From: Candidatus Chisholmbacteria bacterium RIFCSPLOWO2_01_FULL_49_14
Lineage (GTDB): Bacteria > Patescibacteriota > Microgenomatia > UBA1400 > Chisholmbacteraceae
Reading direction: 5' to 3'
NCBI GenBank assembly: GCA_001816915.1
Contig: MHCL01000011.1
Location: forward strand, 14,462 to 52,795
Length of the DNA stretch: 38,334 nucleotides
Shown: piece after piece, positions 1 to 38,334 of the stretch
Position numbering within the stretch: position 1 is the stretch's first letter
How the letters are laid out: every line of letters begins with the position of its first letter
Made by a program: the position numbers and the translations under genes
Notes under the pieces: generated by a model
What the model saw: the letters and a program-made list of their open reading frames with translations, nothing else
Databases searched by the model: none
What the model was told of the DNA's origin: nothing

Positions 1-144
1 GCTTCGCGCTGACTGCTTACCCGCTTCGACTCGAATCGAGGCGAGTTCAGCCGTATCGCGAGCCGGTCACTTCGGCGGACAGGCGTACGCGCCCGCCTGC
101 TCCCGAACATAGGGAGGGCGGGCAGGCCCGACCGACATGACTTG
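1..144. other. Non-coding, hairpin-rich flank of tRNA-Leu
   Basis: No credible gene is seen. The stretch holds GC-rich inverted repeats, for example CCCGCC..CTCCC at about 91-104 facing GGGAG-GGCGGG at about 112-122. CCGACATG just left of the tRNA at 132-139 is mirrored by CATGTCGG on its right side, so the tRNA sits at the tip of a larger inverted structure. The function is unknown; it resembles the palindromic spacer repeats seen elsewhere in the window. Confidence 0.4.
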
Positions 145-229
145 TGCCAGAGGTGGGAGTCGAACCCACACATCCTTGCGGATACACGGTTCTAAGCCGT
201 GCCTGTCTACCGGTTCCAGCACTCTGGCA
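145..229 (-). tRNA. tRNA-Leu(TAG)
   Basis: Type II tRNA on the minus strand. The 7-bp acceptor stem TGCCAGA/TCTGGCA is perfect. The anticodon arm CACGG-CTTAGAA-CCGTG gives anticodon TAG, followed by a long variable arm and a normal GGTTCGAC-type T-loop. No CCA is encoded. It reads CUA codons. Confidence 0.95.
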
Positions 230-252
230 TGTCGGGCGGGGCGCCAAGCTTG

Positions 253-282
253 CCCTGAAGTGAGCTTTGCTCTACTTTAGGG
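253..282. repeat. Strong hairpin next to tRNA-Leu
   Basis: CCCTGAAGTGAGC (253-265) pairs with GCTCTACTTTAGGG (269-282) through 13 base pairs, with one bulged T, one G-T wobble and a TTT loop. There is no T-run that would make it a clear terminator. It lies between tRNA-Leu and the palindrome at 286-303 and is probably one of the spacer repeats. Confidence 0.5.
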
Positions 283-285
283 TTC

Positions 286-303
286 CCTGCCTGCGCAGGC
301 AGG
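286..303. repeat. 18-bp GC-rich palindrome CCTGCCTGCGCAGGCAGG
   Basis: Perfect palindrome. The identical 18-mer recurs at 3695-3712. Close relatives are at 16170-16189 (20 bp) and 16680-16700 (21 bp, inside a gene). At three of the four places its insertion point can be read directly from the interrupted host sequence, so it behaves like a dispersed mobile palindrome. Confidence 0.8.
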
Positions 304-386
304 CGCCACCCCGGCATGAAATTGCTTGCGCGTCACCAGCGTATTTTATCGTTTTTCCGAGGTGAAATGAAGATGATGAGTGATTT

Positions 387-998
387 TTAAAAATTTCCGG
401 TTGTGAGCTCTTCGTGGAACTGTTCAACTCCTTGAGCCCAAGAACCGTTGGAAGCAGGGGTGTACACTGCCATGATGTCAGATGGCTCGATAAGACCTCT
501 TGATACAAACTTTTCTTCCAAGCCTTTCATTACGGTTTCTATGCCCTCTTCCCAGGAATTAAAACAGAGCGTTCCTCTGGAATGGATCCCGTATCCCCAG
601 GCGTTGTGGCAGTTTTCTGACGGCATCTTTTTACCGAGATTGGATTCTTGCTGAGCGATGGCGATAAAGAGGTACGGATCAATATGATATTTTTCAGCCA
701 TATCAAGGATATACTGTCCGTATCCGGCCATTGGTGAATTATATCGGGAGAGATACAGGTCGATGATTACCGGTCGGGCATCCCCGGTTTGCACTGCAGA
801 TCTGATATTTTGAGCCGCTTCCGGGAGAGCCGCATACGCAAGATATGGTGAGGGGGATAAAGATATCCCATGTACCTCCGCTGTCAAGAGAAGCTTCATT
901 TCCCGGGTTTGTGCAAGTTGTGAATAAGTCTGCAGGCTTACCAGAAGGGTTGCGAGTGTAGCGGGCAACCAAATCATTATCGTTAATAATCGCTTCAT
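387..998 (-). CDS. Membrane-anchored lysozyme-like (SLT/glucosaminidase-type) protein
   Basis: 203 aa. A hydrophobic N-terminal segment (about residues 4-24) anchors or exports it. The C-terminal half has the lysozyme-fold signature: an alpha-helical IDPYLFIAIAQQESNLG stretch (about 106-122) with E118-S119 as the likely catalytic Glu and following Ser, then NAWGYGI and FNSWEEGIETVMKGL. This pattern is typical of peptidoglycan-cleaving transglycosylase or glucosaminidase domains. It probably remodels the cell wall outside the membrane. An AGGAGG lies about 25 nt upstream of the ATG, too far for a normal ribosome site, so the start is slightly uncertain. It is transcribed alone. The exact bond cleaved cannot be told from the sequence. 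Confidence 0.75.
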   Translation of the reverse strand: MKRLLTIMIWLPATLATLLVSLQTYSQLAQTREMKLLLTAEVHGISLSPSPYLAYAALPEAAQNIRSAVQTGDARPVIIDLYLSRYNSPMAGYGQYILDMAEKYHIDPYLFIAIAQQESNLGKKMPSENCHNAWGYGIHSRGTLCFNSWEEGIETVMKGLEEKFVSRGLIEPSDIMAVYTPASNGSWAQGVEQFHEELTTGNF

Positions 999-1109
999 AT
1001 GGTTTTATACTGCGATACGAAGACCTCCTGCATCATGAATTTGAAGCGCAAATCGTTGCCTAATAATCCTGACACATTTTGATGTTGAATGTCAAGGGAA
1101 AAGACTTCT

Positions 1110-1415
1110 TTACAATCCGAAGAATTTTTTGATAAGAGTCGTCAATGTTGAAGGATTCTGTTCAAGCTTCTTTTTGATGGATTTAGACCATACTGAAACG
1201 ATAATCCATTCTCGTTTTTCGTTCTGTTTCGCGAGTACCTCCACTTTCTGATTTCCGATTGTACGGTAATATATCCAAGAGTCTTTGTTTTTCGCGTATC
1301 GAGACTGATCCGGCCTTTTCCAGGCAGCCCAGGCATCACCCTGCTTAATGCCCCGATCTCTAAGGCGATTGAGCGCGTGATTCGTCCAGATTACGCCTCC
1401 GAAGTGTTTATTCAT
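1110..1415 (-). CDS. DUF4258 domain protein
   Basis: 101 aa. The N-terminal WTNHALNRLRDRGI (about 10-23) is the conserved opening of the DUF4258 family (H-A-x-x-R-x-x-x-R-G-I), followed by WIYYRTIGNQKVEVLAKQN and WIIVSVWS strands. The family is small and basic, has a toxin/RelE-like look, and its function is not established. No antitoxin-like partner is adjacent, so a toxin role would be inference only. The Lys-rich tail may bind nucleic acid. A TGACA..TGTCA inverted pair (1070-1094) lies just beyond its 3' end, between it and the neighbouring lysozyme-like gene. Confidence 0.7.
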   Translation of the reverse strand: MNKHFGGVIWTNHALNRLRDRGIKQGDAWAAWKRPDQSRYAKNKDSWIYYRTIGNQKVEVLAKQNEKREWIIVSVWSKSIKKKLEQNPSTLTTLIKKFFGL

Positions 1416-1585
1416 GAATGTTTTTCAAAAAACGGATAGAATGCCTTATCCCAGCCCCTGTATCGAAATGATCTTATCAAACTCCTCAAGTCATAGCGAG
1501 CATTCGATCTGACTCAGAAAAATTGTTAATCGAATTGTGTTGTCGTTGAACCGATGGATGCCCCGTAATCTGATACCATGGATTT

Positions 1586-2248
1586 GTGAGGAAGAAAAAA
1601 TCTGTAACCGGACTTCAGAAGGCTGCATTCGGAACTGTGGTTGCGGGAGTGATAGCCGGTACGTTATGGCTCACTTTCGGGAAAGGAATGCCGTTTCAGG
1701 TTCCCGCATACAGCGTCTCCAGGGTCATCGACGGAGATACGTTTGAGACGGTGGAGAAGCAGCTCATTCGACTTGCATCAACAGAGGCCCCGGAGGAGGG
1801 TTTATGCGGGAGTCAGGAAGCTAAAAACGCTCTAGAAGGCTTCGTAATGGGAAAACCGGTCTATCTCAAGGTATTGTATCGGGATCCGTACTATCGTCTC
1901 GTGAGCCAGGTTTATACCGAGGGCGGATACGTCAACGAACGCATGATTGCAGAAGGTTTTGCGTATTATTACAACCGGGATAAGAATGTAGCCGAGAAAC
2001 TGAAATCAGCCGGCGAGCAAGCGCGGAAGGAGAAAAAAGGGATCCACGGTCCCCCGTGCACCCAGACTAATCCGATAACTCCTCGATGCGAGATCAAAGG
2101 GAATGTGCGGGAAGAAAAAATTTACTTTACCCCACGGTGCCAGCAATACAAAATCACCGACGTTCAGCTCTACTTGGGTGACCGCTGGTTTTGTACCGAG
2201 AGAGAGGCGTTTGACGCGGGATTTCGAAAAGGAAAACAGTGCCCGTAA
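1586..2248 (+). CDS. Membrane-anchored thermonuclease (SNase-like) with Cys-rich tail
   Basis: 220 aa, GTG start (an upstream ATG at 1578 hits a stop after three codons). One transmembrane helix (about 13-32) is followed by a staphylococcal-nuclease domain: VIDGDTF (47-53), IRLASTEAPE (61-70, with R62, E67 and E70 in the positions of catalytic Arg35, Asp40 and Glu43) and YRLVSQVY (R104 matching Arg87). A C-terminal segment (about 155-220) with CEIKGN, a CQQY element, WFCTEREAFDAGFRKGKQC and four Cys resembles the small Ada-type domain often fused to these nucleases. It probably degrades external DNA at the cell surface, which would suit an organism that scavenges nucleotides. Confidence 0.88.
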   Translation: MRKKKSVTGLQKAAFGTVVAGVIAGTLWLTFGKGMPFQVPAYSVSRVIDGDTFETVEKQLIRLASTEAPEEGLCGSQEAKNALEGFVMGKPVYLKVLYRDPYYRLVSQVYTEGGYVNERMIAEGFAYYYNRDKNVAEKLKSAGEQARKEKKGIHGPPCTQTNPITPRCEIKGNVREEKIYFTPRCQQYKITDVQLYLGDRWFCTEREAFDAGFRKGKQCP

Positions 2249-2334
2249 GACAATATTATTTTAACATCTCATCCTCTCGGAACAATTCGCCAACCTCAGC
2301 GGATTGATACTTTTACACTGAGCTTGTCGAAGTG

Positions 2335-2406
2335 TGAGCCCGGGAGGATTCGAACCTCCGACCTATTGCTTAAGAGGCAACCGCTCTACCGCTGAGCTAC
2401 GGGCCC
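2335..2406 (-). tRNA. tRNA-Lys(CTT)
   Basis: Acceptor GGGCCCG/CGGGCTC with one G-U pair. Anticodon arm GTTGC-CTCTTAA-GCAAT gives CTT. No CCA is encoded. It is followed after 23 bp by tRNA-Arg on the same strand. Its discriminator end overlaps a small dispersed inverted repeat (ACACT..AGTGT, 2315-2335). Confidence 0.93.
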
Positions 2407-2429
2407 ATGCTTCCTCATGCCCAATTCAG

Positions 2430-2504
2430 TGCGCCCGGGAGGATTCGAACCTCCGACCCTCTGTTCCGAAGACAGATGCTCTTATTCCGCTGAGCTACGG
2501 GCGC
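2430..2504 (-). tRNA. tRNA-Arg(TCG)
   Basis: Acceptor GCGCCCG/CGGGCGC. Anticodon arm TCTGT-CTTCGGA-ACAGA gives TCG. The T-arm matches that of the neighbouring tRNA-Lys almost exactly. No CCA is encoded. Confidence 0.93.
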
Positions 2505-2651
2505 CAGATAGGATATGCGAATTCTTTTTTGTTATCCAGTTCACCAATGGACTAGTGACTAGGGTTTATTCCGTTCCTGAATACTCTGAGTATCGCTCAA
2601 ACTACAGGAATAATTTTACGATGTTTATTATATCAAACCTGATTGAAAAAG

Positions 2652-3452
2652 ATGTATGTCTGCATCATTGACCAAATAGAAAAATGTGTGTATCGTTTGA
2701 TCAAGATGTCGAGTTTGTACGATAGACTCGTTAACAAGGTGATGCAATCAAGAGCTCTTGGACGAGTACATAGGATCAATACAGAAGAAATTGACTCTTC
2801 CCAAGATCGATTCAGTGAGCCGTTCATTACCGTTTCCCGGGAGCCAGGCAGCGGAGGAAAACCCGTTGCCCAAATGGTGGCAAAAAAATTAAATTTCGCC
2901 TTTTACAATAAACAAATCGTTGAAGACCTCTCGAAAAGTGTTCATCAGCGCACGGTACTTCTGGAAAGCGTCGATGAAAGAGGACGGACAGCGATAGAAG
3001 ATATTATCCACGGTATTTTTAATCCAGACTACGTATCTGACATCAGTTATATCGAACATCTTTCAAGAGTGATTTTATCTGCAGCTTATAAAGGAGAGGT
3101 TGTCATCCTGGGAAGAGGAGCGAATTTTATTACCCCATTTGAGAGTGGACTTCATGTTCGCATCTGTGCTCCTTACTCTGTGAGAGTAGAGAGAGCTATA
3201 AAATATGAAAAAATATCAAAAGAGAAAGTAATACAAATAATAAAAGAAACGGACACCAAGAGACAAGAATTTATTCGACAATACTTTGGAAAAGATATTG
3301 CTAATCCTGATTACTACGATTTAGTTATTAATACTGCAGATATGAGCATCGAAGATGCCGCAGAGCATGTGATGCTGGCTTTGAAAAATAAATTTCCTGA
3401 ATATGCGAAAAAGAGACGGAAACTATTTGAGAAGCTTATTTTGACCTTCTAA
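2652..3452 (+). CDS. Cytidylate-kinase-like P-loop protein
   Basis: 266 aa from the ATG at 2652; an ATG at 2706 is an equally possible start, and neither has a clear ribosome site. The segment FITVSREPGSGGKPVAQMVA holds a P-loop (SREPGSGG at about 62-69), then FYNKQIVEDLSK, the core strand VVILGRGANFI and VRICAPYSVRVERAIKYEKI (LID-like Arg residues). This is the organisation of the 'cytidylate kinase-like' family, which is distinct from housekeeping Cmk. The substrate is unknown; phosphorylation of a nucleotide or related compound is the family expectation. The C-terminus is strongly basic (KKRRK). It stands alone upstream of the tRNA cluster. Confidence 0.78.
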   Translation: MYVCIIDQIEKCVYRLIKMSSLYDRLVNKVMQSRALGRVHRINTEEIDSSQDRFSEPFITVSREPGSGGKPVAQMVAKKLNFAFYNKQIVEDLSKSVHQRTVLLESVDERGRTAIEDIIHGIFNPDYVSDISYIEHLSRVILSAAYKGEVVILGRGANFITPFESGLHVRICAPYSVRVERAIKYEKISKEKVIQIIKETDTKRQEFIRQYFGKDIANPDYYDLVINTADMSIEDAAEHVMLALKNKFPEYAKKRRKLFEKLILTF

Positions 3453-3489
3453 GGGAGTGTTTTAAGCACTTCGAGCTCGTAAATCATGA

Positions 3490-3495
3490 TATAAT
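3490..3495 (+). promoter_or_regulatory. Possible -10 box of the tRNA cluster
   Basis: TATAAT lies 62 bp upstream of the first tRNA of the 3558-4208 cluster. No good -35 hexamer is seen at 16-18 bp, so this is tentative. Confidence 0.35.
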
Positions 3496-3557
3496 CTTCC
3501 TCGACTGGTTAACTTTCTCTCTGAAGAAATTAAGGTGTATGAAAAGGAAGTTATCTG

Positions 3558-3642
3558 GCAGGTGTGGCGGAACTGGCAGACGCGTACGGTTCAGGACCGT
3601 ATGGACATAACGTCCTTGGAGGTTCGAGTCCTCTCACCTGCA
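3558..3642 (+). tRNA. tRNA-Leu(CAG)
   Basis: Type II tRNA. Acceptor GCAGGTG/CACCTGC, anticodon arm TACGG-TTCAGGA-CCGTA (CAG), variable arm GGACATAACGTCC. First gene of a five-tRNA cluster. Confidence 0.95.
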
Positions 3643-3682
3643 CAACGATCGATTTTGTGAACAATGGAAGTTGTTTTGATTG

Positions 3683-3735
3683 GCCGAGGTGGCGCCTGCC
3701 TGCGCAGGCAGGGAACTGGCCCGCCTCGAAGTGCC
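3683..3735 (+). pseudogene. tRNA-Leu 5' half interrupted by a palindrome
   Basis: GCCGAGGTGGCG (3683-3694) and GAACTGGC (3713-3720) join to give exactly the first 20 nt of the intact tRNA-Leu(GAG) at 3842. Between them lies the 18-bp palindrome CCTGCCTGCGCAGGCAGG, inserted in the 5' strand of the D-stem. Right after the 20 nt begins a second hairpin, CCCGCCT...AGGCGGG (3720-3751). The rest of the tRNA is not recognisable, so it cannot be functional. Confidence 0.8.
3695..3712. repeat. 18-bp palindrome inside tRNA-Leu relic
   Basis: Second perfect copy of the palindrome at 286-303. Removing it restores tRNA sequence with no extra or missing base. Confidence 0.85.
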
Positions 3736-3841
3736 CCGCTGGCAAGGCGGGCTCGCGATACTCGTATAAGAAAAAATCAAAGGTGAAGGAATTCGGCTGA
3801 TGAATCACTTTACATAACTTGAAAAGCAATCTAATAAACAG

Positions 3842-3925
3842 GCCGAGGTGGCGGAACTGGCAGACGCGCAGTCTTGAGGTGGCTGTGGGAGAAATCCTGT
3901 GGAGGTTCGAGTCCTCTCCTCGGCA
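3842..3925 (+). tRNA. tRNA-Leu(GAG)
   Basis: Type II tRNA. Acceptor GCCGAGG/CCTCGGC, anticodon arm CAGTC-TTGAGGT-GGCTG (GAG). A 5'-half relic of the same tRNA lies 120 bp upstream. Confidence 0.94.
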
Positions 3926-3950
3926 CAATTCCTGTTTGTAATCGAAAGAA

Positions 3951-4023
3951 GACCGCTTAGCTCAGTTGGAAGAGCGCTTCGCTTACATCGAAGAGGTCGG
4001 GGGTTCGAGACCCTCAGCGGTCA
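3951..4023 (+). tRNA. tRNA-Val(TAC)
   Basis: Acceptor GACCGCT/AGCGGTC, anticodon arm CTTCG-CTTACAT-CGAAG (TAC). Confidence 0.95.
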
Positions 4024-4045
4024 CAAATGCCTGGGATAATAATAT

Positions 4046-4118
4046 GCCGAGGTAGCCTAGTCGGTCATGGCACGTGTCTGAAAAACACGGGATACAGGTT
4101 CGATTCCTGTCCTCGGCA
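4046..4118 (+). tRNA. tRNA-Phe(GAA)
   Basis: Acceptor GCCGAGG/CCTCGGC, anticodon arm CGTGT-CTGAAAA-ACACG (GAA). Confidence 0.95.
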
Positions 4119-4136
4119 CTCATCTACGAAGTTTTT

Positions 4137-4208
4137 GCGAGGGTAGTTCAGTGGTAGAACGTCTCATTGCCAATGAGAAGGTCGCGGGTTCAATTCCCGT
4201 CCCTCGCT
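4137..4208 (+). tRNA. tRNA-Gly(GCC)
   Basis: Acceptor GCGAGGG/CCCTCGC, anticodon arm TCTCA-TTGCCAA-TGAGA (GCC). Last gene of the five-tRNA cluster. Confidence 0.95.
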
Positions 4209-4241
4209 CACGAGTCAAACTCGCTTGCGAGATTGAGGAGC

Positions 4242-4258
4242 GGCAAGTCAGACTTGCC
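4242..4258. terminator. Hairpin between converging tRNA cluster and ATP-grasp operon
   Basis: GGCAAGTC-A-GACTTGCC is a near-perfect palindrome in the gap between convergent transcription units. It has no T-run, so it may be a bidirectional stop or an RNA-stabilising hairpin. Confidence 0.4.
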
Positions 4259-4260
4259 CG

Positions 4261-5292
4261 TTATCTGTAAAGATGAATCCCAAGTCGTTTGCGTGCAATA
4301 TAAAGAATATTTTTTAAAAGATCTTCGTAGCTCATACCGGAATTTCTTGCTTGGACAGGAAGGTAGCCGGTCTTGGAAATTTCCGGTGGAATCAGACCGG
4401 GTGGTGAATTGACTTCTAAAATATAGGGATTCCCTTGAAGATCACATCGTACATCCATTCGGCAGAAATCTTGGATATTTAAGGCATTCCAAAGGGACAA
4501 ACACATCGATTCAAGCTTCTCGCGGAGCGATGGCGGTATTTTTGCAGGACAGATCAAGTGGTTTGAAGACGCTTGCTCTTCAACGATCCACTTGACCTCC
4601 AATGAGTCGAGTGGCTCGTAGCCTTTGGGGAGGGTGGAGTGATCGGCTTCAATGATTGGTAATATCTTGGGTGGGTTTCCGAGTAATCCTATTGAGAATT
4701 CCCTCCCCCGGATGAACGGTTCAACAAGTGCAGGTTCATTAAATGTATCGAGGATAAATGTGATCTGCTTTTTAAGCTCCAGTTTGTTTTTGACTACGCT
4801 TTTATTGGTGATTCCTGCAGATGAACCTTGGGCGATGGGCTTAACAATCAAAGGAAATTCAAGTTTTGCTTCCAGATCCTGCGTTTCACGTTCGAACACT
4901 TGCCAAGGTAAAGTTGGAATTCCAAATGCCTTGCAGACTGTTTTAGTTTGGGCTTTGGTCATGATCGTTGCCTGAGTAAGCGGAGAAGATCCGGTATAGG
5001 GAATTTCCAGCATTTCACAGATTGCAGGTATGTGGGTATAGCGATCTTTGCCGTTGATGCCAAGGGAATAATTGAACACCAGGTTGATATCTTTGCGATG
5101 TTGTTTAAGGATTTCGTACGCATCTTCATTCGCCTCCACAGGAAGTACATCCTCTCCTATTGATTTAAGGTGGGAAATCATTGCTGTAATTGTCCCGGGA
5201 TCATCAAAATCCGCTTCCTTGTGAGATTGTTGATCGCTAGGATCCGGATAGCGGTGGCGGACGTTATAGAGGAAGGCTAAGCGATGCTTCAT
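4261..5292 (-). CDS. D-Ala-D-Ala-ligase-like ATP-grasp enzyme (second of a pair)
   Basis: 343 aa. It has the full ATP-grasp layout of the D-alanine-D-alanine ligase family: IPYTGSS (97-103), the lysine strand PLIVKP (147-152), the glycine-rich loop GSSAGI (156-161), VEPFIRGREFSIGLL (190-204), RMDVRCD (278-284) and the metal-binding EVNSPPGL (293-300). The key loops are intact, so it should be an active carboxylate-amine ligase. It may be the real Ddl for peptidoglycan, but the family also includes peptide-modifying ligases. It lies 45 nt downstream of a second, more divergent ATP-grasp gene, with a 64-aa peptide gene before that, which suggests a three-gene operon. No strong ribosome site is seen. 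The substrate cannot be assigned from sequence. Confidence 0.82.
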   Translation of the reverse strand: MKHRLAFLYNVRHRYPDPSDQQSHKEADFDDPGTITAMISHLKSIGEDVLPVEANEDAYEILKQHRKDINLVFNYSLGINGKDRYTHIPAICEMLEIPYTGSSPLTQATIMTKAQTKTVCKAFGIPTLPWQVFERETQDLEAKLEFPLIVKPIAQGSSAGITNKSVVKNKLELKKQITFILDTFNEPALVEPFIRGREFSIGLLGNPPKILPIIEADHSTLPKGYEPLDSLEVKWIVEEQASSNHLICPAKIPPSLREKLESMCLSLWNALNIQDFCRMDVRCDLQGNPYILEVNSPPGLIPPEISKTGYLPVQARNSGMSYEDLLKNILYIARKRLGIHLYR

Positions 5293-5337
5293 GTTTTTAA
5301 AGAGGATATTTTCAATTACCTCAGGAAAATCACAGAA

Positions 5338-6414
5338 TTATTGAATTTCACCATTCCCCTCTGGTGTTGGATAGACTTTTGTTCCGATTCCGGTTGCATC
5401 GCGCATCGTATTGAGCATGAGCCTCTTGAGGATTTCCGTAAAAGATATTCCATAGAGATCCAAGATATTGGATAACGCGCAATCGGTTTCCTTCGGACCG
5501 AATGCGGGGTTACTATTACAATCGATAAAATAGTAACGACCTGAAATATCGAGCCTCGTGTCGAACTTCGCATAATCGGCCATTTTGGTGATCTCAAACG
5601 CCTTGCGGACATATTCTTTGAGCAGGCGGTCGTCGAACCTTTGGTAATGAAACGCTTCTTCTCCTTCTTCCAACCACTGGTCTTCAAACGTTGCAAAGAT
5701 ATATTTTTCTTCCGCTTTTGTGAAGACTTTTTCGGCAAGATAAATTTTCTTATTCAAACCCTCCAAAAGCATAGCGGTAATTTCCCGACCGACGATAAAC
5801 TCTTCCACCAGCACAGGCTGTTCGTAGGTTCTAATGAGATACTTCAAGCGTTCCCGCAGGTGGGTTTCATTTTCAGACACGGAGTTTTGGGTGATTTCTA
5901 CTGCCCCATGGATTTCGTTGAGTTTGGTGATAAGCGGGTAACGCAAGGTGGGATCAAGCGGATCGGTCGCGGAATTCATGAGTTGATAGTTTGGCACAGG
6001 GACTCCATTTTGCTGAAGGAGTTTTTTAATCAGAAACTTATTGTAGGAGAGTGATTCTCCAAGGATGCCGGCTCCCGTGTAGGGAATTTCAAGTAACTCA
6101 AGCACCGCGGGTATGGTTGAGGCTAAATATTCATTTCCTTTTACAGAACCAACCAAATTGATCGCAAGATCCGGTTTGTGTTTTCGAAGCCGTTCCGGGA
6201 GTTGCGGATCCCCGGGATACAAGAAGGCCTTGATGCCCATTGCCTCCAAATATTTCGCTATGATTTGCGCATCATCAAGCGCATCTTTCTCCGTCAGGTA
6301 TTGTACTTCGGTGGGAAAGTATTCCCGTTTAACCTCGCTATAAATGAGGCCAACCTTTTTGGGAAGCGACAAAAAAGCTTCTGAAGCCAATTGATGATCT
6401 TTTAAATTATTCAT
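5338..6414 (-). CDS. Divergent D-Ala-D-Ala-ligase-like ATP-grasp enzyme (first of a pair)
   Basis: 358 aa. ATP-grasp fold: VGLIYSEVK start, IPYTGAG (110-116), K164 strand, VEEFIVGREITAMLL (203-217), KFDTRLD (283-289) and the metal-site region IDCNSNPAFGP (297-307). Two features depart from true Ddl. The usual GSSxGI loop reads NEIHGAVEI (166-174), and the ExN metal motif reads DCN. It should bind ATP, but the acceptor site has probably changed, so D-Ala-D-Ala synthesis is doubtful. The start is supported by AAGGA about 10 nt upstream. It lies between the 64-aa peptide gene (75 nt upstream) and the more canonical ligase (45 nt downstream). Two unlike ATP-grasp ligases in tandem behind a peptide recall ribosomal-peptide tailoring clusters, which is inference. 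Confidence 0.8.
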   Translation of the reverse strand: MNNLKDHQLASEAFLSLPKKVGLIYSEVKREYFPTEVQYLTEKDALDDAQIIAKYLEAMGIKAFLYPGDPQLPERLRKHKPDLAINLVGSVKGNEYLASTIPAVLELLEIPYTGAGILGESLSYNKFLIKKLLQQNGVPVPNYQLMNSATDPLDPTLRYPLITKLNEIHGAVEITQNSVSENETHLRERLKYLIRTYEQPVLVEEFIVGREITAMLLEGLNKKIYLAEKVFTKAEEKYIFATFEDQWLEEGEEAFHYQRFDDRLLKEYVRKAFEITKMADYAKFDTRLDISGRYYFIDCNSNPAFGPKETDCALSNILDLYGISFTEILKRLMLNTMRDATGIGTKVYPTPEGNGEIQ

Positions 6415-6488
6415 GAACGATGATCCTTAAAAAATAAAAGCATATTTACTGATGATATTTCAAGCTCAATCCTTATTTTGATTCTCAT

Positions 6489-6683
6489 TCAGTCAGAAAA
6501 AAACTTAGTTTCTTCGATCACCGGAATTTCCCGTTCGTGCCAAGCGCGCCATTTCCTTCTTTTTCCAATAGGACCGATACTTCCGTTTGCATCGGAAGTA
6601 TCCGGTTGTGGTAGTTCTGCGCTCTCCTGAGAAAGATTGTTTGACAGTCTACCGGGAGGTTTATCTTCTTCGTCCTGATCCAT
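6489..6683 (-). CDS. 64-aa acidic/Pro-Ser-rich peptide heading the ATP-grasp operon
   Basis: 64 aa, not recognised. The first two thirds are hydrophilic and probably disordered (DQDEEDKPPGR, SAELPQPDTSD). A Gly-Pro-Ile-Gly element is followed by a compact C-terminal block, KRRKWRAWHEREIP and VIEETKFFSD, rich in basic, aromatic and then carboxylate side chains. There is no signal peptide. A promoter with a perfect TTGACA lies just upstream and the two ATP-grasp genes follow. The layout (short leader-like N-terminus, distinctive C-terminal core, ligases downstream) fits a possible ribosomally made precursor peptide, but no family is recognised. It could also be a small regulator. Confidence 0.5.
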   Translation of the reverse strand: MDQDEEDKPPGRLSNNLSQESAELPQPDTSDANGSIGPIGKRRKWRAWHEREIPVIEETKFFSD

Positions 6684-6703
6684 GGATAGCAGTTAAACCT
6701 TCA

Positions 6704-6733
6704 ATATCATCCTTCGAATTTCAAAAATGTCAA
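6704..6733 (-). promoter_or_regulatory. Promoter of peptide/ATP-grasp operon
   Basis: Minus-strand -35 TTGACA (6728-6733), 18-bp spacer, weak -10 TGATAT (6704-6709). The predicted start lies some 15 nt before the peptide ATG. The -35 is a full match; the -10 matches at only three positions. Confidence 0.45.
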
Positions 6734-6809
6734 GTGGATGACCAACCTTTCTGAAGGTCGCCCCTTTGGATCCTTGGTGAATACTGATAAAATACCTTTA
6801 TAAGATTGA

Positions 6810-6883
6810 TGCGGGGTCGTCTAATGGTAGGACACAGGCCTTTGAAGTCTGGTATGATGGTTCGAATCCATCCCCCGCAGCCA
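6810..6883 (+). tRNA. tRNA-Gln(TTG), CCA encoded
   Basis: Acceptor TGCGGGG/CCCCGCA, discriminator G, anticodon arm CAGGC-CTTTGAA-GTCTG (TTG). It is the only one of the 14 tRNAs here with a genomic CCA. That CCA is part of the GCCAG that begins the inverted repeat of the adjoining recombinase element. The recombinase reading frame runs antisense through the gene and stops in its D-loop region. Confidence 0.94.
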
Positions 6884-8377
6884 GTAAGAAGATGAAAGCC
6901 GCAAAGAGGTAGCGCTTTTCGCGCCCGCCTCCGCGGAAAGCGCGTCAAATCCGCCTTTTTTGAAACTTGCGGACAGCCGCCGATCAGTTAAAAAGAAGTT
7001 CGAGCCGACAGTTTTTGCCATGATTGATAAATCATGGCAACTATTTTTTGCGCGCGCGATTTTGTGCGCTGAAAGCGCGCTATTTACGAATTCCTGGAAA
7101 GGTTCGAGCCACTCAACGCCGTTTTGGGAAATTTCCTTAATTTTGGAGTTGAGAAGTGATTTTTTTTCTACCATTTCGTTTTTCTTCTTTTGATAATCTT
7201 CAGGGTTGATAATTTTGTCTAAATAGCCCTCGAGCAATCGGTCTAGTTTTTCTTCGGTTTCTTTCAATTGGAATTGATAAGTCGAGACAATCCCTGATGA
7301 TTTATCTTTTTCCTCATTTGCGTCTTTATCCGCCCATTCAAGAAACTTTTTGGCGGCGTGCGGGGGCAAAGAAGCTCGCAAAACAAGTTCTTTTAGTTGT
7401 TCCTCAATTTCCTCTTTATCAATATATTTTTGCGAGCAATTACCCATTTTTTTCGAGCAACGGTAGTAGATATACTCAACTTTTCTATTTGTCCGCTTGT
7501 AATACTTGGTATGTTTTTCTGCCGTGATTGCGCCGCCGCATTCGCCGCACTTAACTAATCCCAGAAAATCAAAAAAGTGTTTATTGTTTTTGACTTTGCG
7601 GCTTTTGAGTTTGACGACCGCTTGGCACTTATCAAAAAGTTTCTTGGAAATTAAGGGTGGATGTTTTCCTTCGTAGAGTTCGCCGCAAAATTTCATCACT
7701 CCATAGTAAAACGGATCAGTCAAAATTCTTTTGACTTTATCAAGGTGGAGTTCGTGACCGGACTTGTTGAAACTTTTATTTTGGTTGAAAAATTTGCGTA
7801 TATCCGCATATCCATAGCCGCCGGTTGCAAAAAGCTGAAAAGCTTTTTGCACATACTTGGCTCGTTTTTTATCAATTTCAATTTTCTTGTTGATGTTTAG
7901 ATAACCAAATGGGGCTTGATTCGGCCACTCGCCTCGGCGGAGTTTTTGGCGATTGCCACGCTTTACATTCTCGGAAAGATTATCAACATAATACTTAGAC
8001 TGATTAAATGCCATCCCTAACATAAACTTGCCTTGCGGTGTGTTCTCAAACCAGAAGCTAGGAAATTTCAGGTCAAGTAATTTTCCTGTATCTAATAAAT
8101 AGATAATCTTACCGCCATCAACAGAATTTCTGGCTAAACGGTCTGGATGCCACGAGATGATACCGGCGGCTTCGCCTCTTTCTATCATCTCTAAAACTTG
8201 AACAAATATTTCCCTTCCGGGTTCTTTAGCGGTTTTACTCTCGGTAATAAAAGAAACGATTTTCAAATTTTCTTTTGCGGCGTGTTCTTCGAGTTCTGCA
8301 ACTTGTGCCTCAATAGACAAAATTTGTCTGTCTGGTTCGTCTGTAGATTTCCTGCAATAAGCGATGTATTTAATCAT
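6821..8377 (-). CDS. Large serine recombinase
   Basis: 518 aa. The N-terminal resolvase domain opens with YIAYCRKSTDEPDRQ (catalytic Ser in CRKS, about residue 11) and keeps SWHPDRLARN with the catalytic Arg residues. Next come a recombinase domain (NQAPFGYLNI..., HLDKVKRILTDPFYYGVM) and a zinc ribbon (CGECGGAIT...YYRCSKK...C, about 280-320). A coiled-coil region and a conserved LGSN-like C-terminal block (VGSNFFLTDRRLSASF) follow. It catalyses site-specific DNA integration, excision or inversion through a phosphoserine link. About 33 C-terminal codons lie in the left 103-bp inverted repeat, and the last 20 or so are antisense to tRNA-Gln, which supplies the stop. AGGAG lies 14 nt before the start. 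The gene is visibly AT-richer than its neighbours, consistent with transfer. Confidence 0.92.
   Translation of the reverse strand: MIKYIAYCRKSTDEPDRQILSIEAQVAELEEHAAKENLKIVSFITESKTAKEPGREIFVQVLEMIERGEAAGIISWHPDRLARNSVDGGKIIYLLDTGKLLDLKFPSFWFENTPQGKFMLGMAFNQSKYYVDNLSENVKRGNRQKLRRGEWPNQAPFGYLNINKKIEIDKKRAKYVQKAFQLFATGGYGYADIRKFFNQNKSFNKSGHELHLDKVKRILTDPFYYGVMKFCGELYEGKHPPLISKKLFDKCQAVVKLKSRKVKNNKHFFDFLGLVKCGECGGAITAEKHTKYYKRTNRKVEYIYYRCSKKMGNCSQKYIDKEEIEEQLKELVLRASLPPHAAKKFLEWADKDANEEKDKSSGIVSTYQFQLKETEEKLDRLLEGYLDKIINPEDYQKKKNEMVEKKSLLNSKIKEISQNGVEWLEPFQEFVNSALSAHKIARAKNSCHDLSIMAKTVGSNFFLTDRRLSASFKKGGFDALSAEAGAKSATSLRLSSSYWLRGMDSNHHTRLQRPVSYH
6880..6982 (+). repeat. Inverted repeat IR1, left arm (103 bp)
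   Basis: Aligns without gaps to the reverse complement of 8479-8581 with about nine mismatches. It begins with the tRNA-Gln discriminator and CCA (GCCAG) and runs into recombinase C-terminal coding sequence. Confidence 0.93.
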
Positions 8378-8427
8378 ATTTTTTTATATTATCTCCTAAA
8401 AGTTCTTTAAGCGAATGATAGTGAGCA

Positions 8428-8455
8428 GGGCTTCTTTCCAAGAAGCCCAATTTTT
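8428..8455 (+). terminator. Rho-independent terminator-like hairpin
   Basis: GGGCTTCTT-TCC-AAGAAGCCC followed by AATTTTT: a 9-bp stem, 3-nt loop and T-run on the plus strand. It sits just upstream of the leftward recombinase gene and faces away from it, so it would block transcription leaving the element rather than end a visible gene. Confidence 0.6.
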
Positions 8456-8478
8456 GCGTTTTTTCTTCTTTCTTTTTC

Positions 8479-8581
8479 CGGCGGCTGTCCGCAAGTTTCA
8501 GAAAAGGCGGATTTGACGTGCTTTCCGCGGAGGCGGGCGCGGAAAGCGCTACCTCTCGACGGCTTTCTTCTCTTTACTGGC
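8479..8581 (-). repeat. Inverted repeat IR1, right arm (103 bp)
   Basis: Partner of 6880-6982. It ends in CTGGC at 8577-8581 and overlaps the next repeat, IR2, by two bases. Confidence 0.93.
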
Positions 8582-8676
8582 TGGCCGTTTACAAAAAATG
8601 TCGAACTTCAATGTGTTAGCTCGCCGCTTCGCGGCTCGCTTGCTCCGGCGCGGCGCCCCCACCCGCCGCGCCTCCG
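8580..8676 (+). repeat. Inverted repeat IR2, left arm (97 bp)
   Basis: Reverse complement of 10091-10185, with a 2-nt indel in a hairpin tip and a few substitutions clustered at 8610-8615. Contains GGCCGTTTACAAAAAATGTC and a GC-rich outer half (GCGCGGCGCCCCCACCCGCC). Its own small hairpin CCGCTTCGCGG differs from the partner's GCCTTCGGC but keeps the pairing. Confidence 0.93.
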
Positions 8677-8740
8677 AAACTGTCGACTCGTATCCTAAAA
8701 GAAAAAACGCAAAAAATTTAAAGAACTTTTTATTAACTCA

Positions 8741-8823
8741 AATGGCCGCCCCGGTTGTAGTCAAACCCTTTCGGATCTGCCCGAGACGGCCATTAAAAAA
8801 TCCGAAAGTTGGTTTGACTACAA
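8741..8823 (+). other. Long hairpin with possible pseudoknot upstream of the TrpD-like gene
   Basis: TTGTAGTCAAACC (8755-8767) plus CTTTCGGAT (8768-8776) pair perfectly with ATCCGAAAG (8800-8808) plus GGTTTGACTACAA (8811-8823): 22 pairs with a 2-nt bulge. CGGCCATT in the loop (8787-8794) is fully complementary to AATGGCCG just upstream (8741-8748), allowing a pseudoknot or a switch between two folds. It may be a leader RNA controlling the downstream gene or a recombination site. The function is unknown. Confidence 0.6.
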
Positions 8824-8930
8824 ATACACTATACTAATTTTCAACCAAGAAAACAATAGTAGTTGTGCTACTCAACTTTTAAGAAAAGCGGTATAATTTA
8901 GTAGGAAGATCTAAATTAATTGTTTAACCT

Positions 8931-10022
8931 ATGCTTTCAGATATCATACCCCTTATCCAAAAAGTAACAGAACGAGAAAATCTTACTGTCGCTGAAACGG
9001 AAAGAGCTTTTACTATTCTTACGAAAGAGGACCTAGAGGGGTACTACTTTTTTGTTTTTCTTGCAGCGTTACACGCAAAAGGCGAAACTTCTGATGAACT
9101 TCTTGGCTACATACGCCGTACAGAAAAACTTGCTCCGCCACACAGCATCAAACTTGGAGATGATGTCATTGAAATAGCCGGAACTGGAGGTGATAAGTTA
9201 AAAACACTGAATGTTAGCACTGCGGTAGCTTTTATCTTGGCAAGTCTTGGAATTTACGTACCGAAACAATCTTTCTTTGCTGTAGCAGGTGTGACTGGAA
9301 GCGGTGATTTATTGGGTGCTTTTGGAGTTGACGTTATGAAAATTTCATTGAGCGGTATAGACAAAATTACGGAACTTTTACAGAAAACAAGGGTTGCTAC
9401 TTTTGTTGTTAACTTTATGGCTGACCCAAAAGAAATTAGGGGTATTTTAACCTGGGCAAAAAAACGACAAGAGCTTAATTTAAACCATTTGACGATTTTT
9501 CATTTAGCCGCAAATGTTTATAACCCATTTCCGATGAAAAGCAGAATATATGGAGTATTTGACTACAAGTATCTTCGTGTACTTGCAGAACTATTTCAGA
9601 AACTCAAATTCGAGCGCGGTCTTGTATTTCATGGCGAGGGTGGATTAGATGAGGTATCCAACATTGGGGAAACTCAGTTTATTGAATTTTCTCAGTCAGG
9701 ATTAAAAGAATATAAGTTATCACCAAAGGATTTTGGAGTGCCCGTGGCGAAACAGGAAGAAATACAAGCAACAAGTAGAGAAAAAAATATTCAGGATTTT
9801 CTTAAAATTATTTATAACAAAGAGCGGGGTCCCAAACGTGATTTAGTAGCGATAAATACTTCAGTCGCTCTCTATACTTTAGGTAAAATAAAGTTGTGGA
9901 AAGATGGAACTGAATTGGCGAAAAAACAACTCGAATCTGGAAGGGTAGCGCAAGTATTTGAAAACTATATTAGCGTAGCTGGCGACTTTAGCCTTTTACA
10001 GAAATACCTTGCTAACTTATAA
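8931..10022 (+). CDS. TrpD-family (anthranilate phosphoribosyltransferase-like) protein, substrate uncertain
   Basis: 363 aa, normal TrpD length. It keeps the PRPP-binding GTGGD (84-88), NVST (94-97), GSGD (123-126) and the C-terminal HGEGGLDE (234-241). The KHGNR motif is replaced by PKQSFFAVAG (111-120), and the conserved R-T-x-F-N-x-x-G-P-L region reads HLTIFHLAANVYNP (186-199), lacking the anthranilate-contacting Arg. There are no other trp genes in the window. It probably handles another ring substrate with a phosphorylated ribose donor, or is only a fold relative. A TATAAT at 8892-8897 may be its -10 box. It lies alone inside the IR2 repeats and is AT-rich, so it looks like cargo. Confidence 0.75.
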   Translation: MLSDIIPLIQKVTERENLTVAETERAFTILTKEDLEGYYFFVFLAALHAKGETSDELLGYIRRTEKLAPPHSIKLGDDVIEIAGTGGDKLKTLNVSTAVAFILASLGIYVPKQSFFAVAGVTGSGDLLGAFGVDVMKISLSGIDKITELLQKTRVATFVVNFMADPKEIRGILTWAKKRQELNLNHLTIFHLAANVYNPFPMKSRIYGVFDYKYLRVLAELFQKLKFERGLVFHGEGGLDEVSNIGETQFIEFSQSGLKEYKLSPKDFGVPVAKQEEIQATSREKNIQDFLKIIYNKERGPKRDLVAINTSVALYTLGKIKLWKDGTELAKKQLESGRVAQVFENYISVAGDFSLLQKYLANL

Positions 10023-10090
10023 AGTTAAGGGTTGTTCTCAACTTTCTTGGTGATTGTGAAGCAATCGCAAATCGCGCGCGCAAAAAATAG

Positions 10091-10185
10091 CGGAGGCGCG
10101 GCGGGTGGGGGCGCCGCGCTGGAGCAAGCGAGGCCGAAGGCCGAGCTAATTAAATGAAGTTCGACATTTTTTGTAAACGGCCAGC
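10091..10185 (-). repeat. Inverted repeat IR2, right arm (95 bp)
   Basis: Partner of 8580-8676. It ends GGCCAGC at 10179-10185, where sequence unrelated to the island begins. Confidence 0.93.
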
Positions 10186-10220
10186 ATGAAGAAGACTGTT
10201 TTGAAGAATGTTAGATCTAC

Positions 10221-10604
10221 TTATTGCTCGTGTTCATACGCCCATTTGGCTTCTGCGGCTGTTTTATGTACGGTTCCTTCCGGATGTTCAGGTGGCGAGT
10301 AAATCGTATAGAGTCTCAGCGGCATATCCGATGATGTGTTGATGATGTTGTGATTCTCTCCTGCCGGAATAATCACCGAATCTCCGTCTTTTACAACGTA
10401 TTCATCTTGGCCGATGATCGCTTTCCCCTCTCCTGATTCAAAGCGAAAAAACTGGTCGTGATTTTCATGGACCTCGGCTCCAATTTCTTCACCTGGTTGA
10501 AGCGTCATCAGGACCAGTTGGCAATTCGGTCCGGTGAACAGCACTTTGCGGAAGAAATCATTCGCAAGGGTATCTTCCTCAATATGTCCAAAATAACCTT
10601 TCAT
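10221..10604 (-). CDS. Small cupin-domain protein
   Basis: 127 aa. Single cupin barrel: PGEEIGAEVHENHDQFFRFESG (about 38-59, with the H-x-x-H-D-Q-x-x-x metal motif) and GDSVIIPAGENHNIIN (second motif with its His). The family includes sugar isomerases, dioxygenases and binding proteins; this stand-alone form has no assigned substrate. The ATG at 10604 was chosen because a perfect AGGAGG lies 8 nt upstream. A GTG three codons earlier overlaps that site and is unlikely. Confidence 0.88.
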   Translation of the reverse strand: MKGYFGHIEEDTLANDFFRKVLFTGPNCQLVLMTLQPGEEIGAEVHENHDQFFRFESGEGKAIIGQDEYVVKDGDSVIIPAGENHNIINTSSDMPLRLYTIYSPPEHPEGTVHKTAAEAKWAYEHEQ

Positions 10605-10744
10605 AGTATTCACCTCCTTTAAAAATAATTTACTTCTCTCTTATTTTACTGTTTTCAGCTCTCATTTTACAGAAGATGGTATTTACTTTATTACACCGGA
10701 TAAGATTAATATTGGCCGAGTAATATGATAAAATTAAGTAAACA

Positions 10745-10774
10745 GCCGCGGTGCTGGGAGCGACTTGGTAGACA
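10745..10774 (+). pseudogene. Decayed tRNA-Leu 5' half before HNH gene
   Basis: GCCGCGG-TG has the acceptor-plus-TG form of the local tRNA-Leu genes. GCG-ACTTGGTAGAC resembles their D-arm (GCG-GAACTGGCAGAC), with six extra bases (CTGGGA) in the D-stem. No matching 3' half is present. The similarity is weaker than in the other tRNA relics. Confidence 0.45.
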
Positions 10775-10821
10775 TGGAGGACAAGGTTGCAAAAGCGTTT
10801 GCCAAATGGTAGGCTCGGATC

Positions 10822-11289
10822 GTGAAGACCAGAACCTGGACAGAATCACAATTACGTCGAGCAGTAAAGAACTCGAGAAGTATTCGGCAGGTTCTAAAAG
10901 CACTGAAACTTCGAGAGGCCGGAGGCAACTATGCACAGATCAAGAAGTATTTGCACTTTTATAAAGTGGACACATCTCATATTAAAGGTAGGGGTTGGAA
11001 TAAAGGGTTAAGAGGAACTGGACATCCAAAACTTTCGCTTGCGGAAATACTCGTACGCGGGAGCACTTTTCAGAGTTATAAATTAAGAAATCGCTTATTC
11101 TTGTCAGAAATCAAAGCGAAGCATTGTGAAAAGTGTGGTTGGGCTGAGAGGTCTTTGGATGGCCGTCTTCCTCTTGAACTTGATCATATCAACGGAGATA
11201 GCACCGATAATCGTTTGAGCAACTTACGGATTCTCTGTCCCAATTGTCATAGCCTTCAGCCTACCCATCGCGGCAGAAACAGAAAATAA
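10822..11289 (+). CDS. HNH endonuclease beside tRNA-Leu(TAA)
   Basis: 155 aa, GTG start (an in-frame TAG lies four codons upstream). The N-terminal region TWTESQLRRAVKNSRSI...GGNYAQIKKYL is a helix-turn-helix-like DNA-binding part typical of small free-standing HNH proteins. The nuclease has CEKC (102-105), LELDHINGD (118-126), N130 and N134, and CPNC (139-142), giving a zinc-stabilised HNH fold. It probably nicks or cuts DNA as a homing-type enzyme. The stop lies 3 nt before tRNA-Leu(TAA), and a tRNA-Leu-like 5' relic lies just upstream, the same arrangement as the GIY-YIG gene at tRNA-His. Confidence 0.88.
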   Translation: MKTRTWTESQLRRAVKNSRSIRQVLKALKLREAGGNYAQIKKYLHFYKVDTSHIKGRGWNKGLRGTGHPKLSLAEILVRGSTFQSYKLRNRLFLSEIKAKHCEKCGWAERSLDGRLPLELDHINGDSTDNRLSNLRILCPNCHSLQPTHRGRNRK

Positions 11290-11292
11290 TGT

Positions 11293-11378
11293 GGTCCGGT
11301 GGTGAAACTGGTATACACGCAGCACTTAAAATGCTGTCCCTTATAAGAGGGGTGTGGGTTCGAATCCCACCCGGACCA
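11293..11378 (+). tRNA. tRNA-Leu(TAA)
   Basis: Type II tRNA. Acceptor GGTCCGG/CCGGACC, anticodon arm CAGCA-CTTAAAA-TGCTG (TAA). Confidence 0.95.
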
Positions 11379-11408
11379 CTATTGGAGATTGACTCAAATC
11401 CAACTGTT

Positions 11409-11528
11409 ATGAAATCAAAAGAAATTCTACAAGTCGACGCTGAGGGTAAAAAAAGCCCTGCGTCGAAGCTCTTAAAAATAGCCGTCATTGCCGTCGGTGC
11501 AGCTGTCGTGATTAATCTCTTGGCATGA
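11409..11528 (+). CDS. 39-aa single-pass membrane peptide
   Basis: A charged N-terminus (MKSKEILQVDAEGKK) is followed by one hydrophobic helix, LLKIAVIAVGAAVVINLLA. It starts 31 nt after tRNA-Leu and ends 40 nt before tRNA-Pro. No ribosome site is clear. It is plausible as a small membrane peptide but unrecognised, and could be chance. Confidence 0.4.
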   Translation: MKSKEILQVDAEGKKSPASKLLKIAVIAVGAAVVINLLA

Positions 11529-11567
11529 CTTCTCGGGGTGAGAACATGCTGGTTGTATATTCGAGTA

Positions 11568-11639
11568 CGGAGCGTAGTTCATCGGTAGAACGCTCGGTTT
11601 GGGACCGAGAGGTACAGGGTTCAATTCCCTGCGCTCCGA
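11568..11639 (+). tRNA. tRNA-Pro(TGG)
   Basis: Acceptor CGGAGCG/CGCTCCG, anticodon arm CTCGG-TTTGGGA-CCGAG (TGG). Confidence 0.95.
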
Positions 11640-11719
11640 CAGAATAAATTTGCGTAGTGAGAGACCGTTTAATGTAAAATTGACTAGCAGTTTACACTGA
11701 GAAAATAGAGTTTCGAAGT

Positions 11720-11790
11720 GCGGGATTAGTTGATCGGCTCAACATTTGCTTTCCAAGCAAAAAAGAGGGGTTCGACTCCCCTATCCCGCT
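11720..11790 (+). tRNA. tRNA-Gly(TCC)
   Basis: Acceptor GCGGGAT/ATCCCGC, anticodon arm TTTGC-TTTCCAA-GCAAA (TCC). Its last 17 nt plus one base are repeated at 12119-12136, beyond a GIY-YIG gene. Confidence 0.95.
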
Positions 11791-11822
11791 CCCGTCTTTC
11801 GCTAAAGCTACAGACGGTAGCA

Positions 11823-12071
11823 ATGTATTACGTTTATATACTAAAGAGTTTAAAATCTGGTGTTCTTTATTACGGTTATACAGAGGATCTTAGAAAAAGA
11901 GTTAGAGAACATAACACTGGTAAATCTAAGTTTACAAAAGGTCTTATGCCTTGGAAATTAGTATGGTATTCTGCTTTTAAAGGCGTACGGAAGGCTAAAG
12001 ATTTTGAACTCTACATTAAATCAGGATCCGGCAAAGCCTTTGTGTATAAAAGATTAGTGGATGTAACTTGA
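11823..12071 (+). CDS. Small GIY-YIG nuclease-family protein
   Basis: 82 aa, a single domain. YVY (3-5) and YYG (16-18) stand in the GIY and YIG places, followed by the helix Arg residues LRKRVREHN, W44 and the AKDFELYIK block with the metal-binding Glu. This is the free-standing GIY-YIG type (UPF0213/COG2827-like). Known members are structure- or sequence-selective nucleases; its own target is unknown. It lies 32 nt after tRNA-Gly(TCC), inside direct and inverted repeats, which suggests it acts on this tRNA locus. The GIY-YIG gene beside tRNA-His has the same length. Confidence 0.85.
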   Translation: MYYVYILKSLKSGVLYYGYTEDLRKRVREHNTGKSKFTKGLMPWKLVWYSAFKGVRKAKDFELYIKSGSGKAFVYKRLVDVT

Positions 12072-12118
12072 AAGAAAAACGGCAGTGAAGATAGAGGTGT
12101 TCCGAAGCTTTAGCGAAG

Positions 12119-12136
12119 GACTCCCCTATCCCGCTC
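12119..12136 (+). repeat. Duplicated 3' end of tRNA-Gly(TCC)
   Basis: Exact 18-bp copy of 11774-11791. It lacks the rest of the tRNA. Confidence 0.9.
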
Positions 12137-12154
12137 ACAAGTGGGGTCAAGCAT

Positions 12155-12595
12155 ATGACTTGGACAAAAGACCAAATAGCTCCTTATCTTGGACAACAAA
12201 TATCCGAATGGCGTTCTAGCCAATTACATGAACGCGGAAAAAAATATTTGGGGCGTGATGTTCCAGATGAGTACTTTAAAATTCAGGATTTTTGTGCTGC
12301 ACAAGGAACTTCCCAAGATTCACTAGTACCTGATTTAACAGTTACATTGCAGGGAGTTGAATATATTATTCAAGCGGGAACCGGCAAACACCCAGAGATG
12401 TTAACTCAAGAGACGCTCCGCCAAACAATGAGTTATCTGAACCGGGAAGATTTATTTGAAAGGGGTGCTCTACGTCAATATCCCAATTTTTTAGAAATCG
12501 TAAAAGAGGAATTAGTTAAGCTACCAAGTGGTAAGACAGTACTTGATATGTTAGGACAGATTCCGGAATATCAAGATTTATTTGGAAATCTCTAA
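12155..12595 (+). CDS. Hypothetical protein
   Basis: 146 aa, not recognised. It starts MTWTKDQIAPYLGQQISEWR and has predicted strands around LTVTLQGVEYIIQAGTGKHPEM, then a helical, charged C-terminal half. There is no membrane segment or signal peptide. It begins 18 nt after the duplicated tRNA-Gly end, so it flanks or belongs to that insertion zone, and is AT-rich like the island genes. Its downstream spacer AAATCGCGC..GCGGAGGCG resembles the spacer before IR2 right (about 10070-10098). Confidence 0.6.
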   Translation: MTWTKDQIAPYLGQQISEWRSSQLHERGKKYLGRDVPDEYFKIQDFCAAQGTSQDSLVPDLTVTLQGVEYIIQAGTGKHPEMLTQETLRQTMSYLNREDLFERGALRQYPNFLEIVKEELVKLPSGKTVLDMLGQIPEYQDLFGNL

Positions 12596-12599
12596 AAAA

Positions 12600-12730
12600 T
12601 TCATAAATCGCGCATAAGAAAAGCGGAGGCGAGGCCACATTCGGCTTCGCTCAGTGTAAACTAGGCCGAGCCGGCTTGTCCCGAGCGAAGTCGAGAGAAG
12701 CTGCGACACTACGGGTTTTAGCGAAAGGAG
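12600..12730. repeat. Spacer with dispersed inverted-repeat relics
   Basis: No gene is seen. It contains GGCTTCGCTCAGTGTAAA (12643-12660) and CTTGTCCCGAGCGAAGTCGA (12675-12694), members of a small repeat family also seen near 2315-2335 and 32362-32381. Confidence 0.4.
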
Positions 12731-12763
12731 GTTATGATTTTTTCGAAAGTCAGCTCTAATAAA

Positions 12764-13351
12764 CTATCTCGATCCCAACTCCAATTTGGCCAGCATCTCC
12801 TCGAGAGTAGCTTCCAATTCTTTAATTTGCGAACCACCTGCAAAGGCCATCACTCCATACACCTGGCCATCAATTGTGGTGTAATAATAAGTGAGACAAC
12901 CCAAACCACAGGTATAAACTTTCTTAAAATTTCTTCCGTTTAAGGAAACGTCGCTCACAACAGACGGATTTTCTCCTGGTAATGCTTTGTGTCTTTCGGC
13001 GATCCAATCAGACAAATCACCGTCGGTCTTTTGGGGAATCATCACCACGAGGCGAGCGCCGTCATAAAATTCAGTCTGGTCCTTTTGGGTCGGGCCGATA
13101 AACTCAACTGTTATCAAATCACCGCTTTCAAAAACCCATGTGGTGGTATTCATGGACCAAGATAGTGGGTAGGGGAAAACAATCTGATACTTGGTATTTA
13201 CATACCTGCCCCACTTAAGCTGGGTGGCATAATCATCAAATTTACCCCCCTCCGGCAATTGCAGTTTTGGCTGCCCGGTAATTCTTATTCTTACCAATAC
13301 TAAAACAATCACTGCCAATGCTAAAAAAACCAATTTGGTTTTTGTGTTCAT
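12764..13351 (-). CDS. Membrane-anchored hypothetical (PsbP-like fold possible)
   Basis: 195 aa. One N-terminal transmembrane helix (LVFLALAVIVLVLVRI, about 7-22), then an extracytoplasmic domain. The YVNTKYQIVFPYPLSW motif and the alternating strand pattern resemble the small PsbP/Mog1-type domains common in surface proteins of these bacteria. Two Cys (CGLGC) may form a disulfide. It is divergent from the secreted protein at 13391, with a 39-bp shared gap. No enzymatic motif is seen. Confidence 0.6.
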   Translation of the reverse strand: MNTKTKLVFLALAVIVLVLVRIRITGQPKLQLPEGGKFDDYATQLKWGRYVNTKYQIVFPYPLSWSMNTTTWVFESGDLITVEFIGPTQKDQTEFYDGARLVVMIPQKTDGDLSDWIAERHKALPGENPSVVSDVSLNGRNFKKVYTCGLGCLTYYYTTIDGQVYGVMAFAGGSQIKELEATLEEMLAKLELGSR

Positions 13352-13390
13352 GTTTTAAATACTAACACAGTGTGTGCTACCATACCATTG

Positions 13391-14671
13391 ATGGCCAAAC
13401 TCAAACACTTCCTGGTTGTTCTGCTCACCTCAATTGCCTTTGCCGGTTCAACTTTAGCCGCTGAAAACGCTCCCGCCGAAAACGCCGCAGAATTTTACAA
13501 CCGTCACATCCAAGAGGCTGAAACGCTTAAACAGGAGGCGGAGAGACAGATACGCTACGCTGATGCTGCAAAAAAATATCGTGAGCTGGTGGATAAAGCA
13601 GTTCAATGGGAGACAGAGGGTCTTGACCGCTACGGCTACGAAAGCCCGGATCTGCCCAGACTGGGCGACGATGCCTACTTTAAATCTAAAGCTTTGACCA
13701 AATATGCCGAATACTTGACGTTAGACTATAGTCAGCAAATAGACGTAACAAATGACCCTTATGAAAATTTTTCCCTGCTGCAGGAGTGGAACGATAAAGC
13801 TTTTGATTACGTTGGTGAAGTTTTTAATGACACCTGGGATGAGCGTGTTGTCAACTACAGGGATGTCATGGACGAATTAAGCCAGGCTTTTGGCACTGAA
13901 CTGTACAGTATCGGTGGTTGGGACTTTGACATCCCCATCCAAAGGCGGCCAGGTGTGGCCCGGCAAATCCTTAATGCTCTTGATAATAAGATGAGACAGG
14001 AGGTAGATCCTGAATGGCGTTTTGAACTGCTGCGAGACCGGATCGAAAAAACAGACTGGGTGCTTAAAACCGCCCACTCCAACCCCACCTTTGATGAGCG
14101 ATCAATCGCGAATCTGGGTGGAAAGGGTCTGGGTGAGTCAAAAATCCTTCAGGAACAGTCGATCACTCTTATTCGAGACCTTAAAGACTTGATTGATAAA
14201 GAGTCAGATCCACCAACCAAAGGACAACTGGCAGAAAAACTGGTGGAGATTGTAAAATGGCTCAAAGAAAAGTGGAATAGTTCCGCCTATGACGACTACT
14301 ATCGGCCGGACATGAGTGGTTGGCCCGATTCGATTGAAGATATCTTGGGTGAGCCTACTCTACCAATCGGACCAAGGTTGCCTAGCGGCAGGACCACTAC
14401 CCCGCAAGAACCAGCGACGGTTGCCAAACAATGCGATTTTGACGGATTCATCCGCTGCCGGGATACATTCAATTTGCAGGGGTGCATTGATGCGTGCCCG
14501 TTTGTTGCGGCTGATTGTCCGCCGGGTACTCCGCCTGACACCGACTGCAAGCAAACCGACCAGAAGTGTTCCGATACCTGCTGGGATCAGGGTACATCCC
14601 ACGGCTCCCAGTGTGCAATCCAAAATCACTGCACTCTGCAAGAGATAGATAGCAGTTTACGCAGTCAATAA
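13391..14671 (+). CDS. Secreted protein with Cys-rich C-terminus
   Basis: 426 aa, unrecognised. A classical signal peptide covers residues 1-24 (LKHFLVVLLTSIAFAGSTLAA, cleavage after a LAA-type site), which is why the ATG at 13391 is preferred to a GTG at 13370. The mature part is mostly helical and charged (about 30-320), then Pro-rich (PTLPIGPRLPSGRTTTP). It ends in a tail of about 80 residues with a dozen Cys (CDFDGFIRCRDTFNLQGC...), which points to disulfide bonding outside the cell. It may be a surface or cell-contact protein. Confidence 0.65.
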   Translation: MAKLKHFLVVLLTSIAFAGSTLAAENAPAENAAEFYNRHIQEAETLKQEAERQIRYADAAKKYRELVDKAVQWETEGLDRYGYESPDLPRLGDDAYFKSKALTKYAEYLTLDYSQQIDVTNDPYENFSLLQEWNDKAFDYVGEVFNDTWDERVVNYRDVMDELSQAFGTELYSIGGWDFDIPIQRRPGVARQILNALDNKMRQEVDPEWRFELLRDRIEKTDWVLKTAHSNPTFDERSIANLGGKGLGESKILQEQSITLIRDLKDLIDKESDPPTKGQLAEKLVEIVKWLKEKWNSSAYDDYYRPDMSGWPDSIEDILGEPTLPIGPRLPSGRTTTPQEPATVAKQCDFDGFIRCRDTFNLQGCIDACPFVAADCPPGTPPDTDCKQTDQKCSDTCWDQGTSHGSQCAIQNHCTLQEIDSSLRSQ

Positions 14672-14778
14672 TAATTCCTGGTAAAATACGTTAGAGCAAT
14701 TTTGTAGATTGCCTCAATTTAGCTTATGGTCGTTTGTCTTTGGCTATTGGCTAATGACAAAAGTCTGAGAGCTAATAT

Positions 14779-14870
14779 GCGCCCATAGCCCCGCGTGCCA
14801 TTGCCTGAGGCATGGACTTTGGCGGGCAGGTCAGTGGATAGAGCACCTGTCTTCCCCGCCTGCAAGTGCC
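14779..14870 (+). pseudogene. tRNA 5' half with palindromic insertion, upstream of tRNA-Arg
   Basis: GCGCCCATAGC (14779-14789) and TCAGTGGATAGAGCACCTGT plus CTTCC (14831-14855) join into a normal tRNA 5' half, similar to tRNA-Arg(TCT) at 14883. Between them lies a 41-nt hairpin segment (14790-14830, CCCGC..GCGGGCAGG outer arms, TGCCTGAGGCA core), inserted after tRNA position 11. The half ends at position 36, followed by CCCGCCTGCAAGTGCC (14855-14870), nearly the same element that follows the tRNA-Leu relic at 3720-3735. Confidence 0.72.
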
Positions 14871-14882
14871 TTGAGCGAGGAA

Positions 14883-14954
14883 GCCGCCATAGCTCAACGG
14901 ATAGAGCAACCGCCTTCTAAGCGGTAGATGAAGGTTCGATTCCTTCTGGTGGCA
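14883..14954 (+). tRNA. tRNA-Arg(TCT)
   Basis: Acceptor GCCGCCA/TGGTGGC with one G-U pair, anticodon arm ACCGC-CTTCTAA-GCGGT (TCT). Confidence 0.94.
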
Positions 14955-14992
14955 CAGCGATTGGCGGGCAGGGATTCCTTACTGGAGGTACT

Positions 14993-15184
14993 ATGGGATA
15001 CGATGATCCGGCGACAGACGCCTACTATGACCGCAAGCTTGCCAATGACATCAAGTGGCAGGCAAATCAGGCAACCCGAAAAGGCTACCACAGGGTGGCA
15101 AAAGAGCTATGGGATGCCTACTACGCTCTTCTTGAAGAGGCAAAAATTGAGGAGAGTAAAACAAGTGAAGAACAAGCAGAATAA
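14993..15184 (+). CDS. 63-aa hypothetical protein
   Basis: Helical, charged and Tyr-rich (MGYDDPATDAYYDRKLAND...WDAYYALLEEAKIEESKT). GGAGG lies 5 nt before the ATG, a strong ribosome site. No family is recognised. It is followed after 22 nt by another small acidic gene that also has a strong ribosome site, so the two probably form one transcript. Confidence 0.6.
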   Translation: MGYDDPATDAYYDRKLANDIKWQANQATRKGYHRVAKELWDAYYALLEEAKIEESKTSEEQAE

Positions 15185-15206
15185 ATATATTCAGAAAGGA
15201 GGTCAA

Positions 15207-15455
15207 ATGTCTGATTTTGATGAGTCCGATGATGATCAGGATGAGCTGGAGACCCCGGCGGAGGAAGGAGAACACTCCGTCAGCGGATCGGCTCCGTCAA
15301 CGACGAGCGATGATGATGTTTCGGATATGGTGGAGGACGTGATCGGAAATAAGCCAAAACCCGGAAAGCCGTTCAGCATTGCCGAAGAAGTCGAGAAGGA
15401 TGAGAAGGCGATGCATGATATCCCTCCGGATGAGGCGGATGTCGATCGCGACTAA
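15207..15455 (+). CDS. 82-aa highly acidic, disordered protein
   Basis: The start is set by AAAGGAGG 5 nt before the ATG at 15207. The chain is dominated by Asp, Glu and Ser (DFDESDDDQDELETPAEEG, DDDVSDMVEDV) with a GKPFSIAEEVEKDEKAMHD middle. It is probably intrinsically disordered. Function unknown. Confidence 0.6.
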   Translation: MSDFDESDDDQDELETPAEEGEHSVSGSAPSTTSDDDVSDMVEDVIGNKPKPGKPFSIAEEVEKDEKAMHDIPPDEADVDRD

Positions 15456-15502
15456 TTCGTTTTAGAACAAAACGCTCCATTACTACCGTTTACCAATCTG
15501 AT

Positions 15503-16009
15503 ATGAGAAATGCGTCATGGAAAGATATCCATCGGTTTCAAGAGAAATCGGGTTGGTGCGGTCCCGCGGTTATTCAGATGGCGCTGTCCAAAGTTCAGAT
15601 TGATAAATCTCAAGAGGAAATCGCCCATGATGTCTATAAACACTGGTGGGGAACGAGTTATTCTCTGATGGTCGCCTACTTCAGCCGGTATTTCAGACGG
15701 GTGAATTTTAAAAGCAATGCGACAATCCAGGATTTAAAGAGACTGGTAGACAACGGGAATATCGTGATCGTCGACTGGTGGGATGATTTGGATGCTGAAG
15801 ACCCGGATGGTCATTATTGTATCGTTGCGAAAGTCAGTCGGGAGAAAAAAACCATAACACTGGTCGATCCCTCAAATGCCCGAAAAGGAATATGGGAAAT
15901 AAAGATAAAAGATTTTCGGGATCGATGGTATGACTATCTGGATGTTCATGGTTCAACTTGGGTAGATGGATTGCTGATTTGGATTGACGCGAAATCAAAA
16001 ATTTCCTAG
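15503..16009 (+). CDS. C39-like cysteine peptidase
   Basis: 168 aa. Papain-fold peptidase signature of the C39-like family: SGWCGPAVIQMAL with catalytic C19 preceded by a Gln-containing segment (Q13), DGHYCIVAKV with H104, and LVDPSN with D122. There is no signal peptide or transporter fusion, so it acts in the cytoplasm or is exported by other means. In bacteriocin systems such domains cut double-glycine leaders, but no ABC transporter or precursor is adjacent, so the substrate is unknown. Confidence 0.82.
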   Translation: MRNASWKDIHRFQEKSGWCGPAVIQMALSKVQIDKSQEEIAHDVYKHWWGTSYSLMVAYFSRYFRRVNFKSNATIQDLKRLVDNGNIVIVDWWDDLDAEDPDGHYCIVAKVSREKKTITLVDPSNARKGIWEIKIKDFRDRWYDYLDVHGSTWVDGLLIWIDAKSKIS

Positions 16010-16011
16010 TC

Positions 16012-16123
16012 CTCCTTCGCCAAGTCTATATTGGCTTCGGCAGGATTTCAGCTTTAGGATATGGAAAGAACTCTCGTGATACTAATCAGATAATCCGAGA
16101 GCTGAGAGACCTCGGAGCTTCAA
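16012..16123 (-). ncRNA. Possible structured RNA, copy B
   Basis: Minus strand. Starts TTGAAGCTCC (16123 downward), hairpin TCCGAG/CTCGGA with an 11-nt loop, then 70 nt after the start AGCTGAAATCC and a GCCAA/TTGGC hairpin. A -10-like TATATT lies 8 nt before the start (16132-16137). It matches copy A (23113-23205) in both end blocks and spacing, with two compensated changes in the stem. It could instead be a relic of a transposon end. Confidence 0.5.
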
Positions 16124-16154
16124 TCTGGTAAAATATACCTTAGATTGAGATGAG

Positions 16155-16204
16155 TATGGTGGCCGTAGCCCTGCCTGCCGGCAGGCAGGTCAGCGGTAGA
16201 GCAT
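16155..16204 (+). pseudogene. Duplicated tRNA-His 5' half with 20-bp palindrome
   Basis: 16155-16169 plus 16190-16204 match 16452-16481, the 5' part of tRNA-His with its flank, at 28 of 30 positions. The perfect palindrome CCTGCCTGCCGGCAGGCAGG (16170-16189) is inserted after tRNA position 11. The copy ends exactly at the ATG of the GIY-YIG gene, whose first two start-codon bases are tRNA sequence. Confidence 0.85.
16170..16189. repeat. 20-bp GC-rich palindrome
   Basis: Perfect palindrome of the same family as 286-303, 3695-3712 and 16680-16700. Confidence 0.88.
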
Positions 16205-16451
16205 GAGATATTACGCTTACATTCTGAAAAGTCTTAAAGACGGCAAGTGTTATACAGGAATTACGAATGATCTAATAAGAAGGATCAATCAACATCAATT
16301 GGGTGATGAAGCCACGCCATCGACACTGAATAGAGGTCCATTTAAGTTAATTCATGCAGAGGAGTGCGAAAATCGGCTGGTAGCAAGAAAAAGGGAGAAG
16401 TACTGGAAAAGTGGATATGGAAGAGAGTTAAGAGAGAGACTGTTTGGTTGA
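16203..16451 (+). CDS. Small GIY-YIG nuclease-family protein in duplicated tRNA-His
   Basis: 82 aa. YAY (4-6) and YTG (17-19) replace GIY and YIG. Then come the LIRRINQHQ helix, a conserved mid-region (TLNRGPFKLIHAEE) and KREKYWKSGYGRE with the catalytic-type Glu. It is a free-standing UPF0213/COG2827-type domain, the same length as the gene at tRNA-Gly. The gene lies precisely between a copied tRNA-His 5' half and the intact tRNA-His: its stop is 3 nt before the tRNA. The position suggests a homing-like nuclease specific for tRNA genes. Confidence 0.86.
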   Translation: MRYYAYILKSLKDGKCYTGITNDLIRRINQHQLGDEATPSTLNRGPFKLIHAEECENRLVARKREKYWKSGYGRELRERLFG

Positions 16452-16454
16452 TAT

Positions 16455-16527
16455 GGTGGCCGTAGCTCAACGGCAGAGCATCGCCCTGTGGAGGCGAATG
16501 TTGCGGGTTCGATTCCCGTCGGCCACC
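16455..16527 (+). tRNA. tRNA-His(GTG)
   Basis: Acceptor GTGGCCG/CGGCCAC with the extra G-1 (16455) opposite C73 expected for His. Anticodon arm TCGCC-CTGTGGA-GGCGA (GTG). Confidence 0.95.
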
Positions 16528-16598
16528 CAAAAATTGAATTTAGAATCCTCTGCTTTTAGAATGTTAATTTAAAATAATGACTAAATACATATCATTGT

Positions 16599-16625
16599 AA
16601 AAGTAAAAATGAATTACTTTTTTTT
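16599..16625 (+). terminator. Terminator-like hairpin after tRNA-His
   Basis: AAAAGTAA-N7-TTACTTTT followed by more Ts. The stem is AT-rich, so it would be a weak terminator. Confidence 0.4.
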
Positions 16626-16637
16626 AACATAAAAACT

Positions 16638-17231
16638 ATGTCAAACGTTGAAACAAAAAAGGAGTTGTCACCAGAACAACCTGCCTTGCCGGCAGGCAGG
16701 CGTGAGGAACTGATCAACGCATTAAAAGCCCGTTTTGAGAAAAACATGAACCGTCATAAAGGTCTTGAATGGGCTAAAGTACAAGCAAAGCTGGACGCCA
16801 ATGCCGGGAAACTGTGGTCGCTCTATGAAATGGAAAGAACCGGCGGTGAACCAGATGTTGTAGGTCGTGATTCTAAGACAGGCGAATACATTTTTTATGA
16901 CTGCTGCGCGGAAAGTCCTAAAGGCCGCAGAAGTGTTTGTTACGACCGCGAAGCGCTGGAGTCACGGAAAGAACATAAACCGGAAAATAACGCTATTGAT
17001 ATGGCTGCTGCCATGGGCATTGAACTTTTATCGGAAGAACAATATCGAGAGTTGCAGAAACTCGGAAAATTCGATACGAAAACGTCGAGCTGGGTGAAAA
17101 CACCTTCTGATATTAGAAAACTCGGCGGCGCTATCTTTGCTGATTTCCGCTACGGCAATGTCTTCGTGTCTCACAACGGTGCAGAATCTTACTATGCCGT
17201 TAGGGCGTTCCGTGGCTCGCTAAGGGTCTAA
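16638..17231 (+). CDS. DUF4256 protein with palindrome-encoded insertion
   Basis: 197 aa. The body matches the DUF4256 family (ALKARFEKNMNRHKGLEW, ERTGGEPDVVG, YIFYDCCAESPKGRRS, ENNAIDMAAAMGIELLSE, GGAIFADFRYGNVFVSHNGA). The function of the family is not known. Between ELSPEQ and REEL, 21 bases (16680-16700) of the dispersed palindrome family add exactly seven codons (P-A-L-P-A-G-R). Removing them gives a continuous EQREELINALKARF. The frame is kept, so the gene may still work. No ribosome site is visible. Confidence 0.85.
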   Translation: MSNVETKKELSPEQPALPAGRREELINALKARFEKNMNRHKGLEWAKVQAKLDANAGKLWSLYEMERTGGEPDVVGRDSKTGEYIFYDCCAESPKGRRSVCYDREALESRKEHKPENNAIDMAAAMGIELLSEEQYRELQKLGKFDTKTSSWVKTPSDIRKLGGAIFADFRYGNVFVSHNGAESYYAVRAFRGSLRV

Positions 17232-17365
17232 ATTTGGACTTTTAATTTTAGCATTTCTTTGATATTTGTGGCGCGTAATCATTACACAAAATACAAAGAA
17301 GCAAATGAAGTTCTAAAAAAGCTACGTCCTTACGCGGTAATCTAGTATAATAGGCACAGACATCA

Positions 17366-17382
17366 TGGGGTAGGCTACCCCA
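17366..17382. terminator. Hairpin between convergent genes
   Basis: TGGGGTA-GGC-TACCCCA, a perfect 7-bp stem between the DUF4256 gene and the leftward gene at 17410. There is no long T-run. It may act as a bidirectional terminator. Confidence 0.4.
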
Positions 17383-17409
17383 GTTCGCTAGATTTAACTT
17401 TAGGTTTTA

Positions 17410-18024
17410 TTACTCCCTGATGAAGGCAAGCCCTGATTGCATTCGATGTTGTGTCCAGCCAAAAATATCCGCTTCGTGTCGGGCGTTATTCAGATAATCA
17501 GGCCATCTTCCTTTTTTGAGATCATCCCAATGGTCACCTGTTCGCCTCAGGAATATCTGAGCATTATAGGGAACTTGTGGAGTAAACCATTCTGTTTCAG
17601 GTATGTAATCGTCCCGCTTTTGATAATCTCCTTGCAGCCAATACGACGTCAGCGCCCCGTCAGCATTCACAGCAATGAGAATGGGATTTACCCTTGAGGT
17701 TTTTTGACAAATGTCCTTCACCAGATGGTAGTCGAAACAGTTGGCAAGCAGTAACGGCGGATTGGCACCGATGATGCTTTCCAACATCTGATCAGGCAGC
17801 GTGGTCTTTATTGATTCGGACTGCCAGCTTGCCAGATCCACTCCGACATACAACGCAGACGGGAAAACATCCGCAATTACCCGTCTCAATGCTTTTCCGT
17901 AACCGACGACGCCTTCGATGACGAGATCCACCTGCTCAAGTACCGGATGTTTGGATTGCATTTCGCTCAACTGGGCAGTGAAAAAAACTGCCCATAGCTG
18001 CTCACTCGAAGCTTCGTATTCCAT
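17410..18024 (-). CDS. Hypothetical Rossmann-like protein
   Basis: 204 aa. DLVIEGVVGYGKALRRVIAD (about 33-52) and ALYVGVDLASWQ (57-68) resemble motifs I and II of class I methyltransferases, and ANPPLLLANCFDY could be the post-II region, but the glycine pattern is not canonical. The second half (RVNPILIAVNADGAL, GDYQKRDDYIPE, RRTGDHWDDLKKGRWPDYL) is not recognised. It is probably a diverged methyltransferase-like or hypothetical protein and is transcribed alone. Confidence 0.5.
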   Translation of the reverse strand: MEYEASSEQLWAVFFTAQLSEMQSKHPVLEQVDLVIEGVVGYGKALRRVIADVFPSALYVGVDLASWQSESIKTTLPDQMLESIIGANPPLLLANCFDYHLVKDICQKTSRVNPILIAVNADGALTSYWLQGDYQKRDDYIPETEWFTPQVPYNAQIFLRRTGDHWDDLKKGRWPDYLNNARHEADIFGWTQHRMQSGLAFIRE

Positions 18025-18119
18025 GCCGTTAAAATGTTCTTAAGGAGGGAATTGTAACATAGTAGTGAAAAGTTTGAACGACAATTGACGTACCGGGTTC
18101 ATGAGATAGTTTATTTCAA

Positions 18120-18629
18120 ATGAATATTTGCTGGTATTTAATTAATACTCATTCGTATCAGGGAAAAAAGATGCATTTCGGTTATATCATTCCCAAACCG
18201 AAGACTCCGGATAACGATCATGAATATTTGGAGGTACTCGCAAAAAATATCTTCCGCATGGGATTTAACTGGATCGTCGTCGAAGAGCGCTGGCCGGAGA
18301 TTCGCAAGGCATTTGATGAGTTTCGCGTTGAGAAAGTTGCAGGATATACCGAGTCGGACGTTATGCGTTTACTTGATGATAAGCGGATGATCCGACACCG
18401 GAAGAAAATTGAGGCAATAATTTCCAATGCTACACTTGTGAGAGCCATCGCAAACCAGTTCGGATCTTTTAAGGAGTACCTAAAAAGCTTCCGCGATGAG
18501 CCTTACCACAGGAGAAGGGATAGAATTGCGTTGAGTTTCAGGAATTTGGGAAAAACCGGTGCTTTTTGTTTTCTCTACACAATCAATGAAGAAGTTCCCA
18601 AATGGGAAGAGCGTCTTTCGGAACTCTAG
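18120..18629 (+). CDS. 3-methyladenine DNA glycosylase I (Tag)-like protein
   Basis: 169 aa; the domain itself starts near the internal ATG at 18171 (MHFGYIIPKPKTP), which may be the real start. FRMGFNWIVVEERWPEIRKAF, FRVEKVAGYTESDVMRLLDD, MIRHRKKIEAIISNA and a C-terminal LGKTGAFCFLYTINEEVP follow the helix order of the Tag/HhH-GPD-like family that removes alkylated adenine. The N-terminal zinc-binding Cys/His set of E. coli Tag is absent, so activity is uncertain. It would fit with the UvrABC repair genes further right. Confidence 0.65.
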   Translation: MNICWYLINTHSYQGKKMHFGYIIPKPKTPDNDHEYLEVLAKNIFRMGFNWIVVEERWPEIRKAFDEFRVEKVAGYTESDVMRLLDDKRMIRHRKKIEAIISNATLVRAIANQFGSFKEYLKSFRDEPYHRRRDRIALSFRNLGKTGAFCFLYTINEEVPKWEERLSEL

Positions 18630-18635
18630 AGATCA

Positions 18636-19061
18636 CTATTGATTCGAAGGAAGAGATGTTTTCGATTGCGGAGACTGTTGAGTTTGGGCGGAATCATCGG
18701 CTCTGATCACTTCTTCCTCGTTGGCATCCTTGGAAATACCCGCGAGGAGTTTTGACCTCTTCAGCACTCCGATGGTATGATTCACCTCAAGTCCAGGATC
18801 CATCTTTTTATCCTTATACGCGTCTTTTTGTATTTCAAGATCGTCGATGAAATGCGTGATGTTGTCCGCAGTAAAGACCGCTTTCTTCAATTCTTCGTAC
18901 CTAGTCATGATGGTTCTGGCAAGCGTCGAGTACTTGTAGAAAAGCGCAATCAACCCGGTCAGTACGAGTACTGAAAGCAGCATTCCCTTTTGTGCCGTAT
19001 CACCAACGATAAAAACAAAAAGACTGTACAACGCAATAAGTACGATAATGATGATTTTCAT
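18636..19061 (-). CDS. Two-helix membrane protein, unknown
   Basis: 141 aa. Two transmembrane helices close to the N-terminus (about 2-20 and 26-43) are followed by a soluble helical region (RTIMTRYEELKKAVFTADNIT...) and a Ser/Gln-rich tail. No family is recognised. It is followed upstream on the same strand by another small two-helix protein, 12 bp away, so the pair are likely co-transcribed. Confidence 0.6.
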   Translation of the reverse strand: MKIIIIVLIALYSLFVFIVGDTAQKGMLLSVLVLTGLIALFYKYSTLARTIMTRYEELKKAVFTADNITHFIDDLEIQKDAYKDKKMDPGLEVNHTIGVLKRSKLLAGISKDANEEEVIRADDSAQTQQSPQSKTSLPSNQ

Positions 19062-19073
19062 ATTCGGGTCAGT

Positions 19074-19337
19074 TTATGATGATGATTCGTTTCCCTTCTC
19101 TTTTGCCTTCTCCAATTTATCTATCCGGAATTCTATTTCTTCAATCCGTTCATTCATACGCTGTTTCATCTCATCATGGTCACGCTTCTGCGCGGAAACA
19201 CGAATGAGAGCGGAAATGCCGACAATGCCGGCAAGAAAATAGAAGATATCGGCAAGTGATCTTCTTCCGAGCAGGAGAAAGACGATTGCCGATACAATAA
19301 CCCCCAGGACAATCAGATTCTTTCGGTTTTTTTCCAT
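19074..19337 (-). CDS. Small membrane protein with C-terminal coiled coil
   Basis: 87 aa. Two hydrophobic helices (about 7-24 and 28-46), then a charged heptad region, DEMKQRMNERIEEIEFRIDKLEKAKEK, likely a coiled coil. Unrecognised; pairs with the downstream membrane gene. Confidence 0.6.
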   Translation of the reverse strand: MEKNRKNLIVLGVIVSAIVFLLLGRRSLADIFYFLAGIVGISALIRVSAQKRDHDEMKQRMNERIEEIEFRIDKLEKAKEKGNESSS

Positions 19338-19397
19338 CTGTATACTACCATCCTATTGTTTTTTCACCCACGACGCAACTTTCCGACGCGATTTTTC

Positions 19398-19418
19398 ATC
19401 ACAAAAGGCGTTTGTGAT
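19398..19418 (+). promoter_or_regulatory. Hairpin in leader of 19430 gene
   Basis: ATCACAAA-AGGCG-TTTGTGAT, a perfect 8-bp stem ending 11 nt before the ATG and just before TAGGA. It could be an operator or could hide the ribosome site. Confidence 0.35.
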
Positions 19419-19429
19419 AGGATTCAGCT

Positions 19430-19675
19430 ATGAAAGGAAGAAAGCGGGATTTTGTCACAGATGCTCGCAAGATGATGTCTGCCCATTTCGGGAAATTCAC
19501 TAAGGGACGACGGAAATTCATCCCGATGGCGCTCCTGTTGGCGCTTCTTATCCTCTTTGGCGTTGGCGCATCAGTGATCATGATTATGGGACTTGTTGGG
19601 ATCTATGCCATCATTGTGGTCTTCCGCATGAATTCCGAATGGATCAGGAAAGAAGAAAAGCGAATGAAAAAGTGA
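19430..19675 (+). CDS. Small membrane protein, unknown
   Basis: 81 aa. A basic N-terminus (MKGRKRDFVTDARKM), two hydrophobic helices (about 31-48 and 50-66) and a basic tail. Not recognised. Confidence 0.55.
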   Translation: MKGRKRDFVTDARKMMSAHFGKFTKGRRKFIPMALLLALLILFGVGASVIMIMGLVGIYAIIVVFRMNSEWIRKEEKRMKK

Positions 19676-19693
19676 AGCAGGGGGAATTCGCAT

Positions 19694-20956
19694 CTATGAA
19701 GAACGCAGGCTGTTGCGAAGAACTTCGTCGATCGTGGTCACACCCCGTTCGGCTTTTTCAATACCATCTTGGAGCAAAGTCAAAAATCCATGGGATTTGA
19801 GCGTATCACGCAAAATATCTTCACTCGCTCTTGATCGGACGAGATCGCGGACTTTGGAATCCATTTTCAACACTTCATAAATGCCGGTTCTGCCTTTGTA
19901 GCGGAGATTTTGGCAGGATGGACAGCCTTTGCCGACCATGAATTGTTTCGGACTGCGGCCAGTGGTCTTTAAAAAATATTCACTCTGTTCAGGAGTTGGC
20001 GATACCGGTATCTGGCACTCCAGGCAGTTTTTTCGCACCAGACGCTGAGCAACGATCCCCAAGAGCGCGGCGTTTAAGAGGTACGATTCAACACCAAGAT
20101 CGAGGAGGCGAAACAGCGCTCCAACTGAGTCTTCCGCATGAACAGAAGAAAGAACGAGTTGACCGGTTAATCCGGACTCCACCGCGATTTGGGCAGTTTC
20201 CCGATCGCGAATTTCTCCCACAAAGATCACGTCCGGACTCAGGCGCAGGATTGTCCGCAAACCTTCGGCAAAAGTGAATCCCATGTCGTTTTTCGTCTGC
20301 ATCTGATTTACTCCCTGCAATTGATATTCAACGGGATCTTCAATGGTCATGATATTGTAGGTTTGATTCTCGTTGAGTTGATTGATCGTTGAATACAAGG
20401 TCGTCGTCTTCCCGCAACCGGTCGGTCCGCAGACGAGAATCAATCCGCTCATTGATCGCAGCATGTCCCGATAAATTTCGTCGGTCTTTTTACTGAAACC
20501 CAAATCGGACAGCGGCATGACGATTGATTGCTTCTCGTGGATTCTGATGACGATCAATTCCCCATGGATTGTTTGGGCAATTTCTACACGCAGGTTGACG
20601 ACCCGGCCTTCCAGGTTCAGAGTAAACTGACCTTCCTGGATACGGCGTTTTTCCGTCGGATCCAGTTGAGAAAGAACTTTAATCCGAGAGGAGATCTGCG
20701 GAAACTCGTCAAGCGAAAATTCCCCGAGATAATACATCACCCCGTCTATTCGGGATCGGACCCGTACCGTATTTTTCGCCGGTTCAAAGAAGATGTCGGA
20801 CGAAGCAAGTCCTACGGCTTCACGAATAATCGTGTTGACAAAAGGTGTTGCGTCAACTTTGGTCTGGGAAAAAAGGTCCTTTAAAAATCTTGTGCTTACT
20901 GTTTTCGGCTCGGATGCCGGTGCGTTTGAATTTCCATCATCCATTATGGACGGCAT
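19694..20956 (-). CDS. PilB/GspE-family secretion ATPase (short form)
   Basis: 420 aa. Walker A CGPTGCGKTTT (176-186), Asp box IEDPVE (205-210), Walker B LSPDVIFVGEIRD (239-251) and His box TGQLVLSSVHA (264-274) are all present, plus a four-Cys zinc motif near residues 308-350 (CLEC and CPSC). It should hydrolyse ATP to drive pilus or pseudopilus assembly at the inner membrane. It lacks the N-terminal domain of classic PilB (about 560 aa), a common short form. No pilin, PilC or PilM genes are in this window, so the partners are elsewhere. The start could also be the Met four codons downstream. Confidence 0.9.
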   Translation of the reverse strand: MPSIMDDGNSNAPASEPKTVSTRFLKDLFSQTKVDATPFVNTIIREAVGLASSDIFFEPAKNTVRVRSRIDGVMYYLGEFSLDEFPQISSRIKVLSQLDPTEKRRIQEGQFTLNLEGRVVNLRVEIAQTIHGELIVIRIHEKQSIVMPLSDLGFSKKTDEIYRDMLRSMSGLILVCGPTGCGKTTTLYSTINQLNENQTYNIMTIEDPVEYQLQGVNQMQTKNDMGFTFAEGLRTILRLSPDVIFVGEIRDRETAQIAVESGLTGQLVLSSVHAEDSVGALFRLLDLGVESYLLNAALLGIVAQRLVRKNCLECQIPVSPTPEQSEYFLKTTGRSPKQFMVGKGCPSCQNLRYKGRTGIYEVLKMDSKVRDLVRSRASEDILRDTLKSHGFLTLLQDGIEKAERGVTTIDEVLRNSLRSS

Positions 20957-21010
20957 ATAGGACTACCGTAACACAGCGCAAAGCATCCGGTCAATTTTGC
21001 TGAGCCTTCC

Positions 21011-22366
21011 TTATGAGCGAGTGATGGTAAACGTGCGGTGGTGAAAGAGGAAGGCGGCAGGACTGTCTTCAACAAGGAAGCGCTGAAAATCCTGATAGAT
21101 GAGAATTCTTTCCTTCTTATCGATCGTTTGCCTACCGTCTTCAAGAAGCTTATCAACTTTCGGACTGTTATATCGGGTGAGGTTTGTTTGCTGGGTTGAA
21201 TGCCAGAGACTGTATTGGTCAGGATCCGGAGGAATTTCCTGTGCGATGAGGAGGACTTGAAAATTCTCAGGGAGGAAGGTTGCAACCTTCATGGTGGTGT
21301 TGATGCCCAAGGTTGACCATACCTCCTTGATGTTTTCCGCGATATCAAGATATGGGAGCGTGGTGGTGAGTTCAATCACCTGGGGAATACTGTTCCCTTG
21401 TTCCCGTTCGGAATCAAGAAGCCGTTTGGCGGCTTCCGGATCATAATCATATGGTTTGACCTGCGGGTTGTGAGCCCATGAGTCGGGATTGATCGGACTC
21501 ACTGCCCGTACACTTTCACTGCCTTTATCGGGAATGGCATAGGTGAGCGCTTGACGCAGGCTTTTACTCGAAAGGTTGGGATCCTCAACATTAAAAAAGA
21601 GCGCGACGTAGCGGTCGGGATGAATCACTTCGGAAACGATCGTATTCGGCCAGTTCACCAATTCTCCGGGAGAGGATAGCTCGAGGATCTCATCGACTTC
21701 GCCGAGTTTAAAGGCAGTCACCGCGGCTTCCTGATTATTATAGAAACGATAGAGCAGTGAATCTTGATCCGATTTGATAGAAAGCTCTGTGATGTATTGG
21801 GCGTTGCGAACGATATTTTTTACCCGCATCGGACCCAGGCCGAGCAGAGCCCTCCTTCCCGGGAAGAGCGAGGATCTTGAAGAACGAAAGAGCGGTTGAC
21901 TGACGACCGTGGGAAAAGGAGAAAATGGTTCCTTGAGGTCGAAGACCACCTCGGTATCCGAAACCACCGTGATCGTCACATCGGAGAAGTTATAGTTAAC
22001 GTCATCGGCTTTGAATGGCTTTCCGTCATGCCAGAAAAGATCATCCCGCAACACGAATCGATACCGCCTACCGTCTTCCTCTATGCTCATGGATTTTGCC
22101 AGGGAAGGCTGTGCTTCCCCGGAAGGTGTGATGGAAGTTAACCCATAGCTTATTTGATTTTGGATAAAGAGGGGCAACTCGGAAAGGATCGGTTTGCCGA
22201 TGATGGCGATTTTCTTGAGCGGTTCAGTCTTCGGGAGCAGAGAAAATATTTTGGGTACCAAGAGGGCGCTGACTAAGCCCGCAAAGATGGCGATGAACAG
22301 AAGCTTGTTATGCCTCTTGAAAAAACCACGAAGCATCCAATATGCGAAGCGAATTTTTTTGAGCAT
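21011..22366 (-). CDS. Membrane-anchored oligopeptide-binding-like protein (SBP family 5)
   Basis: 451 aa. A basic N-terminus and one transmembrane helix (about 23-43) replace the usual lipoprotein signal. The body follows the OppA/DppA-like fold: YRFVLRDDLFWHDGKPFKADDVNYNFS (about 101-127), a central RYVALFFNVEDPNLSSKSLRQALTYAI, and YNSPKVDKLLEDGRQT near the end. It is shorter than typical OppA (about 530 aa). No ABC permease or ATPase is adjacent. It probably binds peptides outside the membrane, or has become structural. It lies 3 bp downstream of secG on the same strand. Confidence 0.85.
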   Translation of the reverse strand: MLKKIRFAYWMLRGFFKRHNKLLFIAIFAGLVSALLVPKIFSLLPKTEPLKKIAIIGKPILSELPLFIQNQISYGLTSITPSGEAQPSLAKSMSIEEDGRRYRFVLRDDLFWHDGKPFKADDVNYNFSDVTITVVSDTEVVFDLKEPFSPFPTVVSQPLFRSSRSSLFPGRRALLGLGPMRVKNIVRNAQYITELSIKSDQDSLLYRFYNNQEAAVTAFKLGEVDEILELSSPGELVNWPNTIVSEVIHPDRYVALFFNVEDPNLSSKSLRQALTYAIPDKGSESVRAVSPINPDSWAHNPQVKPYDYDPEAAKRLLDSEREQGNSIPQVIELTTTLPYLDIAENIKEVWSTLGINTTMKVATFLPENFQVLLIAQEIPPDPDQYSLWHSTQQTNLTRYNSPKVDKLLEDGRQTIDKKERILIYQDFQRFLVEDSPAAFLFHHRTFTITRS

Positions 22367-22369
22367 GTT

Positions 22370-22588
22370 TTATACAATGCGTAAGTTGATTATCGCCAGG
22401 ATGAGAAAAAGAAGCGTGAGGGCAACCGTACCATACAAAAGAATTTTCTCAACTCCTCTTTTTGAGCGATACGACTCCCCTCCCCCTCCCCAAGCGCTTC
22501 CCAATCCGGTGCCTCGAGCCTGAAGCAGGATTGACCCGACGAGGAGAACGGAAATAACAATTTGAACAACCAACAATACGATTTTCAT
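22370..22588 (-). CDS. secG: Preprotein translocase subunit SecG
   Basis: 72 aa. Two transmembrane helices flank the diagnostic cytoplasmic loop (LLQARGTGLGSAWGGGGESY followed by RSKRG). Small membrane component that helps SecYEG move proteins through the membrane. The next gene starts 3 bp after it, so the two are co-transcribed. Confidence 0.93.
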   Translation of the reverse strand: MKIVLLVVQIVISVLLVGSILLQARGTGLGSAWGGGGESYRSKRGVEKILLYGTVALTLLFLILAIINLRIV

Positions 22589-22620
22589 CGGTTAGCAAAG
22601 TATACCATAAGAGACCGGTC

Positions 22621-23025
22621 TCACTCTCTGGCGACCCAGAAGAGAAAGGAGTTGGTGATGCTTAGAGACAGCGAGGAGAGTACAAGCGTCCAAAATCTTG
22701 AAAATTCTACGATCGGGATGACGAATCCATGATAGGTGAAACCCTGGAACGAGAACTCGTTGACGCGGATGTCCTTCACGATTGATGTCAGGATGGCGAG
22801 CATGATGACGTTTACGAGCCAGCGGAACATGCCGAGCGTTAAGAGATTGATCGGCAGGAGGAGGAGAGAGACGATCGGCCGGATGAGGAGGTTGATGATT
22901 GCCAGGACAAACAGGGCAATCACCAATGTTTTTGCGCCTCCCTGATTCGTGAAGCCGGGAATGACGGAGACCGTGATGGAGAGTGCGGCCAAGTTAATGA
23001 TAAAGGACCTCAGGAGGGTTTTCAT
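22621..23025 (-). CDS. Phage-holin-superfamily-IV-type membrane protein
   Basis: 134 aa with four hydrophobic helices. The pattern (INLAALSITVSVIPGF, ALFVLAIINLLIRPIVSLLLLPINLLTLGMF, LVNVIMLAIL, FWTLVLSSLSLSI) is that of the PF04020 'phage holin family' membrane proteins, common in non-phage genomes. Function is unknown; there is no lysis gene nearby, so it is a chromosomal relative. Confidence 0.85.
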   Translation of the reverse strand: MKTLLRSFIINLAALSITVSVIPGFTNQGGAKTLVIALFVLAIINLLIRPIVSLLLLPINLLTLGMFRWLVNVIMLAILTSIVKDIRVNEFSFQGFTYHGFVIPIVEFSRFWTLVLSSLSLSITNSFLFWVARE

Positions 23026-23112
23026 ACTCGTTTCTCGACTCGATGTTCCACCTTCGCGGAAAACCGAGGCGTTCTAGACCGCGGATGGATAGCGACTTGT
23101 GAAATTCGGTGA

Positions 23113-23205
23113 TTTCCGCTTCGGCGGATTTCAGCTCTCATTGTGGTCGGCATAACAAACATTGTTATTCAAGATTCCACGTCCTAAGAGGCCGTGGAGC
23201 TTCAA
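23113..23205 (-). ncRNA. Possible structured RNA, copy A
   Basis: Minus strand, in a 274-bp gap without genes. Starts TTGAAGCTCC (23205 downward), hairpin TCCACG/CGTGGA with an 11-nt loop. The block AGCTGAAATCC comes 69 nt after the start, then TCCGC-TTCG-GCGGA, a tetraloop hairpin in either orientation. A perfect -10 box TATAAT lies 7 nt before the start (23213-23218). It shares both end blocks, the loop size and the spacing with copy B at 16012-16123. Confidence 0.55.
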
Positions 23206-23212
23206 CCTGCAT

Positions 23213-23218
23213 ATTATA
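23213..23218 (-). promoter_or_regulatory. -10 box before RNA copy A
   Basis: TATAAT on the minus strand; 18 bp further upstream is a partial -35 match (TGGACG). It could also serve the holin-like gene. Confidence 0.45.
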
Positions 23219-23299
23219 GAGAATTCTGAAGTGCCGCGTCCACGGGTTTACAGTAAGTTGCCACTGTAGCCCTGGCAGTATTTCCGGAAATGCCAATTT

Positions 23300-24676
23300 T
23301 TAATTATTGATCAGGGTCTTCTCTCGTAACAACGTGTGGTAGCGTTTGGCAAAGCGGTGGGCTTCATCCCGAATATGCATGATGAGCAGCAAGGAGGCGG
23401 AATCTTTCGGGAGACGGATGAAATGAAATATCTGTTTAAAGATTACCAATTCCTCAAACCGTTTGGCGATGCCGATCACCGGAATCGAATGCTGGAGGCC
23501 CTTTGATGCAAGCGCCTGCCTGGCAGCCTTCACCTGTTCCGTTCCGCCGTCGACGACGATGAGGTCGGGAATTTGCCATTCACGATGAGCGATTCTTCGC
23601 TGAATGGTCTCTTCCATCATCTTCGGGTCATTACCCTGCGAAATTTGCCTGATCCTGAACCTTCTATACTGGGAGATATCGGGTTTTCCCTGAGTAAAAA
23701 CGACCATTGAACCGGCTGATTGTTTTCCGCCAAGATTTGAAATGTCGTAGGCTTCGATGCGTGCAAAGGGCTTTTGCGGAAAGCGGGCGGATATTTTCTC
23801 AATAAAGGGCGCCAATGTTTTCCATAAATTCATTCTGGATTGAAAGTGATCAGAGTCCGCGGCGCCCACCCCGTCAAGCCAAGTGATTGCAACCGGCGCC
23901 TGGGTTACATGCTCAAGCATCATGAGTTGGTCGCGGATGGTGCGCGCGCGTTCGAAATTCAATTCCTTCGCCGCAGATTGCATTTCTCCTTTTAACGATT
24001 TGGCAAGACTTTTTCTCCTCCCCATGAGGAATTGCTTCAGACCATTAATATTGCGGGCATACTCCTGAGGTGATATTCGGCCGGTACAGGCGCCGGGACA
24101 ACGATTGATGTGTGAATAAAAACAGGCAATATGATGTTGCTTTTGTCTGGGTGTGGCATTACAAAAAGGGAAAATCCTTCTCACCAGACGTACGACGATT
24201 TTGGTTTGATAGGCAGAGGTGTACGGCCCGAAGATGCGGAATCGACCGGGGTAATCAGGAAGTTGGGTTTTACGAAGCATGAGAACGCGCGGGAACTCTT
24301 CTTTCGTTAAGAGGATGTAGAGGGGGGTTTTATCGTCTTTGAGGCGCAGATTGAATTTCGGTTGATGGGTGCGGATGAGTTCGGCTTCGGAAATGATTGC
24401 GTCAAGGTCACTCTCGACTATTGTCCATTTCAGCAACTTCGCTTGGGAAAGCAACAGTTTTGTTTTCGGATCGTGACCATTCTGACCGCGATATGATCGG
24501 AGCCGACGGCGAAGATTACCCGATTTGCCGATGTAGAGAACCTCTTTTTTTGCGGAAAGAAAGAAATAGATTCCGGGTTCGGAGGGAAGCGAAGGCAAGA
24601 CCCGTTCCCAAGCCCAGTGCCAGCGCGAGGGCCGGGATTTCGTTGTAGATTGGTTTGATGTTGAGTTTTTGCTCAT
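23300..24676 (-). CDS. uvrC: Excinuclease ABC subunit C (UvrC), short form
   Basis: 458 aa. The N-terminal GIY-YIG nuclease (GIY 35-37, YIG 48-50, R56) makes the 3' incision. A Cys-rich region (CPGACTGRIS) and a UvrB-binding UVR helix pair (AAKELNFERARTIRDQLMML) follow. The RNase H-like second nuclease (EAYDISNLGGKQSAGSMVVF, DLIVVDGG, IGIAKRFEE) makes the 5' incision. The C-terminal helix-hairpin-helix of the 610-aa E. coli protein is missing. The first 53 or so codons overlap the end of the upstream transglutaminase-like gene in another frame. Confidence 0.95.
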   Translation of the reverse strand: MSKNSTSNQSTTKSRPSRWHWAWERVLPSLPSEPGIYFFLSAKKEVLYIGKSGNLRRRLRSYRGQNGHDPKTKLLLSQAKLLKWTIVESDLDAIISEAELIRTHQPKFNLRLKDDKTPLYILLTKEEFPRVLMLRKTQLPDYPGRFRIFGPYTSAYQTKIVVRLVRRIFPFCNATPRQKQHHIACFYSHINRCPGACTGRISPQEYARNINGLKQFLMGRRKSLAKSLKGEMQSAAKELNFERARTIRDQLMMLEHVTQAPVAITWLDGVGAADSDHFQSRMNLWKTLAPFIEKISARFPQKPFARIEAYDISNLGGKQSAGSMVVFTQGKPDISQYRRFRIRQISQGNDPKMMEETIQRRIAHREWQIPDLIVVDGGTEQVKAARQALASKGLQHSIPVIGIAKRFEELVIFKQIFHFIRLPKDSASLLLIMHIRDEAHRFAKRYHTLLREKTLINN

Positions 24677-26387
24677 AGCGTTGTCCCGCTACCGAGACCG
24701 TCAACGCGCCTTGTGACTGCGTGAACCATTTTTTGGCTTTGATTTTTACCGGTATTTCGTGCACCGAGTACGGGAGCAGTGTTTGGAGCGGTACTGTTGA
24801 TTTGGTTAGTATATCAAAATCAGGGGAGGTGAGCTTCAGTTCTGTCTGAGGAACTGCGGTATTGCCGATTGATTTGACAATGATTTTTCCATTCTGGTTT
24901 ATGGCCGTTGGAATTTCGTTGGGCAGATCGAAAACAACTTCGATTTCTCCCCGAATCTCAGGATCCAGCGTACTGGGCATGATGTTGATGTCTTTCCCCT
25001 CCGTCTGGGAAATTTTATAGAATCCGGCCGGATAGGGAAACTGGGCACTTTTCCCATGAATAACGAAGACAACGTGATTGAGGTCAAATCGGGAAAAATA
25101 ATCGATGCCTTGCGTCGTATTTCCCCAAGTCGGGTCAACCGGTATCCAGATTCCCCGTTCTTGGTCATAATATTCCGGCCAGGCGTGCAGGATGTCCTGT
25201 TTGAGGCTCACCGGACGAAGCTTCGAATTTTGGGTGTAGGCAAAGCCGTTGAGTTCACGAGCCGGTATGCCTGCCGCGCGTGCCAGAGCTACAAAGAGAT
25301 CCGTAAATTCAGTACAGATGGCTTGATCCGGATTCGAGAGAACACCGACTGCCCCCAGCCTGACATTCCCGGCCTGAACGCGATCATAGTTATAGGTCAG
25401 TGTGGAGACGACATAGTTATAGATATTTTCCGGCGTTTTAAGTTTCTGAGCCAAGTCCTGGATGGTCGGGTCATCCACTTGCCAGGGGAGATCGGATTTC
25501 AAGTAGTTTTGATCCGGCTTCCCGGGTTCAGCCGTTTGTTGCGGAACCAGTGTCAGGATGACAAATCCGATTGCATGAATTTCAAGGGATTTTCCGCCTT
25601 CGACTTTGAAACTTGCCAACCAATTGCCATCTTCATCAATTTCGACGTTTTGCGGTTTTGGAGTGATCTGGTTGTAAATCATTCGTTGATAGGTCGTATC
25701 CGGCGGAAGTGCCACTTTCGCGAGCTTTCCGATCGGCGATGGGTTTTCTATCGAATAGCGAAGATCGAAACTCATAACCTGCGTATCTCCGAAAATGGCA
25801 GTGACCCCGCGCTGCTGGAGCAGTTCTTTATCGAACTCAAAGCCCAGGACGCCTTTCTGTTTCGTAGTCCGCGACGGCTGGGGGTTCATTTGCACCGGTT
25901 CGTGGAACTCCTCAGGGACCAGGAGGACGACCTGGTAGTTTGTGAATTCGGTGATGTCTTCGGGCCTCGGGATATTGACTTCCCAGATTCTTCCGTTTTG
26001 TTGAGCAATATCTTCATCTTGATATCCAAGCGAAAATGAAAGCGTTTGGCCCAGGCCGACGGATTTCTCCTGAAAAACAAAGTCGATATTCGTCGAGTTC
26101 TCATTGGTTGACGAACCGGGCGTTAAAAATCCCTGTCCGTCCCTTGCCCAAGCACCGCTGACTCTTGTCGATCCGACGGAAAGCGCATAGTGCGTTGGGT
26201 AGATGTCGGCAAATTTATTGGTGAGACCGATCTCGTGTTTCACGGTTGTCTTGCCGTCCGGACCGACGCTGTAGAATGATTTTGAGTTGATATCAAATTC
26301 CCGAGCGGCCCAGGCGCTAGAGGGCAGGGATAGAGAAGAAAAGAGAAGGATGACTGCCAGAAAGGGGACTTTTGAGAAGAATGACAT
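24516..26387 (-). CDS. Secreted/membrane transglutaminase-like protein
   Basis: 623 aa from the ATG at 26387, chosen because a signal peptide (FFSKVPFLAVILLFSS...SSAWA, cleavage near 28) follows directly; a TTG 25 codons upstream is less likely. A beta-rich N-terminal half precedes a transglutaminase core: ICTEFTDLFVALARAAGIPA (catalytic Cys), DILHAWPEYYD (His) and GIWIPVDPTWG (Asp). A single C-terminal helix, IPALALALGLGTGLAFASL, anchors it with a short basic tail. It probably acts outside the cell as a protease-like or crosslinking enzyme. It sits between uvrA and uvrC on the same strand and overlaps uvrC by 161 bp. Confidence 0.85.
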   Translation of the reverse strand: MSFFSKVPFLAVILLFSSLSLPSSAWAAREFDINSKSFYSVGPDGKTTVKHEIGLTNKFADIYPTHYALSVGSTRVSGAWARDGQGFLTPGSSTNENSTNIDFVFQEKSVGLGQTLSFSLGYQDEDIAQQNGRIWEVNIPRPEDITEFTNYQVVLLVPEEFHEPVQMNPQPSRTTKQKGVLGFEFDKELLQQRGVTAIFGDTQVMSFDLRYSIENPSPIGKLAKVALPPDTTYQRMIYNQITPKPQNVEIDEDGNWLASFKVEGGKSLEIHAIGFVILTLVPQQTAEPGKPDQNYLKSDLPWQVDDPTIQDLAQKLKTPENIYNYVVSTLTYNYDRVQAGNVRLGAVGVLSNPDQAICTEFTDLFVALARAAGIPARELNGFAYTQNSKLRPVSLKQDILHAWPEYYDQERGIWIPVDPTWGNTTQGIDYFSRFDLNHVVFVIHGKSAQFPYPAGFYKISQTEGKDINIMPSTLDPEIRGEIEVVFDLPNEIPTAINQNGKIIVKSIGNTAVPQTELKLTSPDFDILTKSTVPLQTLLPYSVHEIPVKIKAKKWFTQSQGALTVSVAGQRYEQKLNIKPIYNEIPALALALGLGTGLAFASLRTRNLFLSFRKKRGSLHRQIG

Positions 26388-26462
26388 GACCTCATTGTAC
26401 TCAAACTCCACGGATGTGGAAACCTGCAAGCCGGTCAAATGGATATTTTTCGTTAAAGACAA

Positions 26463-29408
26463 TCAGCGTGCGCTTTTAGAATCCTGCGCTCCATGAAGCA
26501 CGGACAGAAGATACTGTCCCGTATAGGAAGCGGAGTCGCTAGTTAGCTCGAGCGGGGTACCTTGCGAGACTATCTTGCCTCCTTCATCTCCCCCCTCTGG
26601 GCCCAAATCGATGATCCAATCCGCATTTTTGATGACATCCAGATTGTGTTCGATAATAATCGCGGTGTTGCCGGCGTCAACGAGTCTTCGCATGACCTGC
26701 AAGAGCTTCTCCAAGTCCGCAAAATGCAGTCCGGTGGTCGGTTCGTCTAAGAGATAGACGGTGTGGCCGGTGCTCTGCACAGAAAGCTCTTTGGCGATTT
26801 TTATCCTTTGCGCTTCCCCGCCGGAGAGCGTCGGAGCCGCCTGTCCGATTTCAATATATCCCAAACCGACGTCTTCCAATGTTTTCAAACGGTTATTTAA
26901 ACCCGGGACGTGCGAGAAAATTTCAGACGCGTCTCTGACCGACAGATTCAATACTTCGTCGATCCGTTTCCCCCGGTAGCGGACCTCCAGCGTTTCATCG
27001 TTGTACCTGGAGCCGTTGCAGACTTCGCAGGTCACGTAGACGTCGGGTAGGAACTGCATCTCGATTTTTACCTGTCCGCCTCCCTGGCACGCCTCGCACC
27101 GCCCGCCTCGGACGTTAAATGAAAAGCGGCCGGGCCTATACCCTCGTATGGCTGCTTCCTTGGTGTTGGCAAAGAGTTTGCGTATGAAGTCAAACGCCTT
27201 GGTGTAGGTCGCGGGATTTGATCTCGGAGTTCTGCCGATGGGGCTCTGGTCGATGAGGCTCACGCGGTTTACCTGTCCAGCCCCCTGGATGCTGTCAAAC
27301 GCCCCCGGGCGTTCGCGATGCACCAAACTGAGTTCACGCAGCAGGGCATGATAGAGGATGTCGTGGACCAGAGTTGATTTTCCGGACCCGGAAACACCGG
27401 TGACGCAGATTAATTTTCCCAAGGGGAAGGCAACCGTAATATTCTTGAGGTTATGTTCCCTGCAGCCAACGAGTACGAGATCTCCCAGTTCCACGCTTCT
27501 CTGTCCGGCGGTCTGCATAGAGATCCGTTTTTTTCCGGACAGATATTGACCGGTCAGCGAGCGGTTATTTTTCTTGATTGCCTGGGGAGTAGCCACGGCG
27601 ATGACCTTGCCGCCATCCTTTCCGGCGCCGGGACCGAAGTCGATAATCAGATCGGAATTCTCCATGGTTTCGCGGTCGTGTTCGACGACGATGACGGTAT
27701 TTCCTAAATCCCGCAGATTTTTTAAAGTTGTAAGCAATTTTTTATTATCGCGCTGATGCAAGCCGATTGACGGTTCATCCAAGACGTACAAGACGCCCGA
27801 AAGGCCGCTTCCGATTTGTGAAGCGAGGCGTATTCTTTGGGCTTCTCCTCCTGCCAAGGTTGATGCCTCTCTCTCCAACGTGAGGTAGGACAACCCCACC
27901 TCATCGAGGAACTGGAGGCGATTGACGAGCTCTTTGATGATCGGACGGGCAATGAAGAGCTCACGCGCGGAAATGATTGCCGTGAGCGCTTGCGCCCAAG
28001 CCTTTGCAGAGTGGATCTGCATTCTTGTGACATCGATGATATTTTTCCCGTCTATGGTGATGGAGAGCGCCTCCTTGCGCAATCTTTTTCCATTGCAGAG
28101 CGGGCAGATCTCTTTGCGCATGTATTTTTCTATTTCACTTCTGATAATTTCCGATTGCGTTTCTTTGTACCGGCGGCTCAAATTTTCCACCGCCCCCTCG
28201 AAAGTGGAATCAAAGGATGTGTCATGTCCGTAGCGGTTCGTTCCGTAGACGGTAAACACGCGGGCGGGATCACCGAACAGCAAGAGGTCGCGGAGGGAAC
28301 TTGAAAGCAGTTTCCATGGCTTGTCCATCGATTCGTTGTATGCCTCGAAGATGGATTTGAGCTTTCTCAATAACCAGCTGTCTTTTCCGGTCATTCTGGA
28401 AAACGGCAGGATCGCGCCTTGAGCCAGTGTGAGGTCCTGGTTCACTAAAAGCTCCGCGTCGACCTTCAAGAGTGTGCCGATTCCGTTGCATTCCGGGCAG
28501 GCGCCGTGCGGTGAATTGAATGAAAAGCTTCGAGGTTCAATCTCCGGAAGGCTCACGTTATCCACCGGACAGGCAAACTCTTCGGAAAACAAATGGTCTT
28601 CAAAACGGACAGGATTCTGGGGAAATTCAAATCCCTTGTCTTTTACCTTGGCGGCGATCAATAATCCGTTTGACAGATCAAGTGTTTGTTCGACGACTGC
28701 AGATAGCCTGCTTTTGAGATTGGCGACGGAGACTTTATCCGACGATTGTCTTTTTGAGAATGCGATCCGGTCCATGACCACGTCGATTGAATGTTTATTG
28801 GTTTTAATGAGGAGTAAGTCATCATCGAGACCGAATACCCGCTTGTCGATGCGCACGCGTTGGAAGCCTTTGCTGCGCAAGTTATCAAAAAGCGAGCCGA
28901 ATTCACCTTTGCGGTCGCGCACCACGGGCGAGAGGATCATCACTCTTACCTGTTGCCTCTGCTTTGCGTCTTCAACGATCAAGTCGAGAAGCGCATTGGT
29001 AATTTGCTGGGGAGATTGTTTTGCAATTTCGCGGCCGCATTTGGGGCAATGCGGGTGGCCGATTCGGGAAAACAGGAGCCGCAGGTAGTCATAAATTTCG
29101 GTGATCGTGCCGACCGTCGACCGCGGATTGTGGCCGGTGGCTTTTTGGTCTATGGAGATCGAGGGTGATAAGCCTTCGATTGATTCGACGTCCGGTTTAT
29201 CCATAATGCCCAGGAATTGGCGGGCATAGGAGCTCAAGGACTCAACGTAGCGGCGCTGGCCCTCGGCATAAATTGTGTCAAACGCCATTGAGCTTTTTCC
29301 GCTTCCCGATATTCCGGTAAATACCACCAGCTTGTTTTTCGGAATATTGACGCTCACGTCTTTGAGGTTATGTTGTTTTGCGCCCTTGATGATGAGTTCG
29401 TTTGGCAT
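26463..29408 (-). CDS. uvrA: Excinuclease ABC subunit A (UvrA)
   Basis: 981 aa, full length. Two ABC ATPase units with Walker A GISGSGKSS (32-40) and GVSGSGKST (about 670). Signature motifs LAGGEAQRIRLA and LSGGEAQRIKIA, and zinc-binding Cys pairs (CPKCGRE, CPECNG, CPLCNG, CEACQGGG with CEVCNG). As a dimer it scans DNA and loads UvrB at lesions. GGAG lies 9 nt before the ATG. Confidence 0.97.
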   Translation of the reverse strand: MPNELIIKGAKQHNLKDVSVNIPKNKLVVFTGISGSGKSSMAFDTIYAEGQRRYVESLSSYARQFLGIMDKPDVESIEGLSPSISIDQKATGHNPRSTVGTITEIYDYLRLLFSRIGHPHCPKCGREIAKQSPQQITNALLDLIVEDAKQRQQVRVMILSPVVRDRKGEFGSLFDNLRSKGFQRVRIDKRVFGLDDDLLLIKTNKHSIDVVMDRIAFSKRQSSDKVSVANLKSRLSAVVEQTLDLSNGLLIAAKVKDKGFEFPQNPVRFEDHLFSEEFACPVDNVSLPEIEPRSFSFNSPHGACPECNGIGTLLKVDAELLVNQDLTLAQGAILPFSRMTGKDSWLLRKLKSIFEAYNESMDKPWKLLSSSLRDLLLFGDPARVFTVYGTNRYGHDTSFDSTFEGAVENLSRRYKETQSEIIRSEIEKYMRKEICPLCNGKRLRKEALSITIDGKNIIDVTRMQIHSAKAWAQALTAIISARELFIARPIIKELVNRLQFLDEVGLSYLTLEREASTLAGGEAQRIRLASQIGSGLSGVLYVLDEPSIGLHQRDNKKLLTTLKNLRDLGNTVIVVEHDRETMENSDLIIDFGPGAGKDGGKVIAVATPQAIKKNNRSLTGQYLSGKKRISMQTAGQRSVELGDLVLVGCREHNLKNITVAFPLGKLICVTGVSGSGKSTLVHDILYHALLRELSLVHRERPGAFDSIQGAGQVNRVSLIDQSPIGRTPRSNPATYTKAFDFIRKLFANTKEAAIRGYRPGRFSFNVRGGRCEACQGGGQVKIEMQFLPDVYVTCEVCNGSRYNDETLEVRYRGKRIDEVLNLSVRDASEIFSHVPGLNNRLKTLEDVGLGYIEIGQAAPTLSGGEAQRIKIAKELSVQSTGHTVYLLDEPTTGLHFADLEKLLQVMRRLVDAGNTAIIIEHNLDVIKNADWIIDLGPEGGDEGGKIVSQGTPLELTSDSASYTGQYLLSVLHGAQDSKSAR

Positions 29409-29432
29409 ACTCTTTCTCCGGGATAAAGCTCA

Positions 29433-29461
29433 ATTATATGAAATAAGTCGGCTTCTGTGAA
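29433..29461 (-). promoter_or_regulatory. uvrA promoter
   Basis: Minus strand -35 TTCACA (29456-29461), 17-bp spacer, perfect -10 TATAAT (29433-29438), about 25 bp before the ATG. Confidence 0.65.
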
Positions 29462-29572
29462 GATGGTGAAGCTGGTAAGCGGGTATTCAGGCAATCGGAA
29501 AACTAATGAAAAATTTAAAGTTAATAATTACAAATTGAGATTATAAATTTGGCATTTGAAATTTTGAACTCT

Positions 29573-31594
29573 TCATGGCTCAAGATCGGCAATCAAATCC
29601 CGCAGCGTCGCTGCCAGTTCAAAATCAAGCTCGTGGGAGGCTTTATTCATCGCGCGCTTGAGACCCAGAACCAGTTTTTTTTTATCCAGTGGAGTGAGAG
29701 AGCTTCTATCAATTTTCGTGATGTCCACCGATTCTTTTTTTGAGAGCTGAATAATGGAAGGCGTTTTTTCTGATTTTTCCTCACGCAGGATGAGCTTCTC
29801 CCGGATCGGTTTGATGATGGAATGCGGTTTGATATCAAACTTGGCATTATACTCAAGCTGGATGTTTCTCCTCCTCGTGACCTCGTCGATTGCCCGGCGC
29901 ATTGATCCGGTGAGCGCATCGGCGTACATGACGACCGTTCCATGCTGGTGGCGGGCGGCCCTGCCCATGGTTTGGATGAGCGATGTTTCCGAACGCAGGA
30001 AGCCTTCTTTGTCGGCATCCAGTATTGCGACCAACGAAACTTCCGGCAGATCGAGGCCTTCACGCAGCAGATTGATGCCGACCAGCACGTCAAATTTGCC
30101 TGCCCGCAAATCGTCAAGGATATCGCTTCGGTCGAGCGTTTCCACATCGCTGTGCAGATACTGCACACGCACGCCTTTTTCCTTTAAAAATTCGCTGAGG
30201 GCTTCGGCGGTACGCTTGGTCAGGGTGGTGACCAGCACGCGCTCGCCCCGTTTGACGCGGAAGCCGATTTCCCTCTCCAGGTCATCGATTTGGTGCTTGG
30301 ACGGCCGAAGCACAATTTGAGGATCAAGAAGCCCGGTCGGTCGGATCAGTTGTTCGACGTGTCGGATTGACTGTTTTTTTTCCCAAGGACCGGGAGTGGC
30401 GGATGTCCCGATCAGGCGTGAGGTCCGGCCGTAAAATTCCTGAAAGGTGAGCGGGCGGTTATCCTGCGCGGCCGGCAGGCGGAAGCCGTACCGGACGAGC
30501 GTTTGCTTGCGTGATTTGTCTCCTTCATACATGCCTCGTATCTGCGGGATCGTGATGTGCGATTCGTCGACAAACACGAGAAAGTCGGGATCGCAGGATT
30601 GAAAATGGTCAAGCAGGGTGAAAGGAGGTTCTCCCGCTCCCCTCCCCTCAAAATACCTGGAATAATTTTCGATGCCGTTGACGTAGCCGAATTCTTTGAT
30701 CATCTCCAAATCATAGGTAACGCGCTGATTGAGCCGATGCGCTTCCAGTTCTTTTCCGCTGCCTTTCAACACACCAACGCGATCTTTCAGGTCTTTGCGG
30801 ATCATTGAGAACGCGTTTTCAAACGTATCTGGATCGGTCATATAGTGTTTCGCAGGATAAAGAACGAAGCTCTCATTCTGTTTGGAGGCCTCCTGAACGA
30901 TGGAATTTCCTGAACGCGGATCAAACCGCGAGATCAATTGAATCCGGTTATCGAGAAATTCAACACGCAATCCATGGTCGTCATACGCCGGCCAAATTTC
31001 CAGGCTGTCACCCCGCAGACGGAAGCCCCCGCGGACAAATTCATACTCGGATCTCGTGTAGCGCAAATCGATCAGGTGCTCCATGACCAGGTTTCGGTCG
31101 ATTTCTTCGCCCTGGGACAGTTTGAGGATATAGCGGCCGTATTCCACGGGCGAGCCGATATTGTAAATGCAGGATACCGAGGCAACGACGATCACGTCTT
31201 TACGGGTCATGAGATGGGTCGTCGTTTGCAACCGCAGTTTATCGATTTCCTCGTTGATATCCGTCTCTTTTTCAATATAGGTATCGGTTTGCGGGATGTA
31301 AGCTTCCGGCTGGTAATAGTCATAATAAGAGACGAAAAAGCTGACGGCGTTGCCGGGAAAGAAATCGCGGAATTCCTGGTACAGCTGCGCGGCGAGGGTT
31401 TTATTGTGGGAGATGACCAAGGTCGGTTTCTGGAGATTGGTAATCACATTGGCCATGGTGAAGGTTTTTCCGCTGCCGGTGACGCCCAGAAGCTCCTGGA
31501 ATTTATCTCCACGACGCAAGCCGTCAGTCAGCGCTTGTATTGCCTGGGGTTGATCGCCGGTTGGTTTGAAATCGGAAACAAGCTTGAATCTCAT
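29573..31594 (-). CDS. uvrB: Excinuclease ABC subunit B (UvrB)
   Basis: 673 aa from the ATG at 31594 (MRFKLVSDFKPTGDQPQAI, the usual family start). Walker A GVTGSGKT (37-44), the beta-hairpin YYDYYQPEAYIPQTDTYIEK, DESH box, and helicase motifs GTSATPG and REGLDLPEVSL. The C-terminal UVR domain (ASHELDFELAATLRDLI) binds UvrC. It verifies damage passed on by UvrA. A TATAAT on the minus strand at 31604-31609 lies so close to this ATG that the message may be almost leaderless, which also argues against the earlier in-frame ATG at 31621. Confidence 0.96.
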   Translation of the reverse strand: MRFKLVSDFKPTGDQPQAIQALTDGLRRGDKFQELLGVTGSGKTFTMANVITNLQKPTLVISHNKTLAAQLYQEFRDFFPGNAVSFFVSYYDYYQPEAYIPQTDTYIEKETDINEEIDKLRLQTTTHLMTRKDVIVVASVSCIYNIGSPVEYGRYILKLSQGEEIDRNLVMEHLIDLRYTRSEYEFVRGGFRLRGDSLEIWPAYDDHGLRVEFLDNRIQLISRFDPRSGNSIVQEASKQNESFVLYPAKHYMTDPDTFENAFSMIRKDLKDRVGVLKGSGKELEAHRLNQRVTYDLEMIKEFGYVNGIENYSRYFEGRGAGEPPFTLLDHFQSCDPDFLVFVDESHITIPQIRGMYEGDKSRKQTLVRYGFRLPAAQDNRPLTFQEFYGRTSRLIGTSATPGPWEKKQSIRHVEQLIRPTGLLDPQIVLRPSKHQIDDLEREIGFRVKRGERVLVTTLTKRTAEALSEFLKEKGVRVQYLHSDVETLDRSDILDDLRAGKFDVLVGINLLREGLDLPEVSLVAILDADKEGFLRSETSLIQTMGRAARHQHGTVVMYADALTGSMRRAIDEVTRRRNIQLEYNAKFDIKPHSIIKPIREKLILREEKSEKTPSIIQLSKKESVDITKIDRSSLTPLDKKKLVLGLKRAMNKASHELDFELAATLRDLIADLEP

Positions 31595-31603
31595 TTTCCA
31601 ACA

Positions 31604-31609
31604 ATTATA
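31604..31609 (-). promoter_or_regulatory. Possible uvrB -10 box
   Basis: TATAAT on the minus strand, 9 bp before the uvrB ATG. No good -35 is seen. Transcription would begin at or just before the start codon. Confidence 0.4.
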
Positions 31610-31632
31610 CCCGTTTTTCATAAAATTCGTGC

Positions 31633-31662
31633 TTGACAGTCGGGAAATGTTTGGGCTAATAT
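31633..31662 (+). promoter_or_regulatory. lexA promoter
   Basis: TTGACA (31633-31638), 18-bp spacer, TAATAT (31657-31662), about 50 nt before the lexA ATG. CCGAA..TTCGG (31688-31707) in the leader is a weak inverted repeat that could be an operator. Confidence 0.7.
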
Positions 31663-31720
31663 GACCCTAATTAAAAGAAAACATATACCGAACGAACAAA
31701 ACTTCGGAGAAAGGAATTCC

Positions 31721-32338
31721 ATGCCGGTAACACTCTATAAACGACAGCGACAGATTGTCGATTTCATTTCCCAATACATTCAAAAACAAGGGTACTCTCC
31801 CACGCTACAGGATATCGCCGATGCGATTGGTGTGTCCTCACTGGCCACGATCCACGAACATTTACAGGCCTTGGTAAAAAAGGGCGTCATCCGCAAATAT
31901 GACGGTGCGGTGCGCGGGATTGAAGTTTTGGATCGCAAATTGGGAAGGATGACGAGCAGCATGGACGTTCCGATCCTGGGATTTATCGCCGCAGGAAGCC
32001 CGATTGAGCCTCATACCGATCCCAATGCCGTCTTCAAAGTCTCGCCGTCGATGGTCAGCGGTAAAGCCAGAGCTTTCGTTCTGCAGGTTAAGGGCGAAAG
32101 CATGATCGAGGAGGGCATATTGGACGGCGATTTCGTCGTCATCGAAGAACAGGAAGAGGTGCGCAACGGCGACATCGTCGTCGCCCTTCTTGAAAACGGT
32201 TTGGCAACTTTAAAACGCTATTTTCAGGAAGCTACCCGCATCCGGCTTGAGCCGGCAAATTCGCAAATGAGCCCGATCTTTGCCAAGAACGTGAAGATTC
32301 AGGGAAAAGTGGTCGGAGTCATTCGCAAATTTCAGTAA
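31721..32338 (+). CDS. lexA: SOS repressor LexA
   Basis: 205 aa. The ATG at 31721 follows AAGGA at good spacing and sits downstream of a clear promoter; an upstream in-frame start falls in the promoter itself. The N-terminal winged helix (YSPTLQDIADAIGVSSLATIHEHL, about 25-48) binds DNA. The C-terminal S24 domain has the self-cleavage bond A91-G92 (GFIAAGSP), S127 (KGESM) and K165 (ATLKR). All catalytic parts are intact, so it should respond to RecA. Divergent from uvrB, it probably controls the uvr genes and itself. Confidence 0.95.
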   Translation: MPVTLYKRQRQIVDFISQYIQKQGYSPTLQDIADAIGVSSLATIHEHLQALVKKGVIRKYDGAVRGIEVLDRKLGRMTSSMDVPILGFIAAGSPIEPHTDPNAVFKVSPSMVSGKARAFVLQVKGESMIEEGILDGDFVVIEEQEEVRNGDIVVALLENGLATLKRYFQEATRIRLEPANSQMSPIFAKNVKIQGKVVGVIRKFQ

Positions 32339-32404
32339 AGAAACAAGAAGAAAGTAATGAGTCCTTCGACTTTGCTCAGGATAAATAGGAAGTAAGGAGT
32401 AATG

Positions 32405-32432
32405 TTTAAGGTTTAAGGTTTAATGTTTAACC
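32405..32432 (+). repeat. Four heptamer repeats
   Basis: TTTAAGG, TTTAAGG, TTTAATG, TTTAACC in tandem in the gap between lexA and the DedA gene. Just upstream, 32362-32381 (TCCTTCGACTTTGCTCAGGA) belongs to the dispersed small repeats. Confidence 0.6.
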
Positions 32433-32448
32433 CTTAAATCTTCAATCT

Positions 32449-33111
32449 TTATCTCTTCTCAGTTTTTCCATGCGATTTTGAATAGGCATGGATTTTTTTG
32501 AGCTTATAGCGGATGTACCAAAGCCCTCCAAGAATCGTGAAGATGGCAATAGCGGTATCGAATTTATGAAACCATGGACCGAGTGTCTGCCAGTTTTCGC
32601 CCAGGATTACCCCGACGTAGGCGAGCACAGCACACCAGATGATCGTACCCAGAAAAGCGTAGGTCAGGAATGAGCGCAGGTTCATCTTGGCAATACCGGC
32701 CGGCAGTGAGATGAAGGTCCTGACGACCGGCAGGAGGCGTGAAAAAAAGGTAATCGCTTCTCCGTGTTTGCGAAACCAGTGCTCGGCTTCATCGAGTTCA
32801 TATTCATGGACGAGCACGAACTTTCCGTACTTGCGTATGAGCGACCGAACCAGCGTTTCTCCGCCGTAGAAACCCACTGCATAGGCAGCCAGAGAACCGG
32901 CGGTACCTCCGATGCCGGCGGATAAGACGACCAGCCAAAAATTCAAGACACCCTGAGAGACGAGGAACCCTGAAAAAGGCATGATGATTTCCGAGGGCAG
33001 CGGGATGGAAGCCGATTCAATCGCCATCGCCAATGCCACTCCCAAGTATCCGAGCGCGGAAATGAGTGAAATGATGAACTTTGCCAGCGGCGCGATGATG
33101 AAATCAATCAT
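32449..33111 (-). CDS. DedA-family membrane protein
   Basis: 220 aa, about five or six hydrophobic segments. The family marks are present: SIPLPSEIIMPFSGFLVSQG near the start and FFSRLLPVVRTFISLPAGIAKM in the middle, with the essential Glu and Arg residues. Such proteins act in lipid-carrier recycling or proton-coupled transport across the inner membrane. The gene follows the oxidoreductase beta subunit by 12 bp on the same strand, so it may be read from the same transcript. Confidence 0.92.
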   Translation of the reverse strand: MIDFIIAPLAKFIISLISALGYLGVALAMAIESASIPLPSEIIMPFSGFLVSQGVLNFWLVVLSAGIGGTAGSLAAYAVGFYGGETLVRSLIRKYGKFVLVHEYELDEAEHWFRKHGEAITFFSRLLPVVRTFISLPAGIAKMNLRSFLTYAFLGTIIWCAVLAYVGVILGENWQTLGPWFHKFDTAIAIFTILGGLWYIRYKLKKIHAYSKSHGKTEKR

Positions 33112-33123
33112 GGCGGATTCTTT

Positions 33124-34026
33124 TTATTGAAAGTCTTTTACCAGTGAAGCAAGGTCCACGGAAGCAATATTTTTGTTAACCAAGGGACCGGTCGCAAGCT
33201 CGCTGACCTGTTGATGATATGCGGGTTTTTCCTCCTTCACGAAGAGTCCGATGGGAAGCTTGTCGCTGCGAGTGGCTTGCTTCCAGGCTTTGAGGCGGTC
33301 GGAAGGATCATGGCCTTCATCTTCGAGTTGTATCATATGCTCCCGGTACCAGTCATAACTTTGCGCGGGATTGAATACTGGACACGGCTGGAGCACGTCG
33401 ATCAACGAAAAGCCGACGTGGTTCAAGCCTTCCGTGATGCGGGATCCGAGTTTGGGAATATTGCCGGCAAATTCCCTGGCTATGAAGGTCGCGTGGTTGG
33501 AGATGGCGATTGCCATGGGATTCATGGGTTCCTCGATTGAGCCCTCGGGAGTTGATTTGGTTTTGATGCCTTTGTCCGTCGTCGGACTCATCTGTCCGGT
33601 CGTCAGGCTATAGCGGTGATTGTCGTGAACAAGAATGCAGATATCATGGTTGCCGCGCATGAGATTGAGGAAGTGGGTTCCGCCTTCGCCGTAACAGCCG
33701 CCGTCCCCGATCACAACCAGGATTTTTAATTCATGATTTGCAAGTTTGGTACCCACGGCGGCAGGCAGCGCCCTGCCATGCAGGGAGTGAAAACCGTAAT
33801 AGGCGTTGAAGTCAGCCATATTTCCGGAACAGCCGACGTCGTAGCAGATGACTGTTTTTTCTTTGGGATATTTGGTTCCTTCAAGACCGAGTTTGATGGC
33901 TCCCCAGATTGCATAGTTTCCGCACCCGGGGCACCAGGTCGGGTGTTTCGGGACCTTGAGGCCCGCGGCCGATCGTCCGTAACGATCCTGAACTTGCGGT
34001 TCTGATTGAGCTCCAGCGGTGGCCAT
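33124..34026 (-). CDS. 2-oxoacid:ferredoxin oxidoreductase, beta subunit
   Basis: 300 aa from the ATG at 34026. WCPGCGN (31-37) and the thiamine-diphosphate motif GDGGCYGEGG..NLMRGN (107-126) define the KorB/PorB family. With the alpha/gamma subunit it oxidises pyruvate or 2-oxoglutarate to the acyl-CoA and passes electrons to ferredoxin. No 4Fe-4S delta subunit is present, as in the two-subunit archaeal type. A TTG at 34041 overlapping the upstream stop is an alternative start; either way the two genes are translationally close. Confidence 0.93.
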   Translation of the reverse strand: MATAGAQSEPQVQDRYGRSAAGLKVPKHPTWCPGCGNYAIWGAIKLGLEGTKYPKEKTVICYDVGCSGNMADFNAYYGFHSLHGRALPAAVGTKLANHELKILVVIGDGGCYGEGGTHFLNLMRGNHDICILVHDNHRYSLTTGQMSPTTDKGIKTKSTPEGSIEEPMNPMAIAISNHATFIAREFAGNIPKLGSRITEGLNHVGFSLIDVLQPCPVFNPAQSYDWYREHMIQLEDEGHDPSDRLKAWKQATRSDKLPIGLFVKEEKPAYHQQVSELATGPLVNKNIASVDLASLVKDFQ

Positions 34027-34037
34027 ATGTTTTAGGC

Positions 34038-35759
34038 TCAAACGAGCTTTTTTACCTCACTGGCAATATCTTCGGCGTAAAACGGCCTGCCGTCATAACG
34101 CCTGATATAGTCATTGATCATCATTCCGGTTTCCTGCGCAATCAGGCGTGCCAGTTGCCCTTGTTTGTTACCTTCTACGACGATCGGGCGACCGTTGCCG
34201 ATGATGTCCTTCACCTGATCTTTGGGAAAAGGCCAGATCCAGGAGAGATTGAGGGTATTCGTGGGAATTCCGTCTTTTTTCAGTAATGTCCTTGCCGCCC
34301 GAATAACGCCTTTTGTCGAACCGAAAGAAACGAGCGTGACCTCGGCTCCTGCCTCCCTTTCCTCATACTGTCGGGGAACTTCAGACCTCATCGCATCGAA
34401 TTTGCGGAAACGCTTATCCATCTGTTCCAGGCGAATGGAGCCCTCTTCCGCGGCCAAACCATACTTATCGTGTTCGTAGCTGTTGGCAATGTAGGTTCCG
34501 CCCGCAGTTCCGGGAATTGTCCGTGGACTGACGCCGTTTTCCGATTCAAGATAGCGGGGGAAAAATCCTGATTCATCCGGTTGCGGATTGCCATTGAATG
34601 CCTGGCGCTTATTTTTAAAAACGGTTGACTCGAGTTTAAACGTCAGACGGCTTTCGGAGAGATATTTGTCGGAAACCAGCATTACCAAGGTTTGATATTT
34701 CTCGGCAAGCTCCAAGGCGATCCTGGTCAGCTCAAAGGCTTCCTGCGCGTCTCCGGGTGTGAGGACGAAGCGCGGAAACTCGTCCTGGCTGGCATTGAGG
34801 ATAAACCCGAGGTCTCCCTGGGCGGTCCAGGTCGGCATCCCCAAAGCAGGTCCGGGGCGCATGCCTTCAAAGACAACCAACGGGAGTTCGGCTATACCCG
34901 CAAGTCCCAAGCCTTCAGTCATATAGCAGAAGCCGCCACCGGAAGTGCCGACCATGGCTCTTGCACCGGCAAACGACGCGCCGCAGGCCATGTTGATGGC
35001 GCTGATTTCATCTTCCGCGTGTTTGACGACGATATTAGTTTGTTTGGCTGTTGCGGAGAGGTAGTGAAGAATTGAGCTTGAAGGGGTCATCGGATAGGCC
35101 GCATAAAACTGCAGGCCTCCCGCAAGCGCCCCAAGACTGATGGCTTCGTTCCCCGTGGCCGTCAGGTACTGTTCAAATGGTCCCTTGTCGATTTGCATGA
35201 TCGGCTTGGCATGCGCTTTGGCGTATTCATAACCGGCAAGAGCGGCGCCCGCATTGAGCTTGACGACCGATTCCCCTTTATCCTGAAAGACAGCGGTGAT
35301 TACCGTGAGCAAAATGTCTAGGCTCATTCCGAAAAAGTAGACCGACGCGCCGAGGATCACGTTGTTAGCCATGAGGCGCTGTCCGCCGGAGTCGATGGCC
35401 AATTTGACCATCGGCAGGTTGAAGACCTGGCAGGGAAGAGCGTAATCGTTGATATCGACCTTGTCATCATCCTGGTCGTAGATGACCAAAGAATCAGAAG
35501 AGAGTTCGTCTTTATGGAACGAGAGCGAGTTGCGGTTTAAGGCAACCAGAACGTCGACCATTTTTCTCTGAGCAAACGCACCGCTCGTGTTGGCGTAGAC
35601 CTGATAGGTGTTGTGGCCGCCGCGGATCAGGGAGGGATATTCGGTATAGTCAAAGATGCTCATACCGTGACGGGCGCAGGTTTTGCTGAAGAGAAGGCCG
35701 GTGGTCATGATTCCTTCACCGGCGAAGCCCGCGACTTTCCAATTGAGCTCGTTTGCCAT
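34038..35759 (-). CDS. 2-oxoacid:ferredoxin oxidoreductase, fused gamma-alpha subunit
   Basis: 573 aa. The gamma domain comes first (AGFAGEGIMTTGLLFSKTCARHG, SLIRGGHNTYQV, about 1-185). The alpha (pyrimidine-binding) domain follows (GNEAISLGALAGGLQFYAAYPMTPSS, EDEISAINMACGASFAGARAM, TSGGGFCYMTEGLGLAG), with the YPMTPSS signature at the CoA/substrate region. The TPP-binding Glu (EDE) is present. It pairs with the beta subunit immediately downstream and sits 2 bp after the acetyl-CoA synthetase gene. Confidence 0.93.
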   Translation of the reverse strand: MANELNWKVAGFAGEGIMTTGLLFSKTCARHGMSIFDYTEYPSLIRGGHNTYQVYANTSGAFAQRKMVDVLVALNRNSLSFHKDELSSDSLVIYDQDDDKVDINDYALPCQVFNLPMVKLAIDSGGQRLMANNVILGASVYFFGMSLDILLTVITAVFQDKGESVVKLNAGAALAGYEYAKAHAKPIMQIDKGPFEQYLTATGNEAISLGALAGGLQFYAAYPMTPSSSILHYLSATAKQTNIVVKHAEDEISAINMACGASFAGARAMVGTSGGGFCYMTEGLGLAGIAELPLVVFEGMRPGPALGMPTWTAQGDLGFILNASQDEFPRFVLTPGDAQEAFELTRIALELAEKYQTLVMLVSDKYLSESRLTFKLESTVFKNKRQAFNGNPQPDESGFFPRYLESENGVSPRTIPGTAGGTYIANSYEHDKYGLAAEEGSIRLEQMDKRFRKFDAMRSEVPRQYEEREAGAEVTLVSFGSTKGVIRAARTLLKKDGIPTNTLNLSWIWPFPKDQVKDIIGNGRPIVVEGNKQGQLARLIAQETGMMINDYIRRYDGRPFYAEDIASEVKKLV

Positions 35760-35761
35760 AA

Positions 35762-37504
35762 CTAAAATTTTTCCAGTGTCGAAGTATCTCCGATCGGCAG
35801 GCCGAGTTCTTGCGCCTTAAGCATTCTGCGCATGATTTTACCGGATCGGGTTTTGGGCAGGTTGTCTTTGAATTCAATTTCGCGCGGGTAGGCGTGGCCG
35901 GCAAGATGATGTTTGATAAAGGATTGGATTTCTTCTTTGAGTTTTTCCGTCGGCTTGATGCCCGGCTTCAACGTGACGAACGCCTTGATGATTTCTCCCC
36001 GCAGCGGGTCGGGTTTTCCGATGACGCCGGCTTCGATGATCGAGGGATGTTCAACGAGCGCGGATTCGACCTCAAAGGGGCCGACCCGTTCTCCGCCCGT
36101 CTTGATGACGTCGTCGGCTCGCCCGATGAACCAGAAATAGCCGTCTTTATCCGTAAACGCCCGGTCTCCCGAGATGTACCAGCCTTTGAGGAAATAACTT
36201 TTGTATTTATTCGGTCTTCTCCAAATTGTCTTCATCATGGAAGGCCAGCCGGGCTTGATGGCCAAATTCCCTTCCTGGTTGGGACCGAGTTCTTTTCCTG
36301 AATCATCGACAATTCCCGCGGTGATGCCGGGCAGCGGCTTGCCCATCGAACCCAATTTAATATCGAGCGCGGGATAATTGGCGATGAGTATCCCACCGGT
36401 TTCGGTTTGCCACCAATTGTCATGAAACGGCAGGCCGAACGTCTTTATTCCCCAGCGTATGGGTTCGGGATTTAAGGGTTCACCGACGCTTGCCAGGTGC
36501 CTGAGGGAAGAAAAATCGTATTTCTCTTTTGGGTTACCTTTGGCGGCGGCCAGCATGCGGATCGCGGTGGGAGCGGTATACCAGACGTTGACACCATAGT
36601 CCTGAATGATCCGGTACCAGATGTCGGGGTCGAAACGGCCGCTGTAGACAACCGAAGATGCTCCGTTGGACCAGGATCCCAAGATTTCATAGGCAATGCC
36701 GGTCACCCAACCGGGATCCGCCGTGCACCAATAGACGTCTTCTTCACGAAGATCAAGAACCCATTTGGCGCTCATGTGCTCGTGAAGAATCGAACGGTGT
36801 GCGTGAATGACGCCTTTGGGCTTTCCGGTCGTCCCTGAGGTGTAGAGCATGAATGCGGGATCCTCGGGATCCATCAGGCGCGCTTCATACTGGTCGGATT
36901 GTTTGGAAAGTTCGTTCTCAAGCGAGAGCACGTGGGCGTGGCCTTCTTTTCTGTCAAGCTTGGAATCAACCAGTAGGATGTTGGTCAGTTCCGGCAGGTT
37001 CTTGAGCACTTTGAGCACCCTGGGCAAAAGTTCGCTGTTGGTCACCACCAGCTTGGCGCTCGAGTTTCCCAGTCTGTCTTCAATGGCCTGCGGGCCGAAG
37101 GCGGAAAACATGGTGCCGGCGATCGAACCCCGCTTGACCGCCCCCAAAAAACCGTAATAGAGCTCGGGAACGCGGGGCAAAAAGAAGAACACCCGGTCGC
37201 CAATTCCGACATCAAAATTGTGGAGGAGATTTGCGAACCTGCTCGAGAGTTTGGCAAGATCGGAAAAGGTAAAACGAAGCTTCTTTTCCTCATCGCCTTC
37301 CCAATAGAGCGCGATTTTATTTTTTCGAAAGTTGACTGCATTGCGGTCAATCGCGTTATAGGCGGCATTGAGCTTTCCGTCGACGTATTCGATTTCCTGC
37401 TGCGCATCCTTCCAGGAGAAAGTCCGGTTTGTCTTTTCGTAGTCCACGAGGTTGGGCGGTTTTTTGAAGTAGTCCTTGGTTTTTTTGTAGATTTGAACTT
37501 TCAT
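35762..37504 (-). CDS. acs: AMP-forming acetyl-CoA synthetase (AcsA-like)
   Basis: 580 aa. Adenylate-forming enzyme: P-loop YTSGTTGKPKG (about 221-231), WWQTETGG, the YISGDRAFTDKDGYFWFIGRADD hinge region, GGERVGPFEVE and the catalytic Lys motif KTRSGKIMRR (about 553-562). It joins acetate (or another short acid) to CoA with ATP to AMP, or could run in reverse. It is immediately followed by the oxidoreductase genes (2 bp gap), so pyruvate, acetyl-CoA and acetate are probably handled as one unit. Length matches Bacillus AcsA. Confidence 0.93.
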   Translation of the reverse strand: MKVQIYKKTKDYFKKPPNLVDYEKTNRTFSWKDAQQEIEYVDGKLNAAYNAIDRNAVNFRKNKIALYWEGDEEKKLRFTFSDLAKLSSRFANLLHNFDVGIGDRVFFFLPRVPELYYGFLGAVKRGSIAGTMFSAFGPQAIEDRLGNSSAKLVVTNSELLPRVLKVLKNLPELTNILLVDSKLDRKEGHAHVLSLENELSKQSDQYEARLMDPEDPAFMLYTSGTTGKPKGVIHAHRSILHEHMSAKWVLDLREEDVYWCTADPGWVTGIAYEILGSWSNGASSVVYSGRFDPDIWYRIIQDYGVNVWYTAPTAIRMLAAAKGNPKEKYDFSSLRHLASVGEPLNPEPIRWGIKTFGLPFHDNWWQTETGGILIANYPALDIKLGSMGKPLPGITAGIVDDSGKELGPNQEGNLAIKPGWPSMMKTIWRRPNKYKSYFLKGWYISGDRAFTDKDGYFWFIGRADDVIKTGGERVGPFEVESALVEHPSIIEAGVIGKPDPLRGEIIKAFVTLKPGIKPTEKLKEEIQSFIKHHLAGHAYPREIEFKDNLPKTRSGKIMRRMLKAQELGLPIGDTSTLEKF

Positions 37505-37508
37505 CGGA

Positions 37509-38334
37509 TCAGAGTAGGCCGCGACCGGTCATCTGCTGCGGTTTCGGGATTTGTAATAGTTGTAACATAGTTGGTGCTATATCGGCAAGTATGCCTGACG
37601 GAAGGACCACGGGATTACCCATGCTTTCGCTGTCGACATAGATGAAGGGCACCGGAAAGGAAGAATGTTCCGTATCAACGGCGCCGGTTTCAATATTCAA
37701 CAGCTCCTCGGCATTCCCGTGGTCCGCGGTAATCAGCGCCGCTCCGCCGACTGACATGGCTTGCTGGGCGATTTGGCCGACACAGCTGTCGGTTACCTCG
37801 CAGGCTTTGATGGTTGCCTGCAGGTTGCCGGTATGGGCAACCATGTCGGGGTTTGCCAGGTTAGCGATGATGACGTTGTATATGCCGGTGTCGATTCTTT
37901 CCAAAATGGTCTCGGTAATCTCCGGAGCCGACATCTGCGGATAGAGGTCATAGGTCGGTACTTTCTGCGAAGGAATGATGATCCTGTCTTCTGCGGGAAA
38001 CGGATCTTCCCGGAGGCCGTTGAAATAGTAGGTGACAAATCGTTCTTTCTCGGTTTCGGCGATGCGCAGCTGCCTCAAATCGCGTTCGGCAATCACTCTG
38101 CCAAACGGCATAACGACGGGTTGAGGGGGATAAGCAACGGCAACCGGAAGCGCCCGTTCGTACTCGGTCATGGTGGCGAAGAACAGGTTTTTTATCCGCT
38201 GTCCACGGGTAAACGGTTTTGAAAGAAACTGCGGATAGGCTTCGTGGCGGCGGAAATACTTGACGGCATAGGGATCAAATTCGGGGCGCTTCTCCGCCGC
38301 ATCCTCAAAATTGGGCAGGACAAAGGCTTTCGTC
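37509..38334 (-). CDS. gpmI: 2,3-bisphosphoglycerate-independent phosphoglycerate mutase (5' end outside window)
   Basis: The reading frame is open to the window edge, giving the last 275 residues or so. It begins in the FVLPNFEDAAEKRPEFDPYAVKYF region and includes FFATMTEYE, QLRIAETEKERFVTYYFNG, NLANPDMVAHTG (metal ligands Asp and His), ADHGNAE (Asp-His) and a late His in DTEHSSFPVPF. These are the manganese-binding phosphatase-domain residues of GpmI, which interconverts 3- and 2-phosphoglycerate in glycolysis. It lies 4 bp upstream of the acetyl-CoA synthetase gene, so the glycolytic and pyruvate genes form one unit. Confidence 0.93.
   Translation of the reverse strand, partial: TKAFVLPNFEDAAEKRPEFDPYAVKYFRRHEAYPQFLSKPFTRGQRIKNLFFATMTEYERALPVAVAYPPQPVVMPFGRVIAERDLRQLRIAETEKERFVTYYFNGLREDPFPAEDRIIIPSQKVPTYDLYPQMSAPEITETILERIDTGIYNVIIANLANPDMVAHTGNLQATIKACEVTDSCVGQIAQQAMSVGGAALITADHGNAEELLNIETGAVDTEHSSFPVPFIYVDSESMGNPVVLPSGILADIAPTMLQLLQIPKPQQMTGRGLL

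Follow-up and report, generated by a model that had tools for sequence, protein, structure and literature searches.

The window, a 38,334-nt stretch of a Candidatus Chisholmbacteria genome (1.21 Mb in 29 contigs, about 49% G+C; 75 bases of contig 8 left out), contains an intact tRNA-Leu(GAG) gene that is preceded on the same strand by an interrupted copy of its own 5′ end (Table 1). With positions 3695–3712 taken out, the fragment at 3683–3720 reads GCCGAGGTGGCGGAACTGGC and matches the 5′ start of the tRNA-Leu(GAG) gene at 3842 in 20/20 nt, so that a duplicated host-gene end lies beside one intact copy, in strict polarity; the precise interruption and the coordinates given for it in an earlier note on this DNA are both correct. 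The 18 bases taken out, CCTGCCTGCGCAGGCAGG, are their own reverse complement, making a perfect 18-bp palindrome that breaks the fragment within its D-stem. The window holds two copies of this sequence (shuffles predict 0). The edge of the palindrome can be drawn in two ways, one base apart, which puts the insertion between tRNA positions 11 and 12 or between 12 and 13. The 121-nt spacer at 3721–3841 has no convincing ORF and no recognisable nuclease remnant. A second hairpin, which the earlier note placed at nt 21, can form by pairing 3719–3725 with 3746–3752, but the minimum-energy fold differs, pairing 3719–3729 with the 5′ strand of the fragment and placing a hairpin at ∼3734–3751. When plasmids were searched for sequence similar to the site, the tRNA alone was matched. 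A group I intron in tRNA-Leu was rejected, as the only Rfam families found in the window are tRNAs and the insert, in a copy that is incomplete, occupies the D-stem and not the anticodon loop. A split or intron-containing tRNA was likewise rejected: the interrupted Leu copy comprises nt 1–20 only, and the intact gene follows 121 nt downstream.

Table 1. tRNA genes, tRNA fragments, palindromes and nuclease genes in the window
Feature	Position	Strand	Basis
tRNA-Leu(GAG) 5′ fragment, nt 1–12	3683–3694	+	identical to 3842–3853
18-bp perfect palindrome CCTGCCTGCGCAGGCAGG in D-stem of fragment	3695–3712	+	self-complementarity; window and genome copies
tRNA-Leu(GAG) fragment, nt 13–20	3713–3720	+	identical to 3854–3861
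Spacer with GC-rich hairpin, lacking a convincing ORF; presumably the interior of a decayed element	3721–3841	+	ORF and fold inspection
Intact tRNA-Leu(GAG), read as regenerated copy	3842–3926	+	ARAGORN and Rfam
Second tRNA-Leu 5′ fragment GCCGGGGTGGCG	304–315	-	sequence comparison
Second palindrome copy, tRNA position as in first	286–303	-	exact match
GAACC continuation of second Leu fragment, then second hairpin	281–285	-	sequence comparison
Intact tRNA-Leu(TAG)	144–228	-	ARAGORN
tRNA-Arg 5′ fragment GCGCCCATAGC, 41-nt insert (14790–14830), TCAGTGGATAGAGC..., upstream of intact tRNA-Arg(TCT) at 14883	14779–14854	+	sequence comparison
tRNA-His 5′ fragment with palindrome CCTGCCTGCCGGCAGGCAGG (16170–16189) between nt 11 and 12	16159–16203	+	sequence comparison
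GIY-YIG nuclease gene between tRNA-His fragment and intact tRNA-His (16456–16528)	16203–16451	+	PF01541, E 3e-16
GIY-YIG nuclease gene downstream of intact tRNA-Gly(TCC) (11720–11792); mirror-image (3′) type	11823–12071	+	PF01541, E 3e-16
tRNA-Gly(TCC) 3′ fragment, begins at T-loop	12119–12136	+	18/18 identity
tRNA-Leu 5′ fragment GCCGCGGTG.., upstream of HNH ORF (10822–11289) and intact tRNA-Leu(TAA) (11293–11379)	10745–10778	+	

The site is one of several in the window at which part of a tRNA gene lies beside an intact tRNA gene. The copy of the 18-mer at 286–303, which the earlier note had correctly reported as identical while missing where it stands, interrupts a second 5′ fragment of tRNA-Leu at the same tRNA position; this minus-strand fragment is 57 nt upstream of the intact tRNA-Leu(TAG) and matches that neighbour at 13/17 positions. 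At tRNA-His (16159–16528) the order is fragment with palindrome, GIY-YIG gene and intact tRNA. At tRNA-Gly(TCC) (11720–12136) the arrangement is the mirror image, with the intact tRNA followed by a GIY-YIG gene and a 3′ fragment. At tRNA-Leu(TAA) (10745–11379) an HNH gene separates the 5′ fragment from the intact tRNA. An endonuclease ORF between the dead and intact parts is thus present at tRNA-His and tRNA-Gly, as it is in relatives, and absent at the Leu(GAG) site; the earlier note was right that no nuclease gene is found there, and many such fragments are likewise without one. In the genome as a whole, sequences repeating the first 11 nt of a tRNA (at most one mismatch) are found upstream of that tRNA only, for six tRNAs where 0.33 would be expected (the Phe case could be a cross-match to a Leu fragment), and copies of tRNA 3′ ends occur downstream only, two against 0.03 expected.

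Some of the fragments point to replacement of the tRNA and not just its duplication, in that they resemble a tRNA other than the intact one beside them. The Leu(TAA) fragment, beginning GCCGCGG, resembles the tRNA-Leu(TAA) at the syntenic place in genome G002, and the intact copy here begins GGTCCGG. Similarly, the Arg(TCT) fragment GCGCCCATAGC matches the tRNA-Arg(TCT) of genome G004 and the intact copy here differs; G002 has a related Arg fragment in which the insert has diverged. At another locus (L277), a GIY-YIG gene and a complete tRNA-Val are bracketed by the complementary 5′ and 3′ halves of a different, older tRNA-Val; the 5′ half there has no hairpin. In the present genome, tRNA-Val(GAC) and tRNA-Val(CAC) each likewise sit inside a pair of outer pieces whose acceptor strands are complementary. 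At L049 (G000:C11:9700–10030), tRNA-Val(GAC) stands between two pieces of another tRNA, with acceptor strands GGGCGGA and TCCGCCC; CCTGCC..GGCAGG inverted repeats flank the spacer and a hairpin insert occupies the outer D-stem. In relatives of different genera, the syntenic tRNA-Leu(GAG) has no fragment (G001) or a 24-nt fragment with no insert between nt 11 and 12 (G002).

Small GIY-YIG genes are associated with tRNA genes well beyond this genome. Across 20 genomes of the same order, 17 of 28 such genes are within 250 nt of a tRNA gene, and all 17 are on its strand. Most of the tRNA-adjacent genes in this sample have a partial tRNA copy on their far side, which is a 5′ copy if the tRNA is downstream and a 3′ copy if it is upstream, with one or two exceptions that are weak matches. 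In a sample from the phylum the association is seen for 7/24 genes, again on the same strand in all. Two 3′-type GIY-YIG elements (L077 and L260) have terminal inverted repeats like TCTTTCGC(T)AAAGC and GCTTTAGCGAAAGA adjoining the tRNA copies. At L282 a tRNA-Tyr 5′ fragment occurs twice, on either side of the GIY-YIG gene, and the hairpin TCCCGCCAACGGCGGGA replaces part of the anticodon arm.

The dead half at these loci typically carries a hairpin. Among GIY-YIG loci with an intact tRNA downstream, counted by eye from the printed sequence, a hairpin-like insert breaks the dead 5′ half in 7/8 of the order sample and 5/6 of the phylum sample, i.e. 12/14. The other two have no hairpin in the fragment, one of them having no recognisable fragment, so that the hairpin is not strictly required. 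Sequences of the inserts range over a CCCGCCTGC..GCGGGCAGG family, CCTGCC palindromes and several unrelated hairpins (e.g., a 12-bp stem at L251). P-type palindromes accompany GIY-YIG genes at L082, L087, L093, L111, L126, L147 and L232. The insert is in the arm closest to the inner end of the fragment; besides the D-stem, the T-loop or the anticodon arm can host it. Compared with shuffles, folding of the inserts gives z below -3 for some, moderate values for others and no significance for a few (z -0.5 to -1.2). The earlier note had held that palindromes and tRNA copying can be separated from nuclease genes, a view not supported in that form by the 14 loci still possessing a GIY-YIG gene upstream of the tRNA, 12 of which have the hairpin. 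As the hairpin is nearly always there where a GIY-YIG gene persists, sites without a nuclease are better read as decayed members. The palindrome itself had been called mobile, and this is probably right because the repeat occurs elsewhere; however, it is not special, in that unrelated hairpins occupy the same place.

Three further loci stood out. At L083, the promoter, tRNA 5′ half and second hairpin are tandemly repeated upstream of tRNA-Pro, with the palindrome in the first copy only. A complete tRNA-Ile(TAT) with the palindrome in its D-stem lies close to an intact tRNA-Ile(TAT) at L089. A cluster at L096 (G332:C3:196613–196714 and 196799–196860) contains a complete tRNA-like copy whose D-stem holds a palindrome and whose anticodon loop is odd, as well as another tRNA, 102 nt long, that has an anticodon-loop hairpin and still scores above the Rfam cut-off. 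BLAST found no second copy of the complete tRNA-like sequence. We rejected it as a functional interrupted tRNA, because its G33 and TTA anticodon point towards a pseudogene.

We consider the Leu(GAG) site to be the scar of a small homing-type element that invades and regenerates tRNA genes, with the hairpin protecting the occupied locus, and assign this reading a probability of roughly 0.6. A GIY-YIG (sometimes HNH) endonuclease gene would enter a tRNA gene, and the inserted DNA would bring or copy the severed part of the tRNA, or a whole replacement tRNA, so that an intact tRNA is regenerated. The dead half would stay with the native flank, which puts a 5′ half upstream or, in the mirror-image type, a 3′ half downstream, and one of its tRNA arms would hold a hairpin. 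The probable effect of this hairpin is to disrupt the nuclease target in the one copy retaining the native flank, making the occupied locus safe from its own nuclease. The intact downstream copy would also have to escape cleavage, and our assumption here is a target that includes the native leader. At the Leu(GAG) site and at the second Leu fragment (3683–3841 and 228–315), the nuclease gene would have been lost, leaving only a hairpin-broken half and a spacer. The palindrome, which belongs to a dispersed Patescibacteria repeat family, would be one of several interchangeable hairpins. Without a nuclease gene, the Leu(GAG) site lacks one defining feature of a gene-regenerating homing-endonuclease insertion, and we therefore file it as a probable scar and not as a member. 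More tentatively, and with the odds somewhat against it, the same events may define a widespread, undescribed Patescibacterial class in which GIY-YIG/HNH elements home into tRNA genes, supply replacement tRNAs (part or whole) and inactivate the leftover target with interchangeable self-protection hairpins, many tRNA genes having been replaced by selfish DNA.

The main rival holds that the palindrome has no role: a dispersed repeat would often insert into tRNA-like DNA, and because insertions into working tRNAs are lethal, survivors would be seen only in spare tRNA fragments. The palindrome is indeed dispersed. In this genome, CCTGCCTGCGCAGGCAGG occurs three times exactly and once with a single mismatch (reversed control, 0), and two of the three exact copies are in tRNA-Leu 5′ fragments. 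The wider pattern CCTGCC(0–16)GGCAGG occurs at 11 genome loci, four of which (two Leu, one His and one Thr) are tRNA 5′ fragments that share this point of interruption in the D-stem, with a rough binomial probability of ∼1e-15. A scan of 84,980 genomes, with the position fixed by the query, found the palindrome inside the D-stem, between TAGC and TCAG, at 31 loci. Every informative name among these is of the candidate phyla (Patescibacteria), from Peribacteria to Yanofskybacteria, a few being named only ‘bacterium’. In nearly all, an intact tRNA on the same strand follows within ∼300 nt downstream. The fragment usually starts at most a few bases from the tRNA 5′ end and stops 4–24 nt beyond the palindrome.

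Because that scan fixed the position, we also sampled the 20-mer without context. It has 278 copies in 65/286 genomes of the phylum (reversed control, none). Of 82 context-free copies read, ∼90% are outside tRNA pieces and ∼9 are inside them, in the D-arm, T-loop, anticodon arm or acceptor. The dispersal, the variety of sites and the near absence of target duplication at non-tRNA copies all favour a roleless palindrome. Nevertheless, 11/82 copies are within 80 nt of a tRNA against ∼0.9 expected (p ∼1e-9). Random placement, which the earlier note had named as the outcome that would count against it, is excluded by this excess and by the 4/11 genome loci at the D-stem junction; the D-stem is one of several sites. 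Neutral insertion accounts for the dispersed copies but not for the recurrence of unrelated hairpins in the dead halves of 12/14 5′-type nuclease loci, and we regard it as unlikely.

Two further properties of palindrome insertion were considered and rejected. A preference for hairpin-loop targets is not borne out: dyad symmetry in the flanks shows no excess (at least 5 of 6 positions paired in 4 cases against 4.6 expected), and base preferences are weak. Nor is the target generally duplicated on insertion, since nearly all duplicated targets among ∼80 unbiased copies are tRNA pieces; an intact copy of the target lies nearby almost solely for palindromes in tRNA pieces.

A less probable alternative makes the hairpin the terminus of the element, which would have inserted at the hairpin position and carried tRNA nt 12 onward behind it. 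At L090, 24 nt to the right of the palindrome match the intact tRNA and the left part differs, as this would predict. However, at tRNA-His in the window the intact tRNA is not matched by the right part, divergence is in any case faster in the acceptor stem than in the D-arm, and the hairpin sequences are not conserved, unlike the usual ends of elements. Least probable of all, and without general support in equilibrium folding tests (which ignore co-transcriptional folding and RNase P), is a role in RNA, whereby the hairpin keeps the dead 5′ half from competing for the 3′ half of the intact tRNA or folds the half away: at Leu(GAG), predicted acceptor pairing is 0.65 with the palindrome and 0.02 without it, and pairing of the fragment with its own spacer exceeds that in 58/60 shuffles, but removal has no effect over 35 loci (0.30 vs 0.30, p 0.5) and self-pairing over 31 loci equals that with shuffled spacers (0.58 vs 0.57).

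The scar reading has parallels in several known systems. Gene-regenerating mORF insertions in fungal mitochondria (Allomyces atp6; Glomus atp6, atp9, cox2 and nad3) likewise comprise an endonuclease ORF (LAGLIDADG or GIY-YIG) inserted with a replacement gene end, leaving the native end as a dead duplicate (PMC3630166). A tRNA host gene, a bacterial host, the occurrence of both 5′ and 3′ forms and a hairpin in the dead piece distinguish the loci described here. SegB, a free-standing GIY-YIG homing endonuclease of T-even phages, adjoins tRNA genes and cuts inside tRNA genes at the motif RAWTSGAAC, according to the available part of PMC13096335; it is a phage gene, and that part describes no hairpin-broken tRNA halves. 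On the other strand this motif resembles the T-loop, and it matches 16/37 tRNAs of the present genome. The 3′ fragments and T-loop palindromes are located between TTC and GA.

For the palindrome, the closest likeness is to Rickettsia palindromic elements (RPEs), which are short dispersed palindromes in a reduced bacterial genome, some of them within genes (PMC2635572). The palindrome shares with them dispersed copies in intergenic and coding DNA, but the 18/20-mer is shorter, is unrelated in sequence as far as known, and concentrates at tRNA pieces and close to nuclease genes. Mitochondrial hairpin elements (DHE/RHE) are similarly short, presumably mobile and sometimes double; they are organellar, and the available part of PMC2800124 reports no tRNA-half architecture. 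Insertion sequences in CPR rRNA genes are also found in Patescibacteria and some encode GIY-YIG proteins, whereas they occupy rRNA genes and are mostly introns, and the main text makes no mention of tRNA (PMC11270868). For Patescibacteria, the open-licence literature searched yielded no account of tRNA genes containing palindromes or GIY-YIG genes.

If the proposed cycle is true, homing-type elements repeatedly invade the essential tRNA genes of a huge and mostly uncultured group of bacteria, replacing tRNAs in part or in whole. Free-standing GIY-YIG genes, tRNA fragments and the dispersed palindromes would then be tied together in a single cycle that assigns the hairpin a testable role, and annotators would gain a rule for spotting tRNA pseudo-halves.

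Two other features of the window are worth recording. A near-palindrome, CCTGCCTTGCCGGCAGGCAGG, lies at 16681–16701 within a coding frame (reading ..PALPAGR..), and the repeat therefore enters genes too. A large serine recombinase gene (PF00239/PF07508) at 6821–8560 begins at the 3′ part of tRNA-Gln(TTG) (6810–6883) and is bounded by inverted repeats at 6914–6943 and 8520–8549; it looks like an element integrated at tRNA-Gln(TTG).

Follow-up and report, generated by a model that had tools for sequence, protein, structure and literature searches.

Large serine recombinases (LSRs) act by recombining an attP site with an attB site, and excision needs a directionality factor. Phage-type members of the class, such as the LI/A118, Bxb1 and phiC31 integrases, have the domain order Resolvase, Recombinase, zinc ribbon, use a short crossover core, and recognise an outer motif that lies about 5 bp further from the crossover in attP than in attB. 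LSRs are also borne by the staphylococcal cassette chromosome (SCC), where they are known as Ccr and the target is rlmH. Genomic islands and IMEs that integrate at tRNA genes target the tRNA 3' end, restore the gene with element sequence and carry variable cargo including defence genes. Two inverted recombinase sites on a single circle are known from the yeast 2-micron plasmid (FLP), which is made up of a half with the recombinase and another half. A last point of comparison is the eukaryotic element DIRS-1, with its tyrosine recombinase and reverse transcriptase. This retrotransposon integrates by site-specific recombination without target duplication, and its termini, once joined, are matched in inverse complement by an internal complementary region (ICR), with an overlap of 3-4 nt at the junction (PMC3266345).

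The locus described here lies in a stretch of 38,334 nucleotides (the window) from Candidatus Chisholmbacteria bacterium RIFCSPLOWO2_01_FULL_49_14, in which a gene for an LSR is joined to a tRNA-Gln gene (Table 1). We consider it quite probable that the LSR belongs to an integrative element, 3.3 kb long and one of a family widespread in the ultra-small CPR bacteria, which would integrate as a circle through its LSR and carry a second, inverted attP, the template or splint role that we propose for this second site being the least certain part. The integrative-element reading itself is well supported, sequence comparisons showing the anatomy, the rules of the att sites, the range of targets, an empty site, arms homogenised within elements and a constant orientation. 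An LSR-driven element at a tRNA gene is of a known kind; what is new is the internal inverted attP, an arrangement of which we found no description for any bacterial element among open-access papers.

Table 1. Features of the putative integrative element and its tRNA target, by position in the window; att assignments are predicted.
Feature	Position	Strand	Basis or remark
tRNA-Gln(TTG), target gene	6810..6883	+	ARAGORN; T-loop TTCGA at the spacing of other targets, 17 nt 5' of the core
LSR, 518 aa	6821..8377	-	Resolvase, Recombinase and Zn_ribbon_recom domains
attL crossover core CAGC (tRNA positions 71-74)	6878..6881	+	4 nt common to J1, J2 and J3
Arm A, P half of attL	6878..6982	+	inverted near-identical match at 8479-8583
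22-nt segment	7041..7062	+	exact inverted repeat at 10069-10090
Recombinase-leader piece	8451..8467	+	inverted copy at 8699-8715, within the cargo leader; 8398-8410 and 8718-8730 form a like pair
Arm A', A half of internal inverted attP	8479..8583	-	inverted copy of arm A
Core of internal inverted attP (junction J2, where A' and B' meet)	8580..8583	-	core comparison
Arm B', B half of internal attP	8580..8676	+	TTCGA 22 nt from the core, the attP spacing, likewise in relatives
Conserved cargo leader (J2-side inner flank)	8677..8860	+	common to elements with unrelated cargo
Cargo gene, trpD-like anthranilate phosphoribosyltransferase	8931..10022	+	TIGR01245, above cutoff
J3-side inner flank	10069..10090	+	exact inverted copy of 7041-7062, just inside arm B
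Arm B, P half of attR	10091..10185	+	inverted copy of 8580-8676
attR core, right element boundary	10182..10185	+	chromosome beyond

The recombinase has the phage-type domain order (PF00239, PF07508 and PF13408, all above Pfam gathering cutoffs), and its sites show the short core and the motif shift of about 5 bp. Unlike phage-type integrases, the LSRs of this family target tRNA 3' ends, of at least 16 isotypes, via a T-loop motif, and a second, inverted attP is retained in the element; we identified no directionality factor. As in SCC, cassettes are borne by an LSR, with weak similarity to CcrB and CcrA, but the element LSR lies far below the Ccr cutoffs (98 bits against 900 for the CcrB equivalog, outside Ccr membership; the NCBIfam similarities, to Ccr and XisF, are all sub-cutoff) and the target is a tRNA, not rlmH. 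The likeness to DIRS-1 consists in an internal region complementary to the joined termini with a short common junction, J2 standing against J1 and J3 as defined below. The element differs in having a serine recombinase and no dedicated reverse transcriptase, and since it has no tyrosine recombinase, and reverse transcriptase is occasional cargo only, we do not class it as DIRS.

Two pairs of inverted repeats define the locus. The arms of pair A, on the recombinase side, are separated by 1496 nt and are ungapped, as the original prediction had it, with exactly nine mismatches, where it had about nine, over 105 nt rather than the 103 bp that it gave. It had also made the left arm start with the discriminator and CCA; both are inside the arm, which begins two bases earlier at tRNA-Gln position 71, its CAGCCA comprising the two final acceptor bases, the discriminator G and CCA. 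It was right that this arm covers the recombinase C-terminus, that the recombinase stop falls in antisense tRNA sequence, and that tRNA-Gln alone among the 14 tRNAs in the window has an encoded CCA. All 14 genes encode C74 after the discriminator, the full CCA occurring only in the element-modified tRNA-Gln. A second pair, B, which the original prediction missed, flanks the trpD-like gene and overlaps pair A by 4 nt; as pair B abuts pair A, the feature extends to 10185.

Three junctions can thus be distinguished, J1 between tRNA and arm A, J2, internal and inverted, between arm B and arm A, and J3 between arm B and the chromosome, and a 4-nt core (CAGC in the window) is common to all of them. 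We read J1 as attL, whose attB half would be the tRNA-Gln sequence from the T-arm to the acceptor 3' end, with CCA supplied by the element; J2 (B/core/A at 8583) as an intact extra attP, internal and inverted; and J3 as attR. The internal copy, of about 200 bp, lies between recombinase and cargo, and the element would run from 6878 to 10185 in the order attL, LSR, inverted attP, cargo, attR. The transposon-like ends proposed earlier do not fit this anatomy, in which the right repeat at 8583 would be half of the internal attP and the true right end the attR at 10185. Outside the element, an HNH-endonuclease-like ORF (10822-11289) ends 4 nt short of tRNA-Leu, and another locus (L053) has a similar HNH ORF (2030-2503) immediately ahead of its tRNA-Leu; tRNA-associated homing-type genes in CPR are a possible explanation for such ORFs.

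A profile scan of GTDB contigs, from which 80 loci were kept of 567 confirmed relatives (nearly all labelled CPR), was supplemented with 80 further regions taken from whole genomes, leaving 153 distinct recombinases (at least 41% identity) after removal of duplicates. The A arms are found in 135 of the 153, and the pair A arrangement is not chance, because it recurs to this extent; they are present at 102 of the 110 loci with enough flank. Both pairs were detected in 70 relatives, median arm identities are about 98%, and in most elements pairs A and B have 4-7 nt in common at the same core. Of 373 sampled genomes of this CPR class, 85 (about 23%) carry one or more LSRs of this clade. Control LSRs of about 40% identity or less, from the same kinds of genome and beside tRNAs, are without the inverted copy (they score at shuffled level, with a positive control of 70/70). 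Since these sister tRNA-linked LSRs do without it, the internal attP would most likely have arisen as a derived feature in a single clade. The repeats go with the LSRs of that clade, contrary to the possibility, raised at the outset, of similar repeats unrelated to recombinase genes. Plasmid and phage collections yielded only distant LSRs (<60% identity). A viral origin was considered and dropped, the five matches in a scan of viral contigs being uninformative.

Parts of at least two more such elements occur in the genome of the window (L051, G000:C29:1-1448, and L005, G000:C10:1-1565), in each case cut off by the end of a contig within or close to the J2 region. Contigs of many relatives (e.g. 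L074, L083, L086, L105, L107, L124 and L136) often break off precisely where arm A' reaches J2, as is expected of long exact inverted repeats, and such elements are probably under-assembled in MAGs. At one locus (L135, 1-72, recombinase-minus orientation) arm A abuts the B arm of a different element and not a tRNA, which would reflect tandem integration or the reuse of attL as a target.

The target tRNAs of the family comprise 16 isotypes, and the core covaries with the tRNA at J1, J2 and J3 (CAGC for Gln, GCAC for Leu, TCAC for Lys and Glu, CCGC for Ser, CCAC for Ala); attR is without a consensus on its chromosomal side. From the start of the T-loop motif TTCGA to the core there are 17 nt in tRNAs and 21-22 nt in the internal site, the shift between the two, over 95 loci, being +5 in 53, +4 in 28 and +6 in one, with the rest unscored. 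This matches the 5-bp shift of the zinc-domain motif between attB and attP published for serine integrases (Rutherford et al. 2013, PMC3783163) and supports the identification of the tRNA as attB and of J2 as attP. Several loci at which no tRNA was detected still show a T-arm at the junction; Rfam found no tRNA at the junction itself in such loci.

An empty tRNA-Gln site, which the original prediction had suggested seeking in relatives, was found in a genome of the same family with syntenic neighbours (G002), where the same tRNA order, with tRNA-Gln and tRNA-Leu separated by 1 nt, is uninterrupted. The downstream flank differs in G002, so that it is the tRNA cluster that matches and not an exact attB. 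This agrees with the mobile-element interpretation first given to the joining of recombinase and tRNA-Gln, and the locus has what characterizes tRNA-integrating elements: a predicted attL at the tRNA 3' end, attR downstream and, with the same limit to the tRNA cluster, an empty site. For the Collierbacteria element (G012), a search for its downstream flank within its genus gave no precise empty site.

The cargo of relatives includes restriction-modification genes (HpaII, CfrBI, type I, type III, D12) as well as Shedu, AbiP2, Schlafen-type, NYN, radical SAM, aminotransferase, EamA and trpD genes, and its transcription is directed away from J2 in 25 of 35 cases. According to PADLOC, two cargo members match AbiP2/DRT. 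A reverse transcriptase gene is the cargo of one element (L072), and reverse transcriptase was seen only as occasional cargo. In its tRNA 3'-end target, in the restoration of the gene by the element and in variable cargo with defence genes, the family resembles tRNA-integrating islands and IMEs; unlike these, its elements are often only 2-5 kb long and contain the inverted internal attP. No relaxase, conjugation or mobilisation gene is among the Pfam matches listed for cargo (for part of the ORFs, one listing giving 25 of 73 families).

The arms of an element are about 98% identical to each other, many of them 100%, and diverged from those of other elements: the closest match is the other copy in the same element in 130 of 136 cases for arm A and in 65 of 70 for arm B. 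Identities of A and B arms correlate weakly (rho 0.26, p 0.03). Mismatches are not biased towards G-U wobble (72 vs 66 and 30 vs 31), 43-47% of them are transversions, and in arm A they increase away from the core. These three properties fit copying of DNA between arms rather than selection for RNA pairing, which we rejected as the wobble counts give no sign of it. One element (L061) has J1 and J2 A arms that are only about 70-80% identical, against 99% in close relatives, and is possibly a hybrid of two elements.

Complementarity extends beyond the arms. The cargo flanks inside arm B contain inverted, mostly exact copies of pieces of the recombinase gene: in the Parcubacteria type, those of codons ~46-52, the 3' end and the 5' leader are on the J2 side, beside B', and that of codons ~29-40 is on the J3 side, beside B, and in the window type two 3'-end pieces and leader pieces are copied. 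An inverted match of at least 15 nt is present at J2 in 56 of 70 elements, with none in direct orientation and none in shuffled sequence, and most copies track their own recombinase better than those of other elements. Some of them may be shared leaders of divergent genes, which do not explain the internal coding pieces.

The orientation of both halves is fixed. In all 118 tRNA-anchored loci the tRNA is at the recombinase 3' end, never on the J2 side, and the attP next to that end is the only one ever seen used. Elements with unrelated cargo still have conserved inner flanks of arm B in common, both at J3 and at J2, where the leader measures at most about 150-180 nt, and the matches between pairs of elements were 439 J2-J2 and 190 J3-J3, with none of the 629 crossing sides. 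Inversion of the whole recombinase gene, which the original prediction had thought possible and proposed to check through inverted forms in relatives, is not borne out by either count; on these orientation tests we rejected inversion of recombinase or cargo, which would predict mixing of the sides.

How, then, might the second attP be explained? Each gene having its own inverted pair, one could imagine two tandem inverted-repeat transposons, one with the recombinase and one with trpD. This is scarcely credible: the pairs overlap at the same core in most elements, sequence pieces are common to both halves, and the combined A/B junction has the spacing of attP half-sites, so that two independent transposons were ruled out on the shared core and the attP spacing. 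An analogy with the 2-micron plasmid or the plastome, in which inverted attPs would recombine, flip the halves of the circle, amplify copy number and keep the copies identical, has in its favour the same topology (two inverted recombinase sites on a circle of which one half codes for the recombinase) and the homogenised arms. Such flips would randomise cargo with respect to recombinase, and the flank counts, which show no inversion isomers in either the 629 pairs or the 118 loci, bring this idea close to refutation; the element, unlike the 2-micron plasmid, also integrates at tRNAs. LSRs are moreover described, in a passage of PMC3783163, as not recombining other pairings such as attP x attP, and we regard this explanation as very unlikely.

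A regulatory region seems unlikely too, even if the site lies between two divergent genes with common leader pieces and the cargo is usually transcribed away from it: LSR bound at the internal attP would repress both diverging promoters, that of the recombinase and that of the cargo, and the arms, rich in hairpins, would insulate the halves from read-through. An operator needs about 50 bp, not some 200 bp of near-identical sequence, and the sister tRNA-LSR elements manage without the internal copy. Somewhat unlikely, in our view, is a passive origin, with an ancient inverted attP duplication kept uniform by RecA gene conversion and an orientation fixed by selection only (e.g. against harmful tRNA read-through into a flipped recombinase). 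Arms that are 100% identical and the weak correlation between A and B identities speak for it, but it must account for the total lack of crossover inversions, the cargo half included, and for near-universal retention where flanks are available.

The reading that we prefer begins with a circle that would integrate by LSR recombination between attP (B/core/A) and the tRNA 3' end (T-arm plus positions 71-74), giving attL (tRNA/A) and attR (B/chromosome) and leaving the tRNA intact with a CCA from the element. Excision, the circle and a single-stranded form are predicted stages, and the free form would be circular and contain two inverted attPs. A contig of 4636 bp (L101) is a candidate for such an extrachromosomal circle: its ends overlap by 51 bp and, once joined, give the order cargo-B-core-A-recombinase, with an N gap exactly where the internal attP is expected, and a collapsed repeat could imitate a circle. 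Another (L133) was rejected as a circle, the base before its core not fitting attP.

In a single-stranded stage, the internal attP, which is complementary to the joined ends, may act as their template or splint, and copying of one arm from the other at that stage would homogenise the arms without inversion. We favour this role tentatively, because all repeats are inverted, none is seen recombining, and the internal site complements the joined ends, as does the ICR of DIRS-1. Its extension to DIRS-like regeneration of ends by a serine integrase through a single-stranded stage, which would take in the short recombinase copies and perhaps suit ssDNA uptake in natural competence, is possible if doubtful. 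Several points weigh against our reading as a whole. A fully double-stranded circle should use two identical attPs equally, and the ratio of 118:0 would need selection after integration or some other asymmetry; for template-switch repair, a distance of over 1.5 kb between arms is unusual; and the arms show no sign of RNA-pairing selection.

A second attP that is nearly universal, homogenised and never inverting does not follow from known integrase biology and is directly testable. The family is at the same time a source of many serine integrases specific to tRNA 3' ends, with readable rules for their att sites. As its elements carry restriction-modification, Shedu, AbiP2 and metabolic genes, they are candidate vehicles of gene transfer in these bacteria with tiny genomes.
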